Virus record (IMG/VR): IMGVR_UViG_3300007636_000002 | Span: 1-28,163 of that record | DNA: 28,163 nucleotides | Strand: one strand, 5' to 3' | Source of the DNA: a virus | Part shown: positions 1 to 28,163 of the stretch, piece by piece | Numbering within the stretch: position 1 is the first letter of the stretch | Layout: every line of letters begins with the position of its first letter | Program-made: the position numbers and the translations under genes | The notes under the pieces: model-generated | Told to the model about the DNA's origin: nothing | Databases searched by the model: none | What the model saw: the letters and a program-made list of their open reading frames with translations, nothing else

Positions 1-249
1 CCTATACATTATCTCCATTATACTATGTTTATCACATATTTCAGGAGAATTATGAACAGTTTTGTGTTTACCTGGAAGACTTATACCTACAGCCCAAGAA
101 CCTATCGCATCTTTAACCGCTACAGGACTTATTATAATATTGTTTTTAACACAATATAAATAAGCTTGCTCTTCTTCAGCTGATTGCATGTAGTCATCTG
201 GTAGTCTTCGTTTAGCTTGTTCTTTAGCTCTCTTAGATCCTACACTCAT
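1..249 (-). CDS. Hypothetical protein, C-terminus outside window
   Basis: The last gene of the leftward operon, cut by the window edge after 83 residues. It begins MSVGSKRAKEQAKRRLPDDY, a basic N-terminus, and continues with a mixed alpha/beta-looking stretch that includes GSWAVGISLPGKHK. The ATG lies directly after the TAA of the primase-helicase gene (no gap), so translation is probably coupled to it. I do not recognise the family. Its place behind the replication genes suggests a role in DNA metabolism, but nothing in the visible part proves that. Confidence 0.6.
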   Translation of the reverse strand, partial: MSVGSKRAKEQAKRRLPDDYMQSAEEEQAYLYCVKNNIIISPVAVKDAIGSWAVGISLPGKHKTVHNSPEICDKHSIMEIMYR

Positions 250-1959
250 TTATTCCCAAGGCATTGCTTCGTTAGACATATCTACTGGTTCGTGAGGCAC
301 AAAGCAACCTGATTTAGGTTCCCATTTAAAATGAGCTTCAGCACCGTTCTCACCTAAGTTTTGGAATTTGACTTTGAGAACTTTTGCCTTAACTGTCCTA
401 TTTTCATAGTCACGATGTACAAGTATACCATGATAGCTAGCATCATACCATTCGCCACCACCTTTAATGTTATACATAGTTGGTTCTTCAATTTTACCAT
501 TTCCATCTTTATACATTTTAGTAGGGTGAGCAACTATAAATACTAATACATCAAATTTCTTAGCAAATATTTCTATCTTACTTAGATATTCCATAGTATA
601 TCTGTTAACGTCTTCAGTCTTACAGTCAACATCTCTAACTTTATTAAATGGATCAATAACTAAACATTTAATACCTTTACGTTTAACTAACTCAGCGCCT
701 TTACGTAGCACTGATTCTAAAGTATAACGTTCCATATCTATATGATAGAAGTTTTCATTAACGTGATCAGCAATTTGATTCCATTTATCTCCATGAATAT
801 CTGAAGCACTTGGCATACCTTGCCAAACTTTACGCATTATTTTATGTGCGTGCAAATAAGTTGGTGCATTCTCAGGTGAAGCAAACGCCGTTTTCCAGCC
901 ATAGTTTTGGTTATACCCAACAACCATTTGATCGACAAAATCCGATTTACCGCTAGACGGAATACCAGTGACAGTAATGAATTGACCAGTGTAAGTCGAA
1001 AATATGTCGTCGAAATTCTGTAGGCCAACTTGAAATCCTGGTTTAAAACCATTACGAACAAAGTCCGTAATCTCACCTTCGATATCTTTAAATGTTGTGA
1101 CATTCTCAAGCGGTACTGGTCTCGCTCCGGTAATACACTCTGCCAGTTTTTCTTTTCCATGTTTAAGTAAATATTCATTTGCGTCTTTACAGTCATCAAA
1201 TGAAGCTAAAAAACAAACTTCAGCACCAAGTCTTCTTATAAGTTCTTGTTGCAAAGCTTGACCAGCTTCGTCCGCATCAACAGCTAATATTATTCTTTCT
1301 TTATCTTCAAAGTAATCAATACAAGCATCTAAGTAATCTAAATTGTTACTGTTTAATGTAGCTCCGTTAGGTACAGATATTGAATTAGGTATGCCAGCTT
1401 CATGAAGTGCTAACACATCCATTTCGCCTTCTACTATAATGCATTGGTCGTAACCAATTATACTGTTTATATTATAAAAGACTTTCTCAGCGCCCTTATA
1501 CAATTTAAAGTTTTTTCTTCCATCGCGATACTTAACATTGATAAGTTGATCGCCAATAAAATAATTGAACTTTATAACGTTCTCGGTTTTACCGGTTTGT
1601 GGCATGTACTCTGGACCCTCGCCGATCTTAAGATCTTGAAGGGTTTTCTGAGTAATTCCTCTTGTACTAAACCAGTCTTCAACTTTAGTACTTACTTTTT
1701 GCACAGTAGGCGTGTCTGGTCTTATATAGACTTTTTCAGAAGCACCTTTACGTTGATAAGTATGTAGTTGAAAGCTAGTGTTACAATTATGGCAAGTACC
1801 GAGACCACGTTCCCAATCATAAGAAGCACATTGTGCTTTTTGGTTTTTAGGTTGTCTATCAGAAGAACACAAGGGACAAGTCCCCTGTGGTTTACCTTCA
1901 GCTAGACCATATTGATTGAAATCATCAATCAAGAATCCATTGATCTCACTTGTTTGCAT
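250..1959 (-). CDS. Bifunctional DNA primase-helicase (T7 gp4-like)
   Basis: This 569-aa protein should make RNA primers and unwind DNA at the phage fork. Seen in order: an N-terminal zinc finger with Cys28, Cys31, Cys56 and Cys59; a TOPRIM primase core with VEGEMD (Glu177, Glu179) and the acidic motif AVDADEAG (Asp228, Asp230); then a RecA-like ring-helicase domain with Walker A GIPSSGKS (332-339), a likely catalytic Glu363 in SPENAP, Walker B LVID (Asp436) and motif H4 VAHPTK with His478. Length and order match T7 gp4 and related Twinkle-like enzymes. Its ATG overlaps the TAA of a 20-codon gene (TAATG), and SSB lies just upstream, so SSB and helicase are co-expressed. The partner DNA polymerase is not visible and probably lies further left. 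Confidence 0.96.
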   Translation of the reverse strand: MQTSEINGFLIDDFNQYGLAEGKPQGTCPLCSSDRQPKNQKAQCASYDWERGLGTCHNCNTSFQLHTYQRKGASEKVYIRPDTPTVQKVSTKVEDWFSTRGITQKTLQDLKIGEGPEYMPQTGKTENVIKFNYFIGDQLINVKYRDGRKNFKLYKGAEKVFYNINSIIGYDQCIIVEGEMDVLALHEAGIPNSISVPNGATLNSNNLDYLDACIDYFEDKERIILAVDADEAGQALQQELIRRLGAEVCFLASFDDCKDANEYLLKHGKEKLAECITGARPVPLENVTTFKDIEGEITDFVRNGFKPGFQVGLQNFDDIFSTYTGQFITVTGIPSSGKSDFVDQMVVGYNQNYGWKTAFASPENAPTYLHAHKIMRKVWQGMPSASDIHGDKWNQIADHVNENFYHIDMERYTLESVLRKGAELVKRKGIKCLVIDPFNKVRDVDCKTEDVNRYTMEYLSKIEIFAKKFDVLVFIVAHPTKMYKDGNGKIEEPTMYNIKGGGEWYDASYHGILVHRDYENRTVKAKVLKVKFQNLGENGAEAHFKWEPKSGCFVPHEPVDMSNEAMPWE

Positions 1960-2021
1960 TAATCTTCTATTAAGGTTATTTCACCGTTTTTGTTTTTACG
2001 AGCAATTATATAATCCTCCAT
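1959..2021 (-). CDS. 20-aa microprotein between SSB and primase-helicase
   Basis: A 20-codon frame, MEDYIIARKNKNGEITLIED, fills the whole gap between the SSB stop (TAA ending at 2022) and the primase-helicase start. Its TAA shares one base with the next ATG (TAATG), and its own ATG follows the SSB stop with no gap. This perfect tiling is the only evidence that it is translated. It may matter mainly as a coupler that passes ribosomes from SSB to the helicase. No family is recognised. Confidence 0.5.
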   Translation of the reverse strand: MEDYIIARKNKNGEITLIED

Positions 2022-2345
2022 TTAAAACGGAAGATCATCCTCTACTTTTTGAGGTGCGCTTGCTGCTTGAAAACCTCCATTGCCTTGAGCATCATCTCTT
2101 GGTGGCACAGCTACATTACTTCCATTAGTCCAAACAACTTTAACATTACCTAAATAAACTTTAGGTGCTTTAGCTTCGCGTTCTTCTTTACTCTGCTCTA
2201 TAATAATAGGACCATTGTTGCCGAAGTTATCAAGCTCGTCGTTTAACGTAATAGTAACAGGTAGGTATTTACCTTTCTTACCTACATAGATCTTACTTTT
2301 ATCAATTTGATCTAAATTAATACTTGTTTTAATAATACTTGCCAT
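2022..2345 (-). CDS. Single-stranded DNA-binding protein
   Basis: A 107-aa protein whose last residues, KVEDDLPF, are the acidic aromatic tail typical of bacterial and phage SSB proteins, used to dock partner enzymes. The body (about 1-80) is rich in short beta-type segments (KYLPVTITLNDELD, PKVYLGNVKVVW), consistent with a small OB fold, and a flexible Gly/Ala/Gln linker joins it to the tail. It is shorter than E. coli SSB (178 aa) and not clearly of that subfamily. It sits between the exonuclease/annealing genes and the primase-helicase. The role is inferred from tail, size and context; the OB fold itself is not proven by sequence inspection. Confidence 0.8.
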   Translation of the reverse strand: MASIIKTSINLDQIDKSKIYVGKKGKYLPVTITLNDELDNFGNNGPIIIEQSKEEREAKAPKVYLGNVKVVWTNGSNVAVPPRDDAQGNGGFQAASAPQKVEDDLPF

Positions 2346-2346
2346 T

Positions 2347-2514
2347 TTAGTAAGTGTTTAATTGGTTAAACATTCTTGTTAACTGGTCTTTATTAGCTCC
2401 AGTGTTTCTACGTAGATTATCTACTGCTTTTACGTGGTTTTGATTTGTGTAAAAGTTGGTTTCATTGGTTTTGATTCCTGTTACGGTACATACTCTTTTT
2501 CTGGTTCTTGGCAT
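2347..2514 (-). CDS. Hypothetical 55-aa basic protein
   Basis: A 55-codon frame starting MPRTRKRVCTVTGIKTNETN and ending NQLNTY. It fills the gap between the exonuclease gene (2 nt upstream) and SSB (1 nt downstream). The start CxVTG resembles half of a zinc-finger-like entry, but only one Cys is present. The rest is polar and probably helical. Its fit between two recombination genes supports a real gene; the function is unknown. Confidence 0.65.
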   Translation of the reverse strand: MPRTRKRVCTVTGIKTNETNFYTNQNHVKAVDNLRRNTGANKDQLTRMFNQLNTY

Positions 2515-2516
2515 AA

Positions 2517-3248
2517 TTAAAGTGTTTCGGATTTAAAATATTGGTTTGGGTCAAAATCTTTACTGTCAAAGAATAACTCATACTGAGCTACTGCTTCTTG
2601 CACTTTACGTTGACCTTTTTCGTAAAATGAGCTTGAACATTCGCATATTTTTATTTGATGGGTGTTTTTGTCTATTACTATAAATAGCATGTCATAGCCA
2701 AATAACTGATTGTAGATAAAAGCTTGGCTATCGTAATTGTACTTAGATGCAGAGTATCTGAATTTCTCTATATCGTTTGTAGTTTTTAAGTCTATAACTA
2801 ATCTTTCACTGTGATTAACTATGTCAGCTTTACCTTTCCACATTTTACCCTCAATCTCTTTAATGCCTGGAATTTCATATTCTACTTCTCCACTAGTAAT
2901 TAGATCTTTGCATACGGTGTTAGACATCATCTTGTCAACCATTAACTCAATTTGATCTACTTCTTGCTGTAGTAAACATAATTCTCCATTAGAGATCTCT
3001 TTATACGCTTTAGTATTCCTTGTAGTTGACTGTACTATCTTAAAGTTTTTAAGCTTATTAGGTTCTAGTATAGCGGTATGAAAATAACCGCCAACTAAGA
3101 ACGCTGGTATAGTCTTTTGAGGAATATGAAGCGCTAAAGGATTTTTTAATAAAGTAGATATATCAGAGTTGCTTAGATATTGTTTTCCAAACTTACCGTA
3201 GTAATGCTCGTCTTCTTCTAACTTTTTTAAAATTGCTTTAGTGTCCAT
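2517..3248 (-). CDS. PD-(D/E)XK exonuclease (RecE/lambda-exo-like role)
   Basis: A 243-aa nuclease. The catalytic motif is visible as Asp142 in WKGKADIV, then Asp153-x-Lys155 in VIDLKTT, followed by QAFIY (Gln175-Tyr179). The N-terminal GGYFHTAILEP (53-63) matches the His/Glu segment that precedes the core in the RecE/Cas4-type exonuclease family. It should resect double-stranded ends to give 3' single strands. The gene follows the ERF-type annealing gene without a gap (TAA then ATG), the classic phage exonuclease plus annealase pair, and SSB is next but one. Together they form a recombination module. Not recognised beyond family level. Confidence 0.88.
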   Translation of the reverse strand: MDTKAILKKLEEDEHYYGKFGKQYLSNSDISTLLKNPLALHIPQKTIPAFLVGGYFHTAILEPNKLKNFKIVQSTTRNTKAYKEISNGELCLLQQEVDQIELMVDKMMSNTVCKDLITSGEVEYEIPGIKEIEGKMWKGKADIVNHSERLVIDLKTTNDIEKFRYSASKYNYDSQAFIYNQLFGYDMLFIVIDKNTHQIKICECSSSFYEKGQRKVQEAVAQYELFFDSKDFDPNQYFKSETL

Positions 3249-3767
3249 TTAGAGTGTTGTTAATTCTTGTTCCACCTCCTTGGTTAGAACATACTTAGCT
3301 TTGATAGCTTCTAGTTTACCGCCTGACTTAATGAAATCTTTTGCCTTAGCTATTTGCGTAGCATTCATTGGTGTTTTTGAGTGGTCATTACTAGCATCAC
3401 TATCTTGGGTGTCGTCAATTAGAAACAAATTACCTAAAGAATATTTCTTACCATAAGAAGATGCAGAGCCAAATTGCTGAGGTGTCTGCATACCTTTTTG
3501 TAGTAAGTCAACACCAACTAAAGCTGTAGCCGAAACGTGGTTTTCACCATCTGAAATCGTAGCTTTGCTTTCTAGTATAGGCATTGGTTGGCTATTGATT
3601 AATGTCTCATTAATCGTAACAGATACTCCTAGTTCTAATAGATAGGGTTTTGTTGCTTCTAAAATGTCTTCGGCAGATCTGAAGTTGTACTTACCGAATG
3701 AGTTAAATCTACTTTTCTTCGATTTAAACTTTGTCTGAATAGTTGAGAGCTTTTCGTTTATTGTCAT
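3249..3767 (-). CDS. ERF-family single-strand annealing protein
   Basis: The conserved ERF signatures are YNFRSAEDILEATKPYL near the N-terminus and QQFGSASSYGKKYSLGNLF in the middle, followed by the acidic stretch LIDDTQDSD. ERF proteins anneal complementary strands during phage recombination and genome circularisation. I place the start at the ATG giving MTINEKLSTIQ (172 aa). The frame stays open 12 codons further up to 3803, but those residues (MIIYIRPNTNN) overlap an AT-rich palindromic region and look non-coding. The C-terminal 40 residues are basic and helical. The gene is directly followed by the exonuclease gene. Confidence 0.9.
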   Translation of the reverse strand: MTINEKLSTIQTKFKSKKSRFNSFGKYNFRSAEDILEATKPYLLELGVSVTINETLINSQPMPILESKATISDGENHVSATALVGVDLLQKGMQTPQQFGSASSYGKKYSLGNLFLIDDTQDSDASNDHSKTPMNATQIAKAKDFIKSGGKLEAIKAKYVLTKEVEQELTTL

Positions 3768-3808
3768 TACATTATTGGTATTTGGTCTTATATATATAAT
3801 CACATATA

Positions 3809-3822
3809 TAAAACTGGTTTTA
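3809..3822. promoter_or_regulatory. 14-nt palindrome in the sigma-annealase gap
   Basis: The gap 3768-3842 is the widest in the distal part of the leftward operon. It holds the inverted repeat TAAAAC-TG-GTTTTA, next to AT-only stretches (TATATATAATCACATATATA on the plus strand, 3789-3808). The 2-nt centre is too tight for an RNA hairpin, so a dimeric protein site is more likely than a terminator. It could be an operator or part of a promoter for the recombination and replication genes. This is inference only. Confidence 0.35.
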
Positions 3823-3842
3823 CATTTATATTAATATTTAAC

Positions 3843-4595
3843 TTACAGATAGTCAATCACTTGCGCGGGGTCTACATTTTTAATTAAACTTTGTACAGCT
3901 TGCTTCTTTAGCTCTGAAACTCTTACGTAATCACTAGCGCCTTTTATGTTTAATTTAGCAGCTATTTCTTTAGCAGAGTGCTTATCACAGTCTAATCCGT
4001 AAGACAATCTCAGTACTTCGTATTCGTTTTTAGTTAAATGCTTTAACATTAAACTTTTTAAATAAGAATTTAATAAAGCTATATTATACGGCTCTGATTT
4101 ATCAGGCACTTGATAGGTCATATCTTCATCATCTTCATAAGGATTAGCATCAATACTTAAAAAGATGCTATTAAAGAACATGCTAACCATCTTCTCATCA
4201 TTAGGATTCTTACGTATTTCGTTCATCTTGTGCTCTGGTATACGTATATCGCCTCTGTTTATATCTACAGCTCTACGTATAGAACCTTTAATGCGTTTAG
4301 AAAAGAAAGACTTTAAGGTTTTTTCTTGATCTTCAGAGCTCTCTAACGTTAGGTAGTCTAATTTGTCAACTGACTTTATAAGACCAACTGATCCTTCTTG
4401 AATTAGGTCGGTTATTGTCATGACGCCTGAGGCTTGCTGACTGGTTGAGAATTTACGAGCTATGTTTTCCACGAGAGGTAAGAACTTAGTTATAAGTTCA
4501 TTTCTTTCGTAGCCAGTAAGATTTTTGAGGTCAGGTTGCGAAGCTTTGACATCCTCTTTATATCTTATATAGTTCTTAATATTATATTTTTTCAT
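3843..4595 (-). CDS. Phage-encoded sigma-70-family factor
   Basis: A 250-aa protein with sigma region 2 at about 30-115: LPLVENIARKFS, then DLIQEGSVGLIKSVDKLD (63-80, the core-RNA-polymerase binding helix), then FFSKRIKGSIRRAVDINRG. A region-3-like segment is RIPEHKMNEIRK (118-129). Region 4 is at about 186-240: LTKNEYEVLRLSYGLD, an HTH with SAKEIAAKLNI and VRVSELKKQAVQSL. It should direct host RNA polymerase to phage promoters. No region 1.1 is present. The start overlaps the preceding HTH gene by 14 nt. The repeated element found seven times between 6980 and 11060 is the natural candidate target, but this is untested. Small sigma factors of this type are known in several Bacteroidota phages. 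Confidence 0.9.
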   Translation of the reverse strand: MKKYNIKNYIRYKEDVKASQPDLKNLTGYERNELITKFLPLVENIARKFSTSQQASGVMTITDLIQEGSVGLIKSVDKLDYLTLESSEDQEKTLKSFFSKRIKGSIRRAVDINRGDIRIPEHKMNEIRKNPNDEKMVSMFFNSIFLSIDANPYEDDEDMTYQVPDKSEPYNIALLNSYLKSLMLKHLTKNEYEVLRLSYGLDCDKHSAKEIAAKLNIKGASDYVRVSELKKQAVQSLIKNVDPAQVIDYL

Positions 4596-5199
4596 TTAGA
4601 ATTAATTTTTCATGTTTAAGTTCATTGTTCATTTTTCTATGTATTGTTCTAGTTGAGCAATTAAGCGCCTTAGATAAACCTTTAATTGTTATAGCATGTC
4701 CTTCGTCATTTATAGCTAGCATAGCCTCGTAGATGTCTTCTATCGTTATGCTTGTTTTTCTACCAATTAACTTACCTACTATTTTTAGTTTTTCATCAGT
4801 GCTTAGTCCTGTGTAATCATTGAATATAATCTTCCTTAGTTTATTGTTGGGAGGTTCTTCAAGATCACTCTGGTTTATATCTCGTATTATATTAGTTAAC
4901 TTGTCGGGTTTTATGGTGAATGTAGTAAATCCATTGTCTTTGTTTGAAATAAATATGCATAGCTTCTTGAATTTATTTTCAATTAGATTAGGATTTAAAA
5001 ACCATATAACTCTTAAGTGCCAACGTAAAGATTTATACGTATTTATCAATGCTTTACTTCTAAATAAATCATAAAACTCATACGTACCCTCTTCGAAATA
5101 ATATCCCCAGTCAAACGAATGACTAGGTTTATCTAACACAGGAAGTCTCCTATATATGATACGGTTATCGTTTAAATGTTCTATTTTTCTGTGTGACAT
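4582..5199 (-). CDS. HTH-domain protein, possible transcription or replication regulator
   Basis: A 205-aa protein. The C-terminal part (about 155-200) reads as a winged-HTH: IYEAMLAINDEGHAITIKGL, then SKALNCSTRTIHRKMNNEL. The phrase NCSTRTIHRKM is a typical recognition-helix pattern. The N-terminal 140 residues are not recognised; they hold several Trp/Phe residues (FDWGYYFEEGTYEFYDLF) and resemble the fold-rich front part of some phage replication initiators. The 3' end overlaps the sigma gene by 14 nt, so the two are likely translated together, suggesting a regulatory pair. A replication-initiator role is the alternative. Confidence 0.7.
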   Translation of the reverse strand: MSHRKIEHLNDNRIIYRRLPVLDKPSHSFDWGYYFEEGTYEFYDLFRSKALINTYKSLRWHLRVIWFLNPNLIENKFKKLCIFISNKDNGFTTFTIKPDKLTNIIRDINQSDLEEPPNNKLRKIIFNDYTGLSTDEKLKIVGKLIGRKTSITIEDIYEAMLAINDEGHAITIKGLSKALNCSTRTIHRKMNNELKHEKLILNEKI

Positions 5200-5238
5200 T
5201 AGCCTGTTACTCTTAGTAGTTAATAGCCTATTGTCATA

Positions 5239-5454
5239 TTAATATGACATGTTTTTAAGTCTGCGGCTATATTTGCGAATTAAAATTGCTTTACGCCTAA
5301 GTTCAGGCTCGTCTAAATGTGTATCATTTCTTGTTGAAATTAATATTTCATCAATTATCTCTTGTCTTAATTCATATATACTTCTCCATAAAAAATTTTT
5401 ATGATCTCGTCTTCTTGTGCACCAAATTTTGAGGTTTCCTATATTTATTGTCAT
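5239..5454 (-). CDS. Hypothetical 71-aa basic helical protein
   Basis: The protein starts MTINIGNLKIWCTRRRDHKN and is strongly basic, with a predicted long helix around ELRQEIIDEILIS and an Arg/Lys-rich C-terminus (RRKAILIRKYSRRLKNMSY). It could bind nucleic acid, but no family is recognised. The first 59 nt overlap another possible short frame on the same strand (5396-5530). Downstream, a 39-nt gap with the near-palindrome AATAG-C-CTATT precedes the HTH gene. Confidence 0.6.
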   Translation of the reverse strand: MTINIGNLKIWCTRRRDHKNFLWRSIYELRQEIIDEILISTRNDTHLDEPELRRKAILIRKYSRRLKNMSY

Positions 5455-5530
5455 TTTTTCTGAAAGTTTTTATAGTGGATTTAACTATTTCGTTTGTTTC
5501 TGTTAGGTGTTTGTATAGTTTTATGCTCAT
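5396..5530 (-). CDS. Possible 44-aa microprotein
   Basis: A 44-codon frame beginning MSIKLYKHLTETNEIVKSTI. Its ATG overlaps the TGA of the zinc-ribbon gene (ATGA, 4 nt), the coupling junction used repeatedly in this operon. Against it, the last 59 nt lie in another frame of the 71-aa gene, an overlap longer than any other here. If it is not translated, 5455-5526 is simply a 72-nt gap. The product would be basic and polar; no family is recognised. Confidence 0.35.
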
Positions 5531-5631
5531 ATTTGTTTTTCTTTGTTACAGTTTTTACAGATGTTAAGGTACCCAGCGTTTAAAGCACCACATCCACAAT
5601 TCCATGCGCTGTCTACTAGTGATTTATTCAT
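5527..5631 (-). CDS. 34-aa zinc-ribbon microprotein
   Basis: The peptide MNKSLVDSAWNCGCGALNAG continues with YLNICKNCNKEKQI. It carries C-x-C (Cys12, Cys14) and, 11 residues later, C-x2-C (Cys25, Cys28), a minimal zinc-ribbon knuckle with Asn/Gly turns. Its start shares ATGA with the lipoprotein stop. Such microproteins may bind RNA polymerase, nucleases or nucleic acid. The specific role is unknown. The four well-spaced cysteines argue against a chance frame. Confidence 0.65.
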   Translation of the reverse strand: MNKSLVDSAWNCGCGALNAGYLNICKNCNKEKQI

Positions 5632-5873
5632 TTGCAATCTATTAAATATCCATTCATAACTTGCTCGCAATAATCTTTACGAGAATAACTTAGCCAGCCA
5701 AAAGAATGTTGTCCAGGTCTAAGTTTTATTTTATTCCATTCGTCGTAATCAGCGTCATAATAAACACAATCACACATAACCTCTGGTATTACATAAATAT
5801 CTTGTTCGAATACATCTTCAACATAACAAGACTGCAATAACACTAATAATAATAATGTTTTAAATTTATTCAT
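5628..5873 (-). CDS. Small phage lipoprotein
   Basis: An 81-aa protein with a clear lipoprotein signal: positive MNKFK, hydrophobic TLLLLVLL, then a lipobox ending at Cys16 (LLQSC). After cleavage about 66 acidic residues with four more cysteines (CDC near 34-36, one near 69, one near 80) would be anchored to a membrane. The ATG overlaps the ligase stop by 8 nt (ATGAATAA). Known phage-encoded early lipoproteins often block superinfection (the T5 Llp type), so superinfection exclusion is the most likely role; a lysis-related spanin is the alternative, but it would be oddly placed in a replication operon. No homologue is recognised. Confidence 0.75.
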   Translation of the reverse strand: MNKFKTLLLLVLLQSCYVEDVFEQDIYVIPEVMCDCVYYDADYDEWNKIKLRPGQHSFGWLSYSRKDYCEQVMNGYLIDCK

Positions 5874-6705
5874 AATTTCTGATTGCTTTAAATAATGGAT
5901 GGCGATAAGAACCTGCTGGAGTTTTTTGGAAGAACGTGAACGTTGCTACCTTGCCAATATATGAGTCGGCATTGGTAAACATGGTTCGCATGATATCATA
6001 AGTTTCCATAACAGGCATACCAAAAGAAATACCGTTACTGTCAACAGCAAGAAACTTCCCAATTGTACCACTACGTTTACCTTTTCCTTCAACAAAGCCA
6101 GTGATTGTTGCTTCTGTGTCTTGGAAAGCTTTGAACTTGAGTAGATTGTTTGATCGTTTGTTTTCATAAGGTAAGTTTGTACGTAATATAGAGCCTTCGT
6201 AACCGGCTTTTAGGTTTTGATTGTTAAAGATAGTAGCTAAGCCTTTGTTAGGTGTTAGCGTAGTTGCTACTGATCGCACTTGAGGTAGGTTATAGCCTAG
6301 AAGCATAAGACGTATACATCTGTTACGGAAATCAAATGAATGATTGTTAGTTGTTTGGATATAATCGTAGCAGTGAAACTGAATAAGAGTTTGATCTTTA
6401 GTAGCATGTTGCGTGCGTACAAGAGATATAATCTTGTTAAAGTTATCTTTGAAGTCGTGATTGTATAGCTCGCCATCGAGTACAACAGTTGGGTTTGCTG
6501 CAAAGAAAGGTTTTAGTTGGCGACGTAGATGCTGAACGTTTTTGAACTTTTTACCGCTGCGACTGAATGCGCCTTGCTTTGTAAAGATACAACGTACGCC
6601 GTCAAGCTTGGGTTGAAGGAACATAGTTTGATTCCAGTTGATAGCTTTTTTTTGTTGTGCGAATGCAAGCATTGCAAATTTACCTTGTTTAATCGAGTTT
6701 ATCAT
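5866..6705 (-). CDS. ATP-dependent DNA ligase
   Basis: A 279-aa minimal ligase. The nucleophile is Lys33 in motif I, KLDGVR. Other nucleotidyltransferase motifs follow: SRSGK (48-52, motif Ia), VLDGEL with Glu79 (motif III), YEGSIL with Glu170 (motif IV), and LLKFK with Lys190 and Lys192 (motif V). The C-terminal OB domain ends SYRHPLFKAIRNYE, similar to the end of small phage and kinetoplastid-type ligases. It would seal nicks after replication and recombination. The start overlaps the preceding UVR-like gene by 17 nt. At 279 aa it is shorter than T7 ligase (359 aa), but all core motifs are present. Confidence 0.95.
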   Translation of the reverse strand: MINSIKQGKFAMLAFAQQKKAINWNQTMFLQPKLDGVRCIFTKQGAFSRSGKKFKNVQHLRRQLKPFFAANPTVVLDGELYNHDFKDNFNKIISLVRTQHATKDQTLIQFHCYDYIQTTNNHSFDFRNRCIRLMLLGYNLPQVRSVATTLTPNKGLATIFNNQNLKAGYEGSILRTNLPYENKRSNNLLKFKAFQDTEATITGFVEGKGKRSGTIGKFLAVDSNGISFGMPVMETYDIMRTMFTNADSYIGKVATFTFFQKTPAGSYRHPLFKAIRNYE

Positions 6706-6976
6706 ATTTGTTTTTAATTATTTCTATTTTTCTTTTTATTATCTTAGCTTTTTCGTAAGATTCTTCTTGTACGTATCTGTCTAGTAAGCTTTGTAATCTT
6801 ATAAGCTCTAGGTCTAAAGTTTGTTTATCAAGGTCATCTTTACTTTCTACTATAAAGTCTGATTGACTATCTTGATTTTCAAAGACTAGATGTACTTCTG
6901 ATGATACATTGAATATAGCTTTTACAACTTTAGTTGCTACACGTACAGCTAAATCATCCATTTGTTTGTCTGTCAT
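6689..6976 (-). CDS. Hypothetical protein with UVR-like coiled coil
   Basis: A 95-aa protein. The N-terminus MTDKQMDDLAVRVATKVVKA is amphipathic. The C-terminal stretch LQSLLDRYVQEESYEKAKII continuing with KRKIEII (about 64-90) has the pattern of the UVR domain that joins UvrB and UvrC and recurs in Clp-associated proteins, so it is probably a helical-hairpin interaction module. It is the first gene after promoter copy 1, only 3 nt from the GGATAATA box, so the transcript may be leaderless or start at an internal Met (codon 6). It overlaps the ligase by 17 nt. Exact role unknown. Confidence 0.75.
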   Translation of the reverse strand: MTDKQMDDLAVRVATKVVKAIFNVSSEVHLVFENQDSQSDFIVESKDDLDKQTLDLELIRLQSLLDRYVQEESYEKAKIIKRKIEIIKNKYDKLD

Positions 6977-6979
6977 ATA

Positions 6980-7012
6980 TATTATCCTATTGAGTTCGTA
7001 TTTAGTTTGTAA
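6980..7012 (-). promoter_or_regulatory. Repeated promoter-like element, copy 1
   Basis: On the minus strand: TTACAAACTAAATACGA, spacer ACTCAATA (8 nt), then GGATAATA. It fills nearly the whole gap between the 154-aa and 95-aa genes. It is the last (leftmost) copy, so it should drive the UVR-like, ligase, lipoprotein, sigma, recombination and replication genes. The box ends 3 nt before the ATG. Confidence 0.75.
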
Positions 7013-7477
7013 TTATCTTGCATTCCAGTCTGCTAATGATTGTAAAAACTCTACGCCTGTCATTTCCTCTTTTTCAGGCTCATGATCAATATCGTATTTC
7101 TCAATCAGTTTGTCAGGTTGTCCTACAAAAACTACTTTGTCTTGCCATACATCGTAAATCGATATAAAGACCTCAGATGTGTCGTTTTTAGGGAAGATAG
7201 TATAGATATACTCTTGACTCATATCAACCTCAGAGATAGCTAGAAGTTCAATTCTGTTAGTGTCTTCTAGTATACTTACAAGGTCAATTGCAAATTCACT
7301 TACGTTTTTATCTTTAATAGTTTTACAAACCTTAGCTAAGTCTACGCCTAATCCTGCAGGATAACCATCCCAATGTCTATATATATTGAAAAAAGCTTTT
7401 TCTACGTGATTATGTGCTTGGTCATAAGCCAAACCCTCTTGTCTTGGTATTACTCTTATTAATGCTCGTGTTGCCAT
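7013..7477 (-). CDS. Conserved phage hypothetical protein (YRHWDGYP motif)
   Basis: A 154-aa protein starting MATRALIRVIPRQEG with the conserved phrase FNIYRHWDGYPAGLG (50-64). This N-terminal pattern is recognisable from a family of uncharacterised phage and bacterial proteins. The remainder alternates beta and alpha (EYIYTIFPKND, EVFISIYDVWQDKVVFVGQP). No catalytic motif is evident. Its ATG overlaps the stop of the preceding 50-aa gene as TAATG. It ends just before promoter copy 1. Function unknown; the operon suggests early or middle expression. Confidence 0.85.
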   Translation of the reverse strand: MATRALIRVIPRQEGLAYDQAHNHVEKAFFNIYRHWDGYPAGLGVDLAKVCKTIKDKNVSEFAIDLVSILEDTNRIELLAISEVDMSQEYIYTIFPKNDTSEVFISIYDVWQDKVVFVGQPDKLIEKYDIDHEPEKEEMTGVEFLQSLADWNAR

Positions 7478-7629
7478 TATGTTATAGTTTGTTGATTTAA
7501 AATGTGTAGTATTATATGTCTAGCACTACCTTGTAGCGTCTCTAAGACACCGTTTTCGTTAGCGTATTGTAACGTATAGCTCATTGGTTTGTGTGGCCTA
7601 GGAGGCGGACTATATTTATTACCTGCCAT
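7477..7629 (-). CDS. Hypothetical 50-aa protein
   Basis: MAGNKYSPPPRPHKPMSYTL starts a 50-codon gene with a Pro-rich N-terminus and a more ordered C-terminal half (ETLQGSARHIILHILNQQ). It is linked by TAATG overlaps to both neighbours (53-aa gene upstream, 154-aa gene downstream), which is the main support for it being real. No family recognised. Confidence 0.65.
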   Translation of the reverse strand: MAGNKYSPPPRPHKPMSYTLQYANENGVLETLQGSARHIILHILNQQTIT

Positions 7630-7790
7630 TATTCCGTTAGATTAGATTTAAACCATTCTCTAGCTTCGTCTAAAGTTTCTTTAGGAAATTGATCTCTGTA
7701 TCCATTGTATATATAATTTACTTTCATATCTACGTTAAGTAATTTAATACCGTTGGTTTTGTCTAGTATTTCTATTTGTTCTTCTGTCAT
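7629..7790 (-). CDS. Hypothetical 53-aa protein
   Basis: Begins MTEEQIEILDKTNGIKLLNV and ends DEAREWFKSNLTE. The acidic composition and amphipathic C-terminal helix look protein-like. The stop shares a base with the next ATG, and the start is one base from the preceding stop. Unrecognised; it belongs to the microgene run. Confidence 0.65.
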   Translation of the reverse strand: MTEEQIEILDKTNGIKLLNVDMKVNYIYNGYRDQFPKETLDEAREWFKSNLTE

Positions 7791-7791
7791 G

Positions 7792-7995
7792 TTATGTATT
7801 TGTTTCGTTTAGTAATGCTAAGTGATTCCATATTGTTAACTCTCTGCGTTTAAAAGAGATCTGAGCGTCTATCATTTCTTGAGTATAAGCAAAGTAAGGT
7901 TTTTGTATTGCTAAGTATTCTAAGCTATTTTCTAGTACGTTAATCTTAGCAAAGCATTTGTTTGCTGTTCTGTCTTTAATTTCTGCGTCTGTCAT
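7792..7995 (-). CDS. Hypothetical 67-aa protein
   Basis: MTDAEIKDRTANKCFAKINV starts a mostly helical 67-aa product rich in aromatic residues (YLAIQKPYFAYTQEMIDAQ). It starts 2 nt after the 64-aa gene and is followed after 1 nt by the 53-aa gene. The MT-acidic start resembles several neighbours (MTEE, MTDK). Function unknown. Confidence 0.7.
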   Translation of the reverse strand: MTDAEIKDRTANKCFAKINVLENSLEYLAIQKPYFAYTQEMIDAQISFKRRELTIWNHLALLNETNT

Positions 7996-7997
7996 AA

Positions 7998-8192
7998 TTA
8001 TCCTATATAAGTTAATCCTTTATAATTAAACCAAGACTTGACGCCTGGAGTTTTAACTACCTCGTCGTGCTCATCAATGTCTTCACACGATATATAAGCG
8101 AACGTTGGAGGTAAATCGCCTAGCATATAGCCTTTATAGCTTTTACCATTTAGTTTAATTCTTGTTTTGTTTACTTTTTTAAGTTTATTCAT
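7998..8192 (-). CDS. Hypothetical 64-aa protein
   Basis: I use the ATG giving MNKLKKVNKTRIKLNGKSYK. It overlaps the stop of the upstream 36-aa gene by 8 nt (ATGAATAA), the same junction as ligase to lipoprotein. The frame is open further upstream to 8246, but that extension lies over the 36-aa gene. The product is basic at the N-terminus and beta-rich after it (GYMLGDLPPTFAYISCEDID), possibly a small barrel. Unrecognised. Confidence 0.65.
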   Translation of the reverse strand: MNKLKKVNKTRIKLNGKSYKGYMLGDLPPTFAYISCEDIDEHDEVVKTPGVKSWFNYKGLTYIG

Positions 8193-8295
8193 ATTTACAT
8201 TTTTTACATTTACATGGGATCCACATTGAATACTTGCACATTTCATTATCTTCTGGAGTAACTATCGTAAGCGGGTATTTAATTGTGTATTTCAT
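8185..8295 (-). CDS. 36-aa Cys-rich microprotein, probable zinc knuckle
   Basis: MKYTIKYPLTIVTPEDNEMC begins a 36-codon gene ending IPCKCKKCKYE. Cys28, Cys30 and Cys33 form CxCxxC, with Cys20 as a possible fourth ligand. It overlaps both neighbours by 17 nt (upstream) and 8 nt (downstream). The cysteine cluster and tight tiling support expression. It may be a zinc-binding microprotein; the partner is unknown. Confidence 0.55.
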   Translation of the reverse strand: MKYTIKYPLTIVTPEDNEMCKYSMWIPCKCKKCKYE

Positions 8296-8401
8296 TATTT
8301 TTTCTTGAGTATTTCTTTTTATTCTTATAGACGTTAGGTCTTGTTGCTTGCCATATTTTTATAAGAGCTTCTTTGCTAAGTTTTGGGGACTTTGTTTTCA
8401 T
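8279..8401 (-). CDS. Hypothetical 40-aa basic protein
   Basis: MKTKSPKLSKEALIKIWQAT, continuing RPNVYKNKKKYSRKNNEIHN, is a very basic 40-aa product, probably one helix plus a Lys/Arg tail able to contact nucleic acid. It is the first gene after promoter copy 2, 8 nt from GGATAATA. The end overlaps the 36-aa gene by 17 nt. Confidence 0.65.
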   Translation of the reverse strand: MKTKSPKLSKEALIKIWQATRPNVYKNKKKYSRKNNEIHN

Positions 8402-8409
8402 ATCACTTA

Positions 8410-8442
8410 TATTATCCATTAACAGTCGTATTTACTTTGTAA
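8410..8442 (-). promoter_or_regulatory. Repeated promoter-like element, copy 2
   Basis: Minus strand: TTACAAAGTAAATACGA, spacer CTGTTAAT (8 nt), GGATAATA. The stop codon of the upstream 74-aa gene (ACA AAG TAA) lies inside the first box. The next ATG is 8 nt downstream, giving a leaderless or nearly leaderless transcript if GGATAATA is the -10 element. Confidence 0.75.
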
Positions 8443-8656
8443 ATAGTTCTCTGTTCTTAGTGTTATTGAATACCCATAAGTTGCCTTTTGAATGAGTTCT
8501 ACGTGTTCTAGATTTGATTCTATCAACTTCCATAGACTGTTCAAACTCTTTTTGTGTAAAGCCTTGACAGTGATTGCCTTGACGTTCTTTATTCCACTGA
8601 ATTACTTTAATTCTTTTCTGTTCTGCCATATATTGTTTAAGTTCTGTCATTGTCAT
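8432..8656 (-). CDS. Hypothetical 74-aa basic protein
   Basis: MTMTELKQYMAEQKRIKVIQ starts a polar, strongly basic protein (RIKSRTRRTHSKGNLWVFNN). Two candidate ATGs lie two codons apart. The C-terminus ...NRELFTK is dictated by promoter copy 2, whose first box supplies the codons for Thr-Lys-stop. It may bind nucleic acid; no family recognised. Confidence 0.65.
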   Translation of the reverse strand: MTMTELKQYMAEQKRIKVIQWNKERQGNHCQGFTQKEFEQSMEVDRIKSRTRRTHSKGNLWVFNNTKNRELFTK

Positions 8657-8659
8657 AAT

Positions 8660-8761
8660 CTAATTGTTTAAAAGTTCGTACTGTTGTTGCTGTAAATATT
8701 GTTGATGTTGTTGCTCTAACTGTATATTATACTGTGCTATTATATCTCTATTCCTTTTCAT
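8660..8761 (-). CDS. Hypothetical 33-aa Gln-rich microprotein
   Basis: MKRNRDIIAQYNIQLEQQHQ, continuing QYLQQQQYELLNN, contains ten Gln residues and is likely one amphipathic helix. It overlaps the upstream 113-aa gene by 14 nt and ends 3 nt before the next gene. Without it, 8657-8747 would be empty. Function unknown. Confidence 0.5.
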   Translation of the reverse strand: MKRNRDIIAQYNIQLEQQHQQYLQQQQYELLNN

Positions 8762-9089
8762 TAGTAAATGCTTCAAATGATTCTTCATCCATTTTGCTTT
8801 CAAGGTAGTCTAGCATATCGTATTCGTCAAACCAGTCTTCTATATCAAAACACATAACACTTACTGTTTGATTTCTTGGAAAAGCATTTTTAATTTCACT
8901 CATAATTGTATCAAAATCAGGTTTGTAGTAGTATACTTCAGCGAATGGAAGATTTTGAACATCTTGTGTTACATAGAATAGCTCGTAGCCATCAGCTGTG
9001 CTTAGTTCGCCGATTTCTATATCTGCATGCGAAGGTGTGTGAATGAAGTTAATATTTGCTTCTTCTTGAAATTTTTCTAATGTTGTCAT
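8748..9089 (-). CDS. Hypothetical 113-aa acidic protein
   Basis: MTTLEKFQEEANINFIHTPS begins a very acidic protein with a dense Asp/Glu C-terminal half (MCFDIEDWFDEYDMLDYLES). The overall charge and small size resemble DNA-mimic or host-inhibitor proteins of phage early regions, but that is only a suggestion. The ATG follows AGGATAAT, formed by the Gly-stop codons of the preceding gene; the AGGA may act as a rare Shine-Dalgarno-like site. Not recognised. Confidence 0.7.
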   Translation of the reverse strand: MTTLEKFQEEANINFIHTPSHADIEIGELSTADGYELFYVTQDVQNLPFAEVYYYKPDFDTIMSEIKNAFPRNQTVSVMCFDIEDWFDEYDMLDYLESKMDEESFEAFTNEKE

Positions 9090-9090
9090 A

Positions 9091-9198
9091 TTATCCTAGT
9101 TTTAGTATTGTATTATTGAACTGATCTTCGGTTATTTCGCCTGCTAAAAACAGATGAATTAGTTCTTGTGTTAAATTTACTTTGTCATGTATTGTCAT
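9091..9198 (-). CDS. Hypothetical 35-aa microprotein
   Basis: MTIHDKVNLTQELIHLFLAG, continuing EITEDQFNNTILKLG, reads as two short helices with a turn (LAGEITEDQF), an EF- or bundle-like helical pair. It is the first gene behind promoter copy 3, with a 16-nt leader. Its final Gly-stop (GGATAA) lies just upstream of the 113-aa gene start. Confidence 0.6.
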   Translation of the reverse strand: MTIHDKVNLTQELIHLFLAGEITEDQFNNTILKLG

Positions 9199-9211
9199 AT
9201 TGTTTTCTTTA

Positions 9212-9301
9212 CTATATTATCCGTCTGTGTTCGTATTTACTTTGTAATTTGTCAAGTATTTTATTACCTGCTTTTAATGATATTTCTTTATTTAGTATCA
9301 T
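9212..9301 (-). CDS. Hypothetical 29-aa microprotein reading through promoter copy 3
   Basis: MILNKEISLKAGNKILDKLQ, continuing SKYEHRRII. The last 11 codons are the promoter element itself, and the stop (TAG) comes just after GGATAATA. The start is one base past the stop of the 58-aa gene. Either a real microprotein whose end was shaped by the promoter, or a chance frame. The tight junction favours the first. Confidence 0.4.
   Translation of the reverse strand: MILNKEISLKAGNKILDKLQSKYEHRRII
9215..9247 (-). promoter_or_regulatory. Repeated promoter-like element, copy 3
   Basis: Minus strand: TTACAAAGTAAATACGA, spacer ACACAGAC (8 nt), GGATAATA, then a 16-nt A-rich leader to the ATG at 9198. 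The whole element lies within the 29-aa frame. Confidence 0.75.
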
Positions 9302-9302
9302 T

Positions 9303-9479
9303 CTAAATATTAGTTTTCTCAATGTTTTTTATTTTCTTTAGCTCTTTTTCTACTGCGGTTCGAGACATTTTACCTTCCATTTGTTTTAGTATTAGACTTG
9401 TTACGTCTACGCCATTATATATTGCTTGCATATTTTTTTTTATTATTGAGCCTGTAATCCAGACTTCGTTATCATTCAT
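9303..9479 (-). CDS. Hypothetical 58-aa protein
   Basis: MNDNEVWITGSIIKKNMQAI starts a 58-aa product with a long basic helix at the C-terminus (RTAVEKELKKIKNIEK). Its ATG shares a base with the stop of the 20-aa frame upstream (TAATG). Good protein-like amphipathicity; no family recognised. Confidence 0.65.
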   Translation of the reverse strand: MNDNEVWITGSIIKKNMQAIYNGVDVTSLILKQMEGKMSRTAVEKELKKIKNIEKTNI

Positions 9480-9541
9480 TATCTTAATTTTTGTTTGTTA
9501 AATATTGTACTAAAGTTTCTTCTGTATCTTTTGTCTATCAT
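9479..9541 (-). CDS. Possible 20-aa microprotein
   Basis: MIDKRYRRNFSTIFNKQKLR is a basic 20-residue frame filling the gap between the 111-aa gene (stop at 9543) and the 58-aa gene, with a TAATG overlap at its end. It may serve translational coupling more than a protein function. Confidence 0.4.
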   Translation of the reverse strand: MIDKRYRRNFSTIFNKQKLR

Positions 9542-9542
9542 A

Positions 9543-9878
9543 TTATGCTTCTTGTAATTCTGTTTCCATTTGCTCCCAGTTTGGTGTGTCGACGTGATCC
9601 ATCAAGTAGTCATGCAGACAAGCGTATGCAGCTTGGTGTATATTATTTGGTCTGCCGTATAAGTCGTGGTCTTCGTAGTGGTATTCACTATTGTTAATTA
9701 GCATTAATTCGCAATCTCTAGTGTATATTACTGCATTGTCAAGATATTCGTGGAAGTAAGTGTAAAATTCATCTTGATCGTTTATTTCACCTTGATGAAA
9801 AGCTAGCCATACTTCATCTCTAAAGTTTTCGTGTAAGTTTAGTAGTTCGTTGTTTTCTAATTTTAAGTATAAATCCAT
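9543..9878 (-). CDS. Hypothetical 111-aa acidic protein
   Basis: MDLYLKLENNELLNLHENFR begins a strongly acidic protein rich in Tyr, His and Asp (NDQDEFYTYFHEYLDNAVIY; SEYHYEDHDLY). Like the 113-aa neighbour, this suggests a host-interacting or DNA-mimic protein, without proof. It is the first gene after promoter copy 4, with a 17-nt A/T leader. Not recognised. Confidence 0.7.
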   Translation of the reverse strand: MDLYLKLENNELLNLHENFRDEVWLAFHQGEINDQDEFYTYFHEYLDNAVIYTRDCELMLINNSEYHYEDHDLYGRPNNIHQAAYACLHDYLMDHVDTPNWEQMETELQEA

Positions 9879-9895
9879 ATTTTATTTGTTTATTA

Positions 9896-9928
9896 TATTA
9901 TCCGATTGTATTCGTATTTACTTTGTGA
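9896..9928 (-). promoter_or_regulatory. Repeated promoter-like element, copy 4
   Basis: Minus strand: TCACAAAGTAAATACGA (one change from consensus), spacer ATACAATC (8 nt), GGATAATA. The upstream 76-aa gene stops inside the first box (ACA AAG TAA). Leader of 17 nt to the 111-aa gene. Confidence 0.75.
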
Positions 9929-10148
9929 GTATGTGAGCAAAAAACTCTGATCTTACTACATCTGTACTCGTCCATTCATTAAATGGATTGAATGATTCTA
10001 AGTAGAAATTAAATAGATCTTCCTCGTTTCCTTCTAGTACTAACGTATCTAATCCGTCAACGCTCGCATACGCAACTAGTTTTACTTTGCGATCATATAA
10101 TTGCTCTAATGTGTTCTGTAAGTCTACAGTATCTATTTCTATTTGCAT
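9918..10148 (-). CDS. Hypothetical 76-aa acidic protein
   Basis: MQIEIDTVDLQNTLEQLYDR starts a small acidic alpha/beta product (KLVAYASVDGLDTLVLEG, then NEEDLFNFYLESFNPFNEW). It ends ...FFAHILTK, with the Thr-Lys-stop codons coming from promoter copy 4. Its start overlaps the 39-aa gene by 10 nt. Unrecognised. Confidence 0.7.
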   Translation of the reverse strand: MQIEIDTVDLQNTLEQLYDRKVKLVAYASVDGLDTLVLEGNEEDLFNFYLESFNPFNEWTSTDVVRSEFFAHILTK

Positions 10149-10258
10149 AATAATGTTTTTAATTCGTTTTTTAATTGTATAAGTTGTATTCTACTAGTTA
10201 AGCAAAATCTACTACGTGTAGATAAATAACCTATGCGTTTTCTGTATTCTTTTTCCAT
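10139..10258 (-). CDS. Hypothetical 39-aa basic protein
   Basis: MEKEYRKRIGYLSTRSRFCL, continuing TSRIQLIQLKNELKTLLCK, is basic and probably helical with two Cys. It overlaps the 42-aa gene upstream by 28 nt and the 76-aa gene downstream by 10 nt. The overlaps make either boundary uncertain, but no better frame covers 10149-10230. Confidence 0.5.
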   Translation of the reverse strand: MEKEYRKRIGYLSTRSRFCLTSRIQLIQLKNELKTLLCK

Positions 10259-10359
10259 ATCTTTATTTCTTTTAAGCATTCAGTTAAGCTAATTTCATTA
10301 AGGTTATAGCCTTTTTTAGCTAAGTATATTTCAAATTTCTTATCGTATATGTTATTCAT
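10231..10359 (-). CDS. Hypothetical 42-aa protein
   Basis: MNNIYDKKFEIYLAKKGYNL, continuing NEISLTECLKEIKIWKKNTE, looks like a small helical protein with a charged surface. The ATG follows the TAG of the 54-aa gene after one base. Unrecognised. Confidence 0.6.
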   Translation of the reverse strand: MNNIYDKKFEIYLAKKGYNLNEISLTECLKEIKIWKKNTENA

Positions 10360-10360
10360 A

Positions 10361-10525
10361 CTAGTAAAAGTCTTGTCTAATCCAGTTGTTGATAATTCTG
10401 CTAACTTTTAAGCGATCGCTTCTATCTAAAGCTATAAAATCTTTATCGCCTGACCAACCATTGTTGAGGTTAGTTTTGTCTTCGTAGATTTTACACGCTA
10501 CGTCGTGATAATTTAATGTATTCAT
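10361..10525 (-). CDS. Hypothetical 54-aa protein
   Basis: MNTLNYHDVACKIYEDKTNL, continuing with NNGWSGDKDFIALDRSDRLK, then VSRIINNWIRQDFY. It is well formed, with Trp residues and an amphipathic C-terminal helix. It is the first confident gene after promoter copy 5, but 105 nt away, with the tRNA-like element in the leader. Function unknown. Confidence 0.65.
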   Translation of the reverse strand: MNTLNYHDVACKIYEDKTNLNNGWSGDKDFIALDRSDRLKVSRIINNWIRQDFY

Positions 10526-10640
10526 AATTTAATTTTTTAGTTGCGTAGCGAGAATCGAACTCGCATAAACCATTTACGCAGTCATTAGTTAATATTTTAG
10601 AGGCAACTAATTCTATAAAACTCTTTATTCTATTATCCAT
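10491..10640 (-). CDS. Alternative 49-aa frame over the tRNA-like element
   Basis: A 49-codon frame, MDNRIKSFIELVASKILTND onward, starts inside promoter copy 5 (its ATG overlaps the G of GGATAATA) and runs through the tRNA-like element into the 54-aa gene. If GGATAATA is a -10 box, this ATG would not be transcribed from copy 5. It could still be read from promoters 6 and 7 upstream. I rank it below the RNA-structure reading. Confidence 0.3.
   Translation of the reverse strand: MDNRIKSFIELVASKILTNDCVNGLCEFDSRYATKKLNYEYIKLSRRSV
10539..10608 (-). ncRNA. tRNA-like element (T-arm and acceptor), degenerate tRNA or attP candidate
   Basis: On the minus strand a perfect T-arm is visible at 10564-10548: stem GCGAG, loop TTCGATT (matching the TTCRANN tRNA consensus), stem CTCGC. 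It is followed by TACGCAACT. A 70-nt span closes with AGTTGC pairing GCAACT, near tRNA length. An alternative 6-bp stem TGCGTA/TACGCA closes tightly around the T-arm with a 10-nt bulge. No convincing anticodon stem or D-arm with GG is present, so it is not a standard tRNA. Options: a decayed tRNA, a structured leader of the 54-aa gene, or a copy of a host tRNA 3' end used as attachment site. Confidence 0.4.
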
Positions 10641-10663
10641 TAAGGATCGTATTTACTTTGTAT
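10631..10663 (-). promoter_or_regulatory. Repeated promoter-like element, copy 5
   Basis: Minus strand: ATACAAAGTAAATACGA (first base varies), spacer TCCTTAAT (8 nt), GGATAATA. The 43-aa gene upstream stops inside it (ACA AAG TAA). It precedes the tRNA-like element and then the 54-aa gene. Confidence 0.75.
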
Positions 10664-10784
10664 CGTCTAGTAGTAATTTTATTACTGCTTGCTTATCATG
10701 TTGATCACATGTGTCATAACCGAACTCGCCGAAGTGTACTTGTGCTAACCGATCCATTTCGTTGATAAATTGTAGTGCATTCAT
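10653..10784 (-). CDS. Hypothetical 43-aa protein
   Basis: MNALQFINEMDRLAQVHFGE, continuing FGYDTCDQHDKQAVIKLLLD, then DTK. Two helices around a His/Asp-rich centre are likely. The last two codons and stop (ACA AAG TAA) are part of promoter copy 5. Leader of 19 nt from promoter copy 6. Unrecognised. Confidence 0.65.
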   Translation of the reverse strand: MNALQFINEMDRLAQVHFGEFGYDTCDQHDKQAVIKLLLDDTK

Positions 10785-10803
10785 AGTTTTTATTTGTTTA
10801 TAT

Positions 10804-10836
10804 TATTATCCATTTACTGTCGTACTTACTTTGTAA
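10804..10836 (-). promoter_or_regulatory. Repeated promoter-like element, copy 6
   Basis: Minus strand: TTACAAAGTAAGTACGA (one change), spacer CAGTAAAT (8 nt), GGATAATA, 19-nt A-rich leader to the 43-aa gene. The upstream 58-aa gene reads through almost the whole element and stops at its GGA-TAA. Confidence 0.75.
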
Positions 10837-10982
10837 AGCCATTCTTCTATAGTTTCATTGTAAAGCATTTCTATCTTACTAGCTTTCATTATAACTATTT
10901 CTTTAGCTATCTGCTTTTCGCTACCGTAATAGCTTTCGTTCATTTTCGCTAATTCTAGCTTAGCTAAGTTTTGTACAGTCAT
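10806..10982 (-). CDS. Hypothetical 58-aa protein, first leftward gene
   Basis: MTVQNLAKLELAKMNESYYG, continuing SEKQIAKEIVIMKASKIEML, is a helical charged protein. The C-terminal 11 residues (YKVSTTVNG at the end) are encoded by promoter copy 6, with stop GGA-TAA in the GGATAATA box. It is the first gene of the leftward block, with a 45-nt leader from copy 7 that contains a hairpin. Confidence 0.65.
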   Translation of the reverse strand: MTVQNLAKLELAKMNESYYGSEKQIAKEIVIMKASKIEMLYNETIEEWLYKVSTTVNG

Positions 10983-10997
10983 TGTAGTGATATTAGG

Positions 10998-11023
10998 CGT
11001 AAGAGCTTCGTTGCTTGCTTACG
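10998..11023 (-). promoter_or_regulatory. Hairpin in leader of first leftward gene
   Basis: Minus-strand CGTAAG pairs with CTTACG across 14 nt that can also pair AGC with GCT. It lies just after promoter copy 7, near the expected RNA 5' end, where it could stabilise the transcript. No U-tract follows, so a terminator is unlikely. Confidence 0.4.
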
Positions 11024-11027
11024 TATA

Positions 11028-11060
11028 TATTATCCAGCTAGCATCGTATTTAGTTTGTAA
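11028..11060 (-). promoter_or_regulatory. Repeated promoter-like element, copy 7
   Basis: Minus strand: TTACAAACTAAATACGA, spacer TGCTAGCT (8 nt), GGATAATA. It is the outermost copy, at the edge of the non-coding divergence region, and would open the leftward block. Confidence 0.75.
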
Positions 11061-11090
11061 AAAGGTGTAGTATAATTTAATAGACAGGAA

Positions 11091-11240
11091 AGTATAGATA
11101 GTATACCGCAGTGACACTATGTCATGACGGATTGTCATATGATATACTATAGATATATATAATAGTAATGTAGTATAGTATAGATATAACTAATAGTAGT
11201 AGTATAAAGTAATCTTATAGTATATATAGTAGTATAGATA
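11091..11240 (+). repeat. AGTATAGATA iterons (three exact copies)
   Basis: Exact decamers start at 11091, 11177 and 11231, with related strings between (ACTATAGATATATA near 11146, TAGTAGTATAAAG near 11198). Irregular spacing (86 and 54 nt) and low complexity weaken the case for true iterons; they could reflect slippage in AT-rich DNA. Confidence 0.4.
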
Positions 11241-11417
11241 GAACTTATGACTAAGAAACCCTGAATATATAGGGGGTATCGGAGGAAAAAGCCGAAAGTT
11301 ATGGCAAAAAACCCAAAAAAAGAGGGGCCGTGGGGTAAATGAAAATCATTCTGTAACTGGCTGGTAGTGAAGCATATAGAGGTATAGTACTTTACTTCCC
11401 TATAATAGCATAAAACA

Positions 11418-11461
11418 GTGACAGTAGCCTATTAAGGTTACTAGTAAGGGGCTATTGTCAC
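11418..11461. promoter_or_regulatory. 12-bp inverted repeat with 20-nt loop
   Basis: GTGACAGTAGCC (11418-11429) pairs with GGCTATTGTCAC (11450-11461), with one G-T pair. The loop contains the palindrome TTACTAGTAA. It lies about 100 nt before the first rightward gene. There is no T-tract on either side, so an operator, an origin hairpin or an RNA-leader element fits better than an intrinsic terminator. Confidence 0.5.
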
Positions 11462-11478
11462 ACCCCTATGGTTATTAT

Positions 11479-11495
11479 TCGTACTAAGTTTGTAA
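11479..11495. promoter_or_regulatory. Partial copy of the repeated box; possible rightward -7 element
   Basis: On the minus strand TTACAAACTTAGTACGA matches the first box of the seven-copy element at 15 of 17 positions (counting the G/C variant), but no GGATAATA stands 8 nt away. On the plus strand the same bases contain TAAGTTTG, an exact match to the Bacteroidota TAnnTTTG -7 consensus, 68 nt before the first rightward ATG. A TTG stands 27 nt upstream, further than the usual 19-21, so the promoter call is weak. Confidence 0.35.
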
Positions 11496-11559
11496 GATTA
11501 GTAAATAACATGTAAAATGTGTAAGTATATAGAGTATACAAACATACAAAATAACAACT

Positions 11560-11658
11560 ATGGCTGCAAAAGTAGGTAATACAGCAATATCAGCGGTATA
11601 TGTCGGTGGTACAACCATCAGTGCTATGTACGTAGGTACAACACAGGTATATCCATAA
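11560..11658 (+). CDS. 32-aa miniprotein with duplicated fibre-type repeat
   Basis: MAAKVGNTAISAVYVGGTTI, continuing SAMYVGTTQVYP. It is two tandem units, ISAVYVGGTT and ISAMYVGTTQVYP. The phrase (V/I)xxxYVGTTxVYP is familiar as a short beta repeat in phage tail and baseplate proteins, here alone as a free-standing peptide. First rightward gene, 13 nt before the first fibre gene, so probably a virion component. A remnant of a larger gene is the alternative. Confidence 0.6.
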   Translation: MAAKVGNTAISAVYVGGTTISAMYVGTTQVYP

Positions 11659-11671
11659 CAAAATATAACAC

Positions 11672-14062
11672 ATGTCTATAATTTATTCTTACCCCACATC
11701 ACAACCAACGGTAGATGACCTATTAATAGGTACAGACGTTAACGATGAAAACGCAACTAAGAGCTTTACTGTTCAAAGTCTTGTGTCACTCATCAACGCA
11801 GCTGCAGGTTCAGGCACAGTAACCTCTGTTCAGATAGCTACTGATGCTTTTCTTTCAGCCACTGGCGGTCCGATCACAGATGCAGGCGTTATCACTATGG
11901 GTCTAACCGCTACAGGTACTCCATCTACTGCTACTTTTCTTCGTGGAGATAATCAGTGGGTAACACCTACTGTATCTGCAGGTATAGGTGTTTTTAACGA
12001 AGGTATTTCTATAACTAACGACATGTCTAGTGTTAATTTTGTAGGTAATGGCGTTTCTTCATCTTCAGATTCTTTTGGTAATGTTACAGTTAGCATTGTA
12101 GGAGCGACATCTACAGTAGACACCGTATCAGCAGGCACAGGAATAGGAGTTAATCAAACAACGGGCGACATTATAGTTTCAAATACAGGCGTTACTAGCA
12201 TAATAGCTGGAACTAATGTTACGTTAGCAGGTACTGGAACTGGTCAAGTAACTATAAACGCTAGTGGAGGAACTAATGGAGTAACTATAGTTCAACCAGG
12301 TAGTGGTCTTGTATTGGAGTCTGGAACAACAACATCTAACCCTACTATAGGAATAGATTACACAGGCGCAGACACTTATATAACAGTACCTAGTTCAGCT
12401 ACAATAACCTCAACTGATTCTATTAATTTTCAAGATGGAACCACAGGCGTTAGCAAAACCACATTAGCAGATATTCCTGTAACCGCACTGACGTTAGTTA
12501 ATACAGCTATAACAGATTCAGTAGCTGATGTTGTTAAAAATAACACAGATACATATACAAGTCTTGGTGATGTTGATCAAGTTATAACACTTACAGATGC
12601 TGAGTACACGGCCATAGCAACCAAAGACGGTAATACATTATATCTAACTACTACTACAGGTGTAACTAATTACACTAAAACATTAGCGGTAGATTCTACA
12701 GGTATAACAGGTACTCAATATGTTTTAACTGGAGATCAAATAGGAGCAACTAAAACAGGAGCATCAGGATCTAACTATGCTTTTTCAACAGGTATAAGTT
12801 TAACTAGCGGTTACCAATGGGCTAGCGGAGCGCCTACCATTAGTAATGCCGCAGGAGTATTTTCAAGCACAGGCACTGTTACTACAAATCTAGGAACTGG
12901 TACCATAGAAGCTATACCAGCTGGATCGGGAACAGCTACGGTTACTATAGTAGACGGTTTAACAAAAGAAAACGGTGCGGTTAACGGAACCAACTACCAA
13001 ATTGTAGCCGGCACAAACCCACTTACAGGTACAGCTCCATTTACTTATACTAGTTCTAATTTCGGCGTAGCAGCTAGTATAATAGGTCTTGCTGCTGAAT
13101 GGGAAATAGTAAGTCCAGTTTATACATACAGTCCAACTAGTGGAACTGTAGCAAGCGGGCAAACAGCTCCTGTAACATGTACTGTAACTGGAACTGTAAG
13201 AAAGAAATCATACACGTTGACATATAATATTACTGATTCTAACACTGGTGGAACTATAAACACAGATTATACTATAAGTAATTCAACCACAGGTCAACCA
13301 TTTACAGGCGGAACAGCTCCTTTATCTCAAACGATGACCGCGGTCTATAATACAGCATACAACTTTAGCACTAATTACACTAATGTATCGGGTGCAGGAA
13401 CATCGACTACCGTAAATAGTAGAACTTTAGCAAACCCAATAACAGGTAATATAACTGCTGATGTTACTCTGTCTAATACAATAGTAAGCACGACAGGCTC
13501 TACAAGCGGTACAGCTGCATTAACTACTACAAATCAAATTACTTCTCCAGATGGAACAGGTACTGGAACAGGCTATACAGCTCAAGCTCAATATAGCATT
13601 GGATCTGGTAGTACTAACTGGATAAACTACACTGGAGTAATAACCCAAACAGTTGGTACTGTTGTTAATTTCCAATATACTTTTAATATAAGTTCTGGTT
13701 ACACGGCTCAAACTGGTCCTACGTTCTCAGCTATAACTCCAATAACTATAACTAGTGGAGCTCAAACAGCAACAACTACACTAAGCGGCGCTGTGATAGC
13801 ACAGTTAACAAGTATCAACAATTGTACATCTTTAAAAAGTTCTGCTGCACTAGCTTGTGCTGCTTACCCAGGATTTAATTTCTACTATCACAATGGATCT
13901 GGAACTTATCCAACACAGAATGACAACATATACTCAGACGCAGCAGGAAATAATCCACTAGCAAACGGTTACTACGCTATATACTACGGCTCTGCAACCG
14001 GAGTAACTATATATGTTACAGGCGGCGCGGGCTTGATAAGTCAAAATCCAACTACTTGCTAA
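11672..14062 (+). CDS. Large tail-fibre protein 1
   Basis: A 796-aa Ser/Thr/Gly-rich protein of low charge and many short beta repeats, typical of trimeric phage fibres. The N-terminus MSIIYSYPTSQPTVDDLLIG is shared with the next gene, so it is probably the virion-docking module. The phrase GTPSTATFLRGDNQWVTP (about 82-99) is a repeat type seen in flavobacterial fibre proteins. The middle carries Ig-like stretches (YTYSPTSGTVASGQTAPVT). The C-terminal 80 residues (SINNCTSLKSSAALACAAYP through NGYYAIYYGSATGVTIYVTG, ending NPTTC) hold three Cys and look like a separate receptor-binding tip. Host-receptor recognition is inferred. The upstream leader is A/C-rich with no Shine-Dalgarno site. Confidence 0.85.
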   Translation: MSIIYSYPTSQPTVDDLLIGTDVNDENATKSFTVQSLVSLINAAAGSGTVTSVQIATDAFLSATGGPITDAGVITMGLTATGTPSTATFLRGDNQWVTPTVSAGIGVFNEGISITNDMSSVNFVGNGVSSSSDSFGNVTVSIVGATSTVDTVSAGTGIGVNQTTGDIIVSNTGVTSIIAGTNVTLAGTGTGQVTINASGGTNGVTIVQPGSGLVLESGTTTSNPTIGIDYTGADTYITVPSSATITSTDSINFQDGTTGVSKTTLADIPVTALTLVNTAITDSVADVVKNNTDTYTSLGDVDQVITLTDAEYTAIATKDGNTLYLTTTTGVTNYTKTLAVDSTGITGTQYVLTGDQIGATKTGASGSNYAFSTGISLTSGYQWASGAPTISNAAGVFSSTGTVTTNLGTGTIEAIPAGSGTATVTIVDGLTKENGAVNGTNYQIVAGTNPLTGTAPFTYTSSNFGVAASIIGLAAEWEIVSPVYTYSPTSGTVASGQTAPVTCTVTGTVRKKSYTLTYNITDSNTGGTINTDYTISNSTTGQPFTGGTAPLSQTMTAVYNTAYNFSTNYTNVSGAGTSTTVNSRTLANPITGNITADVTLSNTIVSTTGSTSGTAALTTTNQITSPDGTGTGTGYTAQAQYSIGSGSTNWINYTGVITQTVGTVVNFQYTFNISSGYTAQTGPTFSAITPITITSGAQTATTTLSGAVIAQLTSINNCTSLKSSAALACAAYPGFNFYYHNGSGTYPTQNDNIYSDAAGNNPLANGYYAIYYGSATGVTIYVTGGAGLISQNPTTC

Positions 14063-14090
14063 TAAATAACTTTATATAAAAAAATAATAA

Positions 14091-16958
14091 ATGTCAATAA
14101 TCTATAGTTACCCAGAACAAGGCGCTACGGTAAATCCTAATGATATGCTCATCGGGACTTCAGCTACTAAAGTTGGTGGTAAGCAAAAAAACCTTACTAA
14201 AAACTTTACTATACAGCAGATAGCTGATTTCATAAACGGTGGTTTAGGTTTAATTGATCCCGTTGCCACTGACTTTCAGATACCAGTGTTTAATCAAGGT
14301 GGATTAAAGATAACTGGTTCTATAATGTCTCAAGACTCTTCACCTAGTAATGGCGTAGCTGGCACAGGCATAACAGTAGCAGGTAATTTAACAGCTACTG
14401 GAAATCTATTAGTTTCTGGAAGTACCACTTTAGGCGGAGCACCGGGTACAACTATAAGTTTACTTGGCCAAACAACATTCACAGGAGCTGTAAGAGATGT
14501 AAACCAATCATTAGGTTTAAATAATCAAATATTATTATCTAATGGTAATAGTCAATTAGTTTGGCAAAACTATGAAGCTGGTCTTACTTATGAAGGTACA
14601 TGGAACGCTGCAAATAATACAACAAACGGATTAGCTAATTCACCTGCTTTAGTTCAAGGTACAGGAGTAAGCGGTCATTTTTATATAGTTAATGTAGAAG
14701 GAACAACTAGCTTAGGTCCTGGTTTAAACGACTGGCATGTAGGTGACTGGGCTATATTCTTAGACGAAGGTGGTCAACCAGCTTCATGGCAAAAAATTGA
14801 CAATACATCTACACTAACGGGTTCTGGTACAGCTGGAACTCTTTCTAAGTGGACAACACCTACAACATTAAATGATTCTTTAGTGTCTGAAACAGGTACA
14901 GTTGTATCTGTAAATGGAGATTTAAAAGTAAAAGACACTATACAGGCTACTACAACTAGTTCAAATCTCAAACTTAAAGGTAATGGAACTGGTGGTGTAG
15001 AGATAATGAGTGCTGACGGGGTTACTGACGGCAAGATAACATTAAACTGTTCTCAAAATACACATGGTGTAAGTATACAAAGTCCAGCACACGCAGCTAG
15101 CCAATCTTATACACTGATACTACCTACTCAACAAGGTACACTAAATCAAGTTCTTACTTCTGGTAACGGAACAACATCACAACTTACATGGTCAACTCCA
15201 AGCACTGGTACCGTAACTAATTTTACTACGGTTTCAACAGCTATACCGGGAATAACAACAGCCGTAACTAATCCAACAACAACACCTGAATTAACTTTAA
15301 GTATAACGGGAACTCCAGGAGCGGCATTGTTTTTAGACGGAACAGGTAACTGGTCAAGTCCAGGTGGTGGCGTAACAGATATAATAGCAACAGCACCTTT
15401 AAACGCCAGCGCTGCAACAGGTAGCGTAACGTTATCAATGCCTGCTTATGCTACAGCTACCGGAGGTTACGTACCTTCTGGCGGAGCTACAGGTGAATAT
15501 TTAGACGGACTTTCAGGAAATTGGACATCATTACCAGTGAGTGGAGTAACAAGTGTTACTGGAACAGCTAATAGAATAGCTATAACTGGAACTGCAGCAG
15601 CTCCTGTTGTAAACGCTGTAACTGGAACTGTTAATTCAAGTTCTTTAACTTTAGCTACAGGTCAAGAAATACAAAGTGCAATAGATTTAGCTCTAAGTGG
15701 AGCTTTAACGTTCAAAGGTACATTTAATGCTTCTACCGGCGAAATACTGTCTGGTGTTAATATAAATTTATATCTTTACAATTGCCCTGGAGGTGCTGGA
15801 ACTAGAGTAGCTGTTTCAGTTGGAGATTTATATATAGCTAGTGTTGCTGGATCTTTCTACTGTAGTGGTGCTAATGTAAATATAGGTGATGAAGTTATAG
15901 CAACAGTAGCAGCACTTGCAGACGCTTCTGTAATAGGTGGATGGAGTGTAGTACCTTCAGCTGGCGCAGGAGTCACAGATGTAACATTTAGTAGCACGAT
16001 TAATCCGTCTGCTGGACCCGCATTAACTATAACACCAACCACTGGAAGTGTAGTTGTTTCGGCTAATGTATTTGGAGGAAACGGACTGCATGGTATAGTT
16101 TCGTCTGGTTCATCATCTAATGATAACTTATATTTAAAAGGCGATGGATCTTGGGCATCTGTTCCTGCTGGTTATACCGGCTGGACAGTTCAACAAGATA
16201 GCGGTACTAATATAACTGTTTCATCTGGAGCAACACTACCTATAAGAGGAGTAGTAACAACAGGAGGTGCAGGAATATCAACAGATAACAATGCAAGTGA
16301 TGTAAATATAGCTTTAATAAATGCAGGTGGTACTCCAAGCAGCTCTACGTTTTATAGAGGAGATGGTCAATGGGCTGCACCAACTGGAGCTAGTGCAACT
16401 ATAACAACTAGATCAACAACTACAGCTAATGCTACAACTACCGTGTTTGCTTTAGGTGCAACTCCAAATGGAGGTTCAACAAGTTTTGTAGATGTATTTG
16501 TAGATGGTGTATATCAAGAAATAAGCACATACAGTGTAACGGGAACTACTAATATAACTTTTGGTGCAGCTGTACCTTCAGGAGTAACGGTAGAAACTAA
16601 AACTATTTCAGATTACAGTGTAGGCGCTGCGGTTCAAAGTGTAAATGGAATGACAGGTGCTGTTCTTCTTAGTAACCCACAATATGTTGCTGGAAATATA
16701 AACCCTGCAGTAAACGGCAGTTTATATATATTTGATTCAACCACTACGGCATATACGATAACTCTACCAGGTTCACCCTCTCTTGGTGATTCTATTAAAA
16801 TATCTAATAGAGGAGGTTTAGCAACAAACGTATTAGCAGCTAATGGTAATAACATAATGGGCGCTTCTACAAATTTAACAATAAATAATGTAACATCAGC
16901 TTTTGAAATAATATGGGCAGCTGGATCTCAAGGATGGGTAATAATCGGTAACGTATAA
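14091..16958 (+). CDS. Large tail-fibre protein 2
   Basis: A 955-aa fibre-like protein starting MSIIYSYPEQGATVNPNDML, paralogous at the N-terminus to fibre 1 (MSIIYSYP, then LIGT and a K-x-FT-(I/V)Q segment) but different after it. The middle contains fibre phrases such as AGTLSKWTTPTTLNDSLVSE and, twice, FLDGTGNWSS/FYRGDGQWAAP repeats. The C-terminal part has DVFVDGVYQEISTYSVTGTT, then VNGMTGAVLL, and a final beta domain (IKISNRGGLATNVLAANGNN, ending GWVIIGNV), patterns known from marine phage fibres. It sits 28 nt after fibre 1 behind an A-rich leader. Likely part of the same fibre complex. Confidence 0.85.
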   Translation: MSIIYSYPEQGATVNPNDMLIGTSATKVGGKQKNLTKNFTIQQIADFINGGLGLIDPVATDFQIPVFNQGGLKITGSIMSQDSSPSNGVAGTGITVAGNLTATGNLLVSGSTTLGGAPGTTISLLGQTTFTGAVRDVNQSLGLNNQILLSNGNSQLVWQNYEAGLTYEGTWNAANNTTNGLANSPALVQGTGVSGHFYIVNVEGTTSLGPGLNDWHVGDWAIFLDEGGQPASWQKIDNTSTLTGSGTAGTLSKWTTPTTLNDSLVSETGTVVSVNGDLKVKDTIQATTTSSNLKLKGNGTGGVEIMSADGVTDGKITLNCSQNTHGVSIQSPAHAASQSYTLILPTQQGTLNQVLTSGNGTTSQLTWSTPSTGTVTNFTTVSTAIPGITTAVTNPTTTPELTLSITGTPGAALFLDGTGNWSSPGGGVTDIIATAPLNASAATGSVTLSMPAYATATGGYVPSGGATGEYLDGLSGNWTSLPVSGVTSVTGTANRIAITGTAAAPVVNAVTGTVNSSSLTLATGQEIQSAIDLALSGALTFKGTFNASTGEILSGVNINLYLYNCPGGAGTRVAVSVGDLYIASVAGSFYCSGANVNIGDEVIATVAALADASVIGGWSVVPSAGAGVTDVTFSSTINPSAGPALTITPTTGSVVVSANVFGGNGLHGIVSSGSSSNDNLYLKGDGSWASVPAGYTGWTVQQDSGTNITVSSGATLPIRGVVTTGGAGISTDNNASDVNIALINAGGTPSSSTFYRGDGQWAAPTGASATITTRSTTTANATTTVFALGATPNGGSTSFVDVFVDGVYQEISTYSVTGTTNITFGAAVPSGVTVETKTISDYSVGAAVQSVNGMTGAVLLSNPQYVAGNINPAVNGSLYIFDSTTTAYTITLPGSPSLGDSIKISNRGGLATNVLAANGNNIMGASTNLTINNVTSAFEIIWAAGSQGWVIIGNV

Positions 16959-16975
16959 AATAATAAATAAATAAT

Positions 16976-17692
16976 ATGAGTGATTTAACAGATTTTTTTC
17001 CCGCTGCAGGCGGTGGCGGTGGTGGACTGTCGACAGATCCAAGCGAAATGAGCAGAGTGTATGTTTACCAACCTAGATGCGAGGTCAAGCATGCAGAATC
17101 AAGTCATTCTTTTTTAGCCGATCAATATTACAACATTTTTTCTATGTATAAAGGAGGTATTTATACACAACTAACCGCTGCGGATACTTATGTAACGACC
17201 CATGATATAACTTCTTCAACCCCAGGTGGAGGAGTTTTACGTTTATTGCAATTTGCTAGTTTGTATTCAGGGGTAATAGGTGACTCTTCTACTTGTAGAA
17301 TTACACTAGACGGGACAGAGTATATCTTTTCACCAACATTGACTTATGCCGATAATTGGGGTTATTACAGACCTTTAATGGGTAATTTTGTTTTAGATGG
17401 TATGTGTAGAGTTGCCAATAATACTGGAACTGGAGTTGACACAAATAATTTTGGTAATAATTATAGAGGAGTATGGTCAGGTGGATCTGCAAGCACCGAA
17501 ATGTTTTCAGGTGGCTTTACTCCGGGCTCGCAGAATACCACTGGTTATACTTACGTACCAACAGTGGGATCTATGGGTCAATTAGGCGGAATTAGATTTA
17601 AAGAAAGTTTAAAAATAGAATTTAAAGCAGATAAAGTTGCCGCAGGTAGTTACGCTTCCAACAGGGTTTGCTCATTAGTAACAAAATTTTAA
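16976..17692 (+). CDS. Probable virion or fibre-tip protein
   Basis: A 238-aa protein. It starts MSDLTDFFPAAGGGGGGLST, a Gly-rich hinge after a short helix, then an aromatic beta-rich body (DQYYNIFSMYKGG; TYADNWGYYRPLMGNFVLDG; GIRFKESLKIEFKADK). No family recognised. The short conserved-looking N-terminus plus Gly linker is typical of attachment proteins that dock through a peptide. Its place between the two large fibres and the assembly chaperone suggests a tail or fibre part. Confidence 0.65.
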   Translation: MSDLTDFFPAAGGGGGGLSTDPSEMSRVYVYQPRCEVKHAESSHSFLADQYYNIFSMYKGGIYTQLTAADTYVTTHDITSSTPGGGVLRLLQFASLYSGVIGDSSTCRITLDGTEYIFSPTLTYADNWGYYRPLMGNFVLDGMCRVANNTGTGVDTNNFGNNYRGVWSGGSASTEMFSGGFTPGSQNTTGYTYVPTVGSMGQLGGIRFKESLKIEFKADKVAAGSYASNRVCSLVTKF

Positions 17693-17694
17693 TT

Positions 17695-17943
17695 ATGAAT
17701 TACAATCAATTACACGAATCAGATCCTTATACGTATCCACCTATTGGAGACATGACAGAAGAAGAAGCAATGGAGCTTGCTCGTCAAGAAGCAAGAAGTT
17801 GGAGAAATGTACAGCTATTTAACACAGATCATATAGTGCCTTTAACTGATCACCCAGATCACGCAGCTACACTAGCATATAGAGTAGCTTTAAGAGATTG
17901 GCCATCAACATCTGATTTTCCAGATACAAAACCAACTTTATAA
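17695..17943 (+). CDS. Probable tail-fibre assembly chaperone
   Basis: An 82-aa protein, start chosen at MNYNQLHESDPYTYPPIGDM, 2 nt after the previous stop. The frame is open 9 codons further up, but those overlap the previous gene. The acidic N-terminal half (TEEEAMELARQEARSWRN) is helical. The C-terminal YRVALRDWPSTSDFPDTKPT resembles the YRxALRDxP...FP pattern of phage tail fibre assembly proteins (Phage_tail_APC-like). Such proteins help fold or join fibres and are encoded beside them, as here. Not part of the finished virion in known cases. Confidence 0.7.
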   Translation: MNYNQLHESDPYTYPPIGDMTEEEAMELARQEARSWRNVQLFNTDHIVPLTDHPDHAATLAYRVALRDWPSTSDFPDTKPTL

Positions 17944-17946
17944 TAA

Positions 17947-18978
17947 ATGGCATTAACTAAAGTTTCAACTGGCGTTGTAGATATGAGTGGAGACACCGGA
18001 GGCTTAGTTATAGCTAAAGGCACTACAGCTCAACAGCCAACGTGCACAGCTGCTAACCTTGGTTCTATCCGAGAGAATACAGATGAAAACAAAGTTGAAG
18101 TTTGTACTGCTGGTGGCGGTACTCCAGCTTGGCGGTTTTTTGAAGAAGTTGGACCGTCTTTTACACCATTAACAGCTGAATACTTAGTAGTTGCTGGTGG
18201 CGGTGGTGGTGGAAATTTTGATGCCGGAGGAGGTGGTGCGGGTGGATATTTAACAAACTTTGGCGGAACCGCTATAGCTTTATCTTCTGGAGACCAAAAA
18301 AACATTTCAATAGGAAAAGGAGGTACAGGCGGTATTAAGGTTGCACTTACTTCGCAAGTAGGAAGTAATTCTTCTTTTGACACGATAATAGCTTACGGCG
18401 GTGGTGGAGGAGCGTCTGACAATAACACAGGACCTTCTTCTAACGGTGGTTCAGGTGGTGGTGCTGCTGGAGGAAGTAATTCAACAGTGGGTTTAGCAGT
18501 GTATGGCGCTCAAGGAAATAATGGTGGAACTGCTTCTGGAAATAACGGAGGTGGAGGTGGTGGTGCCGGCGAAGCTGGTAACATCGACGGCCAAGGATAT
18601 GGAGGTGATGGACTTTCGAACTCTATAACAGGCACAGCTACTTTTTACGCTGGCGGTGGCGGTGGAGATTCTAGAACTTCTGGTGCTCCTGGTGGAGATG
18701 GTGGAGGTGGTGCGGGAAGCGGCACAACGGCGAACAATGGAACGCCAGGTACAGGTGGCGGAGGTGGTGCTCTTGGAAATACCACTAGCTCTCAAGGTGG
18801 AACTGGAGGCTCAGGAGTTGTGATACTTAGGTTTCCAATAAGTTATTCAGCACCAACTATAAGCAATATAAGTCCAGCTGGTGGATTGACTATAACTAAC
18901 AGTACAGACGTAACTCATAGAGTAATGACGTACACTTGCACAACTAACGCAACTGTTTCAGCAACATTAACATTTTAA
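17947..18978 (+). CDS. Glycine-rich adhesin 1
   Basis: A 343-aa protein. The N-terminal 65 residues (MALTKVSTGVVDMSGDTGGL; then LGSIRENTDENKVEVC) are a fibre-docking type domain. From about 79, YLVVAGGGGGG opens a long run of Gly-rich motifs (GGGGAGGYL, GGNGG, GGGGGAGEAG) closing with GGSGVVILRFP near 295. This start and end mark the glycine-rich domain known from phage adhesins, with polyglycine helices packed as in T-even gp38, where loops choose the receptor. The last 40 residues (APTISNISPAGGLTITNSTD) are a small beta cap. The Gly runs make this locus prone to recombination and slippage. Confidence 0.8.
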   Translation: MALTKVSTGVVDMSGDTGGLVIAKGTTAQQPTCTAANLGSIRENTDENKVEVCTAGGGTPAWRFFEEVGPSFTPLTAEYLVVAGGGGGGNFDAGGGGAGGYLTNFGGTAIALSSGDQKNISIGKGGTGGIKVALTSQVGSNSSFDTIIAYGGGGGASDNNTGPSSNGGSGGGAAGGSNSTVGLAVYGAQGNNGGTASGNNGGGGGGAGEAGNIDGQGYGGDGLSNSITGTATFYAGGGGGDSRTSGAPGGDGGGGAGSGTTANNGTPGTGGGGGALGNTTSSQGGTGGSGVVILRFPISYSAPTISNISPAGGLTITNSTDVTHRVMTYTCTTNATVSATLTF

Positions 18979-18981
18979 TAA

Positions 18982-20172
18982 ATGGCAAATACTAGAGTAA
19001 CTAACCCTGTAACGGATTTTGATAAATCAACAAGTCTACCAGGATTAAAACTACCTAGCGGTACTAACGCTAACCAACCATCTGGAGTCCAAGGTATGAT
19101 TAGAAATGATACTGGTGAAACCACAGGAGGTTCAGCTAGTGCTATAGAGCATCACAATGGAACTAACTGGCAGTATTTTGCAGCTACAGAGTCTGCTGAT
19201 CCTATTATACCCGAAAGTCCTTATAATAATGTTTTATATACAGGAAATGGAACTGCGAGATCAATAACTGGAGTAGGATTTGAACCTGATTTAGTTTGGA
19301 TAAAAAAACGAAATAGCGCATCAAATTCATCTCATATGCTTTTTGATAGTGTGAGAGGCGTTGATAAGGTTATAATAACTGATTCTACACAGGCTCAGTA
19401 TGACGGCGGAGGTAATGGTTATCAAACTTCTTTTAATACAGATGGATTTTCAATTACAGGTAATGGTTTTGTAAATCAAAGCGGCAATACTTTTGTGGCT
19501 TGGTGTTTTAAAGCAGGTGGTGCAGCAGTAGCTAACACAGATGGAGATGTAGAATCTCAAGTGTCTGCAAACGTAGCTGGTGGATTTAGTATTGTTAAAG
19601 GTACTGGTAGTGGTAGTGGTGTACAATCTGTAGGCCACGGATTAAGTTCAGCACCTGAATTTGTTATAGTAAAAAATATAAATCTAACTGATAATTGGTT
19701 TTGTTTAGTTCCCGGTTTAACATCTACTAATTATTATATGAGAATAAATACTACAGACGCAGAAATAAACAACGGAACCCCTACTATTTTTGCAGATTCT
19801 ACTACGGTTAGTGTTCGACAAAATTCTATGGGATCTTGGGGTAATTTAATAGCCTACTGCTTTGCTTCAGTTCCTGGTTATTCTAAAGTAGGGAGTTTTG
19901 TAGGAACAGGAGCTGCTGGATTAAAAATTGATCTTGATTTTGAACCTGCTTATATACTTACAAAAAGAGTGTCTTCAAGTGGTGCAAGTTGGGCAATAAT
20001 AGACAATAAAAGAAGCACTGGCTCAGACAAAAAGGATTACTTACAGGCTAATTCTTCTGCAGCTGAAACTACTTCTAGTAGCGGTATAACCTTTAATACG
20101 GATGGCTTTACCTTTAACGGATCATCTTTTAATACTAATGGAGCTACTCATATGTATTACGCAATAGCTTAA
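18982..20172 (+). CDS. Tail-fibre/adhesin with DUF7483-like domain
   Basis: A 396-aa protein. Residues 1-65 form a docking domain (MANTRVTNPVTDFDKSTSLP; GVQGMIRNDTGE; NGTNWQYF). From about 85 to the end, YTGNGTARSITGVGFEPDLV, WIKKRNSASNSSHMLFDSVR, TDGFSITGNGFVNQSGNTFV and AWCFKAGG are the hallmarks of a domain widespread in marine phage fibres (named DUF7483 to my knowledge). It has two similar halves: GVGFEPDLVWIKKR and LDFEPAYILTKRVS each open a half, and FNTDGF recurs. Probably receptor binding. Only 3 nt from the previous gene. Confidence 0.78.
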   Translation: MANTRVTNPVTDFDKSTSLPGLKLPSGTNANQPSGVQGMIRNDTGETTGGSASAIEHHNGTNWQYFAATESADPIIPESPYNNVLYTGNGTARSITGVGFEPDLVWIKKRNSASNSSHMLFDSVRGVDKVIITDSTQAQYDGGGNGYQTSFNTDGFSITGNGFVNQSGNTFVAWCFKAGGAAVANTDGDVESQVSANVAGGFSIVKGTGSGSGVQSVGHGLSSAPEFVIVKNINLTDNWFCLVPGLTSTNYYMRINTTDAEINNGTPTIFADSTTVSVRQNSMGSWGNLIAYCFASVPGYSKVGSFVGTGAAGLKIDLDFEPAYILTKRVSSSGASWAIIDNKRSTGSDKKDYLQANSSAAETTSSSGITFNTDGFTFNGSSFNTNGATHMYYAIA

Positions 20173-20179
20173 CATAAAC

Positions 20180-21958
20180 ATGGCAAATACAAAAATAACA
20201 AACCCTGAATTATTTAATCTAGGAGATTCAACTTCAGCTACGCAATTACCTGTAATGACAACTACACAGAGAATTGCTATGGTTCCAACTACTTCAGCAT
20301 CATCGTTCAATATAGACTATTTAGTAGTTGCAGGTGGAGGAGCTGGTGGTGGTTGGTATCGTGGAGGTGGTGGTGGTGCTGGTGAATTAAAAGAAAGCGC
20401 ATCGAGCGTTGCTTTAAGTACTGGATCTTCTTACGTTGTAACGATAGGAGCTGGTGGCATTGGGGTTGGAGTTAGCTCAGATAACGGTTCAAACGGGAAC
20501 AACGGTAGTAACTCTACATTTTACAACATAACGTCACTAGGTGGTGGTGGTGGTTCTCCTGGGGATAGTTCATCTGGAAACGCTGGATCTGACGGTGGTT
20601 CAGGTGGTGGTGCAGGTGGTAACTGGGGTGGAGCTGCGGCTAATGGAGGCTCTGCTACCGGAACTGGCTTAGGAAATAATGGTGGTGTTGGAGGACCGGG
20701 TTCTAGCGTTTGGCAATGTGGTGGTGGCGGTGGTGGAGCTACTCAAGCTGGCTTTAATGCCGGAACATCTGGTACTGCTGGAGACGGTGGGGCTGGAAAA
20801 ACATATACAGATGCCACTAGTATAACTGGACAAGCTTTTAGTATAGCTGGCGGTGGTGGCGGTGCTAATTACAGTAGCGGTAATATTACTGTTGGCGGTA
20901 TTGGTGGTGGTGCTGCTGGAGCTTCAGGAACTACTCCCTATACAAGTGGGCCTTCCGCGGCAAATAACACTGGAGGTGGTGGTGGTGGTGGTAACGGCGT
21001 ACCCGCGTCAAGTTCAGGAGCTGGAGGAAATGGAGGCTCTGGAATCGTAATACTTAGATACGCAACAGCTGGTGTTTCTAGTTATACAACAACCGGAATA
21101 ACTCCAACAGAAACTACAGACGGCACAGACACTATACTTAGTTTTACAACTGTAGGTACTGGTACGATAAACTTTACAGGCGCACTAATACCTGGAACTC
21201 CACCTATGACTGATGGTGAAATGATATTTAACTCTACTACAGATAAAGTAGAATATTGGGATGGAACTAAATGGTATGGTATTACTTATGAAGTGGTAGT
21301 TAATCCAGCAGTAGATCCAACTGGCAATGGTGGCGTTTGGGCTTATTACCCTTTAACGTCTAATTCAAACGATAGTTCTGGTAATAATAGAAACGCAACA
21401 AACAATGGAGTATCTTTTAGTGCTGATGGGGGACGTTTTACTGGTGGAAATTCAATATCACCTCCAACTGGTTTTATTGATTTTGGGTATACGCAAACTT
21501 GTTGGGTAAAAGATTTATCAACTCTAGCGCCTCATCGTATCTTTAGCTTTAATGGGCATGCGGGTGGATATTATGGTTTTACTAGTGCAGAATTTTATTA
21601 CTACAATAGTTCCCAAGTTGGGTTTTTTACTTACCAAAGAAGCACTAGTGGTACATATTATTACACAAATAACACTATAAACAGCTTCAATAGTGGTTAT
21701 AATTTAGTGGTTGCGCAATTTGTTTCTGGACAACTTGTTAAATTTTCTTTAAATGGACAAACTTTACAAACGGGAACCTTAAATATTACTAGTGGAAATC
21801 CAGGTGGTCCGTTTCAAACTGTTAGAGAAATTGGTCGTAGTTTTACAAACGGAGCATATACTAATGTTCAAGATTCTTATTTCAGAAATTACAGATTATA
21901 CGATAGAACTTTAACAGATGCAGAAATAATGACAATCTATACCTACGGCAGTGTATAG
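20180..21958 (+). CDS. Glycine-rich adhesin 2 with C-terminal LamG-like domain
   Basis: A 592-aa mosaic. Residues 1-30 (MANTKITNPELFNLGDSTSA) resemble the start of the previous protein. YLVVAGGGAGGG to GGSGIVILRY (about 48-297) is a glycine-rich adhesin domain paralogous to adhesin 1. Then a beta cap (ITPTETTDGTDTILSFTTVG), a docking-like PPMTDGEMIFNSTTDKVEYW, and from about 385 a concanavalin/LamG-like domain (WAYYPLTSNSNDSSGNNRNA, ending FRNYRLYDRTLTDAEIMTIY), the jellyroll sugar-binding fold common in phage tail tips. It suggests binding to surface polysaccharide. Last gene of the fibre cluster. Confidence 0.82.
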   Translation: MANTKITNPELFNLGDSTSATQLPVMTTTQRIAMVPTTSASSFNIDYLVVAGGGAGGGWYRGGGGGAGELKESASSVALSTGSSYVVTIGAGGIGVGVSSDNGSNGNNGSNSTFYNITSLGGGGGSPGDSSSGNAGSDGGSGGGAGGNWGGAAANGGSATGTGLGNNGGVGGPGSSVWQCGGGGGGATQAGFNAGTSGTAGDGGAGKTYTDATSITGQAFSIAGGGGGANYSSGNITVGGIGGGAAGASGTTPYTSGPSAANNTGGGGGGGNGVPASSSGAGGNGGSGIVILRYATAGVSSYTTTGITPTETTDGTDTILSFTTVGTGTINFTGALIPGTPPMTDGEMIFNSTTDKVEYWDGTKWYGITYEVVVNPAVDPTGNGGVWAYYPLTSNSNDSSGNNRNATNNGVSFSADGGRFTGGNSISPPTGFIDFGYTQTCWVKDLSTLAPHRIFSFNGHAGGYYGFTSAEFYYYNSSQVGFFTYQRSTSGTYYYTNNTINSFNSGYNLVVAQFVSGQLVKFSLNGQTLQTGTLNITSGNPGGPFQTVREIGRSFTNGAYTNVQDSYFRNYRLYDRTLTDAEIMTIYTYGSV

Positions 21959-22010
21959 ATAAGAATTTGCATAAATGGAAATAACAACAAAAACAAGTGA
22001 TAATATAAAA

Positions 22011-22056
22011 CATAGTTAACGGTTTACTAGCTATGATTAAACCAAAAGTGTAAACC
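22011..22056 (+). promoter_or_regulatory. Competing hairpins between fibre cluster and chaperonin operon
   Basis: The 118-nt gap 21959-22076 holds GGTTTAC (22021-22027), which can pair with GTAAACC (22050-22056) or, as GGTTTA, with TAAACC (22038-22043). CATAG and CTATG add a third weak stem. No U-tract follows. A processing site or attenuator is possible; otherwise nothing else is seen in the gap. Confidence 0.3.
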
Positions 22057-22076
22057 AACCAATAAAACCAAAACCA

Positions 22077-22367
22077 ATGACGTTTTTTTACCAGACTCAA
22101 TCGTGGAATAGTCAACCACAAGTAACCCAAGAAACCATAGAGCTATGGAAACATTTATCTGAAAAGTCTAACTGGAGGATAGTACAATTAGCAAATGGAT
22201 TCTACCAAACCGAACACCAAGATGTTAAAGAAAAAGACACTTGGAGCGACGTTACCCGAAGAGAAACAATTGAAGGCGCTGAAAAAGCAATAGATTCTTC
22301 AGTTGAGCATTTTAAAAGAAAAATTGCTTTCTTAGATGGTCCAAAAGTCGTTAAAACCTTTGAATAA
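22077..22367 (+). CDS. Conserved phage hypothetical protein
   Basis: A 96-aa protein with phrases NGFYQTEHQD, TWSDVTRRETIEGAEKAIDS and SVEHFKRKIAFLDGP. I recognise this general pattern from uncharacterised marine phage proteins, but no function is known. The middle looks like beta strands followed by a long helix. Preceded by a Shine-Dalgarno-free, A/C-rich leader. It overlaps the next microgene by one base and heads the chaperonin operon. Confidence 0.75.
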   Translation: MTFFYQTQSWNSQPQVTQETIELWKHLSEKSNWRIVQLANGFYQTEHQDVKEKDTWSDVTRRETIEGAEKAIDSSVEHFKRKIAFLDGPKVVKTFE

Positions 22368-22453
22368 TGCTAGACATCGTTCAGACTATTGAATACATAG
22401 CTTTTATTGGTATAATACTAGCTCTGATACACTACTACAATCAATCAAATTAA
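22367..22453 (+). CDS. 28-aa single-helix membrane microprotein
   Basis: MLDIVQTIEYIAFIGIILAL, continuing IHYYNQSN. A hydrophobic stretch from about 9 to 23 can span a membrane, with polar ends. The ATG shares a base with the previous stop (TAATG). A small holin- or antiholin-like role, or an accessory membrane peptide, is possible; the size is too small to decide. Confidence 0.55.
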   Translation: MLDIVQTIEYIAFIGIILALIHYYNQSN

Positions 22454-22465
22454 ATTAAATTAAAT

Positions 22466-24022
22466 ATGTCAGACTTAATAGTCAAGAATCTTTCTTTTGG
22501 GCAAGAAGCTCAAGATAAAGTGTTTGAAGGAATAAACAAACTCACAAAAGCCGTTAGCTCTACATTAGGCGCTAGCGGTAAATGTGTACTACTAGAAGAT
22601 GGTTCAGGTAACCCGTTAATCACCAAAGATGGTGTAACAGTTGCCGATACAATAGTATTATTGGACCCAGTAGAAAATATGGGAGCTACGCTTTTAAAAG
22701 AAGCAGCTCGTAAAACAGTAAGAGAAGCTGGAGACGGTACAACTACCGCAACAGTTCTAGCTTATGCCGTACTAAAGGAAGCTCAAAAAGTTCAAGCTGA
22801 TATAAGTTCTAGAGACTTAAAAAGCGGTATTGAAAAAGCAACCGACAAAGTAGTGGCATACCTAGAAAAAAACAGCACTAGCGTTCAAGGCGATATGATT
22901 GATCAAATCGCTACTATATCAACCAATAACGATCCTTATCTAGGTAAAATTATTGGTGATGCGTTTAGAGCTGTAGGAGACACAGGAGTAGTGATGATGG
23001 AACAATCAGCTGAAGCTGATACAGTTGTTGAAATAGTTGATGGAGTTCAATACGATAAAGGTATGACTAATCAACACTTTATAACTGACCATGTTAAGAA
23101 AACAGCAGAGCTAAAAGATGCTGCAGTGCTTCTTATTGAATCACCTGTTGAAAATGTAAGACAAATACAGTCTGTTTTAGAATACGTTATTAAAAATGAC
23201 AAACCTCTATTAATCATTGCAGATGTAGAACCAGCAGTTGCTTCTACGCTAGCCATGAATAAGACTAAAGGTAATATTAAAGTAAACATTATAAATGCAC
23301 CTACTTTTGGTATTAATAAAAGAGAAATACTAGATGATCTAGCTTTATTAACAGGAGCAACTGTTATTAACGAAGATCTCGGTGATGATATGGATTTAAT
23401 TCAACCAGAACTTCTAGGTAATTGTATCAGATCAGTAACAACTGAAAAAGATACTATTATACAGGTTCAGGATTCATCAGAAGAGATTCTAGAGATCATA
23501 GAGCAAATTAAAGAAGATTTATCAACTACACAGAACCCAGGAGCGGTAATACGCTTAGAAAAAAGATTAGCTAGGTTATCAGCTAAAATAGCAGTGGTTC
23601 AAGTTGGTGCTAATTCTGATATAGAGTTAAAAGAAAAAACAGATCGAGTAGAAGATGCTATATGTGCTACTAAGGCTGCGATTAAAGAAGGTATTGTTCC
23701 AGGAGGTGGAATTGCACTACTAAACGCTTCACAAAACATAGTTGCTAAGTCAACTGGGGAAGAAGTGTTGCTAGAAGCAATTAGAGCGCCTTTTAAGACG
23801 ATATTAGATAACGCTGGTATATTAGAATATGAATTACCAAAGAGTAAAGGTAGAGGTCTTAATGTGGTTACAGGTAATATGGTAAATATGATTAAGCAAG
23901 GAATTATAGATCCTCTATTAGTTACCAAAAGTGCACTTCGTAACGCAGCTTCTGTAGCTACTACAATATTATCAACTGATTGTGTAATCAATAATTTAAG
24001 AATTGATGAAAGCAATAGGTAA
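22466..24022 (+). CDS. groEL: Phage chaperonin GroEL (60-kDa subunit)
   Basis: A 518-aa group I chaperonin subunit. The ATPase residues are in place: Asp55 in TKDGVTVA, Asp90 in GDGTTTATVLA, Asp397 in RVEDAICATKAA, and the GGG loop at 413-415 (VPGGGIA). Equatorial, intermediate and apical parts can be followed along the whole length. It ends RIDESNR, without the Gly-Gly-Met tail found in most bacterial GroEL (about 548 aa), so the cavity floor may differ. It would fold phage proteins, presumably capsid or fibre subunits, in the host cytoplasm. The leader is AATTAAATTAAATTAAAT with no Shine-Dalgarno site. The groES-like gene overlaps its end by 17 nt. Confidence 0.97.
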   Translation: MSDLIVKNLSFGQEAQDKVFEGINKLTKAVSSTLGASGKCVLLEDGSGNPLITKDGVTVADTIVLLDPVENMGATLLKEAARKTVREAGDGTTTATVLAYAVLKEAQKVQADISSRDLKSGIEKATDKVVAYLEKNSTSVQGDMIDQIATISTNNDPYLGKIIGDAFRAVGDTGVVMMEQSAEADTVVEIVDGVQYDKGMTNQHFITDHVKKTAELKDAAVLLIESPVENVRQIQSVLEYVIKNDKPLLIIADVEPAVASTLAMNKTKGNIKVNIINAPTFGINKREILDDLALLTGATVINEDLGDDMDLIQPELLGNCIRSVTTEKDTIIQVQDSSEEILEIIEQIKEDLSTTQNPGAVIRLEKRLARLSAKIAVVQVGANSDIELKEKTDRVEDAICATKAAIKEGIVPGGGIALLNASQNIVAKSTGEEVLLEAIRAPFKTILDNAGILEYELPKSKGRGLNVVTGNMVNMIKQGIIDPLLVTKSALRNAASVATTILSTDCVINNLRIDESNR

Positions 24023-24266
24023 TAACGTGGTGATTGTGCCTGTAAAAGTTACAGGTGACAAAACTAAAGGTGGATTACTTTTAGTTAAGAAAGACAGAGA
24101 AGACATAAGATATATCAAGGCTGTGATTCGCTCAGTTAGCGACGAAGTAAAAGCTTTAAATGAAGGCGATGAAATCTATTACGATAGACATGCAGGTCAT
24201 ACAATAGAATTTGATAAAGAACAGTACACTGTAATTAAAATACAGGATATTGTAGTTGTTTTGTGA
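24006..24266 (+). CDS. groES: Phage co-chaperonin GroES (Cpn10)
   Basis: An 86-aa protein; I choose the ATG at 24006 (MKAIGNNVVIVPVKVTGDKT) over the TTG just before it. The Cpn10 pattern is clear: N-terminal strand KAIGNNVVIVPV, a mobile loop with GGLLL (22-26; GGIVL in E. coli GroES), then IKAVIRSVSDEVKALNEGDE, IYYDRHAGHTIEF and a C-terminal strand YTVIKIQDIVVVL. Between VSDE and NEGDE it is about 8 residues shorter than E. coli GroES, where the roof beta-hairpin sits, as in T4 gp31. It should cap the phage GroEL ring or the host one. Order EL then ES is the reverse of the usual bacterial operon. Confidence 0.9.
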   Translation: MKAIGNNVVIVPVKVTGDKTKGGLLLVKKDREDIRYIKAVIRSVSDEVKALNEGDEIYYDRHAGHTIEFDKEQYTVIKIQDIVVVL

Positions 24267-24706
24267 GAAAATTAGAGGCTAGTGACATTAGGGACTTAAA
24301 CCTACTTAAACACTATAGGATAATTAGAAGATGGGCGTGTAGGAATAATAATCTAAACGATGCTGATTTAGAATTGCTTATATACTTTGATTGTATGGGT
24401 TTCTTCACTAAACAAGATTTTAAAATCGGTACATACGCTTACAGTTGGGATAACAGACGCTGGAACAAGTTGATTAAAGACGGTTGGGTAGTAGTTTATA
24501 GAAACTACAATAGGACAACACAGAAATATAACATCTACAAAGTTTCATTAAAGTGTAAACAACTAATAGCAAGAATGTATCGTATTATGCTTGGCGATGA
24601 AGATATCCCAACTAGTACAAGAAATAATATAATGCTAGGTAAAACCTATACAGACAAAGTTTTAATAACAGCAATCAAAAACGTAAACAACGACAAAAAT
24701 AGATAG
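24263..24706 (+). CDS. Winged-helix-like conserved phage protein
   Basis: A 147-aa basic protein. The start is probably GTG at 24263 (MRKLEASDIRDLNLLKHYRI), overlapping the groES TGA as GTGA. ADLELLIYFDCMGFFTKQDF and WDNRRWNKLIKDGWVVVYRN fit a winged helix: helices, then a Trp-rich wing. I recall similar uncharacterised proteins beside structural genes in marine phages. It may act as a late transcription regulator or a DNA-binding head protein; neither is shown by the sequence. Confidence 0.75.
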   Translation: MRKLEASDIRDLNLLKHYRIIRRWACRNNNLNDADLELLIYFDCMGFFTKQDFKIGTYAYSWDNRRWNKLIKDGWVVVYRNYNRTTQKYNIYKVSLKCKQLIARMYRIMLGDEDIPTSTRNNIMLGKTYTDKVLITAIKNVNNDKNR

Positions 24707-24707
24707 T

Positions 24708-25754
24708 ATGAAATCAAAATCTCCATTTCCAATGAAATCTCCACTACGCATACAAACTTATGGCGGAGATACTTACGAAAGTCCTGACACGGTTATAACA
24801 AAAACTGTTGGGGAGCAAGTGGGTAAAGCAATAACTGGAATAGCTAAAGATGCTACTAAATATATGGATTTAAAAGGCAAATTAGCTAAAGATAAATCTG
24901 ATCACGGTAAAGCTATGGAACTTGCAAATCTAAAATATGGCAAAAAAACAAATGGTGAAGCACGCTTAGGTTTAACAACTCCTAGTAAAGTAGGTAGTAG
25001 TTTTGGCGAAGTTCCCGGAGTGCCAGATTTAGTTTCAAATTCACAAACATCTAGCACTATAAAAGGAAAAACATTTCTAGATCAGAATGCATGGGATAGC
25101 AATAGAAACGATGTTCGAAACGATAAAAGATTTCAAGGTGAAGGTGGAAAAGATCGGTTTTTTATTGCTGCACAAGATTATAGAGACAGAGAAGGAACAG
25201 GTATAAATACAACTTATGACAAAGGTAAAACAAGATTTGAAGACGGAAAAAGAATGTTAGCCATTAATATGAACGGTTCACCAAATAAACTAATAGGAGA
25301 TACTATGGATCCATACGGACAAATAAACCCAGGACAACCTAGCGCTAGAGCTATTGATATGGCAGCTATTGGAAATCCTTATGCTACTCCAGGTGCTGAT
25401 TTTGACCCTCAAAGTAAAATGAAAGCTGAATCTATATTCGGTTCAGCGGGACAACGTCAAGGCTTAATGAATTTAGGTACGCCTTTACATACAAAAGGCC
25501 ACGAAGGTGATTTCATAAAAGATCATAAGCATTCTACCGAAAGCAAAAATCCTGCAACACCTAAATATATAAATGGTGATCCGTCTAAAACAGCTGACAA
25601 ATTAATAAGTTCAACAGATGAACCAAGAAGACTAAAGAAAAATGAAATTGGACCTCCAACAGAAAGAGAACAAAGCGATAGAGATTATTTAGCTAAATTC
25701 GACATGGAATATAAAGCTAGTGGAGGAAATCTATACGTGCCTAAAAAAAGATAA
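24708..25754 (+). CDS. Probable structural protein, low complexity
   Basis: A 348-aa polar, Lys/Gly/Asp-rich protein beginning MKSKSPFPMKSPLRIQTYGG. It has no hydrophobic core pattern over most of its length, with many short disordered-looking segments (NKLIGDTMDPYGQINPGQPS; GTPLHTKGHEGDFIKDHKHS). A short helical stretch lies at about 35-85. The KSPF/KSPL phrase recurs at the start of the next gene (MKSPFYKKGF). Its place among small virion-type genes suggests an internal head or tail part. No family recognised. Confidence 0.65.
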   Translation: MKSKSPFPMKSPLRIQTYGGDTYESPDTVITKTVGEQVGKAITGIAKDATKYMDLKGKLAKDKSDHGKAMELANLKYGKKTNGEARLGLTTPSKVGSSFGEVPGVPDLVSNSQTSSTIKGKTFLDQNAWDSNRNDVRNDKRFQGEGGKDRFFIAAQDYRDREGTGINTTYDKGKTRFEDGKRMLAINMNGSPNKLIGDTMDPYGQINPGQPSARAIDMAAIGNPYATPGADFDPQSKMKAESIFGSAGQRQGLMNLGTPLHTKGHEGDFIKDHKHSTESKNPATPKYINGDPSKTADKLISSTDEPRRLKKNEIGPPTEREQSDRDYLAKFDMEYKASGGNLYVPKKR

Positions 25755-25759
25755 AAATA

Positions 25760-25960
25760 ATGAAATCACCATTCTACAAAAAAGGTTTTCCTGAAATAAA
25801 AGATAAAAACAAAGGCAAGTTTACTAAGTGGGCTAAAGCTAATGGATTTAAAGATGCTTGCAGTGCAGCTTCAGCTGTAATGAGTGCTGGTGAAGAAAAA
25901 TACAGTCCAAGCGTTAGAAAAATGGCAAATTACGCAAACAACTTTGGTTGTAAAAAATAA
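25760..25960 (+). CDS. Small basic phage protein, KGKFTKWAKANGF type
   Basis: A 66-aa protein: MKSPFYKKGFPEIKDKNKGK, then FTKWAKANGFKDACSAASAV and MSAGEEKYSPSVRKMANYAN. This pattern, two helices around a conserved KYSPSVRKMAN, is familiar in marine phages and some giant-virus proteins of unknown function, often basic and probably virion-associated. It may bind DNA in the head. Confidence 0.75.
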   Translation: MKSPFYKKGFPEIKDKNKGKFTKWAKANGFKDACSAASAVMSAGEEKYSPSVRKMANYANNFGCKK

Positions 25961-25979
25961 CAATATAAAACAATAAATT

Positions 25980-26201
25980 ATGCACAATGACAAAGCACAT
26001 CAAAAAGCGACTAAAGGCTCTAGCGGAGTAGTAGGTGAATCGGCTATTTGGGATGGACCCTTAGATCAAACAGGACGCTTACACGGATCAGGATCAAGTT
26101 CTGGTATTACAGGTATGGAAGTTTTAAAAGCTCCTACAATGTATAAGGCTGGGCCTATAACTCAGCTAGCTAAAGGTAAGTCTGGATTAGGAATAAACTA
26201 A
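25980..26201 (+). CDS. Hypothetical 73-aa protein
   Basis: MHNDKAHQKATKGSSGVVGE, then GRLHGSGSSSGITGMEVLKA, is Gly/Ser/Lys-rich and looks disordered. Such short linear proteins are common in this stretch (see 24708 and 26924). Probably a virion accessory; not recognised. Confidence 0.6.
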   Translation: MHNDKAHQKATKGSSGVVGESAIWDGPLDQTGRLHGSGSSSGITGMEVLKAPTMYKAGPITQLAKGKSGLGIN

Positions 26202-26203
26202 AA

Positions 26204-26356
26204 ATGGAACATTTGGATTTTAAAGTATTGGCAACTAACGCGATAGCACTAGCATTAAGCATGACGCATATTGAAGTAGGCCTAAAGGTTATTTTATTAC
26301 TTGTAAGTATCGGGTACACAATAACTAAATGGGTAAAACTTAAAGAAAAGAAGTAA
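26204..26356 (+). CDS. Holin-like membrane protein, 50 aa
   Basis: MEHLDFKVLATNAIALALSM, then THIEVGLKVILLLVSIGYTI, ending TKWVKLKEKK. One hydrophobic helix spans about 26-42 and a weaker one about 8-20. The Lys-rich C-terminus is typical of small phage holins, which permeabilise the inner membrane at lysis. It starts 2 nt after the previous stop. No endolysin is recognised nearby, so the role is an inference from topology alone. Confidence 0.65.
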   Translation: MEHLDFKVLATNAIALALSMTHIEVGLKVILLLVSIGYTITKWVKLKEKK

Positions 26357-26366
26357 TAATTATAAC

Positions 26367-26645
26367 ATGGGATATGCACAACCAGGATCACCTTTTTTAA
26401 AAGTACCAAAAACAACTAAAGGAAAAGGTAGAAACTTCAGAACAACAGAAGAAGGTGCTGGTATGACTAGTGCTGGTGTTAATAAATATAAAAAAGAAAA
26501 TCCAGGTAGTAAGTTAAAAACTGCTGTAACTGGAGATGTTAAACCAGGAAGCAAAGACGCTAAGCGTCGTAAATCTTTCTGTGCTAGATCAAAAGGCTGG
26601 ACTGGCGAAAGAGGTAAAGCCGCTAGAAGAAGATGGAAATGCTAA
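26367..26645 (+). CDS. Basic protein, DUF6321-like
   Basis: A 92-aa very basic protein. SAGVNKYKKENPGSKLKTAV (about 36-55) followed by GSKDAKRRKSFCARSKGWTG is the signature of a family I know as DUF6321, found in marine phages, giant viruses and a few bacteria. It ends KAARRRWKC. High Lys/Arg with two Cys suggests a DNA-binding or head-internal protein. The family function is not known. Confidence 0.8.
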   Translation: MGYAQPGSPFLKVPKTTKGKGRNFRTTEEGAGMTSAGVNKYKKENPGSKLKTAVTGDVKPGSKDAKRRKSFCARSKGWTGERGKAARRRWKC

Positions 26646-26670
26646 ACAATTAAACATAAAAACTAATACA

Positions 26671-26919
26671 ATGGAAAAAGGACATTACGGTCAATACACC
26701 GGAAACGCAAGACACTCAAGAAAAGAAGACGAAAAGTATGATGCTAATAAAGCTTATGATAAAAACTTAAGCGCAAGTGCTCGTTTACATTATTTAGAAA
26801 ATAATATAGCTGATCATAAATCACCAGCTTCAATGTTAGGAGACTTAGACAAAGATGGTAGTATGAGTGAATACGAAACAAAACGTCAAAACGCAATTAA
26901 TAAAAACACTAAAAAATAA
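26671..26919 (+). CDS. 82-aa protein with a single EF-hand-like motif
   Basis: Start chosen at MEKGHYGQYTGNARHSRKED after a 25-nt A-rich gap. The frame is open upstream, but that part overlaps the previous gene. DLDKDGSMSEYE (58-69) matches the 12-residue EF-hand calcium loop exactly (Asp at 1, 3, 5; Gly 6; hydrophobic 8; Glu 12). The flanking residues are helical (ASARLHYLENNIA; KRQNAINK). Calcium binding, possibly for virion stability in seawater, is inferred. No other family recognised. Confidence 0.65.
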   Translation: MEKGHYGQYTGNARHSRKEDEKYDANKAYDKNLSASARLHYLENNIADHKSPASMLGDLDKDGSMSEYETKRQNAINKNTKK

Positions 26920-26923
26920 AACT

Positions 26924-27109
26924 ATGTACAACAAACCTAAAGGAGCCGCGGCATTAAACTTAAACAAAGGTTATGGCAATGAGTCATCATCTCAAGAAAA
27001 AATAAACTTAATAAGTGATAATCCTATAGCTAAACACGCTAGCGGAGGTTCGTTTATGTCTAAACATTCTCATTCATCTCCGTTAGGAATGTATAAGAAA
27101 GAAATGTAA
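26924..27109 (+). CDS. Hypothetical 61-aa low-complexity protein
   Basis: MYNKPKGAAALNLNKGYGNE, then ASGGSFMSKHSHSSPLGMYK and KEM, is Lys/Ser/Gly-rich, probably disordered. Start chosen 4 nt after the previous stop; a longer frame upstream overlaps the EF-hand gene. Similar in style to other small proteins here. Unknown function. Confidence 0.6.
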   Translation: MYNKPKGAAALNLNKGYGNESSSQEKINLISDNPIAKHASGGSFMSKHSHSSPLGMYKKEM

Positions 27110-27139
27110 TAAAACAGATTAGGACTGTATAAACCTAGC

Positions 27140-27181
27140 CAACAAACAACAAACAACAAACAACAAACAACAAACAACAAA
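27140..27181 (+). repeat. (CAACAAA)6 tandem repeat leader
   Basis: Six exact tandem copies of the 7-mer CAACAAA, ending 4 nt before the ATG of the 132-aa gene at 27186. The leader has no G or T and cannot fold. It is probably a translation enhancer in a Shine-Dalgarno-poor host. A slippage-prone repeat without function is the alternative. Confidence 0.85.
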
Positions 27182-27185
27182 CACA

Positions 27186-27584
27186 ATGGCAAAATTCATC
27201 AAATTTAACATTACGCTTACAGGCGCTGTTCAACCAGCTGCCCCGATCTCACCGATCTTGATAAACGTAGAAGACATCACAACAGTAACAGCGGCAGGAG
27301 CTGCAGGAGCTCAATCAAGTGTAATTATCGGTCTTACAGGCAGAAACACTATTGCAGGTTACACTACATTAACTCTTCAGCCTTCAACATCAGCTTCAGC
27401 TTTAGTTGCTCCAGCTTTTGTAGACGGACAAAGAAATCCTTTAGAAGACGCAGTACATTCAGCTATTACAGCTAATCCAGGTGGAGTAGTTACAACTTGC
27501 TCTCTAGGTAATGACCAAGCAGCAGCTACAGTAGCACTTCCAAATGGAGCTCCAATGTTCTGGGGAACAGCTACTTTTGCATAA
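27186..27584 (+). CDS. Probable abundant small virion protein
   Basis: A 132-aa Ala/Thr/Gly-rich, low-charge protein: MAKFIKFNITLTGAVQPAAP, then ILINVEDITTVTAAGAAGAQ, NPLEDAVHSAITANPGGVVT and APMFWGTATFA. The alternating beta pattern with one helix fits a small head-decoration or tail-tube subunit. The special CAACAAA leader and the absence of rare-looking codons suggest high expression. No family recognised; a major virion part is inferred, not shown. Confidence 0.7.
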   Translation: MAKFIKFNITLTGAVQPAAPISPILINVEDITTVTAAGAAGAQSSVIIGLTGRNTIAGYTTLTLQPSTSASALVAPAFVDGQRNPLEDAVHSAITANPGGVVTTCSLGNDQAAATVALPNGAPMFWGTATFA

Positions 27585-27585
27585 T

Positions 27586-27744
27586 ATGAGTAAATCACAA
27601 GGTTTCGGCGATAGCGTAGAGAAATTTACAGAAGCAACCGGGATCAAAACTTTCGTTGACAAAGTATCACAGGGATTAAACATTCCCTGTGGCTGTCAAC
27701 AAAGAAAAGAAACTTTAAATAAAGTTTTTCCTTACAAACAATAA
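27586..27744 (+). CDS. Conserved 52-aa phage protein (CGC..R motif)
   Basis: MSKSQGFGDSVEKFTEATGI, then KTFVDKVSQGLNIPCGCQQR, ending KETLNKVFPYKQ. The pattern VEKFxxATGI...CGCxxRKExLNKxFPY is familiar from many phages, usually between structural genes. The CGC pair may bind metal. The frame is open upstream, but the ATG one base after the previous stop is the natural start. Function unknown. Confidence 0.75.
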   Translation: MSKSQGFGDSVEKFTEATGIKTFVDKVSQGLNIPCGCQQRKETLNKVFPYKQ

Positions 27745-27747
27745 TTT

Positions 27748-28068
27748 ATGAGCTTTATAATGAAAGGTGCGCCTTATAGTACTGACAATACTCCTATTTA
27801 TCACGTAGATATGGAAGATGGTGTATTAGGCAAGGCTAATAATAATGGTACTATAATTATTAATAAAGACGTTAAAGATCCTGAACAAGTAGATGACGTT
27901 ATAGATCATGAGAAAATACATTTAGACCAAATGAAAAGAGGCGACTTGGCTTATGATGACAAAAATGTTTATTGGAAAGGTAAAAAATACTCAAGAGCTT
28001 CAATGGAAGAAGGTAATAAAAACCTTCCTTGGGAAAAAGAAGCATACGCTAAAACTCGAAAAGCATAA
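27748..28068 (+). CDS. Phage protein with HExxH metallopeptidase-like motif
   Basis: A 106-aa protein. IDHEKIHLDQMKRGDLAYDD carries HEKIH (His54, Glu55, His58), the zinc-metallopeptidase signature, with a likely third ligand in PWEKEAY (Glu96 or Glu98). The region between holds DKNVYWKGKKY. This compact HExxH...WEKEAY pattern occurs in marine phage proteins near head genes. It may be a minimal peptidase acting on virion or host proteins; catalytic activity is unproven at this size. Confidence 0.7.
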   Translation: MSFIMKGAPYSTDNTPIYHVDMEDGVLGKANNNGTIIINKDVKDPEQVDDVIDHEKIHLDQMKRGDLAYDDKNVYWKGKKYSRASMEEGNKNLPWEKEAYAKTRKA

Positions 28069-28163
28069 TGTGGAAAGTACTACTAGGTCTTTTAAAAGGA
28101 GGTGAAGGTAGAAAATCTGTTGCCGGTGGTTTGGCTTGGGAAATAAGAGAAGCGATTAAAGGC
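28068..28163 (+). CDS. Hypothetical protein, 3' end outside window
   Basis: The ATG shares a base with the previous stop (TAATG). The first 32 residues are MWKVLLGLLKGGEGRKSVAG, then GLAWEIREAIKG, a short amphipathic start and a helical continuation. The frame is open to the window end. Unrecognised. Confidence 0.6.
   Translation, partial: MWKVLLGLLKGGEGRKSVAGGLAWEIREAIKG

Follow-up and report, generated by a model that had tools for sequence, protein, structure and literature searches.

The virus sequence analysed here (the window: 28,163 nt, positions 1 to 28,163 of IMG/VR record IMGVR_UViG_3300007636_000002) carries seven copies of a bipartite element that probably serve as promoters of the replication arm, where the host RNA polymerase core bearing a phage-encoded sigma factor would read the -10 sequence and a second factor would read an upstream box. 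Minus-strand matches were recovered at each of the seven positions listed by the initial annotation (Table 1), four of them exact to TTACAAA(G/C)TAAATACGA-N8-GGATAATA and three with one mismatch, in agreement with the few changes per copy that it reported. A search of the whole record returned these seven copies on the reverse strand, none on the forward strand and none with a reversed-pattern control, and 100 dinucleotide shuffles gave 0.00 chance matches. The element is not palindromic, and an Rfam scan of positions 10000-11700 gave no match. A look-alike of the 5′ half at about 11482-11498 on the minus strand, without GGATAATA, scored under the threshold and was left out of the count.

Table 1. 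Elements, regulatory genes and host-type promoter match in the window, with predicted transcription starts (+1).
Feature	Coordinates	Strand	Predicted start or context
Sigma-70-family factor, 250 aa, regions 2, 3.0 and 4	3843..4595	-	Proposed reader of the GATAATA -10
HTH protein, 205 aa	4582..5199	-	Gene overlaps the sigma start; conserved neighbour
Element copy 1	6980..7012	-	+1 at 6974 (G); ORF 6976..6689 (95 aa), ATG 2 nt upstream of +1
Element copy 2	8410..8442	-	+1 at 8404 (G); 3 nt on, ORF 8401..8279 (40 aa)
Element copy 3	9215..9247	-	+1 at 9209 (A); 11 nt on, ORF 9198..9091 (35 aa)
Element copy 4	9896..9928	-	+1 at 9890 (A); 12 nt on, ORF 9878..9543 (111 aa)
Element copy 5	10631..10663	-	+1 at 10625 (A); tRNA-like sequence, then ORF 10525..10361 (54 aa)
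Element copy 6	10804..10836	-	+1 at 10798 (A); 14 nt on, ORF 10784..10653 (43 aa)
Element copy 7, most upstream	11028..11060	-	+1 at 11022 (G); 40 nt on, ORF 10982..10806 (58 aa)
Single host-type promoter match, TTG-N20-TATGTTTG	11539..11569	-	Between the arms

The spacing of 17 nt from ACAAAG to GGATAATA is as originally described. The 8-nt spacer, said to be unconserved, is invariant in length; its last base (-14) is T, C, A or G in 70, 16, 12 and 0% of copies in relatives and, being almost never G, shows that the spacer is not wholly unconserved. The placement of every copy upstream of a leftward gene stood with one exception, copy 5, where the next ORF begins about 100 nt downstream, beyond the tRNA-like sequence. 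The box frequently overlaps the 3′ end of the preceding gene, and in several copies the TAA within the box is the stop codon of that upstream gene.

Initiation of transcription at the elements, start sites included, is predicted here from sequence. A purine stands 7 nt after GATAAT, that is, at the 6th nt after GGATAATA, in 687 of 698 copies (98%). This position fits GATAAT as the -10 and the purine as +1, the arrangement of a sigma-dependent promoter with a -10 hexamer and a purine +1 about 7 nt downstream, and it falls within the 5-8 nt after GGATAATA where starts had been expected. An ATG lies exactly at +1 in 126 copies and in 120 of these begins an ORF of 40 codons or more, which implies leaderless mRNAs. 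The mRNA from copy 1 would likewise be leaderless or nearly so, if 2 nt of slack at its start is allowed.

The element recurs in more than 100 stretches of IMG/VR contigs, carried by numerous Bacteroidota phages, uncultured and for the most part marine. The initial annotation had held that copies equally common in both orientations, or lying inside genes, would speak against promoters. Of 113 copies in 15 large related genomes, 112 were in the replication arm, on its coding strand; the structural arm had none, and Markov controls gave no match. When 84,980 genomes of bacteria and archaea were scanned with the pattern, a single isolated match at chance level came up. The box (-38 to -22) is lineage-specific, with at least four versions in a fixed register, and GATAATA is constant. 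The element also departs from the Bacteroidota housekeeping consensus, as had been noted, given that TAnnTTTG is not found at -12 to -5 (host consensus: PMC6847099). The strand and arm bias, the +1 purine and the near-absence from cellular genomes support the proposed phage-specific promoter family as the best reading. Further features, beyond those of the annotation, are a sigma factor in the same operon, lineage-specific boxes, leaderless starts and a separate late motif. Literature searches found no description of the element or of the phage sigma factor.

The sigma gene is located downstream of the elements. Region 2 of its product scored above the cut-offs of Pfam Sigma70_r2 (26.7 bits; cut-off 24) and TIGR02937 (58.3; cut-off 42.9) and matched SigA structures, and region 4 reached 20.6 bits with Pfam Sigma70_r4, under the cut-off of 24.1, with the profile aligning to SigA region 4 and the model having C-terminal helices there. 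The protein fell far below the family cut-offs for FliA/WhiG (sigma-28; TIGR02479, 42.3 bits against 189.6), RpoD (RpoD_Cterm, 53.7 against 354) and SigB/F/G (SigBFG, 42.9 against 234). The GATAA of the element presumably resembles the FliA -10. The sigma factor is present in 30 of the 31 element-bearing records, the 31st being cut at that locus, and 51 of 57 sigma loci carry the element, a co-occurrence found within related phages, since the contigs were chosen by element or by sigma. Five of the remaining six loci have the same layout with a different box. The specificity of this sigma factor for the element is a proposal, and the late motif described below could equally be its true target.

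Position, orientation, register, +1 purine, co-occurrence with sigma and a different promoter type in sigma-less relatives are features of the genomes themselves. In the mechanism that we favour, the elements would drive early or middle genes of the replication arm, with GATAATA as the -10 (-12 to -6), transcription beginning at the purine 7 nt downstream of GATAAT, and a phage-specific box, the 17-bp block from -38 to -22, replacing the ordinary -35. The host core with the phage sigma would read the -10 and a putative second factor the lineage-specific box, so that the promoter would work like a T4 middle promoter. Successive copies ahead of small genes would yield nested leftward transcripts, some of them leaderless; as these run toward the sigma gene, they would reinforce its expression. 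The first sigma molecules would come from a host-type promoter or from read-through. Transcription of the replication arm might first start from the single host-type match between the arms. Host-type promoters were rejected as a general early-arm start, TTG-N17-21-TAnnTTTG not being enriched in relatives (141 matches; 142 in Markov sequence), nor did these show a conserved promoter of host type that could launch the cascade.

Late genes carry other motifs. The structural genes of the sigma-bearing phages carry TATATTATATTATG, a motif separate from the elements, in place of host-type TAnnTTTG. The two sigma-less genomes scanned for the element, elemoF and MW202828, have neither sigma nor element, and host-type TAnnTTTG precedes their late genes (15/56 versus 13/628 ORFs, p ~1e-10); it is also found on late genes of phi38:1. 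Bacteroidota sigma-A reads TTTG/TANNTTTG (PMC6847099), the presumed host background, whereas the elements have GATAATA and no TTTG boxes. The elements suggest that the phage clade gave up the host promoter code for its own.

Which protein reads the elements is the point on which the alternatives differ. The elements might be fired at once by host holoenzyme, possibly helped by an activator, from phage or host, bound to the box, the phage sigma being made from them and serving only the late TATATTATA promoters, like T4 gp55. The confinement of the elements to the replication arm, upstream of the sigma gene, the separate late motif and the T4 early promoters, which are long, conserved and host-read (PMC2988021), would all suit such an order of events. 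We consider it rather unlikely, given that Bacteroidota sigma-A reads TTTG/TANNTTTG and not GATAATA (PMC6847099), that the motifs quoted for the F. psychrophilum factors (sigma-A, one sigma-54 and seven ECF factors) include none like the element (PMC9723704), that the element is missing from host genomes in the scan above, and that, from one relative to another, the element comes and goes with sigma. The T7-like alternative, in which a single-subunit RNA polymerase would recognise AATACGA plus 8 nt and start at the GG of GGATAATA, draws on a likeness to the T7 promoter, in its spacing and in TACGA, that is a lead only. None of 31 large records matched PF00940 (single-subunit RNA polymerase), control genomes giving no match either, and the purine 13 nt further on, with ATG exactly there, would need another explanation; after this search and the start-site analysis the reading was set aside as extremely improbable. 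A virion multi-subunit-type RNA polymerase was also rejected, the large proteins lacking the conserved DxDGD motif. That the repeats are operators, replication-initiator sites or other protein-binding repeats instead of promoters recalls the 14 copies of the palindrome GTGTCGTTAACGACAC, possible binding sites, in the early arm of the related phage MW202828; the fixed strand of the copies, their link to gene starts, the purine at +1, the constant -10-like half and the lack of a palindrome make this very improbable here.

Recognition of both halves by the phage sigma alone, with region 4 on the box and no second factor, has in its favour that sigma is the only regulator common to every box class, the HTH gene being absent from one (the TCGAA-box lineages). 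The box, however, is 17 nt long and extends to -22, farther than the usual region-4 contacts reach. Box distances are uncorrelated with region-4 distances, and the region-4 helix is nearly identical in L264 and L246/L251, whose boxes are wholly different. We hold this reading to be unlikely, and region 4 was rejected as sole box reader on the last two grounds. As changes in the box do not follow those in sigma region 4, a second protein reading the box is likely, as in the favoured mechanism. The HTH neighbour was tried in this role and rejected (no box-distance correlation, no confident structural match, missing from one box class); it is a possible accessory factor. Among other gene families near sigma, partial correlations reached 0.37 (SSB-like protein, primase); linkage alone may account for them, and these values were given no weight. 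A correlation of the -13 base with sigma region 4 (0.29) was treated as clade structure, since unrelated genes showed one too. Set against close class I-like relatives, a class III genome differed in several early genes, none of them clearly a box reader.

Several known systems offer partial parallels. T4 late promoters are recognised through gp55 at TATAAATA; the late motif TATATTATATTATG looks like such a -10-only phage promoter, but is here separate from the elements. T4 middle promoters combine a MotA box of ~9-10 bp, 12 bp from the -10, with host sigma-70 and AsiA (PMC2988021). The conserved block at -38 to -22 matches their plan of a phage box near -30 in place of the -35 and a stringent -10 downstream, a working likeness only, whereas the present box is 17 bp long and a phage sigma is proposed. 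In phiEco32 and 7-11, a phage sigma on host core serves conserved low-copy promoters of middle and late genes, and phage promoters likewise lie upstream of the sigma gene itself (PMC4331800); their hosts are enterobacterial, and the promoters described here differ by a lineage-specific box of 17 bp and by their restriction to the replication arm.

Transcription control in Bacteroidota phages is little known. In this case sequence alone yields a sigma factor, two promoter classes, a base-exact predicted start and recurrent leaderless starts. Different boxes with near-identical sigma factors among lineages form a natural experiment in promoter evolution. A wider interpretation, which we put forward tentatively, is that a large clade of uncultured Bacteroidota phages replaced the host promoter language genome-wide, one sigma reading [G/T]ATA[A/T]T in replication-arm and late promoters and a separate, fast-evolving box reader giving each lineage a private code for its replication arm. 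Such codes perhaps keep co-infecting relatives off each other's regulators. Bacteroidota have an unusual promoter code of their own, and the phage sigma and its promoters could, if confirmed, provide an orthogonal system for gene expression in them. Elemovirus and Callevirus (phi38:1), phages of Flavobacteriia, have structural genes related to those of the present phages. The genome of elemoF, without sigma or element, has a related terminase, a similar two-arm layout and shared GroEL and GroES.

All seven copies of the bipartite element proposed in the initial annotation are present in the window, on the minus strand, and none departs by more than one base from TTACAAA(G/C)TAAATACGA-N8-GGATAATA, a pattern that had no match in 100 dinucleotide shuffles. 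Across the entire record, which comprises only these 28,163 bases, the pattern occurs seven times in reverse and never in forward orientation, and a reversed-pattern control gave no match. Fifteen related genomes, scanned piecewise with up to five mismatches, contained 113 copies versus none in Markov controls, and 112 of them lay on a single strand per genome, the lone opposite copy having the lowest score. Exact matches were found in at least 119 IMG/VR stretches, many on contigs of 60-72 kb, the size class of the fifteen genomes. Gene-by-gene mapping of three of these genomes placed the copies in the replication arm, mostly directly 5′ of small genes, and none in the structural arm. Among 84,980 species genomes, a relaxed 20-base pattern matched once, among ordinary genes of a Bacteroidales contig, which is about the chance expectation.

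The window belongs to the genome of a tailed phage, in which two arms can be told apart: the leftward replication arm encodes a primase-helicase, an exonuclease, an ERF annealing protein, a sigma factor, an HTH protein, a ligase and many small proteins, and the rightward arm includes GroEL/GroES. In terminase, portal and structural proteins, its relatives come nearest to Flavobacterium elemo phages, phages of the Cellulophaga phi38:1 type and the spring-water podovirus MW202828, so the hosts are most likely Bacteroidota, as judged from phage relatives.

The sigma-70-family protein exceeds the cut-offs of Pfam for region 2 and of TIGR02937, and it matches PHROG 351; region 4 fell under the Pfam cut-off and was visible in profile alignments and in an AlphaFold model of moderate overall confidence. 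Among contigs chosen by the element or by the sigma factor, the related ones not being independent, the sigma gene was present in 30 of the 31 large element-bearing records; the 31st is cut off within the ligase and within the primase, which flank the sigma locus. When the search started from sigma, 57 loci had 5 kb or more of upstream sequence, and the element was found in 51 of them. Five of the remaining six share the layout with another box, and one locus (L291) has neither, the only such case of the 57. About 100 distinct sigma loci had 4 kb or more of upstream sequence, and in 93 of them a lineage-specific box was detected in three or more copies, in a single register before GATAAT. The sigma frame is broken by stops or frameshifts in several relatives (G004, G011, G024), through either assembly error or genuine inactivation.

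Features of the window and of related phage loci
Feature	Location	Strand	Description
Sigma gene	window 3843-4595	-	sigma-70 family
HTH gene	window 4582-5199	-	overlaps sigma start
Element copy 1	window 6980-7012	-	
Element copy 2	window 8410-8442	-	
Element copy 3	window 9215-9247	-	
Element copy 4	window 9896-9928	-	
Element copy 5	window 10631-10663	-	
Element copy 6	window 10804-10836	-	
Element copy 7	window 11028-11060	-	
tRNA-like sequence	window 10530-10610	-	closed by an 8-bp stem, with T-arm GCGAGTTCGATTCTCGC; follows element copy 5
Conserved dyad	window 11400-11480	-	GTGACAATAGCC...GGCTACTGTCAC; between the arms
Alternative box	L249, L257, L274		TCGAAA..TAATACGA
Alternative box	L264		ATATAAGTTTGACACGA
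Alternative box	L270		CGGACTTAATA
Zinc-ribbon gene	e.g. L428 6732-6920	-	62 aa; MYCRCGNKVHPIRL..C..C

The main rival explanation is that host RNA polymerase reads the elements as early promoters, as long conserved promoters can be host-read in T4 (PMC2988021); however, Bacteroidota sigma-A reads TANNTTTG (PMC6847099), and element and sigma factor are present or absent jointly. A T7-type promoter is unlikely, although the search for such a polymerase, without a match in the 31 large records, was also without one in its control genomes. A phage sigma factor with cognate promoters upstream of its gene is already known from phiEco32 and 7-11 (PMC4331800), and an activator box joined with a -10 from T4 middle promoters (PMC2988021); the present system would be of the same kind. 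What appears new is the putative promoter family, its pairing of lineage-specific boxes with an unchanging -10 and sigma, its predicted leaderless starts and the putative replacement of host-type promoters. A search of openly licensed papers found no description of this family.

As a constant -10 accompanies the conserved sigma factor, recognition of the -10 by this factor would fit. The box does not follow sigma: the L264 protein is 84-85% identical to those of loci L246 and L251, the region-4 recognition helix is nearly the same in all three, and the box of L264 is wholly different. Mantel-type tests related box distance neither to region-4 distance nor to HTH-protein distance, and the HTH gene overlapping sigma is absent from TCGAA-box lineages, one 63-kb record included. 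From this we infer a second factor as the reader of the box, which is the weakest step of the analysis.

The predicted promoter anatomy was derived from 698 distinct copies, in whose choice the downstream bases played no part. At the seventh base past GATAAT, 687 copies have A or G and none has C; with GATAAT taken as the -10 hexamer (-12 to -7), +1 would fall on this base. The predicted +1 is likewise a purine in 7/7 window copies. An ATG falls exactly at this position in 126 of the 698, opening an ORF of at least 40 codons in 120, and no neighbouring position comes close, so that about one copy in six is predicted to give leaderless mRNA. A minority of flavobacterial transcripts lack a leader: 5.5% do so in F. 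psychrophilum (PMC9723704), with leaders longer than 10 nt in 87% of predicted F. johnsoniae transcripts (PMC6847099). Among the remaining copies, many start with GTAA or AAAT, and their leaders are rich in A. None of the window copies has ATG at +1; it lies 2 nt upstream in copy 1 and 3 nt downstream in copy 2. Separately, 188 copies (about a quarter) have ATG at -2 to +1, which opens a gene in only 8; many read ATGTAA, a start followed immediately by a stop. In 62 of 65 loci, GATAATA also lies close upstream of a 62-aa zinc-ribbon protein, the cysteine pattern of which may recall TraR/DksA proteins.

Structural genes of sigma-bearing phages are preceded by TATATTATATTATG, usually 11 nt 5′ of the ATG, with 24 matches before late genes, 0 before early genes, and occurrences in all four box classes. 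The host-type TAnnTTTG precedes 15 of 56 late ORFs in elemoF and MW202828 versus 13 of 628 in the phages that carry sigma (Fisher p ~1e-10), the sigma-less side being these two genomes and a brief look at a third, phi38:1, where 2 of 5 genes inspected have similar boxes. Neither the element nor, by tblastn, a sigma relative was found in elemoF and MW202828. The late motif, a second putative promoter motif besides the element and here read as TTTAATTATATTATATTATG, stands directly 5′ of structural genes in all box classes (e.g. L159 before 7708, L429, L433, L440, L445), where sigma-less relatives carry TAnnTTTG. That one sigma reads both element and late motif is a guess from their shared [G/T]ATA[A/T]T core. 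The early arm of MW202828 (L218 from 43000, L219) harbors 14 copies of the palindrome GTGTCGTTAACGACAC, some directly before genes, possibly as another kind of regulatory system at the equivalent place.

The tRNA-like sequence of the window received no call from ARAGORN or Rfam; real tRNA genes occur in the replication arm of relatives, one of them directly behind an element in the G016 genome. Several relatives have sequences resembling the inter-arm dyad close to their first element, and some have them ahead of the HTH gene.
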